A stretch of 64,000 nt of DNA from Mesorhizobium sp. 65-26 (lineage in GTDB: Bacteria; Pseudomonadota; Alphaproteobacteria; Rhizobiales; Rhizobiaceae), in the NCBI GenBank assembly GCA_001899205.1, contig MKVL01000030.1, forward strand, positions 62,001-126,000, written 5' to 3'. Below the pieces are notes generated by a model that made no database searches, was not told where the DNA came from, and saw only the letters and a program-made list of their open reading frames with translations. The first letter of the stretch is position 1; the number at the start of each line of letters is the position of its first letter. Positions 1-64,000 of this stretch are shown here, piece after piece. A program made the position numbers and the translations under genes.

Positions 1-2455
1 CCAGGCCGAGCACCTCGGTGCGGTAGTCCTGCGCGCGATCCGACCAGCGCAGGCCGCCGCGCGCCACCGGGCCGAAGCGCAGATGCACGCCCTCGACCTC
101 GGAACCATAGACGAAAATCTCGCGCCATGGCCGGGGCTCCGGCAAGCCCTCGACGGCGCGAGAATCGAGCTTGATCGCGAGCGACTGGCCCTTTTCCCTG
201 GTGTCGGCGACGAAATGGTTGGTGCGCAGCGAGGCCTCGATCAGATTGAGGTAGCGCCGAATGATGGTGTCGTCGTCGATATTGGGAACTTCTTCCAGCG
301 CATCCCTGATCTTGGCCTTGAGGTGCTTCGCCGCGACCGCGCCTTCCGTCTCCGCTTCAGGTCCGAGGCGCGCAACGAAGAGGGCGTGCAGGCCACGCGC
401 GATCTCGGGGTAGCGGTTGAGCGCGGCGGCAATGAAATCCTGGCTCTGCGGAATGCCGGCCTGCTGCAGGTAGCGGCCATAGGCCCTCAATATGGTGATC
501 TCGCTCGACCACAGGCCGGCCGTCTGCGCGAGACCGTTATAGCCGTCATTGTCGACGTCGCCGCGCCAAACCGACAGGAAGGCATCCTCGAACAACGAAC
601 CGCCGTCACCGAGGTCGATCGGCTTGCCGTAGCGATTCTCGAGCTCCATGTCGTGGATGAAGACCATGCCCGTCTCGGCATCGCCGACCTCGAAGGTGCG
701 CTCGCTGATCACCCGGAAGCCGATGTTTTCCAGCACGGGCACGCGCCGCGACAGCGCCACAGGGCTGCCGTGATGGTAAATCTTGAGTGCCGCCTGATCG
801 GGCTTCTGCTCCGCATGCCGGTAGTAGTCGATGGCGATGGGATTTTGGGCATTGATCCGTGCGATGCGGCCGGCATCCACCAGCGCCACGGCAGGCGAGA
901 AGCTGTCGCGATAGCTTTCTGAGAACCGCGCGGCGATGGCGGTGAGCGTTGGATCGGCGCCGCTCTCCGCAGCGGTCTCGCGAAGCGCGTCCTCCCAGGT
1001 CCGCACGATATCGCGGATCGCCGCCTCGATTGCCGCCTGCTCGATCTTCGGCGTCTTGCCGCCGGAACGGCCGATGATGAAATGGACACGCGCCAGCCCG
1101 CCCTCCGGGAACGCCGGATAGTAGGCCGAGAGCCGGCCGTCGAACACGGTCTTGAGGTAAGTGCCGACCTTCTCGCGCACAACGCTGTCGTAGCGGTCGC
1201 GCGGCACGAAGACGAGGACCGAGACGAAACGGTCGAACTGGTCGACGCGTACCAGGGCGCGGACCCGCGGCCGCTCGATCAGGCCCAATATCGCCTCGGC
1301 ATGCTTGCGCAGGATCGGCACCGGCACCTGGAACAGTTCGTCGCGCGGATAGCTTTCCAGCACATTGATCAGCGCCTTGCCGGAATGATCGCCCGGATTG
1401 AAGCCGGATTTGGCGATGACGGTCTCGGCCTTCGAGCGCAGATAAGGAATCTTCATCACCGAGCGCGTGTAGGCGGTCGAGGTGAACAGGCCAACGATGC
1501 GGAGCTCGCCAGCCAATGTCCCCTTGGGCGTGTAGGTCTTGATGCCGATGTAGTCGAGATAGGCGCGCCGATGCACGGCCGACTTGGCGTTGGCCTTGGT
1601 GACGATCAGCGGCTCCGGCCCGTGCAGGAAAGCTCGGATCTCCGGCGTTGTGGTGACGGCCTCGGTGCCGCGTCGCAGCACCAGCACGTCCGGGTCCTTG
1701 AGGATGCCGAGGCCAGGTTTGTCGGCCCTTTCCAGCGTGCCGCTCTTTTCGCCGCCCGTATACTTGAACTCGCGCATGCCGAGGAAAGTGAAATTGTCGT
1801 CGCGCAACCATTCGAGAAAGGCTATCGCCTCGGTGACATGGGCCTTGTCGAGCGGGACCGGCGCATAGCGGAACTCTGAAATCGCCTGATCGAGGCGCGC
1901 CAGCATGGGCTTCCAGTCGCTGACGGCGTCCCGGACCTGATCGAGAAGCTTCTTCAGGCGCTGGGCAAGGCCATGAGCCACTTCCGGAGAAAGCCGGGCG
2001 ATGTGGACATGAACGACGCTGAGCCGGTCCAGCCCATGGTCACCCTGGGCGGAACCGGTATCGCCGAGAATCTCCTCGACGCCACCCTTGCCATGCCTGA
2101 CCAAGACGACCGGGTGCGTGACCAGCAGCGGCTCGCCGGCGCTTTCAGTGATCTCGCCGAGGATCGAATCGAACAGGAACGGCATGTTGTCGTTGACGAC
2201 GGTGATGACGCTGACCGGCCGTCCCTGGCGAACGACGCCGGAATCAACGTCAATGGCGACGACGCAGTCGCCCTTCCTGTGCCTGGCCACCGCATGCCAA
2301 GCCAGGTCGGCGGCGCGCTGCAGATCGCCGGCATCATAGGCCGCGATGTCTTCGGCGGGGGCCCTTGCCAGCAGATAGTCAGCGAGAGCGCCTGGCTTCG
2401 CGACCTCCCCTGGCTGGCTCTTTTTCGGGCGGCTCGCGGATTTCAGGCTGGCCAT
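1..2455 (-). CDS. NAD-specific glutamate dehydrogenase, large type (partial, 3' end outside window)
   Basis: This is the N-terminal part (about 818 codons) of the very large bacterial NAD-glutamate dehydrogenase, which normally has about 1,600 residues and oxidatively deaminates glutamate to 2-oxoglutarate and ammonium in the cytosol. My reverse-strand reading starts MASLKSASRPKK and contains VITVVNDNMPFLFDSIL and the stretch WLRDDNFTFLGMREF, which are typical of the family's long N-terminal regulatory region. The catalytic domain lies beyond the left edge. The ATG at 2455 is preceded by GGAGGG at a good distance. No frame break was seen in the part read. The gene points away from the AhpD-like gene, so the two share a short divergent spacer. 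Confidence 0.93.
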   Translation of the reverse strand, partial: MASLKSASRPKKSQPGEVAKPGALADYLLARAPAEDIAAYDAGDLQRAADLAWHAVARHRKGDCVVAIDVDSGVVRQGRPVSVITVVNDNMPFLFDSILGEITESAGEPLLVTHPVVLVRHGKGGVEEILGDTGSAQGDHGLDRLSVVHVHIARLSPEVAHGLAQRLKKLLDQVRDAVSDWKPMLARLDQAISEFRYAPVPLDKAHVTEAIAFLEWLRDDNFTFLGMREFKYTGGEKSGTLERADKPGLGILKDPDVLVLRRGTEAVTTTPEIRAFLHGPEPLIVTKANAKSAVHRRAYLDYIGIKTYTPKGTLAGELRIVGLFTSTAYTRSVMKIPYLRSKAETVIAKSGFNPGDHSGKALINVLESYPRDELFQVPVPILRKHAEAILGLIERPRVRALVRVDQFDRFVSVLVFVPRDRYDSVVREKVGTYLKTVFDGRLSAYYPAFPEGGLARVHFIIGRSGGKTPKIEQAAIEAAIRDIVRTWEDALRETAAESGADPTLTAIAARFSESYRDSFSPAVALVDAGRIARINAQNPIAIDYYRHAEQKPDQAALKIYHHGSPVALSRRVPVLENIGFRVISERTFEVGDAETGMVFIHDMELENRYGKPIDLGDGGSLFEDAFLSVWRGDVDNDGYNGLAQTAGLWSSEITILRAYGRYLQQAGIPQSQDFIAAALNRYPEIARGLHALFVARLGPEAETEGAVAAKHLKAKIRDALEEVPNIDDDTIIRRYLNLIEASLRTNHFVADTREKGQSLAIKLDSRAVEGLPEPRPWREIFVYGSEVEGVHLRFGPVARGGLRWSDRAQDYRTEVLGL

Positions 2456-2586
2456 GACGCAGTTTCCCTCCCGTCACATGCTTTTGTGGCTATGGTAGCA
2501 GATGACCGCCTTTTGGCGACAAAGGTTTGACGGCTCGACAAGAAATATCGAGGTTCGGCAAACCGAACCCCGCAAGGAGACGACAG

Positions 2587-3159
2587 ATGACCGATAAGAT
2601 CACCGCGCTCGACCTGGTCGCGGGGCAGCTCAGCGACGCCACGAAGGCCTATTTCGCCAAATGCGAGGAAAAGCTCGGTCTCGTCCCCAACGTGCTCCTG
2701 GCCTATGCTTTCGACGAGAAGAAGCTGCGCGCGTTCACCGACATGTACAACGACCTGATGTTGGGCGAGTCGGGCCTGTCGAAGCTGGAGCGCGAGATGA
2801 TCGCGGTCGCGGTCTCCTCCATCAATCACTGCTACTACTGCCTGACCGCGCATGGGGCAGCCGTTCGCCAGCTCTCCGGCGATCCGTCGCTCGGCGAGAT
2901 GATGGTGATGAACTTCCGCGCCGCCGACCTTTCCCCGCGCCAGGCGGCAATGCTCGAATTCGCGGTCAAACTGACGGAAGAACCAGCCAGGATCGTCGAA
3001 GCCGACCGGGCCGCCTTGCGGGCAGCGGGCTTCAGCGACCGCGACATCTGGGACATTGCCTCGACAGCGGCGTTCTTCAACATGTCAAACCGGGTGGCGG
3101 CGGCCGTCGACATGCGCCCGAACGAAGCCTACCACGCCATGGCGCGCCGGAAGGCATGA
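2587..3159 (+). CDS. Carboxymuconolactone decarboxylase / AhpD-like peroxidase-related protein
   Basis: The 190-residue protein carries the AhpD-type redox motif: SSINHCYYC at about residues 77-85 (Cys82, Cys85) followed by His89. This matches the uncharacterised peroxidase-related branch of the carboxymuconolactone decarboxylase family, which in general reduces peroxides through the CxxC pair. The start at 2587 was chosen over the upstream in-frame codon at 2527 because AAGGAGA lies just ahead of it. It is a single-gene unit between two oppositely oriented genes. The physiological substrate cannot be read from the sequence. Confidence 0.85.
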   Translation: MTDKITALDLVAGQLSDATKAYFAKCEEKLGLVPNVLLAYAFDEKKLRAFTDMYNDLMLGESGLSKLEREMIAVAVSSINHCYYCLTAHGAAVRQLSGDPSLGEMMVMNFRAADLSPRQAAMLEFAVKLTEEPARIVEADRAALRAAGFSDRDIWDIASTAAFFNMSNRVAAAVDMRPNEAYHAMARRKA

Positions 3160-3195
3160 CCCCGCCGGGGTGAGGCGCCGCCGACGTCGGACCGC

Positions 3196-3894
3196 TCACT
3201 CCTCCGTCGGCATGTGCAGGTACATCGACTGGATGCCGACGCGTCCCGGCCCGGTGAAGCGATTGACGACGAAGTTCACGTTGGCGCCGAAAAAGCCGCT
3301 CGACAGCCGGTCGATCCTCGTTTCCATCCGCACCGAGGCGTCCTTGAACAGCCAGCCACCCGGCTCGATATCGATCGTCTCGCCCGCGGCCAGGCGTTTC
3401 TCGAAGACGTTGCCGTAGCCGTGCAGCCAGACGATGCCGTCGCCTGAATCCCCGCGAAAGCGGTCGATGAAGAAGCCGCTCTGGCCAAACAGCATGGTCG
3501 CCAGCCCGCGCACGCGTTCGAAAGTGTAGTCGACGCTCGCCGTCGCGGCGAGGAACTGGTGCTCGCGTACCTGGATCTCCTCGCCGCGCCGAAGGTGGAT
3601 CGGCACGATGTGGCCCGGCCCGTCGCGGCTGAAGGCGATGATGCCCTGCCCCGACGCCTCGGTCACGAATATCTGCATGCCCGCCATCATGCGCTTCAGC
3701 GCGCCCTTCAGCGACTTCAAGCCGATGGTGACGGTGGAATTCTTCCACAGCAGGATGTGGTGCTCGAAATAGACGGGCATCCGTGAGACGTCGACCGACA
3801 GAACAGGAACGAGTTCACCCGCGACATGATAGGTGACGCCGCCGAAGGTCTCGTCCGACACCTCGCTCGGCATCAATTCCGGCAATCCTGGCAT
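3196..3894 (-). CDS. AIM24 family protein (TIGR00266-like)
   Basis: The 232-residue protein resembles the AIM24/TIGR00266 family of beta-sandwich proteins of unknown function. Characteristic stretches are a glycine-rich core around GQGIIAFSRDGPGHIVPIHL and a C-terminal VNFVVNRFTGPGRVGIQSMY. The ATG at 3894 follows GGGGGAG, so the 29 extra residues of the longer frame are rejected. No signal peptide or membrane segment is visible, so it is probably cytosolic. It ends about 30 bases after the convergent AhpD-like gene. No function is assigned for bacterial members of the family. Confidence 0.8.
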   Translation of the reverse strand: MPGLPELMPSEVSDETFGGVTYHVAGELVPVLSVDVSRMPVYFEHHILLWKNSTVTIGLKSLKGALKRMMAGMQIFVTEASGQGIIAFSRDGPGHIVPIHLRRGEEIQVREHQFLAATASVDYTFERVRGLATMLFGQSGFFIDRFRGDSGDGIVWLHGYGNVFEKRLAAGETIDIEPGGWLFKDASVRMETRIDRLSSGFFGANVNFVVNRFTGPGRVGIQSMYLHMPTEE

Positions 3895-4038
3895 GGCTCC
3901 CCCCAAGCTTCGCCTGCGCGCCAGCGCCCACCGGTCGCGCGGATGCCGGCAACCTTCGTGCCGAGGCATGGCGGCCGTCAAACGAAATTGAGCCTTCCTC
4001 CGCGCTGCTCGCGCGAAGGTGATCGGGGAATGCCCGCG

Positions 4039-4527
4039 TCAGCCGGCCAGGTTGCGGGAGTAGATCAGAGTCGGCGCCCCTGTGCCGGAATGCTCGCCTG
4101 TCTCGCCCGAGGGTACGAAGCCGTTCGCCGTGTAGAACGCGATGGCGCGAGCGTTCCTTTCCTCCACTTCGAGGCGGATGGCGCTGGCTTCCGGGAAGCT
4201 CTCGATAACCTCGTCGAGAAGCATGCCGCCGATACCCCTGCCTTGCAGCGGAGGCAGGACATAGAGTTGGCGCAGCACGATCGACCGACCACCGTCGATC
4301 GCCTCGGCGAACGCCACGCCGCCGATCCGCTTGCCATCATCGGCGATGAGGAATTCGCTGTTCGGCCGGCTCAGCCTCGGCCTCAGCGCTTCGATCGAAT
4401 GCCACTCGTCGGTGATCTCGGTAACGCGCTCCTCGCCGTAAATCGGGTCGTAGGTCGCATGCCAGGTCTCGACCAGAAGCGTCCGGATGGCCCCAAGGTC
4501 ACGCTCGCTGGCGGTGCGCACGAACAC
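4039..4527 (-). CDS. GNAT-family N-acetyltransferase
   Basis: The 162-residue protein has the GNAT acetyl-CoA site: LRQLYVLPPLQGRGIGGMLL contains the Q/RxxGxG/A motif (QGRGIG), followed by ERNARAIAFYTANGF typical of motif B. The acyl acceptor is unknown. No ATG is available. The best start is GTG at 4527 (GTG at 4521 is the alternative), with GAGGG supplied by the last codons of gatB nine bases upstream. The stop of gatB ends five bases before this start, so translation is probably coupled to gatB on one transcript. Confidence 0.8.
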   Translation of the reverse strand: MFVRTASERDLGAIRTLLVETWHATYDPIYGEERVTEITDEWHSIEALRPRLSRPNSEFLIADDGKRIGGVAFAEAIDGGRSIVLRQLYVLPPLQGRGIGGMLLDEVIESFPEASAIRLEVEERNARAIAFYTANGFVPSGETGEHSGTGAPTLIYSRNLAG

Positions 4528-4532
4528 GAGCG

Positions 4533-6035
4533 CTAGCCCTCGATGCCGAGTTTCGCCTTGACGAGGTCGTTGACCGCCTGCGGGTTGGCTTTGCCGCCGG
4601 TCGCCTTCATCACCTGGCCCACGAACCACCCGGCCATGGTTGGCTTCGCCCGCGCCTGCTCGGCCTTGTCCGGGTTGGCGGCGATGACGTCCTCGACGGC
4701 CTTTTCGATCGCGCCGGTGTCGGTGACCTGCTTCATGCCGCGGCTTTCGACGAGCTCGCGCGGATCGCCACCTTCGTTCCAGACGATCTCGAACAGATCC
4801 TTGGCGATCTTGCCGGAAATGGTGCCGTCCTTGATCAGGTCGATGACCGCGCCGAGCTGTGCGGGCGAAACAGGCGCGCTTTCAATATCCTTGCCGGCCT
4901 TGTTCAGCGCGCCGAGCAGGTCGTTGATGACCCAGTTGGCGGCGAGTTTGCCGTCGCGGCCGGCAGCCACCTTCTCGAAATAGTCGGCAATCGCCTTTTC
5001 CGACACCAGGATAGACGCGTCGTAGGTCGAAAGGCCGAGCGCCGAGATCAGACGCGTCTTCTTGTCGTCCGGCAGTTCGGGCAGGTCCTTTACCAGCGCA
5101 TCGACATAGGCCTGGTCGAACTCCAGCGGCAGAAGATCGGGATCGGGGAAATAGCGGTAGTCGTGCGCTTCTTCCTTGGAGCGCATCGAGCGCGTCTCAC
5201 CCTTGTTGGGATCGAACAGCCGCGTCTCCTGCTCGATCTGCCCGCCGTCCTCCAGGATGGCGATCTGGCGGCGCGCCTCGTAATCGATGGCCTGGCCGAT
5301 GAAACGGATCGAGTTGACGTTCTTGATTTCGCAACGCGTGCCGAATGCCCCGCCGGGACGCCGAACCGACACGTTGACGTCGGCGCGCATGGAACCTTCG
5401 TCCATGTTGCCGTCGCAAGTGCCGAGATAACGCACGATCGTGCGCAGCTTGGTGACATAGGCCTTGGCTTCGTCGGCCGAGCGCATGTCCGGCTTGGAGA
5501 CGATCTCCATCAGCGCCACGCCCGAGCGGTTGAGATCGACATAGGACATGGTCGGGTGCTGGTCGTGCATCGACTTGCCGGCGTCCTGCTCGAGATGCAG
5601 GCGCTCGATGCCGACTTCGATGTCCTCGAACTCGCCCTGGCGGTCGGGCCCGACCGAAATGATGATCTTGCCCTCTCCGACGATCGGCTGCTTGAACTGC
5701 GAGATCTGATAGCCCTGCGGCAGGTCCGGATAGAAATAGTTCTTCCGGTCGAAAACCGACTTGTGATTGATCTGGGCTCTCAGGCCGAGGCCGGTGCGGA
5801 TCGCCTGCTTGACGCATTCCTCGTTGATGACGGGCAGCATGCCGGGCATGGCGGCATCGACCAGGCTGACATTGGCGTTGGGCGCGGCGCCGAAGGATGT
5901 CGAGGCGCCGGAGAACAGCTTGGCCTCGGACGTCACCTGCGCGTGCACTTCAAGGCCGATGATGATTTCCCAATCGCCGGTGGCGCCGGGGACCAGGCGT
6001 TTTGCGTCGGGCGTGCGGGTGTCGATGATGCTCAT
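4533..6035 (-). CDS. gatB: Aspartyl/glutamyl-tRNA(Asn/Gln) amidotransferase subunit B
   Basis: GatB is the kinase and tRNA-binding subunit of GatCAB, which converts Glu-tRNA(Gln) and Asp-tRNA(Asn) to Gln-tRNA and Asn-tRNA. The 500-residue product shows [14 protein letters not shown] at 21-34, [19 protein letters not shown] at about 95-113 and the GatB signature [17 protein letters not shown] at about 164-180. A helical C-terminal YqeY-like region ends in [19 protein letters not shown]. The start at 6035 ([10 protein letters not shown]) is preferred because family members begin there, although no strong Shine-Dalgarno is visible; an ATG at 6086 would add 17 residues. gatA and gatC are not in the window. 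Confidence 0.96.
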
Positions 6036-6151
6036 AGGGGCCTGCAGTTCGCGAAACGTGAATTCCACGTCAAAAGTGAAAGTCATTCGCTAGTGCAAAC
6101 CGCCCCACGAGACAAGCACAAAGCCTCGCTGGTCTTTTCCAACGCCCTCGC

Positions 6152-6157
6152 CTATAT
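6152..6157 (+). promoter_or_regulatory. Possible -10 element for the small RNA / yjhX leader
   Basis: CTATAT matches the alphaproteobacterial sigma-70 -10 consensus. The matching -35 region is poor, so this is a weak call. A transcript would start at about 6164, just ahead of the three hairpins described for 6164-6284. Confidence 0.3.
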
Positions 6158-6163
6158 CGCATC

Positions 6164-6284
6164 CATTCCAATGGAGAGTGGATGTCCACTTACGCTCAGT
6201 CCCGGTGAAGCCCTGACCTCCTGACGGAGGCAGGGCAGCAAAACCTCGAACCACCGTGCCGCGTCCTCGCGGCGGCGGTTTTTG
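6164..6284 (+). ncRNA. Candidate small RNA or attenuated leader upstream of the YjhX-family gene
   Basis: About 120 bases contain three successive hairpins: AGTGG/CCACT at 6177-6190, a long hairpin at 6210-6236 (GCCCTG and CCTCC pairing with GGAGG and CAGGGC, one bulged A), and an intrinsic terminator at 6253-6284. The middle hairpin holds ACCTCCT, which resembles an anti-Shine-Dalgarno sequence. The structure ends about 25 bases before the yjhX-like start. It could be an independent small RNA or a leader that terminates transcription before that gene. I do not recognise an Rfam family. Confidence 0.45.
6253..6284 (+). terminator. Intrinsic terminator ahead of the YjhX-family gene
   Basis: The stem pairs ACCG-GCCGCG with CGCGGC-GCGGT around a short TCCT loop, with one internal mismatch, and is followed by TTTTTGTTGTTTTT. 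It lies upstream of, not after, a coding gene on this strand, which is why it is read as the end of a small RNA or as an attenuator. Confidence 0.65.
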
Positions 6285-6308
6285 TTGTTTTTCCGGGAAT
6301 CTCTCCAG

Positions 6309-6566
6309 ATGGATATTTCGCGCATCGAACAGCGCATCCTGCACCTGCTCGCGCAAGGCGGGCGCATCGAAATCGAAAAGGATGAGCGCAACAAGATTGC
6401 CTCGATACAGTGCCTGACCCGCGACGGCTGGCGCTATCCTGGCGTCGACCTCGACCTGTTTCGCAAGTTGAAGCGGAAGAAGGCCGTGTCGTCTTCAGCC
6501 GGCGGCCCTTACCGCATCACGCGGCGCGGGCTCGAACTCGTCCGCGCCGAGCTCGATAACAGGTAG
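6309..6566 (+). CDS. YjhX family (UPF0386) protein, toxin-like
   Basis: The 85-residue product matches the UPF0386/YjhX family in exact length and in motifs: EQRILHLLAQGGRI near the start, LFRKLKRKKAV in the middle and the C-terminal GPYRITRRGLELVRAELDNR. In E. coli YjhX is described as a toxin neutralised by the adjacent GNAT protein YjhQ. Here no yjhQ lies next to it, so a toxin role is uncertain. The ATG at 6309 gives the canonical length. It sits behind a terminator-like hairpin and converges on the CBS-domain gene. Confidence 0.82.
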   Translation: MDISRIEQRILHLLAQGGRIEIEKDERNKIASIQCLTRDGWRYPGVDLDLFRKLKRKKAVSSSAGGPYRITRRGLELVRAELDNR

Positions 6567-6574
6567 AAGATAAG

Positions 6575-6603
6575 GGCCGCCGGCTCGCTCGGGACCGGCG
6601 GCC
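6575..6603. terminator. Hairpin between convergent genes
   Basis: A perfect 9-bp inverted repeat, GGCCGCCGG and CCGGCGGCC, separated by 11 bases, fills the gap between the convergent yjhX-like and CBS-domain genes. Neither side has a good T-run, so it is only a possible bidirectional terminator. Confidence 0.35.
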
Positions 6604-6615
6604 TCTCCGTCCGCT

Positions 6616-7047
6616 TCACGCGGTGGCAATATAGGCCCTGATTTCCTCCGCCTCGCGCTCGACGTCCTCGATGCGGCGCTTGACCACATCGCCGATCGAC
6701 ACGATGCCGTCGAGCAGGCCGTCCTTCTCCACCGGAAGGTGGCGGAAACGGCCGCGGGTCATGATCTCCATGACCTCGTTGACCGTATGGTTTTCGTTGC
6801 AGATCTTCACCTTGGGGGTCATCGCCGACCTGACCGCGATGTCGAGCGCGCCGGCCCCTTCCTTGGCGAGCACCCTCACGATATCGCGCTCGGAGAGAAT
6901 GCCGACGATCTTGCGGTCACCATTGGTGATGACCAGCGCACCGATCTTGTGTTCCGTCAGGATACGGATGGCCTCGCTCAGCTTTTCGTTCGGGCCGAGC
7001 GTCAAAACGTCATGGCCTTTTGCCTCGAGAATTGCCTTAACCGTCAT
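6616..7047 (-). CDS. CBS-domain protein (tandem CBS pair)
   Basis: The 143-residue protein consists almost entirely of two CBS repeats, roughly residues 8-60 and 72-130. Repeat motifs are KIGALVITNGDRKIVGILSE, followed by RDIVR, and RFRHLPVEKDGLLDGIVSIG, followed by DVVK. Such stand-alone CBS pairs usually bind adenine nucleotides and regulate a partner, but the partner is not evident here. The ATG at 7047 follows GAGGAGGA. The short C-terminal tail is acidic and helical (DVEREAEEIRAYI). Confidence 0.88.
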   Translation of the reverse strand: MTVKAILEAKGHDVLTLGPNEKLSEAIRILTEHKIGALVITNGDRKIVGILSERDIVRVLAKEGAGALDIAVRSAMTPKVKICNENHTVNEVMEIMTRGRFRHLPVEKDGLLDGIVSIGDVVKRRIEDVEREAEEIRAYIATA

Positions 7048-7249
7048 GGCGTCCTCCTCTGTATTGCCCGGCGACTGCTTGCCGGCGCTCACCTATCGCG
7101 CATGACTGCGGAAATCTCCGCCAACTCCCTGAAAAATCATGCACAAACCCAGGTCCAGCGGCATCGGCACACCCCCGAGACGGGCAACCGGTGCCACGGA
7201 CGACATGGTGCGCCGGGAACGACCTTATTTCAAGTGCGCAAGCCTGGCG

Positions 7250-7987
7250 TCAGGCTGTCGGCGCCGCGGGCCGGCGATCGAACAGGCGGAGCCCGAAGAA
7301 GCCGGCGAGAAAGCCGCCAATATGCGCCTCCCAGGCGATCTGCCCGCCAATTCCGGGCGCCAGGCCGACATAGCCCGTGACGAGGTTGATGATCATCCAC
7401 AAGGCCAGGAAGTACATTACGTTGCGCGAGCGCAGAACATCCGAGAGCGAGAGCGGCGCGCCGGCGAACGCCGCCCGGCCGGACGAACGGTCGATGTTGA
7501 AGCCGAAGCGCGTCGCGGCGGCCATCATGCCGGAAATCGCGCCGGACGCGCCGACCAAGGGCGCCTGGCCGAGCGGATGGATGACCCAGAACAGCCCCGC
7601 GGAAGCCAGACTGGTCACGGCGAAGAACAGCGCAAAGCGCAAGGTACCCATCCGGTTGGCGAGCGGAGAGCCGAACGCCGCCAGCCACAGCATGTTGATG
7701 CCGAGGTGCGCGAAGCCGCCATGCAGGAATGCGTAGGTAAACGGACTGGAGAATGCGTAGAAATCGAGATCGTACTGGCCGGAATAGCGAATTGGCACGA
7801 AAGCCGCGCGGACCAGCAGGGCCATGTCCTGGTCATCCGTCAGCACATAGACGCGAATGAGATGAACGAACACGCAGATGCCGATAACAGCCAACACCGC
7901 CGGCGGAAGGTTGAACACAGGTTCGCTGCGCGGCGCGGGCGCACTCTCGGCGTGTTCGATTTCGGACGGAGTTACCGGTTCACTCAT
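7250..7987 (-). CDS. Rhomboid-family intramembrane serine protease
   Basis: The 245-residue inner-membrane protein has about six hydrophobic segments starting near residue 28. It carries the rhomboid residues: HGGFAHLGINM (His89, His94, Asn98), the nucleophile in GASGAISG (Ser148) and the catalytic base in EAHIGGFLAGF (His222). These make an active Ser-His protease likely. The first 25 residues are hydrophilic and proline-rich. The natural substrates are unknown. It stands alone, about 200 bases from the CBS gene on the same strand. Confidence 0.9.
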   Translation of the reverse strand: MSEPVTPSEIEHAESAPAPRSEPVFNLPPAVLAVIGICVFVHLIRVYVLTDDQDMALLVRAAFVPIRYSGQYDLDFYAFSSPFTYAFLHGGFAHLGINMLWLAAFGSPLANRMGTLRFALFFAVTSLASAGLFWVIHPLGQAPLVGASGAISGMMAAATRFGFNIDRSSGRAAFAGAPLSLSDVLRSRNVMYFLALWMIINLVTGYVGLAPGIGGQIAWEAHIGGFLAGFFGLRLFDRRPAAPTA

Positions 7988-8248
7988 CTACGCCTGTGCC
8001 CGTTCAGATTTTCGGCTTCGCTAATATCTTACCCGCTCGCTCGGGAATGGGAATTGGCAAGCCGCATCGGCATACACTTTCCGCATGCCATAGCACACCC
8101 GTGCGTCACGCCGGCGCTTGCCGTTACAGATATAGGGAATCCACGCGGCTCTTTCGAAGTGCCACATCGGCACGCCGATCATGCGGATCGTCGCCGGACG
8201 CAACCGCCAAATCTCGGCAAACGAATCATTAACGGGCGAATCGGACGG

Positions 8249-8283
8249 CAAAAAAGAAGCCGTCCAAGGTTTCCCTTGAACGG
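8249..8283 (-). terminator. Intrinsic terminator, minus strand
   Basis: Read on the minus strand, CCGTTCAAGG pairs with CCTTGGACGG (one G-T pair) and is followed by CTTCTTTTTTG. No minus-strand protein gene ends immediately before it, which suggests an unannotated transcript. Confidence 0.6.
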
Positions 8284-8394
8284 CCGGTCGAGCCCCCTGC
8301 TCCCCTGAGTCTTTGACTGAAAGTGCTGTGGCCATCGCGAAATGGCCGCTTTCTGGAGTGGTTCTGGTGTGCCACGGGCCAGCCTCGCGTGCAA
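8249..8394 (-). ncRNA. Candidate minus-strand small RNA
   Basis: On the minus strand a possible -10 (TATACG, 8400-8395) is followed by about 140 bases that contain a hairpin GGCCAT/ATGGCC near 8329-8346 and end in an intrinsic terminator. No open frame in the segment has a ribosome-binding site or a coding look. The -35 region is unconvincing, so the 5' end is a guess. Confidence 0.35.
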
Positions 8395-8550
8395 CGTATA
8401 CCCTTTGTTAACCTTAACGACCCCCACCCGTGAACAAGTGTTAACGACGCTGGCACGCGTCATGCTCCGCAACGCATGTAAGTCATCGGAGAGCGCCCTT
8501 CTGTTCCCCGATGGGACATCAGACGACAGATTGCGCGGAGCAGCATTGCA

Positions 8551-9189
8551 ATGAACCAAACCGGATCGATCACGCTGTTCCAATATTGGAACCGGCTGCG
8601 TGATGGGCGCCCGGCACCGAAACGTTCGGAGGTCGAGCCCGCCGACATCAAGTCGCTGCTGGCGGATACCTTTATCCTGGAACGGGATACGCGCGGTGAA
8701 GCTGTGTTCCGCCTCGCCGGCACCAGACTTTGCGCCATCTATGGGCGCGAGCTGAAGGGCTTTTCGTTTCCCTCGCTGTGGCGGGAGAAGGATCAACGCC
8801 TTGTGTCGCGGCTCGTTCATGGCGTTTTCGAGCAGAAATCGGTCCTGCTCCTCACCTATGAGGGCATAAGTCGCCACCAGCGTTCCAACAACTTCGAACT
8901 GCTGGTCCTGCCGCTGGACGGCGGCATGGAGAGCCAGCGCTGCATCGGCGCCATCAGCACGGCGGAAAAGCCGTTCTGGCTCGGCGCGGATCCGATTGTC
9001 GACGCGCTGATCGACACGGTTCAGGTCGTCGATCCCGACAGGGAGCCGGCCTCCTTGCAAAGCCGTCCGGCGATCAGCGTTCCCTCGCTGGCGCCCACGG
9101 AGATCGAGGCGCCGGAACCGCTCCCGACGCTTGGCCACGCACGCCGTATCCGACACCTGGTGGTGTTCGACGGAGGCAAGGAAGAATAA
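8551..9189 (+). CDS. PAS-domain protein (PAS_5 family)
   Basis: The 212-residue protein resembles the alphaproteobacterial PAS_5 family (formerly DUF1457). The typical opening is LFQYWNRLRDGRPAPKRSEVEP, followed by FRLAGTRLCAIYGRELKGFSF and the LLVLPLDG segment of the PAS core, roughly residues 10-140. The remaining C-terminal part is low in structure. No kinase, GGDEF or other output domain follows, so it is probably a small sensor or adaptor. The ligand is unknown. It precedes the tandem PilZ gene in the same direction but with its own spacer. Confidence 0.82.
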   Translation: MNQTGSITLFQYWNRLRDGRPAPKRSEVEPADIKSLLADTFILERDTRGEAVFRLAGTRLCAIYGRELKGFSFPSLWREKDQRLVSRLVHGVFEQKSVLLLTYEGISRHQRSNNFELLVLPLDGGMESQRCIGAISTAEKPFWLGADPIVDALIDTVQVVDPDREPASLQSRPAISVPSLAPTEIEAPEPLPTLGHARRIRHLVVFDGGKEE

Positions 9190-9307
9190 CCCCAACTTCT
9201 AAACTTCCAACGGTCCGCTTTCCCCTTTGTTAACCTGCATTGTTGTAGTTGTTCGAGGAGATTCCTCGCGGCGTAGCGCAGGAATGCCAAGCGGGGTGTA
9301 GGCAGTC

Positions 9308-9925
9308 ATGAGGTCAGCGGCGATCGATTACGCGCCGTACCAGGCTGAAAGGCGTAACTTTCAGCGCGTCCGTGTGAAAATCTACGGACGTTTCATGCTT
9401 GAGGACCGCACCGAGCACCCCTGCCAGGTGGTGGACATGTCGCCCGGCAATGTCGCGCTTCGCACCGAACGCGTTGGCACGCCCGGCGAAAAGGTTATCG
9501 CCTATATCGACCACATCGGCCGCATCGAAGGTGTCGTGACCCGCACCTTGCAGGACGGCTTCGCCATGACGGTGATTGCGTCCGACCGCAAGAAGGAAAA
9601 GCTTGCCGCGCAGTTGACGTGGCTCGCCAACAAGCACGAGCTGGACTTGCCGGAAGATCGCCGTCACGAACGCGTGGCCCCGCGCAATCCGACCAGCGTG
9701 CTGCAACTGACCGATGGGCGGCAGTATCAGTGCCGTATCATCGACCTGTCGCTTTCGGGCGCTGCCATCGAGATCGACGTCAAGCCGGCCATCGGCGTCC
9801 AGGTCATGCTTGGAACCATGCGCGGCCAGGTGGTGCGCCATTTCGAGGATGGCGTCGCCATCGAGTTTGCCGTCATCCAGCGGCCTGAAACGCTCGATTC
9901 GGAATTCAACACGCCGCGTGCCTGA
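9308..9925 (+). CDS. Tandem PilZ-domain protein (predicted c-di-GMP receptor)
   Basis: The 205-residue protein contains two PilZ repeats. In the second, RxxxR is R118-R122 and the DxSxxG motif is D146-L-S148-L-S-G151, the canonical c-di-GMP-binding set. In the first, RxxxR is R16-R20 but the second motif reads DMSPGN (43-48) and lacks the final Gly, so binding there may be weak or lost. PilZ proteins couple c-di-GMP to motility, adhesion or polysaccharide output; the partner is not visible. It is the gene before a LapG-family proteinase in the same direction. Confidence 0.88.
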   Translation: MRSAAIDYAPYQAERRNFQRVRVKIYGRFMLEDRTEHPCQVVDMSPGNVALRTERVGTPGEKVIAYIDHIGRIEGVVTRTLQDGFAMTVIASDRKKEKLAAQLTWLANKHELDLPEDRRHERVAPRNPTSVLQLTDGRQYQCRIIDLSLSGAAIEIDVKPAIGVQVMLGTMRGQVVRHFEDGVAIEFAVIQRPETLDSEFNTPRA

Positions 9926-10241
9926 GCACGCTGTTTCGAGACATCCCCATCATTTCCACCGCGACCAGTCGGCTGCCCTCCGCCGCTGACAGCCGAGGCT
10001 GCCGTTCGTTGCAATTTTCCGGAGCCTCGCTACGGGTTGGCGACCTCGACGCCGCGCACAGTTAATGCGCAGTAAAAACAGCACCGACACGACCCGTTGG
10101 CGGGCATCAACAGTCCAGCGTTTCAAAGGTTAAAAATTTTAGATTTATTCTATTGGCGTTTTACTCAAAAACGACTTCGTCGCTTTGCGTCAAATAAATC
10201 GGGCTGTGTCACAGTCTCCTTAAAACGGGGAGACTAGAACA
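9926..10241. other. 316-base AT-rich intergenic region
   Basis: No gene is seen. Around 10125-10160 and 10180-10200 the DNA is much more AT-rich than the surroundings, consistent with a promoter region for the BTLCP gene, whose ribosome-binding site (GGGGAGA) lies at about 10227-10233. Confidence 0.5.
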
Positions 10242-10853
10242 ATGAATGCAATGAAGGGCAAGCTGTTGCTGGTCGCGGCAATAGCGCTGCAGTTCTTCGC
10301 TCTTGGCATTGCCCAGGCCAGCGGCCCGGTGTTCATGCACACCGGCGGGCGCACGACGCAGCCGGTCGGCCATTACGAATTCTGTCAGCGCATTCCGGCG
10401 GAATGTAACCAGCGGACGCCGAAGGGCGCGCCGATCGAATTGACCCGCAAGCTGTGGGCGACGATCGTCAACGTCAACAACTCGGTCAACACGCGCATCA
10501 AGCCGCGCACAGATCTCGAGAACTATGGCGTCGAGGAATATTGGGCCTATCCGGACAATGGCTATGGCGACTGCGAGGACTATGCCCTGGAGAAGCGCCG
10601 TGAGCTGATGGCCGCCGGCGTCCCGGCCGGCGACCTGCTGATGACTGTCGCTCGCCAGCCGAACGGCGACGGCCACGCTGTCCTGACGGTGCGCACCAGC
10701 CTCGGCGAGTTCATCCTCGACAATCTCGAACCCAAGGTCCTGTCCTGGATCGACACCGACTACACCTATCTCAAGCGGCAATCGGATACGAATTCCGGTG
10801 TCTGGATCACGATCAACGACGGCCGCGCCGACGCGGTCGCCAGCGTCCGCTGA
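10242..10853 (+). CDS. Exported transglutaminase-like cysteine proteinase (BTLCP / peptidase C93)
   Basis: The 203-residue protein has an N-terminal signal sequence (KGKLLLVAAIALQFFALGIAQA, cleavage near residue 26) and is expected in the periplasm. The catalytic triad of the BTLCP family is visible: Cys111 in GYGDCEDYAL, His145 in GDGHAVLTV and Asp160 in FILDNL. The family includes LapG, which releases surface adhesins under c-di-GMP control. Whether this copy has a LapA-like substrate is unknown, since no adhesin, LapD or GGDEF protein is in the window. An intrinsic terminator follows at 10914. Confidence 0.88.
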   Translation: MNAMKGKLLLVAAIALQFFALGIAQASGPVFMHTGGRTTQPVGHYEFCQRIPAECNQRTPKGAPIELTRKLWATIVNVNNSVNTRIKPRTDLENYGVEEYWAYPDNGYGDCEDYALEKRRELMAAGVPAGDLLMTVARQPNGDGHAVLTVRTSLGEFILDNLEPKVLSWIDTDYTYLKRQSDTNSGVWITINDGRADAVASVR

Positions 10854-10913
10854 CAAGCGACGGAAAACCCGGTCGAGTCCCCACCCTCCCCGTCCCCAAA
10901 CGACCGGGTCAAG

Positions 10914-10950
10914 GAGCCGGCCCCATCCCCGGGCCGGCTCCGCCTTTTTG
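10914..10950 (+). terminator. Intrinsic terminator of the BTLCP gene
   Basis: A perfect 10-bp stem, GAGCCGGCCC with GGGCCGGCTC, around a 7-base loop is followed by CGCCTTTTTG, 60 bases after the stop codon. Confidence 0.85.
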
Positions 10951-11094
10951 GCGATAGAAGAGATGAACCGGCGAAGGCTGCGGCCGGCGCGTATCGAACC
11001 GCTGCCAAAGGAGCCGACAGGACAAACCTATCGCGTCTTGTCGGGTCCCCGGGTGGGGCTTCGCTTTCAGCCAGCCCCTGTCCGAATAGCGCCG

Positions 11095-11622
11095 CTAGGC
11101 CTTCCGTAAGCCGGCCTTGAAACGCTTGCCATTGGCAACGTAATGCGCGGCCGAGGCACGCAGCCTCGCCACGGCGGCATCGTCGAGCGTCCTGATCACC
11201 TTGGCCGGAGATCCGACGATCAGCGAATTGTCGGGAAACTCCTTGCCCTCGGTGACGAGGGCGCCGGCGCCAACCAGCGAATTCCTTCCGATCCTGACGC
11301 CGTTGAGCACGATCGCGCCCATGCCGATCAGGCTGTTGTCGCCGATCGTGCAGCCATGCAGCAGCGCGCGATGGCCGATGGTGCACCCCTCCCCGATCGT
11401 CAGCGGAAAGCCGGGGTCCGTGTGCATGATGGTGTGCTCCTGCACATTGGTGTCGGCGCCGATGACGATCGGCTCGTTGTCGCCACGAATGACGACACCG
11501 AACCAGAAGCCGGCATTGCGGCCGACGCTGATATTGCCGATCAGCGTGGCGTCGGGCGCCACCCAATTGCTGTCCGCATCCTCAAAGGTCGGTGCCTTTC
11601 CGTCGATCGCATAGGCCGGCAT
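11095..11622 (-). CDS. Gamma-carbonic anhydrase family protein (left-handed beta-helix)
   Basis: The 175-residue protein has the hexapeptide repeats of the gamma-carbonic anhydrase / YrdA family from about residue 25 to 145. Metal-binding histidines are present in NVQEHTIMH and CTIGHRALLHG, and RGDNEPI carries the conserved Arg-Asp. Members are trimeric cytosolic zinc or iron proteins; only some show carbonic anhydrase activity, so the catalytic role is open. The C-terminal VGSPAKVIRTL followed by a short helix is typical. It is monocistronic. Confidence 0.88.
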   Translation of the reverse strand: MPAYAIDGKAPTFEDADSNWVAPDATLIGNISVGRNAGFWFGVVIRGDNEPIVIGADTNVQEHTIMHTDPGFPLTIGEGCTIGHRALLHGCTIGDNSLIGMGAIVLNGVRIGRNSLVGAGALVTEGKEFPDNSLIVGSPAKVIRTLDDAAVARLRASAAHYVANGKRFKAGLRKA

Positions 11623-11798
11623 ATCGTCGTCTCCAAATCGTCTGGCGCCGCACCGCGGCTCATGCCCCCCCGGGATCGCGACTACCCGGGCTTGGCGAAG
11701 CCCGTGTCATGGTCGGTATCAAGGGGCCAACCGCAACTACGTGATTCCGATGGAAGTTTGAATTTCACTTTCGCGGGCATCGCGACGCTTCGAGGTCA

Positions 11799-12119
11799 TC
11801 AGCCCGTTGTCGCCCAAGCCGCCGCGGCAAGCAGGACACGGCCAAGCGCGAGCAGCCAAACCAGGGCGGTGCAGCCGCATGACAGAAGCGCCAGCGTCGA
11901 GATACGCCCCTCCCGCCTTGCGTCCAACGCATCATTGGCAAGCATATAAGGGCCGGCGCAAGCGGTTGCGGCCAACGAGCGGACAAGGCGTGACGATGAC
12001 ACGTAGGGTTCCGCGAAGGCGATTTTGCGCCCCCAAACCAGTTCCATCGCCGACCCCGCCAGTCCGCAGGTCGTCAGGCCAACGAGGAAAGCAAAAAGGG
12101 CAAGCTCGAAACAGTCCAT
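11799..12119 (-). CDS. Small inner-membrane protein of unknown function (DUF6949-like)
   Basis: The 106-residue protein starts MDCFELALFAFLVGL at 12119, where GGAGGG is placed correctly upstream; the much longer frame extending to 12566 is rejected because it is antisense to the next gene. It has hydrophobic segments at about 5-24 and 78-102 with a polar middle (SSSRLVRSLAATACAGPYML). It resembles short rhizobial membrane proteins of the DUF6949 type. No function can be assigned. It is divergent from the gene at 12231. Confidence 0.65.
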   Translation of the reverse strand: MDCFELALFAFLVGLTTCGLAGSAMELVWGRKIAFAEPYVSSSRLVRSLAATACAGPYMLANDALDARREGRISTLALLSCGCTALVWLLALGRVLLAAAAWATTG

Positions 12120-12230
12120 CTTTACCCTCCGTTTACCATGAAATCGCACAGTTCGCGCAGTCAGGCAAACGCAAGAGCCGTGCCTGGACCCAATGTGCCG
12201 TTTGGAGACAGCGGTGGAGATCGAAAACCC

Positions 12231-12953
12231 ATGAGACAGGCGGCAACCGCCGATGCCACGGAACTGACTGTGGTCGACTCGCGGCTGATGAAGCGCGTCT
12301 TCTACGCCTTCGCGGCGCTCGCACTGCTTTCCGTGGCGATCAGCCTCGGCGGCAAATGGTTCGGTCGCTCGATCGCCATGGCGGGATATACAGACGACAC
12401 GACGCTGCGCCATGTCGTCATCGGCAACACCCTGATAGACGTGCCGGCGAACTTCATCCGTTTCGAGCAGGCGCGCCGCGATGGCTTCGCCAACCGCCTC
12501 GATCTTTATCTGCGCTATCCGCAGATGGACGGCTACAGCGACGCTTCGCGGGATGATTTCAACCATGCGGGCGCGAAGAACATCGTCTTTCTGTCCTTCG
12601 AGCAGCAGATCATGTCGCGCGACATGAGCGGGCGCTTCGGCCCGATCTACAGCGCGCTGATCGCGCAGCCCGGCGCTCCCGGTCCAGGCGGAACGGTGCT
12701 CTATGATTTCAATGAGAAGTCGGGCTATCTCAACGAAGTGCTGGCCGTGGCCGATCGGCCGGGCAAGGATCCCTTCGTGGCCCGCTGCCTGAGCGGGGCG
12801 AGTGCAGAGGAGTCCCTGGCGCCTTGCGAGCGGGACATTCTCGTCGGCGACGGCCTCAGCCTCACCTATCGCTTTCCGAGGGAATTCCTCGGCGACTGGC
12901 AGCGACTGGACGCCGCGGTGGCGGCCGAGGCGGGGCGCATGCTCAAGCGCTGA
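12231..12953 (+). CDS. Conserved hypothetical membrane-anchored protein
   Basis: The 240-residue protein has one N-terminal transmembrane anchor (about residues 23-42, VFYAFAALALLSVAISLGG) with the rest probably periplasmic. No known domain is recognised. Recurrent features are VIGNTLIDVPANFIRFEQ near residue 63 and LDLYLRYPQMDGY near 90. Two cysteines flank a loop late in the protein (CLSGASAEESLAPC). The start at 12231 follows GGAGATC; an in-frame ATG at 12138 is less likely. Divergent orientation to the small membrane protein may mean shared promoter control. Confidence 0.7.
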   Translation: MRQAATADATELTVVDSRLMKRVFYAFAALALLSVAISLGGKWFGRSIAMAGYTDDTTLRHVVIGNTLIDVPANFIRFEQARRDGFANRLDLYLRYPQMDGYSDASRDDFNHAGAKNIVFLSFEQQIMSRDMSGRFGPIYSALIAQPGAPGPGGTVLYDFNEKSGYLNEVLAVADRPGKDPFVARCLSGASAEESLAPCERDILVGDGLSLTYRFPREFLGDWQRLDAAVAAEAGRMLKR

Positions 12954-13013
12954 TTCACGGGCTCAGGAAATGCCGGCCGCACTGCTCATGCACGCGGCCG
13001 GCACGGAAGTTTA

Positions 13014-13217
13014 TCAAGCGAGATCGATGTCGAGGATCGCCATCGAGAAATTGTAGTCGCCGTCGTCCTCGTCCTTGAAGACGATGCCGAGGAATTCGTC
13101 GCCGAGATAGACTTCGGCCGAATCGTCCTTGCGCGGCCGCGCCTTCACCATGAGCTTGGGATTCTGAAAGACGCGCTTGAAATAGGCGTCCAGCTTTCTG
13201 ATTTCTTCCGGCTTCAA
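13014..13217 (-). CDS. DUF3126 family protein
   Basis: This 67-residue protein fits the short DUF3126 family: KPEEIRKLDAYFKRVFQNPK at the start and EVYLGDEFLGIVFKDEDDGD later, then a hydrophobic end. The start is a TTG at 13217, chosen because GGAG lies 9 bases upstream and the upstream reading frame has no coding character. It is followed downstream by the convergent hypothetical gene. The same strand carries cysE just upstream (169 bases away). No function is known. Confidence 0.78.
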   Translation of the reverse strand: MKPEEIRKLDAYFKRVFQNPKLMVKARPRKDDSAEVYLGDEFLGIVFKDEDDGDYNFSMAILDIDLA

Positions 13218-13385
13218 CAGCGTTCTCCGATTGTCGGTCTTGCTCGTCTGAACGCGCTTCTGGCACGTCGACAATGGCAATGTAAAGGCAAGCGGGCGTG
13301 GTTTCGGATCGCTATCCCCTTCACCTCGCGACACGTTGTTCGCATCGCTTTCGGCACGCAACGAAGCCTGCCGGCTGGTGGGAGA

Positions 13386-14234
13386 TCAGATATCGAAACT
13401 GACGACCTGGTCCATGTTCTGCGACGGCAGCAACTGGTCCATCTGCCGCGAAGGCCTGTCGCAGCCAGTCTCCCCCACGACGCGGGCCGGCACACCGGCA
13501 ACCGTCTTGTTGTGAGGCACCGGCGAGAGCACGACCGATCCTGCCGCGATCTTGGAGCAATGACCGATCTCGATGTTGCCGAGAATCTTGGCGCCAGCGC
13601 CGATCAGTACGCCGTAGCGGATCTTCGGGTGGCGATCGCCGCCGGCCTTGCCCGTGCCGCCCAGCGTCACGCCGTGAAGGATCGAAACGTCGTCCTCGAT
13701 GACGGCAGTCTCGCCGACGACCAGGCCGGTGGCATGGTCGATGAAGATGCCCTTGCCGATCCGAGCGGCCGGGTTGATGTCGGTCTGGAAGACCGAGGAC
13801 GATCGGCTCTGCAGATAGAGCGCGAAATCCTTGCGGCCCTGCTTCCAAAGCCAGTGCGCCAGCCTATGGGTCTGGATGGCATGGAAGCCCTTGAAATAGA
13901 GCACGGGCATGATGAAGCGGTCGCAGGCCGGGTCGCGGTCGAAATAGGCCTGGATGTCGGCGCGCACCGTCGCCGGCCACTCCTTGTCGTCCGCCAGCAT
14001 CGTCTTGAACGTCTGGCGGATGAGGTCCGCGCCGATGTCCTGGTGGTCCAGGCGCTCGGCAAGGCGATGAATGACAGCCTCCTCCAGACTCTCCTGGTTG
14101 AGGATCGTCGAATAGAGGAAAGCGGCAAGCAGCGGATCGCGATCAACCGCTTCCATCGCCTCGTCGCGGATCGAGCGCCAGATCGGGTCGACCGGCTGCA
14201 ATACGCTGGGACGGGGGATGCTGATGCTGTTCAT
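13386..14234 (-). CDS. cysE: Serine O-acetyltransferase
   Basis: CysE transfers acetyl from acetyl-CoA to L-serine, the first step of cysteine synthesis, in the cytosol. The 282-residue protein has the helical N-terminal SATase domain (DPIWRSIRDEAMEAVDRDPLL) and the left-handed beta-helix, with the signature GIFIDHATGLVVGETAVIED and then ILHGVTLGGTGK, which contains the catalytic Asp-His and His residues. The C-terminus ends in Ile, as needed for docking into cysteine synthase in the CysE-CysK complex. The ATG at 14234 is the only good start. Confidence 0.95.
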   Translation of the reverse strand: MNSISIPRPSVLQPVDPIWRSIRDEAMEAVDRDPLLAAFLYSTILNQESLEEAVIHRLAERLDHQDIGADLIRQTFKTMLADDKEWPATVRADIQAYFDRDPACDRFIMPVLYFKGFHAIQTHRLAHWLWKQGRKDFALYLQSRSSSVFQTDINPAARIGKGIFIDHATGLVVGETAVIEDDVSILHGVTLGGTGKAGGDRHPKIRYGVLIGAGAKILGNIEIGHCSKIAAGSVVLSPVPHNKTVAGVPARVVGETGCDRPSRQMDQLLPSQNMDQVVSFDI

Positions 14235-14357
14235 CGAGGTCGGGTCCTGCCGGCTGATGTGCTGTCAGCCTCCTATAGGCCAGATCATAGCACGGTTGAA
14301 CTCAATTTTCCTTAGTGCTTTGTCAAATGGATTTGGTTCGCCGATATTCAAGTGGCC

Positions 14358-14963
14358 ATGGAAAACGAAGCCTTGATCGACCAGACGGTGAAAAATGCCC
14401 TGCGCGCGCGCTATCAAGGCCCGGAGCGCCACTATCACGGGCTTGCCCATATCGAGGCGATGCTGGCGCTGGCGCGCGAGAACCGGGCCTTGCTTGACGA
14501 TTTCGAGGCCGTGGAGGCAGCGATCTGGTTCCACGATGCCGTCTATGACAGCCGCGCCAAGGACAATGAAGCCAGAAGCGCGATGCTGGCCCGGGAAATG
14601 CTGGCTGGCCACACCGATCCCGAGCGCCTCTCCCGTATCGAAGGCATGATCCTCGCCACCGCCACGCACGAACCGCCCGACCTCGGCGAAGCCCGCGCCG
14701 ACAGCGATGCCGCCCTGCTCCTCGACATGGACCTTTCGGTGCTGGGCGCCAGCCCCGACGTATTCGACGCCTATGAACATGCCGTGCGCCGCGAATACCA
14801 ATGGGTCGAGGAGGCCATGTGGCGCGCCGGGCGCTCGGCCGTACTGAAGAGCTTCCTTACCCGTCCTCGCATCTTCCAGACAGAACCCTTCCGCCAGCGT
14901 CTGGAGGCGCAGGCCAGGAAGAATCTCGAACGCTCGCTGCAAGCCCTGCAAGGCACCGTCTGA
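14358..14963 (+). CDS. Predicted HD-superfamily metal-dependent phosphohydrolase
   Basis: The 201-residue protein matches the COG4339 type of HD hydrolases. RHYHGLAHIE (24-33) and IWFHDAVYD (57-65, His59-Asp60) supply the metal ligands, and SDAALLLDMDLSVLG (about 115-129) carries the conserved late Asp. The substrate is unknown. The ATG at 14358 was chosen; a GTG two codons earlier is possible and no clear ribosome-binding site distinguishes them. It converges on the LysR gene. Confidence 0.85.
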   Translation: MENEALIDQTVKNALRARYQGPERHYHGLAHIEAMLALARENRALLDDFEAVEAAIWFHDAVYDSRAKDNEARSAMLAREMLAGHTDPERLSRIEGMILATATHEPPDLGEARADSDAALLLDMDLSVLGASPDVFDAYEHAVRREYQWVEEAMWRAGRSAVLKSFLTRPRIFQTEPFRQRLEAQARKNLERSLQALQGTV

Positions 14964-14982
14964 ACGGTCCTGCTGGAACGCG

Positions 14983-15909
14983 TCAGGGCTTGGCTGGCGA
15001 CTTCTGCCTCGCGGCAGACGAGCCGTCATAGAGCGCCTCCAGAAAGGCCTGCACCAGTGAGCTGTGGGCATCTGTCTTGCGATAGGCGACGCGGTGGACC
15101 GAGCTGAACGCATAGGCCCTCGGCCGGATGGCACGCATCTCGTCCCTCATCACCCAGGGGTCGGCGAAGTGACAAGGCAGGAAGCCGATGAAATGGCCCG
15201 ACAGGATCAGCATCAACTGCGCTTCCATGTGGACGACCGAGGCGCTCGCGCGCGGATGGCCGACGAGATAGAGATCGTCGAAATGCCGATAGCTGCGGAC
15301 GGAGAAGCGCGCGGCATCGATGGCCGCCTTGTCGATCCTTGAATCGGGCACGGCAAACAGCGGATGGCGCTGTCCGCAATAGAGAAGATGCGGCTCGCCG
15401 CAATAGTCGCGATAGATGACGCCAGGCGCCTTCTGCGACAACGGCCCTATGACGATGTCGCGGCCGCCGTCGGCAACCTGCTGCTCGAGTTCCGACGGCG
15501 TGCCGACCGACAGGTCTATGAACACGTCCGAATCCGGCCCCATGAAGCGGCCGAGCGCGTGCTGGATGCCCAGGTCGTCGCTTGTGAATACCCCGTCCGA
15601 CGTGCCGATCCTCAGCCGACCCGACAGGCTGCCGCTTGCCGCGCTGATGCGATGCCCGAAATCGTCGAGGTCGCGAAACAGCTTCTGGGCCGCGTCATAG
15701 GTCGCCCGGCCGACCTCGGTGAGGCGGAACTGCTTGCGGCCGCGGTGACAGAGCTGCGCGCCGATGCGCTTCTCCAGTTCGGCAAGATGCGTGCTGAGCG
15801 TCGGCTGCGACAGGTTCAACGTGATCTGCGCGGCGGCGAACCCGCCGCAATCGGCCAACGCCACGAAAACCCGCAACAACCGGATATCGATGTTGTCCAG
15901 CCGACGCAT
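14983..15909 (-). CDS. LysR-family regulator of the divergent guanidino/creatininase operon (predicted)
   Basis: The 308-residue protein has a LysR winged helix at the N-terminus (IDIRLLRVFVALADCGGFAA, then LNLSQPTLSTHLAELEKRIG) and a periplasmic-binding-fold effector domain from about residue 95. ATG 15909 follows AGGGGA, so the longer frame is rejected. It is transcribed away from the seven-gene operon starting at 16058, and a near-perfect 22-bp palindrome lies in the 148-base gap, the usual arrangement for a LysR activator. Effector identity is inferred only: probably the imported substrate or a breakdown product. Confidence 0.88.
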   Translation of the reverse strand: MRRLDNIDIRLLRVFVALADCGGFAAAQITLNLSQPTLSTHLAELEKRIGAQLCHRGRKQFRLTEVGRATYDAAQKLFRDLDDFGHRISAASGSLSGRLRIGTSDGVFTSDDLGIQHALGRFMGPDSDVFIDLSVGTPSELEQQVADGGRDIVIGPLSQKAPGVIYRDYCGEPHLLYCGQRHPLFAVPDSRIDKAAIDAARFSVRSYRHFDDLYLVGHPRASASVVHMEAQLMLILSGHFIGFLPCHFADPWVMRDEMRAIRPRAYAFSSVHRVAYRKTDAHSSLVQAFLEALYDGSSAARQKSPAKP

Positions 15910-15960
15910 GTTTTTTCCCCTGCCGGCGCATTCGCCTCGGAGACGCTCCGACGGCGGCAA

Positions 15961-15982
15961 CACATCGACATTATTCGATGTG
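15961..15982. promoter_or_regulatory. Inverted repeat, candidate LysR operator
   Basis: Arms CACATCGA and TCGATGTG are perfect 8-bp complements separated by CATTAT. The site is in the gap between the divergent LysR gene (15909) and the ABC substrate-binding gene (16058). Position and symmetry fit a LysR recognition site; binding is inferred. Confidence 0.55.
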
Positions 15983-16057
15983 TGGTTCTAAATAAACTCA
16001 TTTACACCAATGTTGAAAGCCGCGACGTTGCGTCAAACAAAACGTTGGGGAACAATC

Positions 16058-17050
16058 ATGAAATCAACCTTGGCCCTCGCCTTGTCCGCCGCGCTCGTGC
16101 TCGCCAGCGGGCAGTCCGCCTTCAGCGCCGACCAGATCCGCATCCTCGCGCCGACCTGGCTCGGCTTTGCCCCTGTCCACATTGCCTCCGATCTTGGCTG
16201 CTTCGCCAAGAAGGATCTCGACGTCTCCATCAAGTTCGAGGACGACCTGACCAACGTCATGGCGGCCATGGCGCGCGGCGACATCGAGCTGCAGATGCGT
16301 TCCGTGGGTGAATATCAGGGCCGTCCGCGCGATGCCTCGACGCCGGGCCTCATCATCGGCACCATCGACGAATCCGTCGGCGGTGACGGCGTCATCACCG
16401 ACGACAACATCAAGTCGGTCGCCGACCTCAATGGCAAGGTGGTCGCGGCCGAGCCCAACATCCCTGCCCGCCTGCTGCTGCAGATGGAGCTGAAGCAGGC
16501 CGGCCTGTCGCTGAAGGACCTGCAGATCAAGGACATCGCGTCGGCCGATACGGGCGCCGTTTTCGTCGATTCCTCGATCGCCGCGATCGCGACCTACGAG
16601 CCCTTCATGTCACAAGCGATCAAGGCGTCGACCCGACCCGGCGCGCGCATGCTGATCTCGTCCAAGGACCATCGCGGCATCATCATCGACGCGATCATCG
16701 CCCGAAACGACGACTTCAAGGCAAATCCGGACAAGTACACAAGGTTTCTCGGCTGCATCTACGAGGCCGTCGATTTCATCAAGGCCGAGCCGGACAAGTT
16801 CGCCGACATGGCGTCCAAGCATTTCGGCCTGACGCCTGAAGAGGTGAAGGACATCGTCAACGGCTCCCTCTCCTACACCACGCTTGCCGAGTCGCTCGCC
16901 TATATGGGCAAGGCCGGCGAGAAGGGCACGCTTCACGGCATCTTCGACACCGTCATGGAACTGAACCTGGAAAACGGGGCGGCCGACAACAAGCTGGTCG
17001 CGGCCGACCAGATCGACAATTCGGCGATCAACAAGGTGCCGGCGAAATAG
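16058..17050 (+). CDS. NitT/TauT-type ABC transporter substrate-binding protein
   Basis: The 330-residue protein has a Sec signal peptide (STLALALSAALVLASGQSAFS, cleavage near residue 23) and the NMT1/SsuA-like fold: TWLGFAPVHIASDLGCFAKKDLDV at about 33-56 and MAAMARGDIEL near 70. It captures the substrate in the periplasm for the permease and ATPase encoded directly downstream. Relatives bind taurine, sulfonates, nitrate, pyrimidines or small ureido compounds; the ligand here is not evident, but the downstream creatininase and ureohydrolase point to a guanidino compound. GGGGA precedes the ATG. Confidence 0.88.
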   Translation: MKSTLALALSAALVLASGQSAFSADQIRILAPTWLGFAPVHIASDLGCFAKKDLDVSIKFEDDLTNVMAAMARGDIELQMRSVGEYQGRPRDASTPGLIIGTIDESVGGDGVITDDNIKSVADLNGKVVAAEPNIPARLLLQMELKQAGLSLKDLQIKDIASADTGAVFVDSSIAAIATYEPFMSQAIKASTRPGARMLISSKDHRGIIIDAIIARNDDFKANPDKYTRFLGCIYEAVDFIKAEPDKFADMASKHFGLTPEEVKDIVNGSLSYTTLAESLAYMGKAGEKGTLHGIFDTVMELNLENGAADNKLVAADQIDNSAINKVPAK

Positions 17051-17148
17051 CGCCTCGCGCCAGCGCGTCGACCCTCAACGAGATCCAGTTCAGCGAGCAG
17101 GGCCGCCCGCGCGGCGGCCCGTGTTCTGATCATCCGGGAATAGCCTCC

Positions 17149-17931
17149 TTGTTCAGCAATCTGTTCGTCTTTCGTGGCCGAGCCTCGCCGATGGTGGAAC
17201 TTGCCGTCGGCGTCATCGCCGCCGCGCTGGTTGTCGCGGCCTGGGAAGGGGCCGCGCGCTCAGGGATGATCGCGCCGCAGTTCCTGCCGTCGCCCAGCCG
17301 AGTCCTTACCGCCCTGTGGACGATGCTGACCCAGCAGAACCTGATCTGGCATGTGGCGGTATCGACGGCGCGCGTGTGGGTCGCCTTCCTGCTTGCGGCG
17401 GCCTTGGCGATCCCGATCGGCATCGTCATGAGCAGCTATCGCATCGTGGGCGCCGCCCTGGAGCCGATGATCGATTTCATCCGCTACCTGCCGGTGCCCG
17501 CGCTTGTGCCGCTGTCGATCATCTGGTTCGGCGTCGGCGAGGAAACCAAGGTCTTCCTGCTGTGGCTGGGCACGTTCTTCCAGCTCGTGCTGCTGGTCGC
17601 CGACGACATGCGTCGCGTCCCGCAGGAGTTCGTCGAGGTTGCCCGCACCGTCGGCGCCAATTCGCGGCAAGTGATGACGGACGTTGCCCTGCGCTCGATG
17701 GGACCGACGCTGATCGACAATCTGCGGATCACGCTCGGCTGGTGCTGGACCTACCTGATCATCGCCGAGATCGTCGCCGCCGATTCCGGCATCGGCTACG
17801 TGATCTGGACGGCGCGACGCTTCGTCAAGACGCCGGAGGTCATGGCCGGCGTCGTCGTCATCGGGCTGATCGGCCTCGTCACCGACCAGTTGCTGCGCCT
17901 GCTGCACCGCAGGCTGTTCCGCTACCTCTGA
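17149..17931 (+). CDS. ABC transporter permease, NitT/TauT type
   Basis: The 260-residue inner-membrane protein has about six membrane spans and the conserved cytoplasmic coupling loop EFVEVARTVGANSRQ (about residues 160-174), the EAA motif that docks with the ATPase. It should form a homodimeric channel. No ATG exists near the expected N-terminus; TTG at 17149 gives a normal length, while ATG at 17191 would remove 14 residues and leave the first span intact. The following ATPase gene starts 14 bases after the stop. Confidence 0.88.
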   Translation: MFSNLFVFRGRASPMVELAVGVIAAALVVAAWEGAARSGMIAPQFLPSPSRVLTALWTMLTQQNLIWHVAVSTARVWVAFLLAAALAIPIGIVMSSYRIVGAALEPMIDFIRYLPVPALVPLSIIWFGVGEETKVFLLWLGTFFQLVLLVADDMRRVPQEFVEVARTVGANSRQVMTDVALRSMGPTLIDNLRITLGWCWTYLIIAEIVAADSGIGYVIWTARRFVKTPEVMAGVVVIGLIGLVTDQLLRLLHRRLFRYL

Positions 17932-17944
17932 GGGCACGACGACG

Positions 17945-18715
17945 ATGAGCGCATACGTCCAGTTCGCCGACACGGCGAAATCCTTCGGCCCGATCGAGGT
18001 CGTGCGGAAGACCAGCCTCGGCCTCGACCGCAATTCGTTGGTCGTTTTCCTCGGCCCGTCGGGCTGCGGCAAGACCACCTTGATGCGCATGGTCGGCGGG
18101 CTTGACCAGCCGAGCACCGGTTCCATCCTGCTCGGCGGCGAGAAGGTCGTAAGGCCCGACCGCCGGCGCGGCATGGTGTTTCAGTCCTATTCGTCGTTCC
18201 CATGGCTGACCGTCGAACGCAACATCGCCTTCGGCATGCGCTATCGCAACGACATCACGGCGGCCGAGAAGGCAGAGCGCACGCGCCATTACCTGGAGCT
18301 GTTCGGCCTCGCCGACTTCGCCGGGTCCTTCCCGAACCGCATCTCGGGCGGCATGCGCCAGCGCGTCGCCATAGCGCGCACGCTGGCGGCCGGCTCCGAC
18401 GTGCTTCTGATGGACGAGCCGTTCGGAGCGCTCGATGCGCTGACGCGCGAACGCCTGCAGGTCGAACTGCGCCAGATCCAGATCCGCGAGGAAAAGACCA
18501 TCATCTTCGTCACCCACGATGTCGAGGAAGCGGTGTTCCTGGCCGACAGGATCGTCCTGTTCTCGCGCCGGCCGGCCACCGTTGTGGCCGACATAGACGT
18601 CGCGGCGGAACTCGGCCCGCAACGACCACTGGAAATTCGCGAAACGCAGAAATTCTTCGAGCTGCGCAACCGCGTCCTGCATCTGATCCGCCACGAAACC
18701 GGAGCGGTGGTATGA
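17945..18715 (+). CDS. ABC transporter ATP-binding protein, NitT/TauT type
   Basis: This 256-residue ATPase powers the importer. Walker A is GPSGCGKTT (37-45), the Q-loop is GMVFQSYSSFPWLTV, the signature is ISGGMRQRVAIARTL, Walker B is VLLMDEPFGALD and the switch histidine lies in FVTHDVEEAVFLAD. All catalytic residues are intact. Its stop overlaps the start of the first SDR gene in an ATGA arrangement, which indicates translational coupling between transport and catabolism. Confidence 0.93.
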   Translation: MSAYVQFADTAKSFGPIEVVRKTSLGLDRNSLVVFLGPSGCGKTTLMRMVGGLDQPSTGSILLGGEKVVRPDRRRGMVFQSYSSFPWLTVERNIAFGMRYRNDITAAEKAERTRHYLELFGLADFAGSFPNRISGGMRQRVAIARTLAAGSDVLLMDEPFGALDALTRERLQVELRQIQIREEKTIIFVTHDVEEAVFLADRIVLFSRRPATVVADIDVAAELGPQRPLEIRETQKFFELRNRVLHLIRHETGAVV

Positions 18716-19467
18716 GCCCGTCCCTCGCCGGCAAGGCCGTCGTGATCACCGGGTCGAGCCGCGGCATCGGCCTCGGCATCGCGCGCCGCTTCGCCGAAGC
18801 AGGCGCGACGCTGCACCTGATTGCCAACGATCCCGCCGTCCACGAACGGGCGCGCGAGCTCGGCGCGACGAGCGCCGAGGCCGACATCGCCGATCGCGAG
18901 GCGGTCACGCGGGCGCTGGCTCCCCTCGCCCGCATCGACGTCCTTATCAACAATGCCGGGCTCGAGCTGATGACACCGGTCGACGACGCCGGCGACGACA
19001 ACGAGGCCGCCTTCCGGCGCATCGTCGAGATCAACGTCGTCGGTACCGCGCTGGTGACCGCGCGCGCCCTGCCGCGCATGCCGGCCGGCGCCTCGATCGT
19101 GAACACCGCCTCGATCTGGGGGCGCGTCGCCGAGGCTAGGTTCGGCGCCTATGTCGCCTCCAAGCACGCCATTATCGGGCTGACCAAGACTTGGGCCAGG
19201 GAGCTCGGCCCCAGGAGCATTCGCGTCAACGCAGTCTGCCCCGGCTGGGTGCGCACCGAAGCCTCGATGCGCTCGCTCGGCCGCATGGCCGAGCACGACG
19301 GCCGCGGCGAGGCCGAGCTGCTGGAGGGAATTGTGGCCGGGCAGGCCCTGCCTGGCCTGATGGAGCCGGACGATGTTGCCGGCACCTATCTCTTCCTGGC
19401 CTCGGATCTCGCCCGCAACATCACCGGGCAATCGCTTGGCGTCGACAGGGGGGAAGTGCCTTGGTAG
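18712..19467 (+). CDS. SDR-family NAD(P)-dependent oxidoreductase, first of two
   Basis: The 251-residue protein is a classical short-chain dehydrogenase: TGSSRGIG cofactor motif (13-20), LINNAGLE, catalytic Ser in NTASIWG and YxxxK in YVASKHAII, with the usual ITGQSLGVDRG end. It oxidises or reduces an alcohol/ketone; the substrate is unknown. The ATG overlaps the ATPase stop (ATGA), with GGAG upstream. Placement inside the operon suggests that it works on the imported compound or an intermediate. Confidence 0.9.
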   Translation: MSPSLAGKAVVITGSSRGIGLGIARRFAEAGATLHLIANDPAVHERARELGATSAEADIADREAVTRALAPLARIDVLINNAGLELMTPVDDAGDDNEAAFRRIVEINVVGTALVTARALPRMPAGASIVNTASIWGRVAEARFGAYVASKHAIIGLTKTWARELGPRSIRVNAVCPGWVRTEASMRSLGRMAEHDGRGEAELLEGIVAGQALPGLMEPDDVAGTYLFLASDLARNITGQSLGVDRGEVPW

Positions 19468-20168
19468 GTCCATTGAACGGAAAGCGGGCGCTGGTGACGG
19501 GCGCCGCCAGCGGCATCGGCCGGGCTACGGCCCAGGCCCTGCTCGAGGCCGGTGCCGTGGTAGTCGGGCTAGATCTTATAGCAGCCGAGGGTGACATCCC
19601 CATCCTTGCCTGCGATCTGGCGCGCGAAGCCGACATCGTTCGCGCCGTGGCGGAGGCTGCCCGTCGCCTCGGTGGCTACGACATACTGGTCAACAATGCC
19701 GGCATCCTCCAGGAGGCGCCGCTGGAGCGGATTTCGGCCGAGCACGTGGACCGCATGTTCACGGTCAACGTGCGTGGCGCGGTCCTTGTCGCGCGAGAGG
19801 CATTGCCCCACCTCGCCGATGGCGGCCGCATCGTCAACATCGCCTCGGAACTCGCCTATCTCGGTCGCGCCGAGGCTTCCGTCTACTGCGCCACCAAGGC
19901 CGCCCTGCTCGGCCTGACGCGCTCCTGGGCGCGGGAGCTGGCGCCGCGCATCCTGGTCAACGCCGTTGCGCCGGGACCGACCGACACGCCTTTGCTGGGC
20001 TTCGAGGCGCTGACCGAGGGGCAGCAGGCCCAGGAGACCATGCACCCCCTGCGCCGCATCGGCCGACCGGAGGAAATCGCCGCGGCGGTGGTGTTCCTCG
20101 CTGGCCCCGGCGCGACATTCTTCACCGGACAATGCCTCGGCGCCAATGGCGGCGCGGCAATGCTTTGA
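19461..20168 (+). CDS. SDR-family NAD(P)-dependent oxidoreductase, second of two
   Basis: The 235-residue protein has TGAASGIG (13-20), LVNNAGILQE, Ser in NIASELAYLG and YxxxK in YCATKAALLG. It is clearly different from the first SDR, so this is not a recent duplication. There is no ATG at the right place. TTG at 19461 is supported by a strong AGGGGGGAA just upstream and overlaps the end of the preceding SDR by seven bases, again implying coupled translation. A two-step oxidation by the pair is possible but inferred. Confidence 0.88.
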   Translation: MVGPLNGKRALVTGAASGIGRATAQALLEAGAVVVGLDLIAAEGDIPILACDLAREADIVRAVAEAARRLGGYDILVNNAGILQEAPLERISAEHVDRMFTVNVRGAVLVAREALPHLADGGRIVNIASELAYLGRAEASVYCATKAALLGLTRSWARELAPRILVNAVAPGPTDTPLLGFEALTEGQQAQETMHPLRRIGRPEEIAAAVVFLAGPGATFFTGQCLGANGGAAML

Positions 20169-20180
20169 GATGGAAAGATC

Positions 20181-20951
20181 ATGACAGACAGCGTTTTCCT
20201 GGCGGAACTGCCCTGGCCCGAGGCCGAAAGACGGATAGCGGCCGGCGCGCCGGTGTTCCTGCCACTCGGGTCCACCGAGCAACACGGCCATCACATGGCG
20301 ATGAATGTGGACGTCATCCTTCCGACCGCGATCGCGGCCAGCGTGGCGACCAAAGTCGGCGGTCTCGTCGCGCCGACCATCGCCTACGGCAACCGCTCGC
20401 AGCCCCGAACCGGCGGTGGCCCCGCCTTCCCGGGCACAATCAACATCACCGCGCATACGTTCTCGCTTCTTGTGAAGGACATCATCTGCGACCTCTATCG
20501 GCAGAAGGTGCGCAGGATCGTCGTGCTCAACGGCCACTACGAGAACATCGGACCGTCCATCGAGGGCGTGGAGCTGGCGCTCGACGCGATCGGCCGTGAG
20601 CGCGCCGCCGACCTGACCATCCTGCGCATGGACCATTGGGAGATGGTTCGCCCTGAAACCCTGGCGAAGGTGTTTCCCGACGGCTACCCCGGCATCGAAC
20701 TGGAGCATGCGAGCGTGATCGAGACCTCGATGATGCTGGCGCTGCGCCCTGAATTCGTCGATCTCGACAAGGCGCTGCATGACGGGCCTGCTCGTTTCAA
20801 GCCCTATGACCGCTACCCGCGGCCGGCCGAAGAGGTGCCGCCCTCCGGCGTGCTGTCGCTGACCGAAGGTTCTTCGGCGGAGAAGGGCCGCTGGCTGCTC
20901 AGCGACTGCGAGGAGCGGATCGCCGAGATCGTCAAACAGGAATTCCTCTGA
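20181..20951 (+). CDS. Creatininase-family amidohydrolase (probable creatinine amidohydrolase)
   Basis: The 256-residue protein is a close match, as far as I recall it, to Pseudomonas putida creatininase in length and sequence: GSTEQHGHHMAMNVDVILPTA, GGPAFPGT, RRIVVLNGHYEN and IETSMMLALRPEFVDLD. Metal ligands fall one residue before those of the Pseudomonas enzyme: Glu33, His35, Asp44, His119, Glu121. The family opens cyclic amides such as creatinine to creatine, but also includes other amidohydrolases, so substrate identity is inferred. Only one base separates its stop from the ureohydrolase start. Confidence 0.87.
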   Translation: MTDSVFLAELPWPEAERRIAAGAPVFLPLGSTEQHGHHMAMNVDVILPTAIAASVATKVGGLVAPTIAYGNRSQPRTGGGPAFPGTINITAHTFSLLVKDIICDLYRQKVRRIVVLNGHYENIGPSIEGVELALDAIGRERAADLTILRMDHWEMVRPETLAKVFPDGYPGIELEHASVIETSMMLALRPEFVDLDKALHDGPARFKPYDRYPRPAEEVPPSGVLSLTEGSSAEKGRWLLSDCEERIAEIVKQEFL

Positions 20952-20952
20952 A

Positions 20953-21930
20953 ATGGCGCAGAACATGCAAAACAGCTTCTTCCAACCCGTCGATGCCGCC
21001 GAGGTGCCGCGTTTTGCCGGGCATTCGACATTCATGCGGCTGCCGGCCGTGCCGAGCGCCAAAGGCCTCGACATCGCGCTCGTCGGCATTCCGTGGGACG
21101 GCGGCACCACCAACCGCGCCGGCGCGCGCCACGGCCCCCGCGAAATCCGCAATCAGTCGAGCCTGATGCGACGTGCGCATCACGTCTCCGGGACGGAGCC
21201 CTTCAGCATCGCCAATGTCGCCGATGTCGGCGACCTTTCGGTCAATCCCATCAACCTGCTCGACGGACTGAAGCGCATCGAGGACGGCATGGCGGCGATC
21301 GTCGCCGACGGCGCGCTGCCGCTGGCCGCCGGCGGCGACCATCTGACGACGCTGCCCGTGCTGCGCGCGGTGGCCCGCAAGGCGCCTGTCGGCATGATCC
21401 ATTTCGATGCGCATTCGGACACCAACGACCGCTATTTCGGCGACAATCCCTACACGCACGGCACGCCCTTTCGCCGCGCCATCGAGGAAGGGTTGCTCGA
21501 CCCCAGGCGGGTTGTGCAGATCGGCATTCGCGGCTCGGTCTATGAACCGGGCGAGCACGCCTGGGCCGTCGCCCAGGGAATCCGCATCATATACATGGAA
21601 GAGTTCGTCAGGCGCGGCGCAACGGCCGTCATGCAGGAGGCACGCGCCCTCGTTGGCGACAACCCAACCTACGTGACCTTCGACATCGACTGCATCGACC
21701 CGTCGATGGCGCCGGGCACGGGCACGCCCGAACTCGGCGGGTTCACCACGCGAGAGGCGCAGGAGATGGTGCGCCTGCTCGACGGGTTGAATTTCGCCGG
21801 AGCCGACGTGGTCGAGGTCGCGCCGCCCTTCGATCTCGGCGGCATGACCGCGCTCGCGGGCGCGACGATGATGTTCGAATTGCTGTGTGTGATGGCGAAG
21901 TCCGTGGCCGACAGGAGAGCGCGCGGCTGA
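20953..21930 (+). CDS. Ureohydrolase (agmatinase-like) family protein
   Basis: The 325-residue protein belongs to the arginase/agmatinase superfamily, whose members hydrolyse guanidino groups to release urea. All Mn ligands are present: His130 in AAGGDHLTT, Asp152, His154 and Asp156 in HFDAHSDTND, and Asp244 and Asp246 in TFDIDCIDP; THGTPFRR (168-175) is typical of the agmatinase branch. The exact substrate (agmatine, guanidinobutyrate, guanidinoacetate, creatine-like) cannot be decided. As last gene of the operon after creatininase, it is a plausible step for removing urea from the ring-opened product. Confidence 0.88.
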   Translation: MAQNMQNSFFQPVDAAEVPRFAGHSTFMRLPAVPSAKGLDIALVGIPWDGGTTNRAGARHGPREIRNQSSLMRRAHHVSGTEPFSIANVADVGDLSVNPINLLDGLKRIEDGMAAIVADGALPLAAGGDHLTTLPVLRAVARKAPVGMIHFDAHSDTNDRYFGDNPYTHGTPFRRAIEEGLLDPRRVVQIGIRGSVYEPGEHAWAVAQGIRIIYMEEFVRRGATAVMQEARALVGDNPTYVTFDIDCIDPSMAPGTGTPELGGFTTREAQEMVRLLDGLNFAGADVVEVAPPFDLGGMTALAGATMMFELLCVMAKSVADRRARG

Positions 21931-21941
21931 TAACACCCCGG

Positions 21942-22442
21942 TCAGTCCGGAAAGGTCTCCACCCTCCTGTCGAAGACCACGAAGCCGGCCTTGCCATAGG
22001 TCGGCTGGGCCCTGGCGTCGTCGCACGTGTCAGTATGCAACCAGACGCGCCGAGGCCGTGTGCTCCATACGGCGCGCAGCGCGCTGTCGAGCAGATAGGA
22101 GCCAAGACCGCGTCCGTGCTCGTCAGGAACCAGGCCGAAATGGGTCAGTTCGACATGCTGTCCGCCAACACCGGCGAATTCGCACAGGCCGATCGGCCGG
22201 CCATCGAGCCTCATGACGTAGATGTGGGTGGACGTATCCTGGAGGAACGCGCGCAATTCCGCGAGCGGCATCCGCAGCCGCTGATCCCAGTTCACCGGTT
22301 CGCCCACAGCCCGATAGAGCGGCAGATAGCTCTCCGGATCGAGCCTCTCGCGCGCTACGACGGCTCCGGGCAGCGGCGCCCGCTTCGGCGGAGCTGAATC
22401 TGGCGCCGACATCTCCATGTAGGTGACGAGCAGATCGACCAC
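21942..22442 (-). CDS. GNAT-family N-acetyltransferase
   Basis: The 166-residue protein has the acetyl-CoA site LTHFGLVPDEHGRGLGSYLL (HGRGLG is the Q/RxxGxG/A motif). The substrate is unknown. The start is taken as GTG at 22442, two bases after the stop of the upstream alpha/beta hydrolase, giving VVDLLVTYMEMSAP at the N-terminus; ATG at 22418 is an alternative. The tight spacing means that both genes are in one unit. It converges on the ureohydrolase with 11 bases between stops. Confidence 0.82.
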   Translation of the reverse strand: MVDLLVTYMEMSAPDSAPPKRAPLPGAVVARERLDPESYLPLYRAVGEPVNWDQRLRMPLAELRAFLQDTSTHIYVMRLDGRPIGLCEFAGVGGQHVELTHFGLVPDEHGRGLGSYLLDSALRAVWSTRPRRVWLHTDTCDDARAQPTYGKAGFVVFDRRVETFPD

Positions 22443-22443
22443 G

Positions 22444-23211
22444 TCAGAGCGGGTTTTCGGCGTAGAACTCGAGCACGCGCTGCTTGAAGCTCTTGTCGCC
22501 GACGGCAAGCATGTGGTCGCGCCCGTCGATGTGAAACGCCCTGGCGTTGGGCATCAGGGCGGCGAGTTCATCGGGCGAGCCGCCAATGTCGTCCTTGGTG
22601 CCGACTGCGACCAGCGTCGGCTGGGAGATGCGCGCCATGTCGTCCTCGCTCAGCAATTCGCGCGAGGTGGCGATACAGGCGGCCAGCGCGCGGCGGTCGC
22701 TGCGCGTCTGGTCGGCGAAGGCACGGAAGGAACGGCCACGCGGATGCGTGGTGGCTGCCGGGTCTTCCGCAAGCAGCGCCGCCGCGATCGGATCCCAGTC
22801 GCCGACGCCATCGACCATGCCGATGCCGAGGCCGCCGAAGACGAGTGTCGCCACCTTGTCGGGATCGGACAGCGCCATGAACGCGGCAACCCTGGCGCCC
22901 ATGGAATAGCCCATCACATGGGCGCGCTCGATGCCGAGATGATCGAGCAGCGCGGCGGCGTCGGACGCCATCTTCGTTGGCGTGTAGTCGGGTTCGTCAT
23001 AGCTCTTGGACGACGAGCCGTGGCCACGATTGTCGAAGGCGATCGCCCGATAGCCGGCGTCGTTCAGAGTCTTGAACCAGCCCGGCGACACCCAGTTCAC
23101 ATAGTGGCTCGACGCAAAGCCGTGGATCATCAGAACCGGATCACCCTGCCCGGAAGCAGGCTGGCGATCCAGGAACGCAAGGTCGAAACCGTCATGATTG
23201 AAGAACTGCAT
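22444..23211 (-). CDS. Alpha/beta-fold hydrolase
   Basis: The 255-residue cytosolic protein has the oxyanion segment MIHGFASSH, nucleophile Ser103 in GYSMGAR, the acid in GTKDDIGGSPDE and His in GRDHMLAVG, the full hydrolase triad. Family members include esterases and C-C bond hydrolases, so the reaction is not identified. M at 23211 is used because the 34-residue extension of the open frame overlaps the neighbouring gene and looks non-coding; the ribosome-binding site is weak. It is followed by the coupled GNAT gene. Confidence 0.85.
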   Translation of the reverse strand: MQFFNHDGFDLAFLDRQPASGQGDPVLMIHGFASSHYVNWVSPGWFKTLNDAGYRAIAFDNRGHGSSSKSYDEPDYTPTKMASDAAALLDHLGIERAHVMGYSMGARVAAFMALSDPDKVATLVFGGLGIGMVDGVGDWDPIAAALLAEDPAATTHPRGRSFRAFADQTRSDRRALAACIATSRELLSEDDMARISQPTLVAVGTKDDIGGSPDELAALMPNARAFHIDGRDHMLAVGDKSFKQRVLEFYAENPL

Positions 23212-23230
23212 GGCTGTGGGGTCCCGGCGC

Positions 23231-23755
23231 TCAATTGGCCGTATTCGTGCTGCTGCCGGGTTGCGCGTCTCCGATAACCGGGTGGCGTAACAAATCGCCT
23301 TCGGCGATACCATCCCTGGCAGCGGTGCCGGCCTTCAGTTCCAGCACGAACTGAACGGGAGCGCCGGGCGAGATGATGGCTTCGGATTCGGACTCCCCCT
23401 TCTTGATCGAACGGATACGGCCATCCTGTCCGACAAAGACGAGGTCGAGCGGCATGGGCGTGTTCTTCATCCAGAAATTGACCTCGTGCTCCAGCGCGAA
23501 GACGAACAACATGCCGTGATCGTCGGCCATCTGCCGCCGGTACATCAGGCCGGCCTCACGCTCGGGCTCGCTCCTGGCGATCTCGATGGCGAAGGACTTC
23601 TCGCCGTTCTTGGTCACGACGACCAGCGGCGTCGGGTCGACCGGCAGGATCATCGGCTCGCCATCGGCCGAGCTTGGGCGCAAGGACCAGAAATAGGCGG
23701 CAAACGCCACCGCCACGCAGAGCGCGCCTGCCGTCAACCAGTTCCTGTAGTTCAT
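23231..23755 (-). CDS. DUF192-domain exported protein
   Basis: The 174-residue protein has an N-terminal hydrophobic signal or anchor (LTAGALCVAVAFAAYF) and a DUF192 domain at about 45-160: SEPEREAGLMYRRQMADDHG, MLFVF, FWMKNTPMPLDLVFV and the ISPG segment. DUF192 proteins are small periplasmic beta-barrel-like proteins of unknown biochemical role. It lies just upstream of the alpha/beta hydrolase in the same direction, with a 19-base gap, so co-transcription is likely. Confidence 0.87.
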   Translation of the reverse strand: MNYRNWLTAGALCVAVAFAAYFWSLRPSSADGEPMILPVDPTPLVVVTKNGEKSFAIEIARSEPEREAGLMYRRQMADDHGMLFVFALEHEVNFWMKNTPMPLDLVFVGQDGRIRSIKKGESESEAIISPGAPVQFVLELKAGTAARDGIAEGDLLRHPVIGDAQPGSSTNTAN

Positions 23756-23832
23756 TTCATGCCCTCAACCGGCCTGGAGAAACCCGCTCGCTTCGCCATT
23801 CCGGCGCGCTCGCGAATCTCAGAATCGAGACA

Positions 23833-23926
23833 CTACAGCGCCGCGCACCCGTCCGGGTACGCCAAAGACGCTGTAGCACTTTGATTGTGCGCATGATCTT
23901 GTCCGAAAATCGATCCTGATTTTCGG
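23833..23926. repeat. Dispersed palindromic repeat (Rhizobiales intergenic element)
   Basis: Two palindromic modules lie side by side: CTACAGCG (23833-23840) with CGCTGTAG (23869-23876), then a GCATGATC start and CCGAAAATC (23903-23911) with GATTTTCGG (23918-23926). The modules resemble the intergenic mosaic elements common in rhizobial genomes. Related half-elements occur at 39019-39122, 58575-58620 and 59503-59590 in this window. Confidence 0.65.
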
Positions 23927-23939
23927 CGGCTCGCGCCCG

Positions 23940-24533
23940 CTAGTGCGACGCCGGCAAGGTGCCCATGTCGGGATGGATCTCGGCGGCCATGAGACCCTTG
24001 TCGCCGCGCCCGAAGCGGACGAGCACGACCTGGCCGGGGCGCAGTTCCGTGATGCCGAAGCGCCTCAAGGTCTCCATGTGGACGAAGATGTCCTCGGTGC
24101 CCTCGCCCCGGGTCAGGAAGCCGAAGCCCTTGGTGCGGTTGAACCACTTCACCAGGGCACGCTCGAGCCCGCTTTGCGGCGTCACCGCCACATGCGTGCG
24201 CTGCTCCTGCATTTCGGCGGGGTGAACAGCGGTGGAGACGTCCATGGACAAGACACGGAACGCCTGCAGCCCGCGATCACCCTGCTTGGCCAGGCAAACG
24301 ACGCGCGCGCCTTCCAGCGCTGTCTGGAAGCCGTCCCGTCGAAGACAGGTCACATGAAGGAGGATATCACCCGAAATGCCGTCGTCCGGCAGGATGAAAC
24401 CGTAGCCTTTGGCCACGTCGAACCACTTGATGGCACCGGCGACTTCAACGAGATCCGCGGCATCGCCGTCTTCCCGCTGCAAGGCGTCGCCGAGGGTTCC
24501 ATTCCGCCCCATGAAAGAGGCTTTTTCCCCCAT
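23940..24533 (-). CDS. Twin cold-shock-domain protein
   Basis: The 197-residue protein contains two cold-shock domains. Domain 1 (about 32-98) has [12 protein letters not shown] as RNP1 and DILLHVT as RNP2; domain 2 (about 127-190) has [12 protein letters not shown] and DIFVHMET. Single-stranded RNA or DNA binding is expected. Double-domain versions are typical of alphaproteobacteria. The ATG at 24533 follows AAGGGGG. The linker around residues 100-125 is polar. Expression under cold or stationary phase cannot be judged from the sequence. Confidence 0.9.
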
Positions 24534-24750
24534 AAGAATGCCCCCTTACGTTCAAGAACACCGCAACTGATTCCTTACGTCAGATTAACACCGTGGTTTC
24601 GAGAGTGCGCAAGACCTGACGTGCCTTTTTTCGTGGTTCAGAACAGGAATGCGGGATTTGTTGTTTGCCGGCGTGCCCTTAGGCGGTGATTGCCCTTTCG
24701 CCGGGCCGCCCCTATGTTTCGCCGCGATCCAACACATCGAGGAAAGTCAT

Positions 24751-25191
24751 ATGCGCTATCTGCACACAATGGTCCGCGTCGCCGAAATTGACGCTTCGCT
24801 CGATTTCTATTGCAACAAGCTCGGCCTCAAGGAAGTGCGCCGCTACGAAAACGAGGCCGGCCGTTACACGCTGATCTTCCTGGCGGCATCCGAGGACGAG
24901 CAGAGCGGCGTCAGCAACAAGGCGCCACTGGTCGAACTCACCTACAATTGGGATCCGGAGGACTACAAGGGCGGCCGCAATTTCGGCCACCTCGCCTATG
25001 AGGTCGACGACATCTACGAGACCTGCCAGCGCCTTATGGACAAGGGCGTGACCATCAACCGGCCGCCTCGGGACGGGAACATGGCTTTCATCCGGTCGCC
25101 GGACGGCATTTCGATCGAGCTGCTGCAGAAAGGCCCGGCCAAGCCGAAAGCGGAACCGTGGGCTTCCATGGCCAACACGGGAAGCTGGTAG
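24751..25191 (+). CDS. gloA: Lactoylglutathione lyase (glyoxalase I)
   Basis: GloA converts the methylglyoxal-glutathione hemithioacetal to S-lactoylglutathione in the cytosol. The 146-residue protein has the four metal ligands of the family: His5 ([10 protein letters not shown]), Glu62 (VELTYNWD), His80 ([11 protein letters not shown]) and Glu123 (ISIELLQ). The ATG at 24751 follows GAGGAAAG, so the longer frame from 24649 is rejected. The DUF2218 gene follows closely on the same strand and may be co-transcribed. Confidence 0.93.
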
Positions 25192-25234
25192 TCCACGTCA
25201 CCATCCGGTGCCCGCCAACAAGGAGACCTTCATC

Positions 25235-25525
25235 TTGTCCACCAGCCACGCAGACGTGACCACCGAGCACGCAAGCCGCTACCTCCAGCAACTGTGCAAG
25301 CACTGGGCGCACAAATTCCCGGTCGAATTCGACCCCAACCACGGCGAGATAACCCTCACGCTGGGCCGCGCCGTGCTGGATGCCGACCCCCAGACGCTTC
25401 ACATCGATGTCTCGGCGGAAGGCGCCGAGGCGATCGAGCGCCTTGAGAATGTCGTCGCCGACCACATCAAGCGCTTCGCCTTCCGCGAGGAACTCGTCTT
25501 CGACTGGAAACGCGCCGTCGCCTGA
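25235..25525 (+). CDS. DUF2218-domain protein
   Basis: The 96-residue protein fits DUF2218: ASRYLQQLCKHWAHKFPVEF, then GEITLTLGRAVLDADP and a C-terminal VVADHIKRFAFREELVFDW. The start is read as TTG at 25235 because AAGGAG lies nine bases upstream; a GTG at 25208 lacks such a site. The fold is a small alpha/beta protein of unknown function, often beside iron or metal uptake genes, but no such gene is adjacent here. Confidence 0.82.
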   Translation: MSTSHADVTTEHASRYLQQLCKHWAHKFPVEFDPNHGEITLTLGRAVLDADPQTLHIDVSAEGAEAIERLENVVADHIKRFAFREELVFDWKRAVA

Positions 25526-25531
25526 ACGGCG

Positions 25532-26089
25532 TCAGCGGCCACTGTTTTCGGCCATCTCCAGCAACGCCTGCACCGAGCGCCAGTTGCGCGCGGTGCCCGG
25601 CACCTTCAGCACGCGCGGGATGAGATTGGCGAACACCGACTTGCCGAGCCCATCCGGCGCATGGAGGTAGAGCACGTCGCGCCTGACCTCGAAGCGCTCG
25701 GGTCCTGTGCATTTCTCGGCGAGCCGGGCGATCTCTTCCGATGTTGGCTCGCGTTCGAGCGCATAGGCATGAAGCGTCTTCGGAGCGTCGGCGGCTTCCG
25801 GATAGGGGTTTGCCGCCACCAGCCTGCGAAACCAGTCCACATCCCGCACCATGATGCGTGAATGGAAGCCCCATTTCTTCTCGAACGCCGCCTCGATCTT
25901 CGACGTCAGGGTCCCGGCGTCGGCATCTTCGGCACGAAAGACGACATTGCCGCTCTGCACATAGGTCTTGACGTCGCTGCAGCCGAGCTGCCCGAAAAAG
26001 GCCGCCAGTTCCGCCATCTTGACGATGCGGTTGCCACCGACATTGATGCCGGAAAACAGCGCCACGAAGACGTCCGGGGTCGCACTCAT
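25532..26089 (-). CDS. DUF1697-domain protein
   Basis: The 185-residue protein shows the DUF1697 pattern: FVALFSGINVGGNRIVKMAE, VKTYVQSGNVVFRAED and the C-terminal ARNWRSVQALLEMA. Its function is unknown. Its ATG overlaps the stop of ilvA in an ATGA arrangement, so the two are translationally coupled. The partnership with threonine deaminase may be only transcriptional. No signal peptide or metal motif is seen. Confidence 0.87.
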   Translation of the reverse strand: MSATPDVFVALFSGINVGGNRIVKMAELAAFFGQLGCSDVKTYVQSGNVVFRAEDADAGTLTSKIEAAFEKKWGFHSRIMVRDVDWFRRLVAANPYPEAADAPKTLHAYALEREPTSEEIARLAEKCTGPERFEVRRDVLYLHAPDGLGKSVFANLIPRVLKVPGTARNWRSVQALLEMAENSGR

Positions 26090-27342
26090 ATGATCAGTCC
26101 CGCAAGGGTCTCGTTCTCGGTAATGTCCTGATACTGGACGCCTTCGGTTACGAACTTCGCCTGCAACAAGTCGAAATTGCGCCGGTCCTTGGTCTCGATA
26201 CCGATCAGCACCGAACCGAAGTTGCGCGCCGACTTCTTGAGGTATTCGAAGCGGGTGATGTCGTCGTCGGGACCCAGCATCTCCAGGAAGTCGCGCAACG
26301 CGCCCGGACGCTGCGGAAAACGGATGACGAAGTACTTCTTCAGCCCTTCGAAACGCAGAGCGCGCTCCTTCACATCGGGCAGCCGCTCGAAATCGAAATT
26401 GCCGCCGGAGACGACCGCGACGATGGTCTTTCCCTTGATCTCCTTCCTGGGGAAATCCTTCAGCGCGTCGATCGCCAACGCGCCGGCCGGCTCCAGCACC
26501 ACGCCCTCGATGTTCAGCATCTCGATGATGGTGGCGCAAAGCCGATTCTCCGGGATCAGCCGCACGGCGTCCGCAGGGAAATCCTTGAGATGCCGAAGCG
26601 GCTCCCGACCGATCTCGGCGACCGCGGCACCATCGACAAAATTGTCAACCTTGGCGAGCTTGACCCTTTTGCCCGTGGCCAGGCTTTCACGAAGGCTCGG
26701 CGCGCCCGCCGGCTCGCAGAAGACGAAACGCGGCTCGACGCCCTGATCGGCGAAATAGTGCGAAACGCCGGCGGAAAGGCCGCCGCCGCCGACAGGCAGC
26801 GCAACGATGTCGGGCGCACGCCCACCCGGCATCTGCCGCGCGATCTCGTAGGCCACCGTCGCCTGGCCTTCGATGATGTCCTTGTGGTCGAAGGGAGGGA
26901 CCAGATGCGCTCCGGCGCTTTGCGTGAATTCGATCGCCGCCCGGTAGCAGTCGTCGAAAAAGTCGCCGACCAGCCTGATCTCGACAAATTCGCCGCCGAA
27001 GAGACGCGTCTTGTCGATCTTCTGCTGCGGCGTCGTCACCGGCATGAAGACCACGCCCTTGCGGCCGAAGTGACGACAGACGAAAGCGAAACCCTGCGCG
27101 TGGTTGCCCGCTGAAGCGCAGACGAAGAGCTCGGCGTCGCTGCCCGCCGCGAGTGCCTTGCGGAAGAAATTAAAGGCGCCACGGATCTTGTAGGAGCGCA
27201 CCGGCGAAAGGTCTTCCCGCTTCAGCAGGACGCGCGCGCCCGTCTTCTTCGACAGGTAGTCATTCTCCTGGAGCGGCGTTTCGGGAAATATCTGGCGGAT
27301 GGCTTCTGCGGCTGTCGCCACGCGGGAGGAAAAACTGCTCAT
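26086..27342 (-). CDS. ilvA: Threonine ammonia-lyase (threonine deaminase)
   Basis: IlvA deaminates threonine to 2-oxobutyrate, entering isoleucine synthesis. The 418-residue enzyme has the PLP lysine at Lys52 (VRSYKIRGAFNFF), the phosphate loop VGGGGLSAGV near residue 185 and a C-terminal ACT-like regulatory domain from about 330 (KYFVIRFPQRPGALRDFLEML). One ACT-like domain and this length suggest the shorter biosynthetic form. The coupled DUF1697 gene overlaps its stop codon. Confidence 0.93.
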   Translation of the reverse strand: MSSFSSRVATAAEAIRQIFPETPLQENDYLSKKTGARVLLKREDLSPVRSYKIRGAFNFFRKALAAGSDAELFVCASAGNHAQGFAFVCRHFGRKGVVFMPVTTPQQKIDKTRLFGGEFVEIRLVGDFFDDCYRAAIEFTQSAGAHLVPPFDHKDIIEGQATVAYEIARQMPGGRAPDIVALPVGGGGLSAGVSHYFADQGVEPRFVFCEPAGAPSLRESLATGKRVKLAKVDNFVDGAAVAEIGREPLRHLKDFPADAVRLIPENRLCATIIEMLNIEGVVLEPAGALAIDALKDFPRKEIKGKTIVAVVSGGNFDFERLPDVKERALRFEGLKKYFVIRFPQRPGALRDFLEMLGPDDDITRFEYLKKSARNFGSVLIGIETKDRRNFDLLQAKFVTEGVQYQDITENETLAGLII

Positions 27343-27405
27343 CTGACAAACCCCGGATCGTGGTTTCCGGCCCGGCTCGCCGCCTGGCGCGACGCTGCGA
27401 TGCGC

Positions 27406-28236
27406 TCAATCCAGAATTCGCCAGGACGAAAGCGGCCGATGCCAGAAAGGTTCGTAGTACACCGTCCCCCTGGAATACAACCCGGCGACGTAGCTGAGCG
27501 AGCTCTTGGCCATGATCAGGCAGTCTGCTTCGATCAGTCCCGAGAACGTGGCGAAGATGTCGGTGTCGAGCTCGAATTCACAGACATCGGGCAGTCCCTC
27601 GAAATCCGCCTCCGCGCCTTGCGAGAAGATCCGGACGCGATGTCCCGGGAAGTCGCGCAGCGCCGTCCCTATATGCCGCGCAAGTGTAGCGTTATCGGTA
27701 AAGCGCTTGGCGTAGGACGGCTGGCCGACGATGTCGCCGCGCCTGACATGGACCGCGATGGTCGGCGCCGCGAACGATCGCGGTGGCAGAGCCAATCGGG
27801 GGCGCAGATCACGGACGATGCCAGCGTAGAGATTCGGCTCACCGTCGGCGAAAGCATGGAAATGCTGCTGCGCCACGACGGCGGGGGGACCGCGATAGCC
27901 ACGAATGGCCGCCTCGCCGGTGACGACCGGAATGCGCCTCGGGACTTGGGCGACACCGAGACCCAGGTTGAATGCCTTCTCCCACCGGGCGGCGAATGCG
28001 GCCGGGTCCGCGCCATGCATCACCGCCGCGAACGGCGTGTGGAAATACGGCACCCCCATGGCGCGCGCGAACAGCATCGCCGACATCACCGCGTGCACCT
28101 GGGCGCCGCCGCCGTCGCGCTTGCCAAGACAGGTGACGCCGAGCATGACGCGGTCATCCAGCCTGGACAACTCGCGCGAATGGTCCTGTTCCCCCGGCCG
28201 CACTTTCCTACGGCCGAACCAGCGTCTTATCCCCAT
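27406..28236 (-). CDS. Putative glycosyltransferase-like protein with HVRRGD motif
   Basis: The 276-residue protein contains HVRRGD at about 163-168, the phosphate-binding motif of several fucosyltransferase-type enzymes, and SSLSYVAGLYS near 245-255, similar to the late Ser-rich motif of that superfamily. Overall family assignment is uncertain. No membrane segment is visible. The ATG at 28236 gives MGIRRWFGRRK; the upstream 35 residues of the open frame lack coding character. A role in surface polysaccharide fucosylation or a related transfer is inferred only. It is a single-gene unit. Confidence 0.6.
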   Translation of the reverse strand: MGIRRWFGRRKVRPGEQDHSRELSRLDDRVMLGVTCLGKRDGGGAQVHAVMSAMLFARAMGVPYFHTPFAAVMHGADPAAFAARWEKAFNLGLGVAQVPRRIPVVTGEAAIRGYRGPPAVVAQQHFHAFADGEPNLYAGIVRDLRPRLALPPRSFAAPTIAVHVRRGDIVGQPSYAKRFTDNATLARHIGTALRDFPGHRVRIFSQGAEADFEGLPDVCEFELDTDIFATFSGLIEADCLIMAKSSLSYVAGLYSRGTVYYEPFWHRPLSSWRILD

Positions 28237-28518
28237 ATCCTCATTCGTTCGAAAGCCATCTGGCCGCTTCTTCTCACGGCGACGAGAGCCGCCATGTTCA
28301 GGTCGATTGTCGCATGACCGGACCCGGCCTTGCCGCGCCACGCCTGAACCATCCTACCCCATTCCTGTTACCATTTTGGCTTTCACGCAACAGTGCTATG
28401 GCGCTGTCGCGACGCCGGTCGCATTTCATCCGCCGGCGACTTACTTCCGCCGCACTCTGGCTGTCGGGGGAGTTTGTCGCCGGGGTCGAATGGCCTTGCA
28501 GGAAATGGAACTGAAGAC

Positions 28519-29598
28519 GTGCCTTTGAAGAAGATCTGCATCTTTGCGCTTGCCTTGCTGGTTGCCGGTTGCGGCGGCGGCAAGCAGACCCAGGAACTGC
28601 TCGGCAGCGCCATCGTTCCGACGTCGGCGACCCAGATCGCCGGCAATCACAGCATCTTCATCGCCACGACCAGGAAAGCCTCGAACGATCCCAACAAGGT
28701 TTTCGACGGCGAGCGCTCGGCGACCCTCAACTACGCCCGCGTCAGCGTCACCGTTCCGCCGATCCACCAGACCGGCCAGATCGAGCGCCGCTCGCGCGGC
28801 AAATCGGACGATCCAACCAAGTACTTCATGGCCTCCGAAGTGGTCGGCTACGACACCGCGCCGAAGTTTTCCAGCGCGCTCAACGCCGATATCGCCGCGC
28901 GCGGCGGACGCGTGATCGTGTTCGTTCACGGCTACAACACCGGCTTCGACGACGCGGTCTACCGCCTCACCCAGATCGTCCACGATTCCGGTTATCCCGG
29001 CACGCCAGTGCTGTTTTCCTGGGCTTCCGGCGCCCGGACGACCGACTATGTCTACGACAAGGAAAGCGCCAGCGTCGCGCGTGACCAGCTCGAGGTGACG
29101 CTGAGGATGCTCGCTCAGTCGGGCGCCCGCCGCATCGACATCATCGCCCATTCGATGGGCACCTGGGTGACGATGGAGACGCTGCGCCAGCTGGCGATCA
29201 CCGGCGACCGCGACCTCGGCGGCAAGCTGGGCGACGTGGTGCTGGCCTCGCCCGACATCGACGTCGATGTCTTCAAGAGCCAGATGCGGCGCTACGGCAA
29301 GCCGGACAAGCCCTTCATCCTGCTTCTTTCCAACGACGACCGGGCGCTGCGCCTGTCCGGTCTCATCGCCGGATCGCGACCGCGCGTCGGCGATTACCGC
29401 AACGCATCCGACCTCGCCAGCTACGGGGTGACGGTTGTCGACCTGTCGAGTGTCAAGGGAGCCGATTCCTTCAATCACACCAAGTTCGCCGACAATCCGG
29501 CCCTGGTGCGAATGATCGGACAGCGCCTGCGCGAGGATGACGGTTTCGCCAGCGACCGCGATGTCACGGACCGTATCGGTCAACTTGGGCTGGACTGA
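28519..29598 (+). CDS. Lipoprotein alpha/beta hydrolase (DUF900), first of tandem pair
   Basis: The 359-residue protein begins with a lipoprotein signal, KKICIFALALLVAGC, with the lipobox Cys at residue 18. The hydrolase part shows VFVHGYNTGFDDAVYR, the nucleophile Ser212 in AHSMGTW, ASPDIDVDVF and a late NHTKFADNP with the likely catalytic His. This is the DUF900 family, esterase-like with unknown substrate, here tethered to a membrane. GTG 28519 is preferred; TTG 28525 is possible. A paralogue follows at 29773. Confidence 0.85.
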   Translation: MPLKKICIFALALLVAGCGGGKQTQELLGSAIVPTSATQIAGNHSIFIATTRKASNDPNKVFDGERSATLNYARVSVTVPPIHQTGQIERRSRGKSDDPTKYFMASEVVGYDTAPKFSSALNADIAARGGRVIVFVHGYNTGFDDAVYRLTQIVHDSGYPGTPVLFSWASGARTTDYVYDKESASVARDQLEVTLRMLAQSGARRIDIIAHSMGTWVTMETLRQLAITGDRDLGGKLGDVVLASPDIDVDVFKSQMRRYGKPDKPFILLLSNDDRALRLSGLIAGSRPRVGDYRNASDLASYGVTVVDLSSVKGADSFNHTKFADNPALVRMIGQRLREDDGFASDRDVTDRIGQLGLD

Positions 29599-29772
29599 TG
29601 CATGCAAGAGACTGTCTTGCGGCATGACTGGAGCGTTGCAATTTTGAACTGGACCAGACGCGCCGCTGCCTCTATCGACATCGATGGGATCGTGCCGCGG
29701 TGTGCCTTGCTCGCGACGCGGCAGAATTCGTGAGCGCCCCCGGGGCGGGGCGCCAGCCGGAACGGTGTTGAC

Positions 29773-30930
29773 GTGCGATCGATGCGCCTGACCGTGATCA
29801 TCCTGACGGTGCTGCTCGCCGGCTGCGCGGGCCGCGGCTCGCATGACCTGCTGGCCAAGACAAATGTTTCGGCGCCGGCATCGGAAATCGCCGCCACGCA
29901 CGAGATTTTCGTGGCCACGACCCGCCAGAAGGCGACCAAGGATCCCCGTCAGGTTTTCGACGGCGACCGCTCTCTGACGACGAGCTTCGCACAAGTCGAG
30001 ATGACCGTGCCGAAAGTCCATCAGGTCGGCAACATCGAGCGGGCGCGCGGATCGGCCAATCCCGATCCGGCGAAGGACTTCACCGCCCATGGCGTCACTT
30101 TTTATGACGGCGCGCCGCAGTTCTCCAAGGCCGTCGGGGCCGACGTCGCCATGCGCGGCAAGCGCGCGCTGGTGTTCGTGCACGGCTTCAACAACGGCTT
30201 CGATGACGGCATCTACCGGATCACGCAGATCGTGCACGACACGAAGTACCCTGGCACGCCCATCCTGTTCTCGTGGGCTTCGGCCGGCAAGACGACCGGT
30301 TACATCTATGACAAGGAAAGCGCCAACGCGGCGCGCGACGATCTCGAGGCGACGCTGCGCATGCTGGCGAAGACGCAGGTGAAGAGCATCGACATCATCG
30401 CCCACTCCATGGGCACCTGGGTGACGATGGAGGCGCTGCGCCAGCTCGCGATCACCGGCGATCGCGACCTGGGGGGCAAGCTCGGCTATGTCATCCTCGC
30501 CTCCCCCGACATCGATGTCGACGTTTTCAAGAAACAGATGATCCGCTACGGCAAGCCCGACAAGCCGTTCGCCATCCTGCTTTCCGGCGACGACCGCGCG
30601 CTGAAGCTCTCCACCCTGATTTCGGGCGACAAGCCGCGCGTCGGCGATTATGGCGATGCCGCCGACCTCGCCAGCTATGGCGTATCCGTGGTCGACCTGA
30701 CCAAGACCAAGGGGGCCGATCGGCTCAACCATGCCAAATTCGCCGACAACCCCTTCCTGGTGCAGCTTATGGGCGATCAGCTACGCACACCGGCCGGCCT
30801 CGCCAGCGACGACACTGATCCAGCCCAACTGGACAATCTCGGGCAAGGTCTCGGCAAGGCCGTTGGTTCGGTGGCCGAAATCGTCATCACCACGCCGTTC
30901 AAGGTGCTGACGGTCGCCACCGGGGGCTGA
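29773..30930 (+). CDS. Lipoprotein alpha/beta hydrolase (DUF900), second of tandem pair
   Basis: The 385-residue paralogue has the lipobox Cys at residue 18 (LTVLLAGC), VFVHGFNNGFDDGIYR, nucleophile Ser212 in AHSMGTW and NHAKFADNP. Long runs are identical to the first copy, for example ASPDIDVDVFK and LRQLAITGDRDLGGKLG. It differs by a C-terminal extension of about 30 residues. GTG at 29773 is used, with ATG at 29782 as an alternative. The 174-base gap suggests separate or read-through expression. The substrate is unknown. Confidence 0.85.
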   Translation: MRSMRLTVIILTVLLAGCAGRGSHDLLAKTNVSAPASEIAATHEIFVATTRQKATKDPRQVFDGDRSLTTSFAQVEMTVPKVHQVGNIERARGSANPDPAKDFTAHGVTFYDGAPQFSKAVGADVAMRGKRALVFVHGFNNGFDDGIYRITQIVHDTKYPGTPILFSWASAGKTTGYIYDKESANAARDDLEATLRMLAKTQVKSIDIIAHSMGTWVTMEALRQLAITGDRDLGGKLGYVILASPDIDVDVFKKQMIRYGKPDKPFAILLSGDDRALKLSTLISGDKPRVGDYGDAADLASYGVSVVDLTKTKGADRLNHAKFADNPFLVQLMGDQLRTPAGLASDDTDPAQLDNLGQGLGKAVGSVAEIVITTPFKVLTVATGG

Positions 30931-31036
30931 TCGTCAACGCCCGAGGCAGCAAGCCGGAGCGGGACGAGATATTGAACGTCCCATCCTATCCCTTTGATTC
31001 AGAAGTCTTTACTCCGCAGTTCGCCTGGCCGCGCGA

Positions 31037-32854
31037 CTATAAGAACAGGTCTACCTTCTGGAATGTCTTGACGTCTACCAGGCCGACATCCGATATCCGC
31101 AATTCCGGGATGACGACCAGGGCAAGCAACGAGTGCTGCATATAGGCGTTGTTCAGCGAACAGCCCATCTCCCGCATCGCCTCGGTAAGCCGCTCCGCCT
31201 TGGCCGCGACGATTTCGGCGCGCTCATCCGACATCAAGCCGGCGATCGGCATCTCGACCAGCGCCAGTTCCTTGCCCCGCGAGAACATCACGACACCGCC
31301 GCCGACCTCGGCGAGGCGGTTCGCCGCCAGCGCCATGTCCTGCTTGTTGGTGCCGACAACGATGATGTGGTGCGAGTCGTGCGCCACGCTCGAAGCCATC
31401 GCGCAGTCGCCGACATAGCCGAAACCGGAGACGAACGCGTTGGTGACGCTCCCCGTGCCCCTGTGGCGTTCGACCAGCGCGATCTGGCAGACGTCGTTGC
31501 GGCGATCCATGGCGACAAGCCCGTCCTCCACGACGAGATCCGCCTCCAGCGCCCGCGTCGGCGCCTGGTTTTCGATCACGCCGATCACCCTTGCCCGGAC
31601 CTTGTTCGCGCCCTCGGGGGCAGCGATGTCGAAGTCCTCGGCCAGGAGCGACTTGCCGATCCGGACCGTGTTCTTCGCCGTCTGCGGATAATCGTAAGCG
31701 GGAATGTCGATTTCGAGCCGACCGCCTCTGGCAAGCCTGATGCCGCGTCCGTAGACCTCGTCGATGGTCATCTCGGCGAGATCCGACACGATCAGCAGGT
31801 CGGCAAGCCGACCCGGAGCGATCGAGCCGAGCTCTCGTTCGAGCCTGAAATGCTGGGCCGTGTTGATCGTCGCCATCTGGATCGCCGTCACCGGCTTCAG
31901 GCCCTGACGGATGGCGTGCCGGACCACGCGATCCATATGGCCCTCGTGGACAAGCGTGCCCGAATGACTGTCGTCGGTGCACAGGATGAAGTTGCGCGGA
32001 TCGATACCGCCTTCGGTCACCGCCTTGATCTGCGCCGCCACGTCGTACCAGGCAGATCCCAGCCGCAACATCGCCTTCATGCCCTGGCGTACGCGCGCGA
32101 TGGCGTCCTCGGCGCGCGTGCCTTCATGGTCGTCTTCCGGTCCGCCGGCGACATAGCCGTGGAACGGCAGGCCGAGATCGGGCGAGGCATAGTGCCCGCC
32201 GATCGTCTTGCCGACCCTTGCGGTTGCGGCGATCTCGCCAGCCATCACGGGATCGTTCGCCGCGACGCCGGGAAAATTCATGACCTCGCCGAGACCGATA
32301 ATGTTCTCCCAGGTCATTGCCTCGACCACGTCGTCCACGGTCAGCTGAGCGCCGGCGTGCTCCAACCCAGGCGCCGACGGAACGCAGGAAGGCATCTGGA
32401 CATGGACGTTGATCGGCATCGCCACCGCCTCGTCGTGCATCAGCCGCACACCCGGCATGCCCAGCACGTTGGCAATCTCGTGCGGATCGATGAACATGGA
32501 CGTGGTGCCATGCGGGATCACCGCGCGGCAGAACTCCGTTACCGTGACCATGCCGCTTTCGACGTGCATATGCGCGTCGCAAAGGCCGGGGACGAGATAA
32601 CGCCCGGCGGCATCGACCACCTTGGTCCCCTTCCCGATCGCGTGGCTGGCGTTCGGCCCGCAATAGGCGAAACGGCCGCCGGCAATGGCAATGTCGGTCG
32701 CGGGCACGATCTCGCCCGAATGCACGTTCACCCAACGCCCGTTACGGATCACGAGATCCGCCGGCTTCCGGCCCATCGCCACGTCGACCAGATGGGTGGC
32801 CATTTCGGCCCATGGGCGGGGCTTCGAGGCAGACGCCGGGGATTGGTTGACCAT
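31037..32854 (-). CDS. ade: Adenine deaminase
   Basis: The 605-residue protein matches the bacterial Ade family of metallo-amidohydrolases, which convert adenine to hypoxanthine plus ammonia in purine salvage. Metal ligands His95 and His97 lie in LCDAHMHVESGM. The FIDPHEIANVLG block, CTDDSHSG and the C-terminal VVGTNKQDMALAANRL, GGGVV region are family hallmarks. The ATG at 32854 follows AGGAG, so the TTG at 32872 is rejected. It stands alone and is divergent from the porin gene. Confidence 0.93.
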   Translation of the reverse strand: MVNQSPASASKPRPWAEMATHLVDVAMGRKPADLVIRNGRWVNVHSGEIVPATDIAIAGGRFAYCGPNASHAIGKGTKVVDAAGRYLVPGLCDAHMHVESGMVTVTEFCRAVIPHGTTSMFIDPHEIANVLGMPGVRLMHDEAVAMPINVHVQMPSCVPSAPGLEHAGAQLTVDDVVEAMTWENIIGLGEVMNFPGVAANDPVMAGEIAATARVGKTIGGHYASPDLGLPFHGYVAGGPEDDHEGTRAEDAIARVRQGMKAMLRLGSAWYDVAAQIKAVTEGGIDPRNFILCTDDSHSGTLVHEGHMDRVVRHAIRQGLKPVTAIQMATINTAQHFRLERELGSIAPGRLADLLIVSDLAEMTIDEVYGRGIRLARGGRLEIDIPAYDYPQTAKNTVRIGKSLLAEDFDIAAPEGANKVRARVIGVIENQAPTRALEADLVVEDGLVAMDRRNDVCQIALVERHRGTGSVTNAFVSGFGYVGDCAMASSVAHDSHHIIVVGTNKQDMALAANRLAEVGGGVVMFSRGKELALVEMPIAGLMSDERAEIVAAKAERLTEAMREMGCSLNNAYMQHSLLALVVIPELRISDVGLVDVKTFQKVDLFL

Positions 32855-33029
32855 AAGGGAACTCCTGTTCAATGCGGCTGTACCGAGCCGCCCCGTCCAC
32901 CGCCCGGCAACCGCCCTGAACTGGCGATTCCTCGACGGTCCGCGGACACGGCGGAAATGTGATTCCGTTTTATCGCAAAAGCGGGTACTTTCCTTGGCGA
33001 TCTTTCTGAATCAGCATTCGGGAGGTTCG

Positions 33030-33698
33030 ATGCGTCGCCTGACGCTCGCCAGTGCCTGCTTTCTCGTGACGGCGGCCAGCCCGGTCCTTGCCGCCGATGT
33101 GACGGCCGGCCCATCCATGACCTCGCCCGGCTTCGACTGGACCGGCTATTACGCAGGCCTGCAAGCTGGCTACGGCTGGGGCCAAGCCGATATCAACGGC
33201 ACATCGGGGCCGCCCTTCTCCACATCGTCCGACCCCGCCGGGGGCTTTGTCGGCGGGTATGTCGGTGGCCTGTGGCAATTCAACCAGGCGGTCCTCGGCG
33301 CGGAAGCGGAACTCAACTATGCCTCGATTGGCGGCTCGTCTTCGCTGGGCGCCGGAAACAGCTTTGGTTCGGACGTCAGGTGGTTCGGCTCCATCGACGC
33401 CAAGGCCGGCTTTGCCATGGATCGCGTGCTGATCTATGGCGTCGGCGGCCTCGCCTTCGCGGGGATCGAGACGTCGCAGCAGGCTGGCTCCGCCGCCTTC
33501 TCCGAGACGCGCAGCAAGGCCGGCTGGACGGTCGGCGCCGGCATCGACTACGCCTTGACCGACCAGTTCGTGGTGGGCGCGCAATATCGCTATTACGATT
33601 TCGGCTCCGAACATTTCGACGGGACGAACGGCTTCTCCGACCGGGACCAGTCCACCAACCTCAACACCGTGCGCCTCAATCTCAGCTACAAATTCTAG
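33030..33698 (+). CDS. Outer-membrane beta-barrel protein, Omp25/Omp31-like
   Basis: The 222-residue protein has a signal peptide (LTLASACFLVTAASPVLA, cleavage near residue 21) and an eight-strand beta-barrel pattern: DWTGYYAGLQAGYGWGQ as first strands and a C-terminal NTVRLNLSYKF ending in Phe, the outer-membrane sorting signal. It belongs to the alphaproteobacterial Omp25/31 porin-like family. GGAGG precedes the ATG. The role is structural or related to envelope stability; pore activity is uncertain. Confidence 0.9.
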   Translation: MRRLTLASACFLVTAASPVLAADVTAGPSMTSPGFDWTGYYAGLQAGYGWGQADINGTSGPPFSTSSDPAGGFVGGYVGGLWQFNQAVLGAEAELNYASIGGSSSLGAGNSFGSDVRWFGSIDAKAGFAMDRVLIYGVGGLAFAGIETSQQAGSAAFSETRSKAGWTVGAGIDYALTDQFVVGAQYRYYDFGSEHFDGTNGFSDRDQSTNLNTVRLNLSYKF

Positions 33699-33931
33699 TC
33701 GGCCAAGCGCGGGTACCGCGCTCTGACAGCAGCGCGGCCGATGCCGGTGCTCCTCCCGGGAAAGTGACTTGCTCGAACTGCTGTGAGCCACGAGCATGGC
33801 CACCTCGATGGGAGCACATTTAACGCGGAACCATTCCCGGCGTCATGCGTTGGCCGATGCTTCCCTCGAAGCTTATCCAACCTTCGGCCACGCGACCCTC
33901 CCTTCGCGCCGGCCTGTTTTGCGAGACTGCC

Positions 33932-34231
33932 ATGCATACCAAACTGATGTTCGACCCCATCGCGGTGTCGGTGGGCCCCGGTCACAGGCGCGAACTGTCA
34001 ACGCTTTCCGAGTTGCATCAGTTCATGGACGAATTCGATCCGTCCCGTCGCGGAAAGGCCTATGGCGCGACGGCTCGAGCGGTCGAGGCGGCACGCACCG
34101 GCGAAGGATCGATCGAACAGGCGAGCGCCGCTTTCCTCGCCTTCGCCAAGGCCGCGGGCATTCTTTGGCCGGACGATGGCTCCATCTACGTGAAGCCTTC
34201 CGTCCAGGGTTTCGGCGGCTACGCCATGTAG
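33932..34231 (+). CDS. DUF982-domain protein
   Basis: The 99-residue protein follows the rhizobial DUF982 pattern: MFDPIAVSVGPGHRRELSTLSEL at the start, then ATARAVEAARTGEGSIEQASAAF and the end FAKAAGIL. The ATG at 33932 was chosen because the upstream extension (from 33845) is Arg/Pro-rich and unlike the family. DUF982 proteins are short, abundant in rhizobia and of unknown function. A second family member is at 40336. It converges on the antiporter gene. Confidence 0.72.
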   Translation: MHTKLMFDPIAVSVGPGHRRELSTLSELHQFMDEFDPSRRGKAYGATARAVEAARTGEGSIEQASAAFLAFAKAAGILWPDDGSIYVKPSVQGFGGYAM

Positions 34232-34269
34232 AGTATCGGCCGGCGGACCGCGATCGCCCAGGCACAGCT

Positions 34270-35358
34270 TCACGGCACGGCGATCAGCATCACATAGGCA
34301 ACGAAGATCACCAGATGCGCAAGGCCGGTCAGCACCGTGGTGCGGCCGGTGCCAAAACTGACGGCACTCATCGCAAGCGCCAGAAACAGCAGGATCGTAT
34401 CCCCCGGAGTAAGGCCAAGGGTAAGCGGATCGCCGGTGATGATACTGGCGATTGCGACCGCCGGAATTGTCAGGCCAATGGTGGCGCAGGCGGAACCCAA
34501 AGCGATGTTCATTGCGCGTTGGGTTTCGTTGCGGAAGGCGGCCTTCATCGCCGAAATCCCTTCCGGCAGCAAAACCACAAGCGCGATCATTGCGCCGACG
34601 ATGGCGTCCGTTTGCTTGACCTCGAGATAGGCCAGACCGTCTTCGACGCCTGCCGCCACTTGCTCGGTCAGCAGGACTACGCCCGCGAGCCCGATGAGCA
34701 GGAAGAACAGGTGGGATACTATTCCTCCGTTTTCCTCGACAGCCAAATGAGCAGCATCCGTCCGCTCCGTCGGATCACCATCGAGGAAATCGGCTTTCTG
34801 GCCATGGCTCTGCGCAAAGACAAAGCTGACGTAGAGCATAAGGGACAGTACCGCGACGAAGCCAAGCTGGACGGGCGAGAACGTGCCCAGCCCCGTCGTC
34901 AGCGTGTAGTTCGGCAGCACCATGGTCAGAACGGTCAGAGCCAGCAGAACCGACAGCAGAGCGCTGGTACCCTGACGTTTGATGTCCTGATACCGGTGGC
35001 GCCACCCCCCAAGCATCAGACAGGCGCCGACGATACCGGTGCAGACAATCATGACAGTCGAGAAGACAGACTCACGCGCCAGTGTCGGGTTTGTGTCGCC
35101 ATGCTGCATCATCGAGAGAATGATCGAAACCTCGATGGTGGTGACGACAAACGTCAGCACCAGAGTGCCGTAGGGCTCACCGACACGATGGGCGATGGCC
35201 TCGGCGTGATGCAGCGCCGCGAACACAGTGAACATCACAAGAATGATGGCGAGCGTATCGACCGCAAGCAGGAGACCAAAAGAGCCGGTGATCGGCAGCG
35301 CATGCGAGTGCAGAAGCATCGCGAGCAGGAAGCAGGCAATGGGCACATAGTTCGACAT
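34270..35358 (-). CDS. chaA: Calcium/proton antiporter, CaCA (ChaA) family
   Basis: The 362-residue inner-membrane protein has about eleven hydrophobic spans and two inverted sodium/calcium exchanger repeats: GEPYGTLVLTFVVTTIEVSI near 70-90 and VLLPEGISAMKAAFRNETQ near 270-290, each with the conserved acidic residue. This matches ChaA-type Ca2+/H+ or Na+/H+ antiporters. The open frame continues to 35625 but M at 35358, after AAGGG, gives the family length. An acidic cytosolic loop (DFLDGDPTERTDAA) separates the halves. Confidence 0.9.
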   Translation of the reverse strand: MSNYVPIACFLLAMLLHSHALPITGSFGLLLAVDTLAIILVMFTVFAALHHAEAIAHRVGEPYGTLVLTFVVTTIEVSIILSMMQHGDTNPTLARESVFSTVMIVCTGIVGACLMLGGWRHRYQDIKRQGTSALLSVLLALTVLTMVLPNYTLTTGLGTFSPVQLGFVAVLSLMLYVSFVFAQSHGQKADFLDGDPTERTDAAHLAVEENGGIVSHLFFLLIGLAGVVLLTEQVAAGVEDGLAYLEVKQTDAIVGAMIALVVLLPEGISAMKAAFRNETQRAMNIALGSACATIGLTIPAVAIASIITGDPLTLGLTPGDTILLFLALAMSAVSFGTGRTTVLTGLAHLVIFVAYVMLIAVP

Positions 35359-36009
35359 GACCCTTGATCGACTGGACGTCGAAGGGACCAATGCTGCATC
35401 TACACTCGTTTGTTCCACGGCACGCCCTGAGGATTTGGAAGCCAAATACCAACAATCAACGGCGCGAATCTCTTCCCTGAAGGACAGACCGAGCGACCGT
35501 GCGCCTCCTTGCGTGGGCGAAGAGCGGCTCCATTGCAAGCCCCGCGCGCTTGTTGTCGACCGAAATGCGGATCGCAGCACCACGGGTCGGCGAAGCGGCA
35601 CGATTGAATTGGCGTCCACCACCATCAGTGGGATGCGAATGAACTGCCCGTCGCGCGCGCCTCATTTGCCGTCTGCCCTACGGCAACCTCTTTCCGGATG
35701 TCGACTGCGACCAGTTTGTCGGAATGATCGACAGTGATAGGCCGGTGAGAAATACCGCGCACGCACGTCCCCGCGACGGTTACGGCGTCGGTGAACTTGC
35801 ACGGTATCGTGGCCTCTGTAACGAGTAGATGACTGTAGAAGCCGGACGACGCCTTGTCCCGCATTGTCCCCTTTCGGGAAACGCGATTAATCAGGCTGTT
35901 GCGGATGAGCGCCAAGACATTGGACATCTCCATCTATTGACCCTGACCGTGTCCGTTTGCTTTATCGAACGGCCTGCAAAAAATTCGACGCAGATTTTTG
36001 GAGAACACC
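35359..36009. other. 651-base region with weak coding signal
   Basis: Between the antiporter and the DUF2235 gene the base composition drops and no frame gives a recognisable protein. One short minus-strand frame (35625-35864) has a good ribosome-binding site. The rest may be a decayed gene. There is no integrase, insertion-sequence end or long repeat that I can see. Confidence 0.5.
35625..35864 (-). CDS. Hypothetical small protein
   Basis: A 79-residue frame starts MRDKASSGFYSHLL at 35864, directly after AAAGGGGACA. Composition is ordinary (not Arg-rich like shadow frames). No family is recognised. It lies in a gap between chaA and the lower-GC DUF2235 gene and could be a remnant. Confidence 0.3.
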   Translation of the reverse strand: MRDKASSGFYSHLLVTEATIPCKFTDAVTVAGTCVRGISHRPITVDHSDKLVAVDIRKEVAVGQTANEARATGSSFASH

Positions 36010-37056
36010 ATGTCGGGCCGTATAGGATTATTCTTCGACGGAACTTGGAATTTTCCGGCTGCCAGGCTTCCCGATGACAGTGAGATATCTACAAATGTGT
36101 ACCGTTTGTGGCTTGGCTTTGGAGGGCATGATCTCGACCCAGAGTCCTCTACGATCGAAGCGGCGCAAGAAACATCTTTCGGAAAGATCTTCTACATTCG
36201 AGGCGTAGGAACTTCAGGCAGCGCCCTACAGGAGAAGGTCGATGGAGCACTTGGAACCGGCGTCTTGCTTAGAATGGCAATCGCCTACGCTTGGTTCTGC
36301 AAGAACTACAAGATAGGCGATGAAATCTTAGTCTTCGGCTTTTCGAGAGGCGCCTTCACCGCTCGCAGCTTTTCCGGTCTGCTCGACGCGTGCGGGCGAC
36401 AGAAAAGTGCGACAACCATTCCGGCTGCCATGTCCTTCGTAAATCGGTATCTGGACGGAGATCGGCCGGGCAAATCCATTTCGGTTCAGTTTGCTGGACT
36501 ATTCGATACAGTTGGGAGCACAGTGGAGCGACAGCAGCATCACAAGCTCTCTCCCGCAAATGTCCGCCATGTTCGACATGCACTGGCACTGGACGAAAAA
36601 AGGCGAAGCTTCAGGCCTACATATTGGAATGCCAACGGCGCAACCGAGGTCAGTGAAGCTTGGTTTGCGGGGGCTCACAGCAACGTCGGCGGTGGATATG
36701 TCAACAAATCTCTTTCAAATATCGCGCAATTTTGGGTACTCAAGGGCGCCCAACATGCCGGCATCCCCGTCAACTACTATGACTTTTCTGGATATGATGG
36801 AGAACGTCCGGGTGAAGGATTCATAGACTCCTGGCTTGCTTGGATAAAGAAGCTTCCGCCTCTGATCGGGCACGTCGCAGAGGCAACGGAAATACACCGG
36901 TTCACGCGACAGATCGCAGCGGGACATCGTATTCACGAAAGTGTTTTCGAGGCCATGAGTATTCTTGGGAACTATATGCCGGTGGCCACGATAAATGGAT
37001 CTGCCATCGCCCCAGATATGAAGGACGACCTAGTGGCTCCATGGGAATTTCGCTGA
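36010..37056 (+). CDS. DUF2235-domain protein (T6SS Tle1-like phospholipase fold)
   Basis: The 348-residue protein has the DUF2235 alpha/beta hydrolase pattern: GLFFDGTWNF at the start, the nucleophile elbow FGFSRGAFTARSF (Ser about residue 115), GLFDTVGS with the acid, and WFAGAHSNVGGGY with the His. Tle1 phospholipase effectors of type VI secretion share this fold, but no secretion genes are near and there is no signal peptide, so an effector role is speculative. GGAG precedes ATG 36010. Base composition is clearly lower in GC than its neighbours, which suggests horizontal acquisition. Confidence 0.87.
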   Translation: MSGRIGLFFDGTWNFPAARLPDDSEISTNVYRLWLGFGGHDLDPESSTIEAAQETSFGKIFYIRGVGTSGSALQEKVDGALGTGVLLRMAIAYAWFCKNYKIGDEILVFGFSRGAFTARSFSGLLDACGRQKSATTIPAAMSFVNRYLDGDRPGKSISVQFAGLFDTVGSTVERQQHHKLSPANVRHVRHALALDEKRRSFRPTYWNANGATEVSEAWFAGAHSNVGGGYVNKSLSNIAQFWVLKGAQHAGIPVNYYDFSGYDGERPGEGFIDSWLAWIKKLPPLIGHVAEATEIHRFTRQIAAGHRIHESVFEAMSILGNYMPVATINGSAIAPDMKDDLVAPWEFR

Positions 37057-37186
37057 ACGGCAGACGTTTAGAGGGCCTATCGGCAACTAAACGACATTGT
37101 CCAGCGTGTAGCTCGATCCCAATGCATTTTCGAGGCTGCACAACAGCAGTTGACGAAGCGGCCTAAGTAGTTGAAACGAAAGGCGC

Positions 37187-37272
37187 GCGGACGTGGCGGA
37201 ACTGGTAGACGCAAGGGACTTAAAATCCCTCGATCGCTGATCGTACGGGTTCGATTCCCGTCGTCCGCACCA
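37187..37272 (+). tRNA. tRNA-Leu (anticodon UAA)
   Basis: The 86-base sequence folds as a class II tRNA: acceptor GCGGACG pairs with CGTCCGC, the D-arm contains GGCGGAACTGGTAGACGC, the anticodon stem is GGGA/TCCC with loop CTTAAAA giving anticodon TAA, a variable arm follows, and the T-arm GGGTTCGATTCCC is perfect. The CCA end is encoded. It lies 130 bases downstream of the low-GC DUF2235 gene. Confidence 0.96.
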
Positions 37273-37286
37273 ATCCTCTTCTGGCC

Positions 37287-38243
37287 TTAACCGGGCAGAT
37301 GATCCGCAGCGACCAGCACCCTCTTGTAGAGCCTGGCGAAGCGGTTCGGAGGATTGGTCAGATAGTTTGAACCGGCAATATTCCATCGCGTGCCGAGCTG
37401 GTGGTCGAATGTCGCCGGATCGAACTGGAGCAGGCCGCTGCGTGGATAGACGGTGAACTCTCCGAACACCGGCTCTCCCTCGTCCTCGTAGAAATCAACG
37501 CGCATCATGTCGAACTGGCTGCCGAGCGCTTCGGCCGCCTCGATCATGCGGGAAAGGCTCTTCGGCGGCGGTATTTCCAACGTCGAATCGAGCTCACCCT
37601 GGACGATCTCCAGCGGATGCCAATCGCGGTCCAGATGCGCCGTGTTTTTCACGCTCGAACGGAAGGCGACGACGATGATGTAGGCGACGCGGCCGCCGAC
37701 CACGCAGAATTTGTAATCGACCGGTTCGTAACCCTGATCCCGGCCGACAAGCGCCTCGACGAAGACACGCGGCTCGATATGCGCGTAGGCGCGCTCCATC
37801 TGCTTGGCGCCATAAGTCTCGCCGAGATTCTCCGACATGCGGGCGACGATCGCCTCGCGATCGACGATGGAGGGATTCGGGACCGCGATGTTCATCCCGC
37901 AGCCATGGCTGCACTTGACGATATAGGGCACCGTCAATTCGTCGAAGGGGATGTTACGCGCGTCCACCCCTTGCCAAAGCACCCGCGGAAACCGCAGCCA
38001 TGGCAGGCTGCCGCTGACAATGTCTTTCGCCCGCAGCTTGTCCAGAACGACCGCGAAACGCGGATCATCATCGAAAATCTTGCGCCAGTGGATCTTTTCC
38101 GTGAAAGTTACCGGCGCCGCGAAATTGGGCAGGCGACGCATCTTTTCGAAGAAACGCTGGCCAAGGCGCCTATAGCGGACCAGCAACACCACATTCAGCA
38201 GCAGCAGACAGGCGCGAGCGGCACTCCGTTTTACGCGATGCAA
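37287..38243 (-). CDS. TupA-like ATP-grasp protein (surface polysaccharide biosynthesis)
   Basis: The 318-residue protein resembles the TupA-like ATP-grasp family: RLPNFAAPVTFTEKIHWRKI near the start, VPYIVKCSHGCGMNIAV in the nucleotide-binding part and late FDMMRVDFYEDEGEPVFGEF with acidic metal ligands, then NGFGR-like GNIAGS. Such proteins occur in capsule, O-antigen or teichuronopeptide clusters. A short N-terminal hydrophobic stretch (ACLLLLNVVLLV) is visible. The start is TTG at 38243 in the absence of a good ATG; the N-terminus is therefore uncertain. No polysaccharide cluster flanks it. Confidence 0.75.
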   Translation of the reverse strand: MHRVKRSAARACLLLLNVVLLVRYRRLGQRFFEKMRRLPNFAAPVTFTEKIHWRKIFDDDPRFAVVLDKLRAKDIVSGSLPWLRFPRVLWQGVDARNIPFDELTVPYIVKCSHGCGMNIAVPNPSIVDREAIVARMSENLGETYGAKQMERAYAHIEPRVFVEALVGRDQGYEPVDYKFCVVGGRVAYIIVVAFRSSVKNTAHLDRDWHPLEIVQGELDSTLEIPPPKSLSRMIEAAEALGSQFDMMRVDFYEDEGEPVFGEFTVYPRSGLLQFDPATFDHQLGTRWNIAGSNYLTNPPNRFARLYKRVLVAADHLPG

Positions 38244-38294
38244 TTCCCAGAAGTCCCGTTGTTTCGGCCGGTATTGGAAAAAACCTTGCCGAAA

Positions 38295-38872
38295 TCAAGG
38301 CTGCATCGGGTTGAGTTTGAGATGCTGGATCAGAATGATCGTCTTGGCATCGATGATGCGGCCGTCGGAAATGGCCGCCAGGGCATCATCGAGATCAAGC
38401 TCCAGCACCTCGATGTCCTCGCCCTCCTCGGGCGCGCCCCCGCCCGCGGAAATACGATCCGACGGGGAATAACGCGCAACGAAGAACCATAACCGCTCGG
38501 TGACACTGCCCGGGCTCATGTAGGGTGCGAAGAGCCGCTCTACATCTTTCAGCCGATAGCCCAGTTCCTCCTCCGCTTCCTTGCGGATACAGGTTTCCGG
38601 GTCGTTCTCGTCGAGCAGGCCCGCACAGGCCTCGACAAGCGCCTCCTTGTGGCCCGTGACATAGGCCGGATAGCGAAACTGCCGCACCAGGAGCACGGTT
38701 CGCCGCTCCGGATCGTAGGGCAGGATCACCGCGCCATCGCCGCGATCATAGGTCTGGCGTATCTGCGTCTCCACTGGCCGTCGCGACGCCGGTAGTCCAG
38801 GATGGTCTTCTTCAGGATCGCCCAGTCGTCGGACAGGATTTCCTCCGAGCGGATGCGGACGCGGTCTTCCAT
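38295..38872 (-). pseudogene. NUDIX hydrolase (NudK-like), frameshifted
   Basis: The first 34 codons from ATG 38872 (after AAGGAG) read MEDRVRIRSEEILSDDWAIL through DYRRRDGQW in one frame. The remaining protein, TQIRQTYDRGDGAVILPYDP onward, continues in another. The break is at 38770/38771, where one base seems to be missing; adding one C on the minus strand restores DGQWQTQIRQ. The NUDIX box GLLDENDPETCIRKEAEEEL is intact, and the end resembles GDP-mannose or ADP-sugar pyrophosphatases of the NudK type. It is either a recent pseudogene or a sequencing error. Confidence 0.82.
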
Positions 38873-39010
38873 CGGCTGTTCTCCTTGCTGCCGCGCGAGG
38901 CGTAGCGGTGATGCGAACTTTACGCAATGCGGCTTGGCCGGAAAGCGCTCCTCCGCCTGGCATCTGGCGCCGTCCGGATCCATTGCCTAAATAAGCCAGT
39001 CCTTCCCTAG

Positions 39011-39122
39011 AGTCGGATGATTTCAGGTCGAATCGACCTGAAATCTGAATCCGCCTCTAAATCAAAGAGATAGAGCATGATGCCGTCCGAAAACCGCTTC
39101 ACACTTTTCGGCATCATGCTCT
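39011..39122. repeat. Composite palindromic repeat element, copy 1
   Basis: Module A: GATTTCAGGTCGA and TCGACCTGAAATC form a palindrome at 39019-39045. Module B: AGAGCATGATGCCG at 39072 and CGGCATCATGCTCT ending at 39122 form a palindrome with CCGAAAA/TTTTCGG inside. The same two modules recur, inverted, at 59503-59590. It is an intergenic element ending 14 bases before the next gene. Confidence 0.72.
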
Positions 39123-39136
39123 AGGAGACCCCCCTG

Positions 39137-40240
39137 ATGACCGCCTCGCTTTTCCAGCCGATCACACTCGACGGCCTCACCTTCCCCAACCGTATCGCCG
39201 TCGCGCCGATGTGCCAGTATTCAGCCGAGGATGGCTCCGCCAGCGACTGGCACCTTTACCACTGGATGAACCTCGCCATGTCCGGTGCCGGCATGATCAC
39301 GGTCGAGATGACCGACGTCGAACGCCGTGGCCGCATCAGCCATGGCTGTCTCGGCCTCTATTCAGACGACAACGAGGCGGCCGCCAAGCGCGCGCTGGAC
39401 GCCGCCCGGCGCGTCGCCCCGGCCGGAACGAAGTTCGGCACGCAGCTTGCCCATGCCGGCCGCAAGGCGTCCAACAGAAGGCCGTGGGAAGGCGGCGGCC
39501 CGCTGCAGCCCGGCGAGGATGCGTGGCAGACCGTGTCGGCGTCCGCGATCGCCTACGACACCGGCTGGAACGTGCCGCGGGCGCTGGAGGAGCAGGAGAT
39601 CGAGCAGCTCATCGGCCGCTTCGCCGACGCCGCCAGGCGCGCCGAACGCGCCGGCTTCGACTTCATCGAATTGCACGCCGCCCATGGCTACCTGATCTTC
39701 CAGTTCCTCTCACCGCTTTCCAACCAGCGCACCGACCGCTGGGGCGGTTCGCTCGAGAACCGCATGCGCCTCGTCGTCGAGATCGCCAAGGCGGTGAAGG
39801 CGGCCGCACCCAAACTGATGCTCGGCGCGCGGCTGTCGGTGAAGGAATGGGTCGATGGCGGCTTCGATGTGGAGGATGCCATCGAGGTCGCGAAAGCGCT
39901 GAAGTCGGTGGGCGTCGCCTATCTCTGCTGCTCGAGCGGGGGCAACTCGCCGCTGCAGCAACTGCCGTCGGGCAAGGGCTACCAGGTGCATCTCGCCGAG
40001 GCGGTGCGCAAGGGCGCCGGCATCCCGACCCGTGCCGTCGGCCTGATCGACGACCCCAGACAGGCGGAGGCCATCCTGGCCGATGGCCGTGCCGACATGA
40101 TCGCCCTGGCCCGCGCCTTCCTGGCTGACCCGCGCTGGGGCTGGCGCGCTGCCGCCACCTTCGAGGAGCCCATCCACCCCGCGCCGCAGCTTGCCCGGTC
40201 AGTCACGACGATGGAGCATTGGATGAAGGCGTCGGCCTGA
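39137..40240 (+). CDS. NADH:flavin oxidoreductase, old yellow enzyme (YqjM-like)
   Basis: The 367-residue FMN-dependent TIM-barrel enzyme belongs to the thermophilic-like OYE class: PMCQYSA carries Cys26 and Tyr28, typical of YqjM, and ELHAAHGYLIFQFLSPLSN with NQRTDRWGGSLENR are core motifs; HAGRKAS is the third motif. Such enzymes reduce activated C=C bonds with NAD(P)H and respond to oxidative or electrophile stress. The physiological substrate is unknown. ATG 39137 follows AGGAG. A strong hairpin follows the stop. Confidence 0.92.
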   Translation: MTASLFQPITLDGLTFPNRIAVAPMCQYSAEDGSASDWHLYHWMNLAMSGAGMITVEMTDVERRGRISHGCLGLYSDDNEAAAKRALDAARRVAPAGTKFGTQLAHAGRKASNRRPWEGGGPLQPGEDAWQTVSASAIAYDTGWNVPRALEEQEIEQLIGRFADAARRAERAGFDFIELHAAHGYLIFQFLSPLSNQRTDRWGGSLENRMRLVVEIAKAVKAAAPKLMLGARLSVKEWVDGGFDVEDAIEVAKALKSVGVAYLCCSSGGNSPLQQLPSGKGYQVHLAEAVRKGAGIPTRAVGLIDDPRQAEAILADGRADMIALARAFLADPRWGWRAAATFEEPIHPAPQLARSVTTMEHWMKASA

Positions 40241-40246
40241 CGATCC

Positions 40247-40285
40247 TTCTCGCGGGCCGCTGCCTTGTTCGGCGGCCCGCGAGAA
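40247..40285 (+). terminator. Strong hairpin after the OYE gene, no T-run
   Basis: TTCTCGCGGGCCGC and GCGGCCCGCGAGAA form a perfect 14-bp stem with an 11-base loop, beginning seven bases after the stop codon at 40240. It lacks a T-tract, so it may stabilise the mRNA end rather than terminate. Confidence 0.45.
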
Positions 40286-40335
40286 ACAGTGGTGCGAGGC
40301 ACTCCAAGAAACCGGCGCATGGGCGTGCAACCAAA

Positions 40336-40638
40336 ATGCCCCGCACCGCGTTTGCGGCGATGATGGACAGCAAGCCCTTCGACAAACCGGTCGTCGTCGA
40401 ACTCGGCCATGTCGGCAAATATCGCGAAATCGGCAGCGCCCAGGAGGCGGCGGAATGCCTGATGACGGTGTGGCCCATGAATCGTGGCCCGCGTCATCGT
40501 GATGCCGTCGACACTTGCCTTAAAGTGCTGGAGGGATATCGTTCTCCCGCGGATGCGCGCCAGGCGCTGATCGAGGCAGCCAGGGAATCGGACGTGCTGG
40601 TGCCTGACGAATTGTTGCGGGACGGCAAGTTACATTGA
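40336..40638 (+). CDS. DUF982-domain protein
   Basis: The 100-residue protein fits DUF982: FDKPVVVELGHVGKYREIGS, AQEAAECLMTVWPMNRGPRH and a C-terminal PADARQALIEAARESDVLV. Start choice is uncertain: ATG 40336 is listed, but ATG 40363 (MDSKPFDKPV) is equally consistent with the family and neither has a strong ribosome-binding site. Function is unknown. It precedes the DUF2188 gene by 27 bases. Confidence 0.72.
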   Translation: MPRTAFAAMMDSKPFDKPVVVELGHVGKYREIGSAQEAAECLMTVWPMNRGPRHRDAVDTCLKVLEGYRSPADARQALIEAARESDVLVPDELLRDGKLH

Positions 40639-40665
40639 CGGGACGCGATTGAACCGGAGGTTTTC

Positions 40666-40905
40666 ATGGCAAAACTGATGTACAAGATCGTCGAGCACGA
40701 CGGGGGCTGGGCCTACAAGGTCGGCTCGACATTCTCGGAGACCTTCCCAAGCCATCAGGACGCATTGCGCGCCGCCGAGATTGCCTCGGCCGAGCAGCAG
40801 GTCGCAGGTTCCTCCGGCGGAATCCAGTACGAGGATGCCGAAGGCAAATGGCATGACGAACTGGCCGATGGCCGGGACCGGCCCCAGACCGAAGTCTCCG
40901 ACTGA
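40666..40905 (+). CDS. DUF2188-domain protein
   Basis: The 79-residue protein matches DUF2188: YKIVEHDGGWAYKVGSTFSE, then FPSHQDALRAAEIASAEQQ and GIQYEDAEGKWHDEL. Such short beta-alpha-beta proteins have no known function. GGAGG is well placed before the ATG. It is probably co-transcribed with the preceding DUF982 gene. Confidence 0.8.
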   Translation: MAKLMYKIVEHDGGWAYKVGSTFSETFPSHQDALRAAEIASAEQQVAGSSGGIQYEDAEGKWHDELADGRDRPQTEVSD

Positions 40906-40998
40906 GGCTCGTCCAGAAACTCTATCAATCAGGATGAGGCCACGGCCGGCGGCAGGCGCAAGGAGAGAAGAGCGCCGGAGCCGGCCGCGCACGCGGCA

Positions 40999-41286
40999 TC
41001 ACTTGCCGCAATATTGATCGTTCACATTCAGGCCGGCATTGGCGTCCGGGCCCGGCGTGCTTGAAGCACATGGGCCGACCCCGCCGGTGTTGCCGAGGGT
41101 GCTCAGCCCACTCTGGTCACCGTTGTAGATACTACCGGTCACCGTGGGATCCACCGTCGTCATGTCTTCGCTGCTGAAGAGCGGTCCACGATGATGGTAG
41201 CGGTAGTAATCATCCGAGGATTGCGCCATCGCCGACGTAGCCAGGCATGCTGCCACGGTCGACGCTGCGAGGATTTTCACGAACAT
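40999..41286 (-). CDS. Small secreted protein of unknown function
   Basis: The 95-residue protein has a clear signal peptide (FVKILAASTVAACLATSAMA, cleavage near residue 21) and a mature part rich in Gly, Ser and Asp with two late cysteines (GPCASSTPG and DQYCGK), which could form a disulfide. GGAG precedes ATG 41286. It resembles short exported proteins of rhizobia without named domains. It is probably periplasmic. Confidence 0.72.
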   Translation of the reverse strand: MFVKILAASTVAACLATSAMAQSSDDYYRYHHRGPLFSSEDMTTVDPTVTGSIYNGDQSGLSTLGNTGGVGPCASSTPGPDANAGLNVNDQYCGK

Positions 41287-41405
41287 TAGCTTTACTCCAT
41301 AGATGCTTGCCGCCCGTGGAGCGGCAGTGGGTAAACCAATGGCCGGCAAGATGGTTCAGTAAAACGTCGATGTGATGCGGTGAACTAATCGTGAGGTCGC
41401 GAGGA

Positions 41406-42374
41406 TCAGCCGACGAATGCGCGCCCGGCGATGCGTTCGATGAAAGCCGCGACGCGCTCCACCGCTACGAACTGCGGCATGTGCCCAAGCCCGTCCACAG
41501 CCTCGAAGTCGAGCGCCCTCACCTTTCCAGCCATTGGTCTGCCGTGGATCCCGATGTCGAGAACATGGTCGGCCGCGCCAAAGAGGATGCCCGTCGGCAT
41601 TGCGATTTCGCCATAGCGCTGCTCGATGCGTCCCAGATCCCGTTCGATCGCAACCAGATCGCTCGACGTCGCGTAGAAATGGCCCGGCCGCAGGCCGCAC
41701 CAGCCGCCGCCTTGGATCATGTAGTCGATGGTAACGGCCTGAGGGCCGAACACGAAGTCGAGGGTTTGCTTCGCGTATCTGAGGCTTGTCGGCACCGCGA
41801 GCGTTTGCGCCATGATCCACCGCCGCAGGGGCGAAGCGATGTAGAGCGAACCGAATCTCTTCGGCGCGTCGGGTTCCAGGTGCGTCAGCGGAGACAGAAG
41901 CGCGAGCCCCGAGATCGCGTCCGGATGTTCGACGGCAAGCGTGAGTGCGACGGCTCCTCCCAGGGAATGGCCGACCAGAAGAGGCCGTTCCAGGCCCAGC
42001 GTCTCGATGAAACGACGCACCAGATCAGCCTGCTCGGGCAGCCGCCCGGTCGCGCCTCTGGCGCGCGTGGAATAGCCGGAACCGGGACGATCGAGCGCGA
42101 TCAGCCGGTAGCCAGGCCCCATGCGCCCGAACAGAGGATGCCGGAATTGGTGCAGCTGCGCGCCAAGGCCATGCAAGAAGACGATCGGCCTGCCCTCGCC
42201 CGTCTCGACATAGTGGATGCGGTTGCCGTCGATGTCGACAAATTTTCCCGTCGCCGGGACCAGCCTTTCGGCCCTGACCGCGATCAGCCGGGTAACGAGC
42301 ACCAGGCCGACTCCCGCCAGAGCAGCCAGTGACAGGACAGCGCCAAGCATCCAAAGCAGAATCGACAACAGCAT
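41406..42374 (-). CDS. Membrane-anchored alpha/beta-fold hydrolase
   Basis: The 322-residue protein has an N-terminal membrane anchor (about residues 1-30, LLSILLWMLGAVLSLAALAG) and a hydrolase domain: FLHGLGAQLHQF, nucleophile Ser in VGHSLGGAVAL, FGAADHVLD with the acid and GLGHMPQF with the catalytic His. ATG 42374 was chosen; GTG 42401 would add nine residues. The substrate is unknown. It is convergent with the DUF2188 gene region and separate from wrbA. Confidence 0.85.
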   Translation of the reverse strand: MLLSILLWMLGAVLSLAALAGVGLVLVTRLIAVRAERLVPATGKFVDIDGNRIHYVETGEGRPIVFLHGLGAQLHQFRHPLFGRMGPGYRLIALDRPGSGYSTRARGATGRLPEQADLVRRFIETLGLERPLLVGHSLGGAVALTLAVEHPDAISGLALLSPLTHLEPDAPKRFGSLYIASPLRRWIMAQTLAVPTSLRYAKQTLDFVFGPQAVTIDYMIQGGGWCGLRPGHFYATSSDLVAIERDLGRIEQRYGEIAMPTGILFGAADHVLDIGIHGRPMAGKVRALDFEAVDGLGHMPQFVAVERVAAFIERIAGRAFVG

Positions 42375-42473
42375 CCGCCACCCAGGTTCGAGCCGAGGCA
42401 CACCCTAAAGCGCGACGCGCTTCAGTCCAGTCCTGCCTCGCTTCGGTCAGATGTCATCGGTTGAAAGGCCGAA

Positions 42474-42504
42474 TGAAAACGGGCGGCCATGGCGGCCGCC
42501 CGTT
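42474..42504 (-). terminator. Intrinsic terminator of wrbA
   Basis: On the minus strand AACGGGCGGCC pairs perfectly with GGCCGCCCGTT, loop of five bases, followed by TTC with a run of four T spanning the stem end. It lies 54 bases after the wrbA stop. Confidence 0.7.
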
Positions 42505-42557
42505 CTCCGGTCGATTGGCTATCAGGAAACAGCGCGAACCGTCCCCGGCGTAGGAAA

Positions 42558-43157
42558 TCAGCCGTGCAGCTTGATGGCGATCTCGGCAACGCGCTTGCCC
42601 TGGAAGGTCGCGCCTTCCAGTTCCTGCGCCGAAGGCTGGCGAGAGCCGTCGCCGTCGCTCGTCGTGGTCATGCCATAGGGGGCGCCGCCGCGCACCACGT
42701 CGTTGCCCATCTGGCCCTGATAGGCATAGGAGAGCGGCACGATGATCATGCCGTGGTGCTGCAGCATCGCCTGGGTGCTGAGGAGGGCGAGTTCGGCGCC
42801 ACCGTGCTGGGTCGCCGTCGACACCATCACCGAGCCGACCTTGTTGACCAGCGCGCCCTTGGCCCACAGCGGACCGGTCTGGTCGAAGAAGTTCTTCAAC
42901 TGGGATGCCATCGCGCCGTAGCGGGTCGAGGCGCCAACGATGATCGCGTCATAGTCGGCCAGTTCGAGCGGCTCGGCAATCGGAGCGTCCTGATCCAGCT
43001 TGTAGTAGGCCGCCTTGGCCACCGCCTCCGGCACGAGTTCGGCAACCCGCTTGATCGTTACCGTCGCGCCAGCCTCGCGAGCTCCAGCCGCAGCAGCCTT
43101 GGCCATCTGCTCCATGTGGCCCCAGCTTGAATAATAGAGAACCAGTACCTTTGCCAT
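42558..43157 (-). CDS. wrbA: NAD(P)H:quinone oxidoreductase WrbA
   Basis: WrbA is an FMN flavodoxin-like enzyme that reduces quinones by two electrons and protects against oxidative stress. The 199-residue protein has the family's exact length and motifs: [16 protein letters not shown] (FMN phosphate loop), [21 protein letters not shown] and [25 protein letters not shown] 43157 follows AAGGAGATGGAA, so the in-frame ATG two codons earlier is rejected. A terminator follows. Confidence 0.94.
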
Positions 43158-43336
43158 TTCCATCTCCTTGCAACTTGTAACGCTCTTGCCGAGCCGCCCT
43201 GTCGGAAGACGGTTCTATAAGGGCGATCGTTCAATGGATATGTCGTATCCAGGCACAGATTGTTCACAGATTGGCGAGCATTGCCGTTGGCGGTCTCCCG
43301 CGCTATCTGACTGCGACCCGTCGGACGGAGCCTTCG

Positions 43337-44080
43337 ATGCCTGAAATCGTCACTGCCGCCATGCTTGTCATCGGCGACGAAATCCTGTCCGGGAGGACCA
43401 AGGACAAGAATATCGGCCACCTGGCCGACATGATGACGGCGATCGGCATCGACCTCAAGGAGGTCCGCATCGTTCCCGACGAGGAAGCCGAGATCGTCGG
43501 CGCGGTGAACGCGCTGCGCGCGCGTTATACTTACCTGTTCACGACGGGCGGTATCGGCCCGACCCATGACGACATAACAGCCGATTCGGTGGCCAAGGCC
43601 TTCGGCGTGCCCTGCGAGTACGACGCCAAGGCCTATGCGATGCTGGAAGCCAATTACGCATCGCGGGACCTGGAGTTCACCGAGGCGCGCAAGCGCATGG
43701 CGCGGATGCCGCGCGGAGCCGACCACATCGACAACCCCATCTCGGTCGCGCCCGGCTTTCGCATCGGCAATGTCCATGTCATGGCGGGCGTCCCCTCGAT
43801 CTTCCAGGCCATGCTGGACAATGTGGTGCCGACGCTGAAGGTCGGCACCAAGATGCTTTCGGCCACCGTCCATTGCCCTTTCGGGGAAGGCCAGGTCGGC
43901 GGACCGCTGGGCGACATCCAGAAGGCGCATCCGGACACGATCATCGGCTCCTACCCGAAATATGGTGACGGCAAGTTCTGGACGGAACTCGTCGTGCGCG
44001 CGCGGAGCCAACAGGCGCTGGACGCCGCCCGCGCCGACGTCGAAGCGATGGTCGCGGGACTGGCACGCGCGGCCGGATGA
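43337..44080 (+). CDS. CinA N-terminal-like molybdopterin-binding (MoCF) protein
   Basis: The 247-residue protein consists of the MoCF_biosynth/CinA N-terminal domain: AAMLVIGDEILSGRTKDKN and the loop FTTGGIGPTHDDIT at 68-81. The C-terminal nicotinamide-nucleotide amidase part of full-length CinA is absent, the usual short form in alphaproteobacteria. Members may have ADP-ribose pyrophosphatase-like activity; function here is uncertain. GGAG precedes ATG 43337; the upstream frame from 43271 is rejected. Confidence 0.87.
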   Translation: MPEIVTAAMLVIGDEILSGRTKDKNIGHLADMMTAIGIDLKEVRIVPDEEAEIVGAVNALRARYTYLFTTGGIGPTHDDITADSVAKAFGVPCEYDAKAYAMLEANYASRDLEFTEARKRMARMPRGADHIDNPISVAPGFRIGNVHVMAGVPSIFQAMLDNVVPTLKVGTKMLSATVHCPFGEGQVGGPLGDIQKAHPDTIIGSYPKYGDGKFWTELVVRARSQQALDAARADVEAMVAGLARAAG

Positions 44081-44316
44081 GCCGATGCGTGGTCGCGGCC
44101 ATTAACCCGTCCGATCGGAACCAGGCGTGCTAGAGTGACGTTGCTGGGCATGGCGGATTCGCGGTCCGCCGGTTGCGCGCGAACAACGATAGAGGTTGGG
44201 ACCCAAGTCATACGGACAAGATCATTGGATTCTAGAGTGGTCTCGAATTTGACGGTCCCCGGCGCTCGCAATGTGGGACCGTCGAAGCCGCCACATGGGT
44301 ATCGTGAGGGATTGTC

Positions 44317-45150
44317 ATGCGATTCAAAACCATCGTCGCCATATTGCAGAACGAGCAGGACGCAGAGCGCGTCCTCGATTGCGCCATCCCGCTCGGCAAT
44401 CGGTTCCAGAGCCATCTGATCGGTATTCACGCCGAGGCGCTGCCGGTCCCCTACACCTCGGCCACAGGCTTTCCCGACACGGAATTCCTCCAGGTGTCGG
44501 CCGACATGAACCGCGAACGGGCCGACCGTCTGCACGGTGTGTTCCTGAAGCACATCGAGAACTCGGGACTTTCCTTCGAATGGCGTAGCCTCGAGAGCTT
44601 TTCGGGCGACAGCGCCCTCAGCGGTATTTCCAGCGTGCGCGCGGCCGATCTGATCATTGCCGCGCAACGCGAGTCCGGCGGTGACGCCGGCGCCGATGTC
44701 GACACGCTGGTCTACGATGCAGGTCGCCCCGTGCTCGTGGTGCCGCACGCCGGCCCGCTGACCACCACGTTCAAGCACATCCTCCTCGCCTGGAACGGCA
44801 GCAAGGAGGCCGCCCGCGCTGCATTCGATGCGCTGCCTTTCATCATCGAGGCGGAAAAGACCGACATCGTCGTGATCGATCCTCCAGAATCGCTTGACGA
44901 GACCCCGGAGGAAGCAGCGTCAGAAATCGCCGCCGCATTGTCGCGCCACGGCGCCGCCGTCAGCGTTTCAGTGCTGAAATCCAGTGGAGCGTCGGTGGAC
45001 GATATCCTTCAGACCCGGATCACGGAGACCGGCGCCGACCTGCTCGTGCTCGGCGCCTACAGCCATTCATGGCTGCGCCAGTTGCTGTTCGGCGGCGTCA
45101 CGCGCTCCGTGCTTCGCACCGCCCCGGTCGCCGCCTTCCTGTCACGCTAG
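44317..45150 (+). CDS. Universal stress protein, tandem UspA domains
   Basis: The 277-residue cytosolic protein has two UspA-type halves: FKTIVAILQNEQDAERVLDC starts the first and FKHILLAWNGSKEAARAAFD starts the second at about residue 150. The ending LLVLGAYSHSWLRQLLFGG and VTRSVL resembles the nucleotide-binding loop of ATP-binding Usp proteins. A role in stress survival is inferred from the family. It is a single-gene unit. Confidence 0.88.
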   Translation: MRFKTIVAILQNEQDAERVLDCAIPLGNRFQSHLIGIHAEALPVPYTSATGFPDTEFLQVSADMNRERADRLHGVFLKHIENSGLSFEWRSLESFSGDSALSGISSVRAADLIIAAQRESGGDAGADVDTLVYDAGRPVLVVPHAGPLTTTFKHILLAWNGSKEAARAAFDALPFIIEAEKTDIVVIDPPESLDETPEEAASEIAAALSRHGAAVSVSVLKSSGASVDDILQTRITETGADLLVLGAYSHSWLRQLLFGGVTRSVLRTAPVAAFLSR

Positions 45151-45308
45151 GTCAACTACTGCCGGACACGCCGTAAGGAGTGGCGCGACGGGTGATTCAC
45201 AGCCAAGCGCGCCGTCTCCCTTGCCAAGCCCGGGGCTTTCCGGTTAATTCCGCCCGCATTCCATCGTATCGAGCGCGCGGCAAGCGCGCCTTGCGGAGTG
45301 CGTCAAGA

Positions 45309-45809
45309 ATGTCCCTGCCCGAAAAAGCCTTCCCCGTCTCGTGGGATCAGTTCCACCGCGACGCGCGCGCCCTTGCCTGGCGCCTGTCCGGCGCGAGCAA
45401 GGGACAATGGAAGGCGATCGTGTGCATCACGCGCGGTGGCCTTGTCCCCGCCGCCATCATCTCGCGCGAGCTTGGCATTCGCATTATCGAAACGGTCAGC
45501 ATTGCGTCCTATCACGACTACAACAGCCAGGGGCAGTTGCAGGTGATGAAGGGCGTCGCCGACAGCCTTCTTGTCGACGAAGGCGCCGGCGTGCTGATCA
45601 TCGACGACCTGACCGACACCGGCAAGACGGCCGGCATCGTACGGGCCATGTTGCCCAAGGCGCATTTCGCCACCGTATACGCCAAGCCGAAAGGCCGCCC
45701 GCTGGTCGACACTTTCGTGACCGAGGTCAGCCAGGACACCTGGATCTATTTCCCGTGGGATATGGGCTTTGCCTACCAGAAGCCCATCGCCGACGATCAC
45801 GCCGGCTGA
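45309..45809 (+). CDS. gpt: Xanthine phosphoribosyltransferase
   Basis: This 166-residue enzyme converts xanthine or guanine with PRPP to the nucleotide in purine salvage. The PRPP-binding loop [14 protein letters not shown] is at 95-108, and [17 protein letters not shown] near 39-55 and the late WIYFPWDMG are typical of bacterial Gpt. The length fits. ATG 45309 was chosen over the upstream frame. With adenine deaminase at 31 kb it represents purine salvage in this window. Confidence 0.92.
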
Positions 45810-46012
45810 CCCCCAGCGCGCTCCCATTCCACGCAGAGACATCCAGCAGGATTTGCTTTGCAACAGGCCCTGCCGAAGTAATCGTTCGCGCGGAATCGGG
45901 CTATCACAGCCATTTTTTCCACATGATCAAAGTTTTTACTTCTATTGCTGACAATTAGCCGTAAGATTCATGGACGCGGCAAAACGATTCTCCAGGGGGC
46001 TGGGCTTCTTCG

Positions 46013-46501
46013 ATGCTGACGAGGCCAACGACGCACAACCATCTCGCCGAACGGGTCAGGCGCCTGTTCGGCACGGCGCCGTGCCGGCTGCAGGTCGCAG
46101 CCCTGCCTTGGCGCGAGGATGGCAATGGCGTCGAAGTCATGCTGATCACGAGCCGCGATACGGGTCGCTGGGTGCTTCCCAAAGGGTGGCCGGAGGCGAA
46201 AGAGCCGCTTTGCCAGGCCGCCGCGCGGGAAGCCGGTGAGGAAGCCGGCCTGCGCGGAACAGTCTCGCATGTCGAAGCCGGCCGCTATTTCTATGCCAAG
46301 GCGCTTTCATCGGGCGAGGAAGTCCCCTGCGAGGTGCTGGTGTTCCCGCTGCGGGTCGAGAAGATCGCCGACCAGTGGAAGGAAAAGCGGGCGCGGACGC
46401 GCAAATGGGTGAATTCCACAGAGGCGGTGCGCATGGTCCAGGAGCCGGACCTGTGCCAGATCATCGCCTATTTCTGCGCCGACCCGCACAGGTTCCCCTG
46501 A
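46013..46501 (+). CDS. NUDIX hydrolase
   Basis: The 162-residue protein has a complete NUDIX box, GWPEAKEPLCQAAAREAGEEAGL (about residues 58-80), after the typical strand TGRWVLPKG. The family resembles DIPP-type diphosphoinositol or dinucleoside polyphosphate hydrolases; the substrate is not determined. Upstream DNA (45900-46000) is AT-rich and likely holds the promoter. Confidence 0.9.
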   Translation: MLTRPTTHNHLAERVRRLFGTAPCRLQVAALPWREDGNGVEVMLITSRDTGRWVLPKGWPEAKEPLCQAAAREAGEEAGLRGTVSHVEAGRYFYAKALSSGEEVPCEVLVFPLRVEKIADQWKEKRARTRKWVNSTEAVRMVQEPDLCQIIAYFCADPHRFP

Positions 46502-46686
46502 CCGCCGCCTGACGAGACCGGTTGGCGCAAGTCTCTCCTAAAGCAAGCTGCTGGCGGCGGAATACGCCCGGCGGCAAAACCGGCAAGCTACCACGGTATA
46601 CGTTGCCGCCAGCCATCCCGAGTGCTTTGCTGAGGCGACGAAACCGATGATGAAACCGATTCGGCTGCACTGGCGTTTTTTGCTCG

Positions 46687-46998
46687 ATGACAGATCCCGC
46701 CAATCCCGTCGACAAAGGGGCCGGTGATAACCGGCGTGAACACCGGCAGCGCGTCCTGAAGGGCGGGACGATCATTCTCGGGATTCAGAGTTCCGAAATC
46801 AGCTGCGTGCTGCGCAACCAGCATGAGAATGGCGCCGAGCTGAAAGTCCCCCCGGACACACGGGTTCCCGACCGCTTCCTCCTTTATGTGCCCAGCGACG
46901 GCGTCGCCTATCGCTCCGAGGTGCGGTGGCGCCGCAACGACCGGATCGGTGTCCAGTTCACCGGCAAGGAACCCAAGCCGAAGCTGCACTACGGCTGA
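46687..46998 (+). CDS. PilZ-domain protein
   Basis: The 103-residue protein is a single PilZ domain. The first motif RREHRQRV (about 16-23) supplies RxxxR. The second motif position reads NQHENG instead of D/NxSxxG, so the Ser is replaced by His and c-di-GMP binding may be weakened. VRWRRNDRIGVQF (about 78-90) matches the late PilZ strands. It lies upstream of the nrdJ regulatory region with no clear functional link. Confidence 0.83.
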   Translation: MTDPANPVDKGAGDNRREHRQRVLKGGTIILGIQSSEISCVLRNQHENGAELKVPPDTRVPDRFLLYVPSDGVAYRSEVRWRRNDRIGVQFTGKEPKPKLHYG

Positions 46999-47112
46999 AT
47001 CGGCGCTTGAGGCACTGCAAGATAGAGCCCCTGCCACAAGCTTGCCGAAGGCCGTCGAGCCACACGCCGGATTCGCGCTCTCAGCGTCATTTCTGTCCCC
47101 GTTATCCACATA

Positions 47113-47139
47113 TGTGACACACAACATGTTGGGGTCACA
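47113..47139. promoter_or_regulatory. Nested inverted repeat, candidate operator
   Basis: Outer arms TGTGAC and GTCACA enclose the 10-bp palindrome CAACATGTTG with 3- and 2-base spacers. It lies 20 bases upstream of the -35-like element at 47160, a suitable place for a regulator site. The regulator is unknown. Confidence 0.4.
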
Positions 47140-47159
47140 AATCCTACAAAAACGAATCC

Positions 47160-47189
47160 TTGACGGTTCGGAACGAGTCGCCTTTTATA
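47160..47189 (+). promoter_or_regulatory. Predicted sigma-70 promoter upstream of nrdJ
   Basis: TTGACG (47160-47165) and TTTATA (47184-47189) are separated by 18 bases. If used for nrdJ it would give a leader of about 450 bases, so a second promoter near the NrdR boxes is also likely. Confidence 0.45.
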
Positions 47190-47366
47190 GGCCATGCGCC
47201 CCTGTTGAGAGCGTGACCGGAAAGTTTCGAGGCCGGTCTTTTTCCCGGATTATGTGTGTTTTTGCCCGCATTTCCGCCCGTTCACGAGGCAGGCGGAAGC
47301 GTTGGGTCCATGGGGCTTGGGGGTGGCGGAAGAGAAAATTCTCGGGCTGGAATAAATAGGCTGTTA

Positions 47367-47411
47367 ATACTATATTTAGTGTTTGCAGGCACGATCAGCC
47401 CTAGATAGTGT
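47367..47411. promoter_or_regulatory. Pair of NrdR-box-like sites
   Basis: The first site (47367-47382) reads ATACTATATTTAGTGT and matches 14 of 16 positions of the NrdR consensus ACACWATATATWGTGT. The second (47396-47411) keeps the ATAGTGT half and is weak. Centre spacing is 29 bases, close to the three helical turns usual for NrdR pairs. NrdR represses ribonucleotide reductase genes, and nrdJ is downstream. Confidence 0.6.
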
Positions 47412-47628
47412 GAAATTCCCCCGATGGGGAATCGTGAAAAGTTTCAGTTTTTCGAGGGACCCGCGGTGGGTCGTCGGCTGGTGGGCGAGTGCCTGGAAGG
47501 CATTTGACCGCAGAGTTGGCGAGAGCCGCGAAAAGGAGGGCCGGCGGTTCTTGCGAACGCCGGTCGACGGCGGATTGCGCGTTTCGTTCAAGGGGGCGGA
47601 AATCCCTTGGGAAAAGCGCTATATATAG

Positions 47629-47638
47629 ACAAAAGGGA
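47629..47638. promoter_or_regulatory. Perfect NrdR core palindrome near the nrdJ start
   Basis: CTATATATAG matches the inner ten positions of an NrdR box exactly. It ends eight bases before the start codon, overlapping the region of the ribosome-binding site (AAAGGGACC), and could alternatively be a -10-like AT stretch. Confidence 0.4.
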
Positions 47639-47646
47639 CCGGACCA

Positions 47647-50600
47647 ATGCGCATCGAGCGTCGCTTCACCAAGCCAGGCCATGCAGGCCAAGAAAGGGCA
47701 GCCTATGCGGAAATCGAATTCCGCAAGGCGCTTTCGGAGATCAAGAATCCGGACGGCTCGGTCGTGTTCCGCCTCGACAATATCGACGTCCCCGCGCAGT
47801 TTTCCCAGGTTGCCGCCGATATCCTGGCCCAGAAGTATTTCCGCAAGGCGGGCGTGCCCGCGCGGCTGAAGAAGGTCGAGGAGAACGACGTCCCTTCGTT
47901 CCTGTGGCGCTCGATCGCCGATGAGGCCGAACTCGCCAAGCTGCCTGAGGCGGAACGCTATGGTTCCGAGACCGATGCCCGCCAGGTCTTCGACCGGCTC
48001 TCCGGCACCTGGACCTACTGGGGCTGGAAGGGCGGCTACTTCAAGTCCGAGGACGACGCGCGCAGCTTCCGCGACGAACTCGCCTATATGCTCGCCACCC
48101 AGCGCGTGGCGCCGAACTCGCCGCAGTGGTTCAACACCGGCCTGCACTGGGCCTATGGCATCGACGGCCCCAGCCAGGGCCATTTCTATGTCGACCCCTT
48201 CACCGGCAAGCTGACCAAGTCGAAATCCGCCTACGAGCATCCGCAGCCGCATGCCTGCTTCATCCAGAGCGTGCAGGACGACCTCGTCAACGAGGGCGGC
48301 ATCATGGACCTGTGGGTGCGTGAGGCGCGCCTGTTCAAATACGGCTCGGGCACCGGCTCCAATTTCTCGATGCTGCGCGGCGAAGGCGAAAAGCTTTCCG
48401 GCGGCGGCCGTTCGTCCGGCCTGATGAGCTTCCTCAAGATCGGCGACCGCGCGGCGGGCGCCATCAAGTCGGGCGGCACGACGCGCCGCGCCGCCAAGAT
48501 GGTCATCGTCGACGCCGACCATCCCGATATCGAGGAGTTCATCGACTGGAAGGTCAACGAGGAACAGAAGGTCGCCTCGCTGGTGACCGGCTCGAAGATC
48601 GTCAAGAAGCATCTCGAAGCCATCATGAAGGCCTGCGTGAACTGCGAAGGCCAGGATGACGACTGCTTCGACCCGGCGATCAACACCGCGCTGAAGCGCG
48701 AGATCAAGGCGGCCAAGAAGGACGCCGTGCCGGAGAACTACATCTACCGCGTCATCCAGTTCGCCCGCCAGGGTTACACCTCGATGTCGTTCAAGACCTA
48801 CGACACCGACTGGGATTCGGATGCCTATCTCACCGTTTCCGGCCAGAACTCCAACAATTCGGTGTCGCTGAAGGACAACTTCCTGCGCGCCGTGGAGGCC
48901 GATGGCGACTGGCAGCTCACCGCCCGCAAGGACGGCAAGGCGATGAAGACGCTGAAGGCCCGCGACCTGTGGGAAAAGATCGGCTATGCCGCCTGGGCGT
49001 CCGCCGACCCGGGCCTGCACTTCAACACGACGATGAACGACTGGCACACCTGCGCCTCGGCGGGTGCGATCCGGGCCTCGAACCCGTGCTCGGAATACAT
49101 GTTCCTCGACGACACGGCGTGCAACCTGGCCTCGATCAACCTCCTGCCCTACCGCAATGCCGACGGCACGATCGACATCGCTGCTTATGAGCACACCGTT
49201 CGCCTGTGGACCATGGTGCTCGAAGTTTCGGTGATGATGGCGCAGTTCCCGTCGAAGGAGATCGCCAAGCTTTCCTACGACTACCGCACGCTCGGCCTCG
49301 GCTACGCCAATATCGGCGGCCTGCTGATGACCTCGGGCATTCCCTACGATTCCGACGAGGGCCGCGCCATCTGCGCCGCGCTCACCGCGATCATGACCGG
49401 CGTCGCATATTCGACCTCGGCCGAGATGGCTTCCGAGCTCGGCGCCTTCCCGGACTATGACCGCAACGCGCAGAACATGCTGCGCGTCATGCGCAACCAT
49501 CGCCGCGCCGCTTATGGCGAGAAGGCCGGCTACGAGAAGCTCTCGGTCAACCCGGTGCCGCTGGTCGCCTCCGACCTCAAGCAGCCGGAACTGGCCGAGC
49601 ACGCCCGCGCCGCCTGGGACCGCGCCATCGAGCTCGGCGAAGAGCATGGCTATCGCAACGCACAGGCGACCGTGATCGCCCCGACCGGCACGATCGGCCT
49701 GGTCATGGATTGCGACACCACCGGCATCGAGCCCGATTTCGCCCTGGTGAAGTTCAAGAAGCTCGCCGGCGGCGGTTACTTCAAGATCATCAACCGCGCC
49801 GTTCCGGAAGCGCTGCGCACGCTCGGCTATTCCGAAAGCCAGATCGCCGAGATCGAGGCCTATGCCGTCGGCCACGGCAACCTTAACCAGGCTCCGGGCA
49901 TCAACCCGTCCTCGCTGAAGGCCAAGGGCTTCACCGACGAGAAGATCGCGGCGCTGAACGCAGCGCTCAAGTCGGCCTTCGACATCAAGTTCGTGTTCAA
50001 CCAGTGGACGCTCGGCGCCGACTGGGTGAAGGAGACGCTCGGCTTCACCGACGAGCAGCTCGGAGACTTCTCCTTCGAGATGCTGCCTGCCCTGGGCTTC
50101 TCGAGGAAGGACATCGACGCCGCCAACATCCATGTCTGCGGTGCGATGACGCTTGAAGGCGCCCCCTTCCTCAAGGCCGAGCACCTGCCGGTGTTCGACT
50201 GCGCCAGCCCCTGCGGCAAGATCGGCAAGCGCTCGCTCTCCATCCAGAGCCACATCCTGATGATGGCCGCGGCGCAGCCCTTCATCTCGGGCGCCATCTC
50301 CAAGACCATCAACATGCCGAATGAGGCAACGGTCGAGGACGCAAAGAACGCCTACATGCTGTCCTGGAAGCTGGCGCTGAAGGCGAACGCGCTCTATCGC
50401 GACGGCTCGAAGCTGTCGCAGCCGCTCAACGCCTCGCTGCTCGCCGATGGCGAGGAGGACGAGGACGAGGCGGTCGAACAACTGATCGCCGCGCCCGCCG
50501 CGCAGCGCGCCGTGCAGGTGACGGAAAAGATCGTCGAGCGCGTGATCGAACGCCTCTACCGCGACCGCGAAAAGCTGCCGAACCGCCGCAAGGGTTATAC

Positions 50601-51432
50601 GCAGAAGGCCGTCGTCGGCGGCCACAAGGTCTACCTGCGCACCGGCGAATTCGATGACGGCCGCCTGGGCGAGATCTTCATCGACATGCACAAGGAAGGT
50701 GCTGCCTTCCGCGCGATGATGAACAACTTCGCTATCGCCATCTCGCTCGGCCTGCAGTACGGCGTGCCGCTCGACGAATATGTGGAGGCCTTCACCTTCA
50801 CCAAGTTCGAGCCGGCCGGCATGGTGCAGGGCAATGACGCCATCAAGAACGCGACGTCGATCCTCGACTACGTGTTCCGCGAGCTCGCGGTCTCCTATCT
50901 CGGCCGCCACGACCTTGCGCATGTCGACCAGTCGGACCTGGACAAGACCTCGCTCGGCCGCGGCATCACCGAAGGCAAGGCGACGCCCTTCTCCAAGGGC
51001 CTCTATCGCGGCGCCTCGCCGGTGAAGCTGGTGTCGGGCATGGGCAGCGAACCGAAGGGCCTCGGCTCCTCGGGTAGCGGCACCCCTGCCCGCGCGACCA
51101 CCACCGCCTTCTCCGGCTCCAACGTGCTGGCGCTGAAGCCGGCCGCGGAGGAAGCCATCGCCTACAAGCGCGACTATGAGGAGCGCGCCCGCGAACTGGC
51201 CGAGGAGATCGTCGAGGAAGAGGCCGAAACGGCTTCGAGCACAGAGCTGTTCACCGACGCCGCCGCGAACGAGGCCGCGGCCGCGAAGAAGCTCGCCGCC
51301 ACCCGCCGCCAGCAATCGCTGATGCAGGGCTACACCGGCAACGAATGCTCCGAGTGCCACAACTTCACCATGGTGCGGAACGGCACCTGCGAGAAGTGCG
51401 ACACGTGTGGCTCAACGAGCGGATGCAGCTGA
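47647..51432 (+). CDS. nrdJ: Vitamin B12-dependent (class II) ribonucleoside-diphosphate reductase
   Basis: NrdJ reduces ribonucleotides to deoxyribonucleotides using adenosylcobalamin, without need for oxygen. The 1,261-residue protein has the N-x-C-x-E radical site (Asn479, Cys481, Glu483 in [10 protein letters not shown]), [20 protein letters not shown] near 675-695, and [16 protein letters not shown] with the [20 protein letters not shown] substrate loop. A C-terminal Cys cluster ([18 protein letters not shown]) forms a zinc-ribbon-like redox tail. ATG 47647 follows AAAGGGACC. NrdR-like sites upstream suggest repression by NrdR, and a terminator follows. Confidence 0.97.
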
Positions 51433-51459
51433 GAGATCTGAACGCCAAAACGTAACATG

Positions 51460-51496
51460 ATCGGCCCGGTCGCAAGATCGGGCCGATTGTTTGTTC
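51460..51496 (+). terminator. Intrinsic terminator of nrdJ
   Basis: ATCGGCCCG and CGGGCCGAT form a perfect 9-bp stem around an 11-base loop, followed by TGTTTGTTC, 28 bases after the stop codon. Confidence 0.75.
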
Positions 51497-51520
51497 GATC
51501 GACCAGATTCGAAGCACATC

Positions 51521-51892
51521 ATGATCGACCACGTCACCGTCGAAGTGAGCGACCTCGGAAGGAGCAAGCTCTTCTACGAAAGGGCTTTTGCGCCGCTGGG
51601 ATACGGCCTCTCCTTCGGCAAGGAGGGCGTGTTCTGGGCCTTCGATGTCGGCAATGGCTGCCTGTTCGAGATCCAGGCGACGGGCAAGAAGCCGCCGCTC
51701 ACCCATCTGCATGTCGCCTTCCGGGTGAAAGACATATTCGAAGTCGATGCATTCCACCGCGCCGCAATCGAGGCCGGCGCAAAAGACAATGGCGCGCCTG
51801 GCCCGCGCCCGGATTATGGCGAAAACTACTATGCCTGCTTCGTACTCGACCCCGACGGCTACAACATCGAGGCAATGGTCAACGAGCCGTGA
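51521..51892 (+). CDS. VOC-family (glyoxalase-like) protein
   Basis: The 123-residue protein is a vicinal-oxygen-chelate domain: MIDHVTVEVSDLGRSKLFYERAFAPLGY at the start, HLHVAFRVKD in the middle and FVLDPDGYNIEAM at the end, where His4, His65 and Glu119 positions fit metal ligands. The substrate is unknown; members include glyoxalase, fosfomycin-resistance and dioxygenase types. ATG 51521 lacks a clear ribosome-binding site. It lies just after the nrdJ terminator. Confidence 0.83.
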   Translation: MIDHVTVEVSDLGRSKLFYERAFAPLGYGLSFGKEGVFWAFDVGNGCLFEIQATGKKPPLTHLHVAFRVKDIFEVDAFHRAAIEAGAKDNGAPGPRPDYGENYYACFVLDPDGYNIEAMVNEP

Positions 51893-52077
51893 GGCGGCGC
51901 CGACCGTCATTTGTTGTCCACCCCGACATATCTCGTCGCCGCATTGGCCGCGGCACGAGAGCAATCGCCTGATAGCCACCGCTGGCGACGGCGAAAATCG
52001 TCTCGATTCCTTGATCCAGATCAATACCTTCCGTCGCACGTGCTGTCTTCTTGGTCCGCAACTCAAGGAGAACGAAC

Positions 52078-52200
52078 GTGCCCTACGAAAGCCTCTTGGT
52101 CGTCATTGCAGTGCTTGCCTTCTTCGCCTCTTTCAGCGGGATCCTGGCCTTCGCGACGCTCGATGAATCGCGACGCCGGCCACAGAGGCACGACAGGTAG
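52078..52200 (+). CDS. 40-residue single-span membrane microprotein
   Basis: A short frame starting at GTG 52078, preceded by AAGGAG at an ideal distance, encodes 40 residues. It begins MPYESLLVVIAVLAFFASF and continues as a membrane helix of about 22 residues, then a basic tail with five Arg residues. The quality of the ribosome-binding site and the N-out/C-in charge pattern support a real gene. I do not recognise a family. It is convergent with the EamA exporter gene. Confidence 0.55.
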   Translation: MPYESLLVVIAVLAFFASFSGILAFATLDESRRRPQRHDR

Positions 52201-52244
52201 GAACTGCGCGAATAGCCGATGCTTCCGAATGAGGCCTGTCCCTC

Positions 52245-53207
52245 TCAGGCCGACGCGCCGGCATGCCGGCTGTTTCGCCCGACATGGAAGACATGGATGG
52301 CCGCGACGACGCCGGAAATGAGGACCGTTATGCCCATCGCTTCCGGAATGGTGGGCCACCTGCCATGGACGGCGAGGCCGCCAACGACACCGAAGGCTGT
52401 TTCGGAAACGATGAGTTGGGCCGCCAGCGCGACAGGCAGGTTGCGCGCGGCGACATTCCACGCCCACACGCCTCCAACCGAGGCAAGGACGGCCAGCGCC
52501 GCGCCCCACGAATAGACCGGCGCCGCCACACTCCAGCCGAGCCCCAGACTTGGAAACTCGAACAACCCGATAGCCAGGCCTATCGGCAGCAACGCCACCA
52601 TCTGCGCACCACACCCCACCAAGGTGAGCGCCGTCCACAAACGTGAAGGCATGGCCGGCCTCGCCGCGAGCGCGGCCTCGTTTGCCATGGCGAACCAGAC
52701 CCACGATGCAACAGCCATCGAAGCAAGGGGAATGCCGATCCAGAGCGAGCGCGCCGATCGCAGCCCTTGCGCCGCTAGGGCCGTGCTGTTGGCCAGGAGA
52801 AGACCAAGGGCGACGAGCGCCAGGGGCAAGGCAAGATGCCGCCATGGCACCGCCCGCTGCGTCAGGTTTCCGGTTATCGCCAGAACGACCGGTACAAGGC
52901 CGAGGAAGGCCGGTGCTATCACCGGCCCGCAATAGAGGGCGGCTCCGGTCACCATCAGGAAATAGCCGACATAACCGATGAAGGCGAGCCAGGCCACCAC
53001 AGCCCAATCGCCGAGCGCCAGATGTCTCAATGCTTGCCTTTCCGGAATCAGCAAGCAAAGCCCAATCACCCCTGAAACGCCGAAGCGGATCAGCGCGAAA
53101 TCGAAGACGGAGTACCCGCCAATCACGAAAGGCACGACAAAATTGAGCGACCAGGCAAAGGCGGCAAAGAGAGCGGCCGGAATTCCGGCCTTGTATGATC
53201 CAGTCAT
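52245..53207 (-). CDS. EamA/DMT-family transporter
   Basis: The 320-residue inner-membrane protein has ten predicted spans in two EamA halves, beginning IPAALFAAFAWSLNFVVPFV and, for the second, around SLWIGIPLASMAVASWVWFA. Members export amino acids or other metabolites. M at 53207 gives the family length; the open frame extends upstream to 53804 but is antisense to the LysR gene. No clear Shine-Dalgarno is visible. The gene is divergent from the LysR regulator at 53355, which may control it. Confidence 0.88.
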   Translation of the reverse strand: MTGSYKAGIPAALFAAFAWSLNFVVPFVIGGYSVFDFALIRFGVSGVIGLCLLIPERQALRHLALGDWAVVAWLAFIGYVGYFLMVTGAALYCGPVIAPAFLGLVPVVLAITGNLTQRAVPWRHLALPLALVALGLLLANSTALAAQGLRSARSLWIGIPLASMAVASWVWFAMANEAALAARPAMPSRLWTALTLVGCGAQMVALLPIGLAIGLFEFPSLGLGWSVAAPVYSWGAALAVLASVGGVWAWNVAARNLPVALAAQLIVSETAFGVVGGLAVHGRWPTIPEAMGITVLISGVVAAIHVFHVGRNSRHAGASA

Positions 53208-53354
53208 CGCAAGGAATTTTCCAATGTCGTTCGATGGCCGCAGGTCCGCCTCTCGATGGCTTGAGACCCGATGTGCTATGGTTGGAAAGACTAGGGCTTC
53301 GCCCGTGAAGCCGCGACGACTGTGTTTCGAATGGACCTTTCCACAAATAGAAAG

Positions 53355-54254
53355 ATGAACTGGAACGACATCCGCTTCTTCCTTGCGGTCGCGCGCCATG
53401 GCGGCCTTACCGGCGCGGCGCGCGACATGAAGGCCAGTCCGTCGACTGTGGCGCGCCGGATCGAGACGCTCGAGGCATCCTTGCGGACAAGGCTGTTCGA
53501 GCGCCGTCCCGACGGCTACGCGCTTACCGAAACCGGCCGCGCCATGATGGAAAGAGCATTGGCCGCTGAAACGGAAATGACCGCGCTGGAGGATGGTTTC
53601 AGCGGCCGCGATGGTCGCGTTTCGGGAACGGTGCGCGTCGTCACCGTGGAGACGCTCGCGCATCACCTCCTGATACCCAACCTTCCGCTCCTCCAGGAAG
53701 CCCATCCGGACCTGTCGCTGGGTGTCGCGGTCAACGCGGCATCGTTCGCCAGCCTGCCGCAGCGGGAAGCGGACATCGGCCTGCGCCTGTGCCGGCCCGA
53801 GCATGGCAACTTCGTTGTCCGGCGTATCGGCACGATCGCATTCGGCCTTTACGGGTCGAGAGATTACGTCGAGCGCTATCCCGTTATCGAAGACGTGCTA
53901 CCGATCACCGGTCACCGCCTCATCGCCTGGGGCGACACGCAGTCTTTCCTTGCCCTGCCGAAGGCACTGCGCGCTTGGGCCCAGATCGGCAGCACTACGC
54001 TTACGGTCGATTCCATGCAGGCGCAGTTGCTGGCCATGAAATCCGGAAGCGGGCTGGGTGTCCTGCCTTGCATCCTCGGCGACGGCGATGACCAGTTGGT
54101 GAGGATCAAGCCTGCCCTTTGCCATCGCGAGGAACCCATCTGGCTCGTCGTCCACGAAACCATCCGCCACACGAGCCGTGTGCACGTGGTTTGCGACTTC
54201 CTCGAAACGCTGGTCGCGGCAAACCGGGCAGGTCTGACGGGAATGACCGGCTGA
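53355..54254 (+). CDS. LysR-family transcriptional regulator
   Basis: The 299-residue protein has the LysR helix-turn-helix (NDIRFFLAVARHGGLTGAAR, then ASPSTVARRIETLEASL) and an effector domain from about residue 90. It is divergent from the EamA exporter across a 147-base gap, so control of the exporter is likely, as in LysE/ArgP-type pairs; the effector is unknown. No obvious operator palindrome was found in the gap. Confidence 0.9.
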   Translation: MNWNDIRFFLAVARHGGLTGAARDMKASPSTVARRIETLEASLRTRLFERRPDGYALTETGRAMMERALAAETEMTALEDGFSGRDGRVSGTVRVVTVETLAHHLLIPNLPLLQEAHPDLSLGVAVNAASFASLPQREADIGLRLCRPEHGNFVVRRIGTIAFGLYGSRDYVERYPVIEDVLPITGHRLIAWGDTQSFLALPKALRAWAQIGSTTLTVDSMQAQLLAMKSGSGLGVLPCILGDGDDQLVRIKPALCHREEPIWLVVHETIRHTSRVHVVCDFLETLVAANRAGLTGMTG

Positions 54255-54462
54255 TTTCCGGAGCCGAAAATCTCCAATCGTGTGAATGGGTTGCATCGTT
54301 TCCGTCCCTCCCCTGCCGCGACATATGCCGCGGTATAGGACGGGATACGAAAATATATCGCACCGCGTGCGATCAGTGCTGGCGGTGCAGCGCCAACGGG
54401 GCTATCCCGTGCAAATCGACCGGCGGGAATGCGTCCTGCCGGCCCCCAAAGGAAACAGAACA

Positions 54463-54513
54463 ATGCCCAGCGACAGTAGTCGAGAAAGCGCGCCGTTGCG
54501 GCCTGTTCGGTAG
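54463..54513 (+). CDS. Possible 16-residue leader peptide
   Basis: AAAGGAAACAGAACA precedes an ATG that opens MPSDSSRESAPLRPVR and a stop. It is followed after 58 bases by a better-supported frame at 54572. A leader-peptide role is only a suggestion based on position; the sequence is too short to test by composition. Confidence 0.22.
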   Translation: MPSDSSRESAPLRPVR

Positions 54514-54571
54514 GGTCTGATCCTTCAGCCTCGCCCGTGACGCCGCAGCGGCGCGTCAATGAGGTGAGCCA

Positions 54572-54871
54572 ATGACCATTTTTGACTTCGTTCGTCGTCG
54601 CTTCCTGGCGTTTGCCGGACCGCGTGGCGATTTTCTGCATGACCTTCAATCCGATCGCGGACAGGCAGCTCCGGCCATTCGTGGTGCTGACCGTCTCGTG
54701 CGCTACCGGGTCGCGCATGGGCCGGTGGTGCGCTGGCGCGTAAGCCCGCTGGTCGCCGAGCGGAAAGGCAACCGCGTCATCGGGGAACCATCGGGCGGCG
54801 AGCCCGGCAATCCCTGTCACGGCGATCTCTCCGCCATGCTTGCCGGGCGTCGCCTGTTCGGGTGGGGCTGA
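54572..54871 (+). CDS. Hypothetical protein, possibly a truncated remnant
   Basis: GAGGTGAG lies seven bases before ATG 54572. The first 26 residues, MTIFDFVRRRFLAFAGPRGD and FLHDLQ, look like a normal amphipathic N-terminus, but the remaining 73 are Arg/Gly-rich and unlike a folded domain. The simplest reading is a broken gene with only its start preserved. No family is recognised. Confidence 0.3.
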   Translation: MTIFDFVRRRFLAFAGPRGDFLHDLQSDRGQAAPAIRGADRLVRYRVAHGPVVRWRVSPLVAERKGNRVIGEPSGGEPGNPCHGDLSAMLAGRRLFGWG

Positions 54872-55025
54872 GAGCTCGGTCGCCCGCCCAAGGGCAACGG
54901 CTCCAGCGACCGTCAGGAGTGACGACGCGCCATCGATGAGACCAGCGCGCTCGATCAGCCAGTCTCGATGCCGTTCTTGCTCAACATCAATGGCTGGCCG
55001 TCACGCCAGCACGGAAGGTGGCGAC

Positions 55026-55340
55026 ATGTCCGATACCAGCCTCATGCGATTTTTCTGCTTCAGCCCTCCACAAGACAAGGCGGGCGGTGGCCCATTGCCG
55101 CGCCGGAGGCGTTCCGGCGCGCCGCGACGCCTTCCCGACGCACCGGGTCCGCGCCCTCTCGATGGGCTTCGGCGATGGCTGTGCTGGGCCCTCGCGGCCA
55201 TGGGCACGGCGTTATTCAGGATCAGCTTCAGGCTCTCGCGTCGGCGTATCCTCAGCCGGTCGCAATCGCTGGTCCTGCTGCACTGGTCGATCAGCTTGCA
55301 CCTTGCCGCCATCCGCATGCTTCGTCGGGGCAAATGGTAA
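55026..55340 (+). CDS. Hypothetical small basic membrane protein
   Basis: The 104-residue frame starts at ATG 55026 after GGAAGGTGG. It is strongly basic, with a hydrophobic stretch around WLCWALAAMGTALFRISF and a second near LVLLHWSISLHLAAI. No family is recognised. It ends 120 bases before mgtC. Composition partly resembles shadow frames, so confidence is low. Confidence 0.35.
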   Translation: MSDTSLMRFFCFSPPQDKAGGGPLPRRRRSGAPRRLPDAPGPRPLDGLRRWLCWALAAMGTALFRISFRLSRRRILSRSQSLVLLHWSISLHLAAIRMLRRGKW

Positions 55341-55460
55341 GCGCGCGCCACGTGCACTCCGCCCCCCCTTTCACGCGCCGCGACGACGCGCCGCCACTGT
55401 GTCATCTTGCCGTAGGCCGCGCGCGATATCGCATGCGTCCTACTCTGGAAACAGGCCGAC

Positions 55461-56177
55461 ATGCGATTCCTCGGGACGTTCGAACTCTATCCATTCCTCG
55501 ACACAGTCGTCGGCTTCACCGCTGCCTTCATCCTCGGCACGCTGATCGGCGCGGAACGCCAGTACCGCCAGCGAACAGCGGGGCTGCGCACCAATGTGCT
55601 CGTCGCCGTCGGCGCCGCCGCTTTCGTCGATCTCGGACTGCGCATCGCCGGAACGGTCGAGGCCGTCAGGGTCATCTCCTACGTCGTCTCCGGCATCGGC
55701 TTCCTCGGCGCCGGCGTCATCATGAAGGAAGGCATGAATGTGCGCGGCCTCAACACCGCCGCGACGCTCTGGTGCTCGGCGGCGGTCGGCTGCTGCTCGG
55801 GAACGGGCATGATCGCCGAGGCGGGTCTGCTCACGCTCTTCGTGCTGGCGGGCAACACGCTGCTGAGGCCGCTCGTCAACCTCATCAACCGCATCCCGAT
55901 CAACGACCGCACCACGGAAGCGACATATGAGGTCAGCGTGATGTCGAGCCGGGATGCGATGCCGGAGATGCGCGACCTTCTGGTGGAACGACTCGAACAG
56001 GCGAACTACCCGGTAAGCAATGTCGAGATCACCGATCGCAGCGACGATATGGTCGAGATCGTGGCGACGCTGGTCAGCACGGCGGTGGATCCGCACGAGA
56101 TCGAGGCGGTGACGACCTTCCTCGAAAAGCAGGCCGGCGTCACCAACGCCAGTTGGGATGGCAGCACCAAGGACTGA
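55461..56177 (+). CDS. mgtC: MgtC/SapB-family membrane protein
   Basis: The 238-residue protein has the MgtC N-terminal membrane domain: LGTLIGAERQYRQRTAGLRTNVLVAVGAAAF and GIGFLGAGVIMKEG, with the conserved acidic residue in IGAER and spans up to about residue 140, followed by an ACT-like soluble C-terminus. MgtC in pathogens aids survival in low Mg2+ and modulates the F-ATPase. In soil bacteria a Mg2+ adaptation role is inferred. GGAAACAGG precedes the ATG. No Mg2+ riboswitch was recognised upstream. Confidence 0.88.
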   Translation: MRFLGTFELYPFLDTVVGFTAAFILGTLIGAERQYRQRTAGLRTNVLVAVGAAAFVDLGLRIAGTVEAVRVISYVVSGIGFLGAGVIMKEGMNVRGLNTAATLWCSAAVGCCSGTGMIAEAGLLTLFVLAGNTLLRPLVNLINRIPINDRTTEATYEVSVMSSRDAMPEMRDLLVERLEQANYPVSNVEITDRSDDMVEIVATLVSTAVDPHEIEAVTTFLEKQAGVTNASWDGSTKD

Positions 56178-56228
56178 GGCAAACGCTCGACAACGGCTCT
56201 AGCCGAGGCCGTCACCCAATGCCGCTAG

Positions 56229-57254
56229 CTAGTCCGACGCCATCAGCTGACGGCCATTCGCCCAGTTCTGCCACTGGCGTTCGTCGCCATGGAAGACGTT
56301 GAGGTCGATGCGCCCCCGCACGCCATGCGACAGGCCCGAGCCGGAATACTGCCAGAACAGCCACTTGCGGCCCGGATAGACCTTCGACGGATGCGCGGCG
56401 ACGGCACGCAGCCAGAACGGATACTCCTGGAAGGCGCCCTGAAGGTTGTCGCGGTAGAAGTCCGGCGAGGTGTAGATGATCGGACGCTGGCCGTAGTGGC
56501 GTTCCAGCTTGTCCATGAACACCTGCATTTTCTCCAGCACCTTCTCGCGCGAGGGGCGCCGCTTGCAGGAGGAGTCGCCGTTCCACTCGACGTCGATCAC
56601 CGGCGGCAGCGCGCCATCGACCTTCGGCACGTTGCGGATGAACCAGTCGGCCTGCTCGCTGGCGACGCGGCACCAGTAGAAGAAATGATAGGCGCCGCGT
56701 TTCAGGCCGGCGGCATCGGCGCCGCGCCAGTTCTTCATGAACATCGGGTCGAGATGATCGCCGCCGTCCGTCGCCTTGATGAAGGCGAAGTTGGCGCCCT
56801 GGCTGCGCAGCTTGATCCAGTCGACGTCGCCTTGCCAGCGTGAGACATCGACGCCGTGGACGGCGAGATGCCGGGGCGAGGAACGGCCGAAATTGATCGG
56901 CTTGGCATCGCGGAAACCGGCGCGGTGGATGGTCTGCTCCAGAGCCCGCCGCCCGGGGCGGTTCGGCGGCGACACCAGCGCAATGGCTTCGGTCGGCGGC
57001 TCGCTCGTGTCAGGCAGGCCGACATCGGCGGCCGGTTCAGGCCCGGCCATGGCCGGCATTTCCTGGCTCATCCGCTTCCTGGACGGGGTCGGCATGGCAC
57101 TTGCCATCGCAACCGGCGCGCTCGGACGGACTACGGAGCTGGTCGTTTCGTTCGACGGCTTCTGCAAATCGAGCGCCTCGACGCCGGATGTCGAGCTGCA
57201 GCCGGAGAGGCACAGCGCTGCGATCAAGAAACTGGTGACGCCTGCTAATCGCAT
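56229..57254 (-). CDS. GH25-family lysozyme, lipoprotein
   Basis: The 341-residue protein has a lipoprotein signal (LAGVTSFLIAALCLSGC, lipobox Cys at residue 19), a Pro/Ser-rich linker and a GH25 muramidase domain from about residue 130. GVDVSRWQGDVDWIKLRSQG carries the first Asp, and PPVIDVEWNGD the catalytic Asp/Glu pair; PIIYTSPDFYRDNL and WLFWQYSGSGL are further hallmarks. It should cleave peptidoglycan from the membrane. ATG 57254 was chosen over GTG 57275. Confidence 0.9.
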   Translation of the reverse strand: MRLAGVTSFLIAALCLSGCSSTSGVEALDLQKPSNETTSSVVRPSAPVAMASAMPTPSRKRMSQEMPAMAGPEPAADVGLPDTSEPPTEAIALVSPPNRPGRRALEQTIHRAGFRDAKPINFGRSSPRHLAVHGVDVSRWQGDVDWIKLRSQGANFAFIKATDGGDHLDPMFMKNWRGADAAGLKRGAYHFFYWCRVASEQADWFIRNVPKVDGALPPVIDVEWNGDSSCKRRPSREKVLEKMQVFMDKLERHYGQRPIIYTSPDFYRDNLQGAFQEYPFWLRAVAAHPSKVYPGRKWLFWQYSGSGLSHGVRGRIDLNVFHGDERQWQNWANGRQLMASD

Positions 57255-57567
57255 CTGGACCTGTACACAAAACACAACAGACCGAGGGCGAGACGGGGCC
57301 GACGGACAAACCAGCCCGAGTTATGAACGAGAAATTACCAACAAAGTTTGAATCAAAATTTATTTGGTGGATCGACATCATCACGACTCGGAAAACGGCA
57401 GGTCCGGAGCCCGGACCCGTCCGGGGTGTGTCTCGCCAGCCCTTTTCACCGAAATTCGATGGGACGAGCCGATACCAGCCGGCGCGCCGTCCTTGACAGG
57501 ACGGCCGCGAAGCGATTGAGAACGGCAACAGCCATGCTTCTTGAAGGCCGGATCGTAAAGGCGCCCG
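57255..57567. other. 313-base divergent intergenic region
   Basis: The spacer separates the divergent GH25 and DUF1402 genes. The part around 57325-57365 is AT-rich and is the likely promoter zone. No repeat, hairpin with T-run or small gene with a ribosome-binding site was found. Confidence 0.5.
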
Positions 57568-58536
57568 ATGAGAGCCCTGCAGAAACTCGTTCTTTCCCTC
57601 CTGCTCGCGGCAAGTCCGCTGCTGTCGGCCACGTTGGCCCATGCGGACATGGTCGTCGTGCCTCCCGGCAATCGATCGGAGGCCCAGCCGCCGATCCCGA
57701 GCGCCTCGGCCAACCGCACCCGCGCCTTCAAGACGACCTATGAGGAAAAATACGAGAAGATCGTCGCGCTGCTGAAGCGCGAGAAGAAGCTGATCGCGCA
57801 TATCAAGCAGGTTGCCGCCGCCTACGACATCGACCCTATCCACATCGTCGGCTCGCTGGTCGGCGAACACACCTACAACGTGACCGCCGTCGGGTCGGTC
57901 CAGACCTACTACATCAAGGCGCTTTCCTATTCCGGCCTGGACTTCGCATTCCGCTACAAGAACGTTCGGGTGCAGGATTTCGTCAAGCGCCCGGAATTCG
58001 CCGCCTGCGAGCAGGCGAAAGGCAGCGGCGCGCTGTGGAGCTGCCGCGACACGGTCTGGACGCAGCATTTCAAGGGCAAGACCGTCGACGGCGTGACCTA
58101 CGAGCCGATGACCTTCCAGCAGGCATTCTTCCAGCCGTTCTTTGCCGGTCAGACTTTCGGCCTCGGCCAGATAAGCCCGCTCACCGCCCTGGAGGTCACA
58201 GATCTCGTCCACAAGGTGAGCGGCTACGACACGCTGACGCCTGACAACCCGCAGGCCATCTACCGCGACGTGATGGATCCCGACCGCAGCATCGTCTACA
58301 TCGCCGCGATCGTGCATGACGCCATCGAGGCCTACAAGGAACAAGGCTACGATATCTCCGGCAATCCCGGCATCACGGCCACGCTCTACAATGTCGGCCA
58401 GCCCCGGCAACGGGCCGCCGCGCTGCGGGAGGCAGCCGGCGCCAAGGGCCGCAAGCTTCCGGTCGAGAACTATTATGGCTGGCTGGTCAACGACAAGCTC
58501 GACGAGCTCAGGAGCCTGCTCGGCAACGGCAGCTGA
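57568..58536 (+). CDS. DUF1402-family exported protein
   Basis: The 322-residue protein has a signal peptide (LVLSLLLAASPLLSATLAHA, cleavage near residue 26) and matches the rhizobial DUF1402 family: YEEKYEKIVALLKREKKLIAH and the region IDPIHIVGSLVGEHTYN, later GQTFGLGQISPLTAL and NPGITATLYNVGQP. The GQISPLTAL and NVG segments recall lytic-transglycosylase-like folds, which would fit the divergent lysozyme neighbour, but this is inference. It is periplasmic. Confidence 0.85.
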   Translation: MRALQKLVLSLLLAASPLLSATLAHADMVVVPPGNRSEAQPPIPSASANRTRAFKTTYEEKYEKIVALLKREKKLIAHIKQVAAAYDIDPIHIVGSLVGEHTYNVTAVGSVQTYYIKALSYSGLDFAFRYKNVRVQDFVKRPEFAACEQAKGSGALWSCRDTVWTQHFKGKTVDGVTYEPMTFQQAFFQPFFAGQTFGLGQISPLTALEVTDLVHKVSGYDTLTPDNPQAIYRDVMDPDRSIVYIAAIVHDAIEAYKEQGYDISGNPGITATLYNVGQPRQRAAALREAAGAKGRKLPVENYYGWLVNDKLDELRSLLGNGS

Positions 58537-58574
58537 CCCGAACTGGCAAGCGCATGCCGCGCTACCTTGTTTTT

Positions 58575-58620
58575 GAGCATGATCTCGTCCGAAAAGTCTT
58601 CAACTCTTCGGGACTATGCC
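58575..58620. repeat. Degenerate copy of the GCATGATC/CCGAAAA palindromic element
   Basis: GAGCATGATCTCGTCCGAAA is followed by an imperfect complementary half ending in CTTCGGGACTATGCC. It is a single-module, diverged relative of the repeats at 23833, 39011 and 59503, placed between the DUF1402 stop and the convergent gene's stop. Confidence 0.55.
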
Positions 58621-58621
58621 A

Positions 58622-59413
58622 TCAGTCCTGCTTCCTGAAGACGCCGATCATCGGTCCGAGATTCCAGTAATCGTCTGTTCGCCCGATGGCCGGCGCGAAC
58701 AGGCTGGAAATCGATCCGTCCAGGAACAGCGCATTGCCGCAACCGAGCGCGTCCCGGAACAGGCGCGCGAATTCGTGAAACGTCACCGTGCCGTTCGAGA
58801 TAGCGAAAATCACGACGCCGTCCTTCCGCACGCCGACGCCGTCGCGGACCTTGCGCGAGGTGCTGTCAGGCATGAATTTCGGATGAAGCTTCCCGTCGAT
58901 CACCAGCATCGGCCCCGATTGCGTGGCGTAGTCGGCACGCGGTCTCTTGCTGACGAACGCGCCCGTCGCGCGGACGGCCGCGGCATTGCCGTCCAGGTAG
59001 AAGATGCCGTTGGGCTGCATCGAGAAATTGCCGGTTCCCGATCCGGTCTTCACCGGGGCCAATTCCCGCCCGCGCTCGACATAGAGGCCGACCGGATCGA
59101 GATTGGGATGATACATCCCGGCGTTGAGGCCAAACAGCATGGTGCGCCCTGCCCCTTGCTGGGCGTCGTGCAGCCTGCGCAGCGAATTGTAGGGCTTGCC
59201 CTCCCCGTCCTTCCAGAAGAGTTCGATCGCGTAGAGCCTGGGGTCGACCTGACAGACGAGATAGTTGGTGGCTTCGAAGGTGAAAGGCCGGCAAGGCGGA
59301 ACGGCCTGCGCCCATTGACCAAACCCTGCGACGAGCGTGGCGGCCGCGGGCAGCGCTCCCTTGCCCATCGCCAGCAGCAGAGGCACGGATTGCAGGAAGC
59401 TGAGCAGGTCCAT
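58622..59413 (-). CDS. Phosphodiester glycosidase (NAGPA-domain) family protein
   Basis: The 263-residue protein begins with a hydrophobic signal-like stretch (FLQSVPLLLAMGKGALPAAATLVAG) and contains an NAGPA-type domain: MLFGLNAGMYHPNLDPVGLYVERG, YATQSGPMLVIDGKLHP and ALFLDGSISSLFAP, the typical Asn/Gly and Asp-Gly motifs. Bacterial members are exported and some act on phosphodiester-linked glycans; the substrate here is unknown. M at 59413 was chosen; ribosome-binding site support is weak. Confidence 0.83.
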   Translation of the reverse strand: MDLLSFLQSVPLLLAMGKGALPAAATLVAGFGQWAQAVPPCRPFTFEATNYLVCQVDPRLYAIELFWKDGEGKPYNSLRRLHDAQQGAGRTMLFGLNAGMYHPNLDPVGLYVERGRELAPVKTGSGTGNFSMQPNGIFYLDGNAAAVRATGAFVSKRPRADYATQSGPMLVIDGKLHPKFMPDSTSRKVRDGVGVRKDGVVIFAISNGTVTFHEFARLFRDALGCGNALFLDGSISSLFAPAIGRTDDYWNLGPMIGVFRKQD

Positions 59414-59734
59414 TCGCGCGATGTATTCCAAGGAGGGAACCGGAACCGGCCGGATTTGCCGGTTCCGCGAAAGCCGAGCAACCACGGCAAGCCGCGCAGC
59501 CTAGAGCATCAGGCCGAAAGCTGTGAAGCGGCTTTTCGGATGCTCCCCCTGGGACGTGTCCGGATTTCAGGTCGATCCGACCTGAAGGAATCGGCGCAAG
59601 AGAGCATCTGGCGCCGCGCTGATTGTCGTTGGGATTATTGCCCTGTCGGAAGGCGTCCTGAAACCGGCGCGAAATATGCCTCGCGTCCAATCATGTGGTA
59701 GACGGCCGGCCAGTCCCGGCCGAACAACCTCCGG
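59414..59734. other. 321-base gap holding a composite repeat
   Basis: No gene is seen. The repeat at 59503-59590 fills most of the centre; the rest shows no clear promoter or terminator. Confidence 0.55.
59503..59590. repeat. Composite palindromic repeat element, copy 2 (inverted)
   Basis: Module B: AGAGCATC at 59503 with CGGATGCTC ending at about 59545, containing CCGAAA/TTTTCGG and GTGAAGCGG. Module A: TTCAGGTCG (59566-59574) with CGACCTGAA (59578-59586). Relative to the copy at 39011-39122 the order and strand are inverted, so the two are the same element in opposite orientation. Confidence 0.68.
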
Positions 59735-59944
59735 TTACGGGCACAGCCAGAACTTCTGGCACGTCCGCGCAATGACATGGGCCGGCGGCAAGACCGGCTC
59801 GTCCGTGGCTTCCACGGCCGAGCGTTCGCGCACCTGCTCGAAAAGCATGCGAAACTCGGCCGGCTTTACCCGGTCGCGCTCCATCACCAGCCGCACCATC
59901 GGGTCATTCAAAAGCTCGTCCAGGGTGTTGATCGTCTCACTCAT
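59735..59944 (-). CDS. Small conserved hypothetical protein
   Basis: The 69-residue protein starts MSETINTLDELLNDPMVRLV at 59944, with GAGGAG well placed upstream. It is helical and charged in the first 45 residues and ends PPAHVIARTCQKFWLCP with two Cys. No domain is recognised; similar short proteins occur in rhizobia. It is a single-gene unit. Confidence 0.65.
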   Translation of the reverse strand: MSETINTLDELLNDPMVRLVMERDRVKPAEFRMLFEQVRERSAVEATDEPVLPPAHVIARTCQKFWLCP

Positions 59945-60077
59945 CCGTCGCTCCTCGAATGCCTGCCCGCGCCTCCTAGATAGGAGTGCAAAGATGGCCC
60001 GCCAATGACGCTTTGCCGGCTATCTCGTGAAATTTCCGATCAAAAATTCCTGAACGGCGCGTGGCCTGCGCCACGCC

Positions 60078-60476
60078 TCAGGCAGCGGGCGGCGCCCCTT
60101 CGTGCCGTGGCAGACCGTCATCAAGCTGCAGCCACGGCTGCATCGACGCGGTCCAGAAATGCATGTCGGGCTTGAACAATGAAGGGTCGTCGAGCGACCC
60201 TGCGGTGACGCCCATGATCCCGGCGCCGTCACGCCGCGAGAACAGGGTGGTGCCGCAGCGTGGGCAGAAGCCGCGCTTCAGATCGGGCGACGAATTCACA
60301 GTGGCGAACGTTCCCTCGACCGTCACGTCGTCGATACGAAACAGAAGCCGCGCGTTGAAGGCGGCGCCGATTGCCTTCTGGCAGAGCCGGCAATGGCAGA
60401 CGCGCTGGTTGATCGGCTCGGCATCCGTGCCGTAACGCACCGTCCCGCAAAGGCATCCGCCCGCATACTTCGTCAT
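60078..60476 (-). CDS. GFA-family (glutathione-dependent formaldehyde-activating-like) zinc protein
   Basis: The 132-residue protein carries the GFA zinc ligands: Cys8 and Cys10 in GGCLCGTVRY, Cys27, Cys29 and Cys32 in RVCHCRLCQ, and Cys71 and Cys74 in FCPRCGTTLF. Members bind glutathione adducts or are of unknown role; formaldehyde activity has been questioned for the family. M at 60476 was chosen after AGGGATG; the longer frame to 60584 is rejected. Confidence 0.87.
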   Translation of the reverse strand: MTKYAGGCLCGTVRYGTDAEPINQRVCHCRLCQKAIGAAFNARLLFRIDDVTVEGTFATVNSSPDLKRGFCPRCGTTLFSRRDGAGIMGVTAGSLDDPSLFKPDMHFWTASMQPWLQLDDGLPRHEGAPPAA

Positions 60477-60611
60477 CGCTTGCATCCCTGTTGGCAGGCT
60501 TTGTTGGCAGGCGGGCACGGTAATCGTGCCGGCCGCGCAATCAATCAAAAAGCTTTGATGGAAGCATGCGGCGCGGTGATCCACGGATATCGTCCAGCGC
60601 CATGAGATGGC

Positions 60612-61097
60612 TCAGAGCCCGCTTGCAAGTTCCTCGAGCTGCTCGGTGCACTGGCCCCAACCCTCGTGGAAGCCCATCTTCTCGTGCTGCTCGCGGTCCT
60701 CGGCGCTCCAGTGCCGCACGCGCGCGACGTAGCGGGTCTTGCCCTCGCCTTCATCGTCGAAGGTCAGCACGCCGGTCATGAAAGGCTTGCCGGATGGTTC
60801 CCAGGCGTTGGCGTAGGCATCGGTGAAAACGATCCTGCGACCCGGAACGACCTCCAGGAAAACACCGGGATTCGGAAATTCGTTGCCGTCGGGGCTGGCC
60901 ATGACAATCAGGCTGTTGCCGCCGGTGCGCACATCCATTTCGACGCGCGGCGTCGTGAACGGCTTTGGCGCGAACCACTGCTTGACGAGATCCGGCTCGC
61001 TCCAGCAGCGAAAGACTTTTTCACGCGGCGCATCGATGATGCGGGCGAGAACCAGTTCGCGGTCGTTGGCGGGGGCGATGTCGAGCTTGGTGGCCAT
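60612..61097 (-). CDS. SRPBCC-family protein (AHSA1-like)
   Basis: The 161-residue protein has the AHSA1/START-like fold: LVLARIIDAPREKVFRCWSEPDL, VKQWFAPKPFTTP and the C-terminal helix HEGWGQCTEQLEEL. Such proteins bind hydrophobic ligands; no enzymatic residues are evident. ATG 61097 follows GAGGAG. It ends about 130 bases before the GFA gene on the same strand. Confidence 0.87.
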   Translation of the reverse strand: MATKLDIAPANDRELVLARIIDAPREKVFRCWSEPDLVKQWFAPKPFTTPRVEMDVRTGGNSLIVMASPDGNEFPNPGVFLEVVPGRRIVFTDAYANAWEPSGKPFMTGVLTFDDEGEGKTRYVARVRHWSAEDREQHEKMGFHEGWGQCTEQLEELASGL

Positions 61098-61183
61098 GCT
61101 GTGTCTCCTCGGATTGTCGGTTTGTCGCTTTGCGCCCCTAGGACGACGGGAAACCGGACGAGCCGACAATGAGTGGCAAAAAA

Positions 61184-61432
61184 TCAGTGGCGCTTGGCCT
61201 GGACGAGATAGGCGTCGATGGTGGTCTCGCCCAGCCATTTGGCCGCTTCCAACCGGTGCAGGCCTTCGACCAGCACGTGGCGCTTGCCGTCGTGGCGCAC
61301 CTGGATCGGCATCTTCATGCCGTTTTCCAATATGTCCTCGGCCAGATGGCGCACCGTTTCGGGGTGCAGCGTCTTTCGGCGCGCCGTCGGCACGTAGATA
61401 TCGTCGACCTTGACCTTCTGCACCCTTAGCAT
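61184..61432 (-). CDS. Single-domain ParB/sulfiredoxin-like protein
   Basis: The 82-residue protein corresponds to just the ParB N-terminal (ParB/Srx) fold: HPETVRHLAEDILENGMKMP, IQVRHDGKRHVLVEGLHRLE and AAKWLGE. The phosphate-binding box of ParB (GxRRxxA) is replaced by GLHRLEAA. There is no DNA-binding or dimerisation part, so it is not a partition ParB. GGAGG precedes the ATG. Function is unknown. Confidence 0.8.
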   Translation of the reverse strand: MLRVQKVKVDDIYVPTARRKTLHPETVRHLAEDILENGMKMPIQVRHDGKRHVLVEGLHRLEAAKWLGETTIDAYLVQAKRH

Positions 61433-61589
61433 GTTGCCTCCAGGGCGTTACATCGCCCATCCATGAGATAATCCGTTTGCCTGGCATGGCCAAGGGCGCT
61501 GGCCAAGAGTGCCAATTTGCCTGCGGCGAGCCGTTCCGTTATTGCCTCCCTCCCATCGAGGCCGCGCCGCTGACCGGATGGAAAACGCC

Positions 61590-62006
61590 ATGGACAAATC
61601 GCTCGTCACCTTCGTCGGCGTCGCCCATCCCTGGATGTGCGACGTCATGGGTCATCTGAATGTACGCCACTACGCGGCCATGTTCGACGATGCCAGCTTC
61701 CAACTCCTCGGTCATATCGCGGCAGAGGCGACACATCCCGGCGCACGGGTCGGCTGGGCCGACGTGCGCACCGAGATCGACTACAAGGACGAGATCGAGG
61801 CCGGCTCGTTGCTCACCATACACTCGCATGTGGTGAAGATGGGCCGCAGTTCAGTCACCTTCGAACAGGTGATGTCCGGATCCCTCGACGGGATCGTGCA
61901 CGCGATATGCAGGACGACAAGCGTCCGCTTCGACCTGTCCGCGCGGGCTTCGGTCGCGCTCGATGAGGCGATGCGCGAGCGCGCCTCGTCTCTCATGGCG
62001 GAGTGA
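61590..62006 (+). CDS. Acyl-CoA thioesterase, 4HBT hotdog fold
   Basis: The 138-residue protein has the 4HBT signature CDVMGHLNVRHYAAMF, with the catalytic Asp at about residue 18, and TEIDYKDEIEAGSLLTIHSH. Such enzymes hydrolyse acyl-CoA esters. ATG 61590 follows GGAAAAC; ATG 61578 is the alternative. The acyl specificity is not known. It converges on the LysR gene. Confidence 0.87.
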   Translation: MDKSLVTFVGVAHPWMCDVMGHLNVRHYAAMFDDASFQLLGHIAAEATHPGARVGWADVRTEIDYKDEIEAGSLLTIHSHVVKMGRSSVTFEQVMSGSLDGIVHAICRTTSVRFDLSARASVALDEAMRERASSLMAE

Positions 62007-62024
62007 TTTGACCGTCGTCGTCAG

Positions 62025-62984
62025 TCAGCCGTCGTAGACCCGCTCCTCCAGCGGCGTCTCGGCGATCAATGCCCTCAACCCGGACAGCAGCGCCTTTTCG
62101 GCGCGGTTCATCGCCTTGTCCGGGTTGACCAGCAGGAAGATGTCGATGGCGGGCGGTGTGTCGTAGGGCGGCAGGCGCCACAATATTCCGTCTCTGACAT
62201 CGCGGCGCGCGACGTGCAGCGGCAACGGCCCGATGCCGAGCCCGGCCACGATCATGCGGCGCACCTCTTCCAGACTCGACGATACGCCGACGACGTCGGC
62301 GTCGAGCCTGGCCTCGCTGCGCAACAGCGCGACCGGCCGCAGGGCGTCCGAAATATGGTCGGTCTGGAACGATACCGAAGGCTCGCCCCTGAGATCATCC
62401 AGGGTCAGCCCGGACTTTCCACAGAGCCTGTGGGTCGGCCCGCAGAAGAAGCCGAAGAACTCGCGGTAGACCATCTCGTAGTCGAGCGCGGGATCGCGCT
62501 GGCTGACGAGGCAGATGCCGAAGGAAGCACGACGCTCCCTCACCTGCTTGGTCACTTCGGAGCTGGCCGCGACGGAGATGGTTATGCTGGCGCGCGGATA
62601 ATTGGCGTGGAATTGCGACAAAGCGCGGTCGAACAGCGGCGAGACGACGTGGCTCGCCACGGCGATGGTGGCATGGCCGGTGACGTCATCGCTGACACCG
62701 CGCATCAGCAGCGGCAGTTGCGAGATCGTGCCGAACACTTCGATACCCTGTTCGTAGAGGAGCTTGCCCACCTCGGTGAGCTCGAAGCGCGTGGCATCCC
62801 TTTCGACGAGACGCCGGCCAACCCGATCCTCCAGCCGCCGCAAGGCGTTGCTGACGCTGGGCTGCTTGAGGTTCAACCGCTCGGCGGCGCGGGTGATGCT
62901 CTTGACCTCGGCAATCACCACGAAGGTGCGCAGGAGGTTCCAGTCGAGGTCCCAGACCAACCTTTCGGGGCGCGGCGGCTTCAT
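62025..62984 (-). CDS. LysR-family transcriptional regulator
   Basis: The 319-residue protein has a LysR helix-turn-helix (WNLLRTFVVIAEVKSITRAA, then LKQPSVSNALRRLEDRVG) and a standard effector domain. It is divergent from the amino-acid-type ABC substrate-binding gene at 63146, and a TTGCG/CGCAA inverted repeat lies between them, so regulation of that transporter is likely. The effector is unknown. Confidence 0.92.
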   Translation of the reverse strand: MKPPRPERLVWDLDWNLLRTFVVIAEVKSITRAAERLNLKQPSVSNALRRLEDRVGRRLVERDATRFELTEVGKLLYEQGIEVFGTISQLPLLMRGVSDDVTGHATIAVASHVVSPLFDRALSQFHANYPRASITISVAASSEVTKQVRERRASFGICLVSQRDPALDYEMVYREFFGFFCGPTHRLCGKSGLTLDDLRGEPSVSFQTDHISDALRPVALLRSEARLDADVVGVSSSLEEVRRMIVAGLGIGPLPLHVARRDVRDGILWRLPPYDTPPAIDIFLLVNPDKAMNRAEKALLSGLRALIAETPLEERVYDG

Positions 62985-63019
62985 TCTTAAAAACTATGCT
63001 CCCTATTTCCATTATCTAT

Positions 63020-63038
63020 TTGCGCAATGATACCGCAA
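63020..63038. promoter_or_regulatory. Inverted repeat, candidate LysR operator
   Basis: TTGCG and CGCAA are separated by nine bases in the gap between the divergent LysR gene (62984) and the ABC gene (63146). Size and placement fit a LysR recognition site; binding is inferred. Confidence 0.45.
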
Positions 63039-63145
63039 AGGCAATCATGAATGTCAGGAACGCCCATCGGCATCCCCGGAGGGAGCCGCCAAGGCCCCCC
63101 AAGAAACAAGACTTACGCTTCCCCACCCAGAGGACAGGACTTCAT

Positions 63146-63928
63146 ATGCACAAGGTGTTTTCCCGCATGGCCGTTGCGGCCCTGCTGCTCGCATCGACCT
63201 TTACGGTCGCCTCCGCTCGCGCGGACGATCTGGAGAAGATCAAGTCGGCCGGCGAGCTGAAGATCTCGATGAGCGGCCAGTATCCGCCGTTCAACTTCGT
63301 CAACGACCAGAACGAAGTGGTGGGCTTCGACGCCGATATCGGCAAGGCGATCGCCGAGCGCATCGGCGTCAAGGGCACCATTATCACCACGGCCTGGGAC
63401 GGCATCATCGCGGGCCTGCTCGCCAACAAATACGACACCGTCGTCGGCTCGATGACGATCACGCCGGAGCGCGAGAAGGTCGTCGATTTCGTCGGCCCCT
63501 ACTATCACGCCGGCCGCGCCGTTTTCGTCGGCGAGAACTCCAAGGCGCAAAGCCTCGACGACCTCAAGGGCAAGACCATCGGCGTGACGCTGGGCGAGAC
63601 GCATGAGAAATGGGCGCGCGGGCACGGCGGCTGGGATGTGCGCACCTACAAGGGCCTTCCCGAATTGATGCTCGAGCTCAAGGCAGGTCGCGTCGACGCC
63701 ATCATCGTCGACAACATCCCGGTCATGGTTGCCGTCAAGGAAACCGGCGCGAAGGTGCGCAAGCTCGACACGCCGAACATCGAGGGCGGCAGCGTCGCCA
63801 TCGGCATCGCCATCCGCAAGAACAATCCCGAGCTGAAGGCAGCCATGCAGAAGGCGCTGGACGACATGCTGGCCGACGGCACCTACAAGAAGATATCGAT
63901 GCAGTGGGTGGGCAGCGACATCCGCTGA
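63146..63928 (+). CDS. Amino-acid-type ABC transporter substrate-binding protein
   Basis: The 260-residue periplasmic protein has a signal peptide (MAVAALLLASTFTVASARA, cleavage near residue 26) and the family 3 solute-binding fold: GQYPPFNFVNDQNEVVGFDADIG near 44-66, GSMTITPEREKVVDFVGPYY and LKGKTIGVTLGETHEKW. Ligands are usually polar amino acids or opines. The permease starts 31 bases downstream and the divergent LysR is the likely regulator. Confidence 0.9.
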   Translation: MHKVFSRMAVAALLLASTFTVASARADDLEKIKSAGELKISMSGQYPPFNFVNDQNEVVGFDADIGKAIAERIGVKGTIITTAWDGIIAGLLANKYDTVVGSMTITPEREKVVDFVGPYYHAGRAVFVGENSKAQSLDDLKGKTIGVTLGETHEKWARGHGGWDVRTYKGLPELMLELKAGRVDAIIVDNIPVMVAVKETGAKVRKLDTPNIEGGSVAIGIAIRKNNPELKAAMQKALDDMLADGTYKKISMQWVGSDIR

Positions 63929-63959
63929 TCCGCAAGGCATTCAGCGCGGGACATTCTCG

Positions 63960-64000
63960 ATGGATTTCTCCCTGATACAGCGCGTCTTCCCGTTCTTCCT
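63960..64000 (+). CDS. ABC transporter permease, start only (partial)
   Basis: The window ends 13 codons into a frame reading MDFSLIQRVFPFF, as expected for an amino-acid ABC permease following its binding protein. GCGGGA lies upstream. Identification rests on position and these few residues. Confidence 0.55.
   Translation, partial: MDFSLIQRVFPFF

Follow-up and report, generated by a model that had tools for sequence, protein, structure and literature searches.

A conserved operon joining two short-chain dehydrogenases, a creatininase homologue and a GpuA-type ureohydrolase in Mesorhizobium: a candidate route for a guanidino compound, probably other than creatinine

Background

Classical creatinine degradation combines a creatininase, a creatinase of the M24 type and a sarcosine oxidase, as encoded for instance on plasmid MesoLj131a2 of Mesorhizobium sp. 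131-2-1 (locus L192 in our collection). The operon described here resembles that system in its creatininase-family enzyme, LysR regulator, ABC importer and urea-forming logic, but it has no creatinase, contains short-chain dehydrogenases (SDRs) and a ureohydrolase, has an importer of another type and carries Ile rather than Trp at the position of P. putida creatininase Trp174. Its ureohydrolase is 66% identical to Pseudomonas aeruginosa GpuA (3-guanidinopropionase), with the same residue at position 157 and the same capping Arg; whereas the context of GpuA is gpuPAR, the gene considered here lies in one operon together with the genes of an ABC importer, the SDRs and a creatininase homologue.

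Three further systems are comparable in part. Operons of the CgdAB type presumably carry an NMT1/SsuA-type importer, as does our operon, and DUF1989 proteins are encoded beside some relatives of the latter (L151, L157, L162); the operon differs in that its substrate-binding protein stays under the cut-off of the urea/guanidine importer model TIGR03427 (58.1 against 333.9 bits) and in that profile searches detected no carboxylase among its genes. These guanidine carboxylase/carboxyguanidine deiminase operons (CgdAB, DUF1989) are mentioned in the available part of PMC11271267. Metformin hydrolase MetCaCb consists of two unlike ureohydrolases, and a second, unlike ureohydrolase gene lies near the creatininase gene in 11/57 relatives of our operon; the operon itself, however, has a single ureohydrolase with weak similarity to metformin hydrolase (81-88 bits). 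In the IolN pathway, finally, dehydrogenases presumably feed a creatininase-family hydrolase, as they would here, but the creatininase homologue studied falls outside IolN (78.7 bits against the diketo-inositol hydrolase model, cut-off 245).

Results and discussion

Organisation of the locus

In the window, i.e. the whole stretch of 64,000 nucleotides analysed, open reading frames and profile searches place a LysR gene divergently from seven co-directional genes (Table 1), which are separated by -7 to +13 bp from the permease onward and by 98 bp between substrate-binding protein and permease. Both SDRs retain the TGxxxGIG, NNAG and Ser..YxxxK motifs. Reading frames, profiles, motifs and ligand residues thus agree with the original prediction of seven tightly packed or overlapping genes with intact active sites. 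A search of the whole window with Rfam at gathering thresholds returned a tRNA at 37187 as its sole match, and a guanidine riboswitch or other RNA element was rejected on this result.

Table 1. Features of the locus (positions within the window)
Feature	Position	Strand	Evidence and remarks
LysR-type regulator, divergent	14983..15963	-	PF00126 + PF03466; probable start ATG 15909
Inverted repeat ACACATCGA-N6-TCGATGTGT, probable LysR operator, between divergent promoters	15960..15983		Conserved in relatives
ABC importer substrate-binding protein, NMT1/SsuA type	16010..17050	+	PF09084; probable start ATG 16058
ABC importer permease, TauC/SsuC type	17149..17931	+	PF00528; TTG start, in-frame ATG at 17191
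ABC importer ATPase	17945..18715	+	PF00005
SDR1, short-chain dehydrogenase	18712..19467	+	PF13561; motifs
SDR2, short-chain dehydrogenase	19461..20168	+	PF13561; motifs; TTG start overlaps SDR1 stop
Creatininase-family amidohydrolase	20181..20951	+	TIGR04448; Ile at P. putida Trp174 position
Ureohydrolase, GpuA (3-guanidinopropionase) type	20953..21930	+	Similarity to 3nip/GpuA

Recurrence in relatives

Our collection comprises 79 creatininases, 57 of which have at least one SDR gene beside them (both SDRs in 54 cases); 26 of these SDR-linked loci were found via the ureohydrolase and 31 via the creatininase. The gene order, for which a search among relatives had been suggested, does recur: a ureohydrolase adjoins 46 of the 57, a count that includes the 26 found via the ureohydrolase, and it adjoins 20 of the 31 found via the creatininase, spread over several families. 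Neighbourhoods lacking one of the two hydrolases, named beforehand as counter-evidence, exist as well, so that this objection holds in part. Eleven of the 57 SDR-creatininase loci have no adjoining ureohydrolase (10 without L167, which is a short contig), all 11 among the 31 found via the creatininase, and one locus, L067, has the SDRs and the ureohydrolase without a creatininase. The ureohydrolase cannot serve as a marker of a fixed operon, since of 80 loci retained from 425 found, 53 have a homologue (76-93%) with neither a creatininase nor the SDRs beside it.

The gene set is thus widely shared, yet it is uncharacterised. Our search of the open-access literature (subscription journals being outside its scope) yielded no paper on creatininase with ureohydrolase or on creatininase Trp174 and no creatinine amidohydrolase-agmatinase gene cluster, and among the best matches listed no title or opening of an abstract described the operon. 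The available parts of PMC6742649 and PMC8745165 mention creatininase and agmatinase separately, not as a joint system.

A creatininase homologue without the lid tryptophan

The creatininase homologue scores 321.2 bits against the creatinine amidohydrolase equivalog TIGR04448 (cut-off 235) and 230-238 bits against P. putida creatininase entries. In an alignment to the P. putida enzyme it retains E34, H36, D45, H120, E122 and H178, which we take to be the metal ligands and catalytic residues; across the collection the one exception is L193, with Asn at 120. Trp174, presumably the substrate-lid residue, is replaced by Ile. The same position is non-Trp in 57/57 SDR-linked creatininases (38 Ile, 12 Thr, 5 Phe, 1 Tyr, 1 Met), Trp in 20 of the 22 that have no SDR (Leu in the other 2) and Trp in all 9 that are linked to a creatinase. 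This correlation is clustered phylogenetically, and in the midpoint-rooted tree, taken without branch supports, the SDR/non-Trp state is spread beyond one clade. The ring-opening enzyme therefore seems to resemble creatininase while being tuned to another compound than creatinine. If so, many genes that carry the annotation creatininase, in Alphaproteobacteria and in some Proteobacteria outside that class, would act on something other than creatinine, and a single residue together with SDR linkage would separate two creatininase classes.

A ureohydrolase of the GpuA type

Compared with solved structures, the ureohydrolase is closest to GpuA (3nip, 477 bits), followed by GbuA (317 bits; 48% identity), proclavaminate amidinohydrolase (238 bits) and agmatinases (at most 191 bits). 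Among solved structures its closest kin thus act on guanidino acids rather than on agmatine, and it also exceeds the cut-off of the agmatinase model TIGR01230 (193.1 against 174.3 bits). The four ligand positions checked (HDHD) are intact. The equivalent of Tyr157, which presumably has a role in the GpuA-type active site, is retained, and the alignment contains the capping Arg that corresponds to R72 of GbuA. For that residue a possible contact with the substrate carboxylate is given in the available part of PMC9772407. The pocket thus suggests a short guanidino acid as substrate. Should the lactam pathway proposed below hold, the operon would provide GpuA-type enzymes with a metabolic source of their substrate.

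Importer and regulator

The substrate-binding protein matched TIGR01728, like TIGR03427, under its cut-off, and the permease did the same with the TauC, SaoP and SsuC models. SDR1, SDR2, creatininase and ureohydrolase are kept together with a different importer (38-50% identical) in L030, L033, L041, L042, L049, L057 and L074, and in L138 and L145 the same four genes are present while the importer is missing between LysR and SDR1.

For the regulator, no cut-off was reached among the 25 NCBIfam models listed of 46. A LysR homologue of at least 45% identity is encoded near 34 of the 57 SDR-linked creatininases. The palindrome ATCGA-N6-TCGAT occurs with at most two mismatches in 30 of the 35 intergenic regions between a divergent LysR gene and the gene for the substrate-binding protein or SDR1, and exactly in 15; single-base shuffles gave a mean of 1.24 and a maximum of 5 of the 35 regions. 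Its conservation makes it the probable LysR operator.

Deletions and genome background in Mesorhizobium

At 17 Mesorhizobium loci the ureohydrolase is kept alone after deletion of the operon, with a median dN/dS of 0.095 for lone copies against 0.079 for operon copies. By these sequence comparisons the other genes have been deleted repeatedly from the site and the ureohydrolase has been retained under purifying selection. The reverse, insertion of the operon beside an ancestral lone ureohydrolase, was rejected, as 3' remnants of the creatininase gene lie upstream (clearest in L003, L026 and L027). Because of this retention, and of the 53 loci without SDRs and creatininase, the ureohydrolase does not depend on the pathway proposed below, which counts against that proposal.

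Searched with the L172 protein, which scores 796 bits to the solved creatinase 7yto, the genome to which the operon belongs yielded a best match of 26% identity over residues 119-405 of 414; M24-type genes exist, none of them close to creatinase. No classical creatinase was thus found in operon or genome, in line with the prediction. Sarcosine oxidase, also predicted to be absent, is missing from the operon, but three soxB genes in the genome score above the TIGR01373 cut-off. A urease is encoded elsewhere in the genome.

A candidate pathway and its alternatives

We give about an even chance to the view that the operon is inducible and serves the breakdown of a small guanidino compound, probably not creatinine, that is oxidised, opened as a lactam and stripped of urea. 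The ABC importer would bring the substrate into the cell, where an alcohol or else a cyclic hemiaminal would be oxidised by SDR1 and SDR2. From a hemiaminal this would yield a lactam, in the way that lactonases receive their lactones from sugar dehydrogenases. Opening of this cyclic guanidino lactam by the creatininase homologue would release a guanidino acid, for which 3-guanidinopropionate or something closely related is the likeliest candidate. The ureohydrolase would split this acid into urea, for consumption by the urease, and an amino acid, beta-alanine for example; LysR would control the operon via the palindrome. The first prediction, that a cyclic guanidino compound is imported, oxidised and hydrolysed, remains the best fit, and the general idea gains support because the gene set is conserved and because the ureohydrolase is replaced elsewhere by other guanidino/ureido-type enzymes. 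Creatinine as the substrate is not supported, given Ile at 174, the 57 SDR-linked homologues that all lack Trp and the likeness of the ureohydrolase to GpuA.

The predicted conversion of creatinine via creatine to sarcosine and urea, with the ureohydrolase in place of creatinase, we hold to be improbable. The creatininase homologue does exceed its equivalog cut-off with all metal ligands present, the genome combines three soxB genes with the lack of a creatinase, and L153 pairs a Trp174-type creatininase with a GpuA-like ureohydrolase without SDRs. Apart from the residue at 174, however, the route leaves the SDRs without a role, and the classical creatininase-creatinase sets on Mesorhizobium plasmids (L182 and L192, one with a sarcosine oxidase) are Trp-type. 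In addition, the human guanidino-acid hydrolase AGMAT was inactive on both creatine and guanidinoacetate, each at 10 mM, according to the available part of PMC9772407, an assay that covers the GbuA branch rather than GpuA itself, AGMAT being nearer to GbuA (60%) than to GpuA (45%).

Somewhat more credible, though still unlikely, are two separate functions, the ureohydrolase acting on 3-guanidinopropionate and the SDR-creatininase set on another compound that need not have a guanidino group. Retention of the lone ureohydrolase, the SDR-creatininase loci without it and the biuret-hydrolase-like, lactonase-like or EutBC partners at other loci fit such a division. Against it, 20 of the 31 creatininase-found loci keep both parts together in several families, Rhizobium CIAT894 maintains a creatininase-ureohydrolase pair away from its SDR operon, and creatininase position 174 and ureohydrolase position 157 change jointly (Ile/Tyr in 31 and Thr/Phe in 11 of 44 loci), albeit along the phylogeny. 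Degradation of a streptidine-like guanidino-cyclitol, in which the SDRs would form ring ketones, the creatininase homologue would act like IolN, presumably a C-C hydrolase, and ureohydrolases would remove the guanidino groups, strikes us as very improbable: IolN belongs to the creatininase family and its model was matched, 11/57 loci have the second ureohydrolase, CIAT894 has an HpcH-type aldolase added beside its SDRs and L155 has EutBC, but the homologue scores far better with the creatininase than with the IolN model and a pocket of the GpuA type points to a short guanidino acid.

Variable partner enzymes

In place of the ureohydrolase, L157 has a creatininase-DUF1989-DDAH/ADI-like arrangement, L162 a DUF1989 protein and L186-L189 an isochorismatase/biuret-hydrolase-like enzyme; L186 and L188 also carry a lactonase-like protein. 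At two SDR-creatininase loci without ureohydrolase, EutBC (L155) or a PLP decarboxylase is encoded in its place; a pathway that ends in a guanidino acid leaves these enzymes unexplained, so that they speak against the lactam pathway. The HpcH-type aldolase of CIAT894, the lactonase-like protein and the lack of an oxygenase in the operon of the window count on the same side.

Extending that pathway, we tentatively suggest, with the balance somewhat against it, a widespread undescribed route in soil- and plant-associated Proteobacteria that runs from an optional oxygenase over the SDR pair and a retuned creatininase to a modular guanidino-removing enzyme, for instance from a six-membered lactam to 3-guanidinopropionate; the last step would fall, as part of this same joint reading, to a GpuA-type ureohydrolase, a DDAH/ADI-like enzyme with DUF1989 or an isochorismatase-like hydrolase. 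These bacteria would then be able to use a cyclic guanidino compound that has so far escaped notice as a nutrient, by a new route to guanidine nitrogen that could be tested with few compounds. The operon of the window has no oxygenase of its own; among its relatives, Rieske oxygenases occur in 6/57 loci, the desaturase-type family in L186-L189 and an FMN monooxygenase in L193.

Conserved core of the operon

The window operon encodes, as judged from Pfam and NCBIfam, an importer (NMT1/SsuA-type binding protein, TauC/SsuC-type permease and ATPase), two classical SDRs, one creatininase and one ureohydrolase. Because the intergenic gaps range from -7 to +13 bp from the permease gene onward, these genes are likely to form one transcript. 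Direct reading showed the SDR1 and SDR2 motifs to be unbroken, and in the alignment all metal and catalytic positions of the P. putida creatininase are kept, which agrees with the original observation of seven tightly packed genes with intact active sites.

Among 397 sampled genomes of the order, close homologs of the creatininase occur in 27 (E<=1e-60) and of the ureohydrolase in 97 (E<=1e-100). Comparison of coordinates placed the two within ~2.5 kb of each other in 17 of the 27, and an 18th genome (G310) has part of a ureohydrolase gene at the edge of a contig. The gene order recurs in Rhizobiales, with a variable importer and variable partners. A wider collection of 81 creatininases, including that of the window, was compiled from a ureohydrolase-seeded search, every creatininase match in the order-, class- and phylum-level samples, and 8 of 20 plasmid hits; after two near-identical sequences were dropped 79 remained, 57 of which are SDR-linked, i.e. 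lie <=3.2 kb from an SDR1 or SDR2 homologue (>=40% identity). A ureohydrolase adjoins 46 of these 57, a number that includes 26 loci found via the ureohydrolase, for which co-occurrence was guaranteed. In the creatininase-seeded SDR-linked loci, window excluded, it is present in 20 of 31 (one of the 20, L183, shares its contig with locus L057). The linkage, though weaker on creatininase-seeded loci, is well above chance. The expected pairing of the hydrolases therefore holds in part: 11 of the 57 loci have no ureohydrolase and L067 has no creatininase.

Both SDRs are found in 54 of the 57 loci and the window-type importer in 34; seven (L030, L033, L041, L042, L049, L057, L074) have a different importer (38-50% identical), and in L138 and L145 it is missing between LysR and SDR1. 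Since the importer is swapped or absent elsewhere, the core unit is SDR1-SDR2-creatininase-ureohydrolase, usually including LysR. On plasmid b of Rhizobium sp. CIAT894 the core is divided into divergent units (SDR versus creatininase-'agmatinase'), and the set includes an HpcH-type aldolase and an aminotransferase-V protein. The component families are all known; new are the conserved combination and its residue signature. In a search limited to open-access literature, no description of the arrangement was found.

A palindrome (ATCGA-N6-TCGAT) is present with <=2 mismatches in 30 of 35 divergent intergenic regions that separate LysR from the importer's binding-protein gene or from SDR1, many of them related and not independent, and is exact in 15; single-base shuffles of the same regions averaged 1.24 and never exceeded 5. 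It is retained in L138 and L145, where the importer is absent, and missing from L051, L141, L144, L150 and L151.

Position 174 and the substrate

The window creatininase exceeds the TIGR04448 cut-off (321 vs 235 bits), and has Ile at position 174, where the P. putida enzyme has a Trp that sits over the substrate (an open-access literature search gave no match on the role of Trp174). None of the 57 SDR-linked creatininases has Trp174 (38 Ile, 12 Thr, 5 Phe, 1 Tyr, 1 Met). The 22 without SDRs comprise 20 with Trp and two with Leu (L170, L175), the latter perhaps a third functional class, and all nine that adjoin a true creatinase (>=60% identity to the L172 enzyme, which scores 796 bits against the solved creatinase 7yto) have Trp. 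The six metal and catalytic positions are intact throughout, except for Asn at 120 in L193. In a FastTree topology (65 relatives, the window and P. putida; midpoint root, branching order only) the SDR-linked non-Trp sequences do not form one clade: L157/L167 and L162 lie apart from the main clade, L162 next to a Trp-type sequence. Since they are not one clade, the correlation does not entirely reflect a single inheritance, though most rows are related.

The closest solved relative of the ureohydrolase is the P. aeruginosa 3-guanidinopropionase GpuA (3nip, 477 bits), followed by guanidinobutyrase (317), proclavaminate amidinohydrolase (238) and agmatinases (<=191). It also exceeds the agmatinase equivalog cut-off (193.1 vs 174.3 bits), the nearest solved relatives being guanidino-acid hydrolases. 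Identity is 66% to GpuA and 48% to GbuA. It retains the Tyr at GpuA 157, a pocket residue, as well as the Arg that the alignment matches to GbuA R72. According to PMC9772407, R72 reaches over the active site as a cap from the adjacent subunit and could contact the substrate carboxylate. The same paper reports that human AGMAT, an enzyme nearer to GbuA (60% identity) than to GpuA (45%), showed no hydrolysis of either creatine or guanidinoacetate at 10 mM.

The simplest reading that employs every enzyme is that the SDRs oxidise an alcohol or cyclic hemiaminal to a guanidino lactam, which the creatininase homologue would open, after which the ureohydrolase would release urea from the resulting guanidino acid; the lactam-forming SDR step is inferred, as are substrate and products. 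In relatives with an oxygenase, the latter would first install the hydroxyl. The predicted import, oxidation and hydrolysis of a cyclic guanidino compound fits best, whereas creatinine as substrate, with the ureohydrolase replacing creatinase, is disfavoured by Ile174 and the GpuA-like ureohydrolase. The classical creatininase-creatinase sets on Mesorhizobium plasmids (L182 and L192, the latter with sarcosine oxidase) are Trp174-type, in contrast to the window enzyme. A genome search found no creatinase in the window's own genome; sarcosine oxidase, originally thought absent, is represented by three soxB genes above cut-off, and the genome holds a urease alpha subunit, eight arginase-family and five creatininase-family genes. 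It is also possible that the ureohydrolase and the SDR-creatininase half serve separate purposes, because each is found without the other.

Judged from gene content, L153 is the one locus that would best fit true creatinine breakdown with a ureohydrolase as last enzyme, and the neighbourhood of L181 hints at creatinine degradation via N-methylhydantoin.

Coordinates and gene content of the window features and collected loci
Locus	Position	Feature	Remark
Window	14983-21930	Seven co-directional genes (+), divergent LysR gene (-)	ORF calling
Window	15960-15983	Palindrome, ACACATCGACATTATTCGATGTGT	
Window	37187	tRNA	No other RNA element in whole window (Rfam gathering thresholds)
L067	6200-6260	SDR1-SDR2 lead straight into ureohydrolase	
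L142	7030-7875	SoxYZ-like carrier fusion (TIGR04557, above cut-off) after tandem ureohydrolases	Homologue in L152
L153	8880-10637	Trp174-type creatininase, then GpuA-type ureohydrolase	No SDRs, no close creatinase
L170	10185	Leu174 creatininase, then isochorismatase-like hydrolase	No SDRs; 43-45% (with L175) to that of L188
L175	8957	As L170	As L170
L181	8001-11968	Trp174 creatininase, cytosine deaminase, nucleoside deaminase, amidohydrolase	Terrarubrum flagellatum plasmid
L155		Rieske oxygenase, ethanolamine ammonia-lyase EutBC	SDR-linked, no ureohydrolase
L157		DUF1989, DDAH/arginine-deiminase-type protein	SDR-linked, no ureohydrolase
L162		DUF1989	SDR-linked, no ureohydrolase
L166		Rieske oxygenase, PLP decarboxylase	SDR-linked, no ureohydrolase
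L167			SDR-linked, no ureohydrolase; 3.8-kb contig, ends shortly after
L185			SDR-linked, no ureohydrolase; neighbourhood examined as open frames
L186-L189		Isochorismatase/biuret-hydrolase-like protein (by profile in L188, by 55-59% identity to it in others)	SDR-linked, no ureohydrolase; below equivalog cut-off
L186, L188		Lactonase-like protein in both (the two tested of L186-L189)	Below equivalog cut-off
L193		NtaA/DmoA FMN monooxygenase	SDR-linked, no ureohydrolase

Several of the partner families act on guanidino or ureido groups, which supports a guanidino-type substrate; a simple guanidino acid does not account for EutBC, the lactonase-like protein or the aldolase. Oxygenases occur in 11 of the 57 loci (6 Rieske, 1 FMN and 4 desaturase-type; of the last, one was identified by profile and the others by their 54-93% identity to that one), and a second, ~35% related ureohydrolase lies near 11 of the 57 creatininases.

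Loss of the operon in Mesorhizobium

The ureohydrolase stands without the other operon genes in 17 Mesorhizobium loci, at one common chromosomal site with the same CysE-side and hydrolase-side neighbours; the window operon occupies this site as well, which probably places its genome in or near Mesorhizobium. Upstream of the lone gene, leftover pieces of the creatininase 3' end, most evident in L003, L026 and L027, show that the other genes were deleted rather than originally absent. In a tree of five flanking proteins (26 loci, two with partial data; several inner branches poorly supported) intact and deleted loci are intermixed in two clades; L018 (intact), for example, groups with L027 (deleted) at 96% support. 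This requires repeated loss, or else loss followed by regain through recombination. The lone genes are stop-free in all 17 cases and their median pairwise dN/dS is 0.095, vs 0.079 for 11 copies within operons; the ureohydrolase is therefore of use outside the operon, presumably on a guanidino acid of different origin.

In 11 Rhizobium/Rhizobiales loci (within L028-L047) the gene adjoining the lone ureohydrolase downstream, on the opposite strand, encodes an NtaA/DmoA-type FMN monooxygenase, accompanied in 10 of them by a small conserved gene; a twelfth copy (L036) is ~10 kb from the ureohydrolase, and the Salipiger SDR-creatininase cluster L193 holds a 36% relative.
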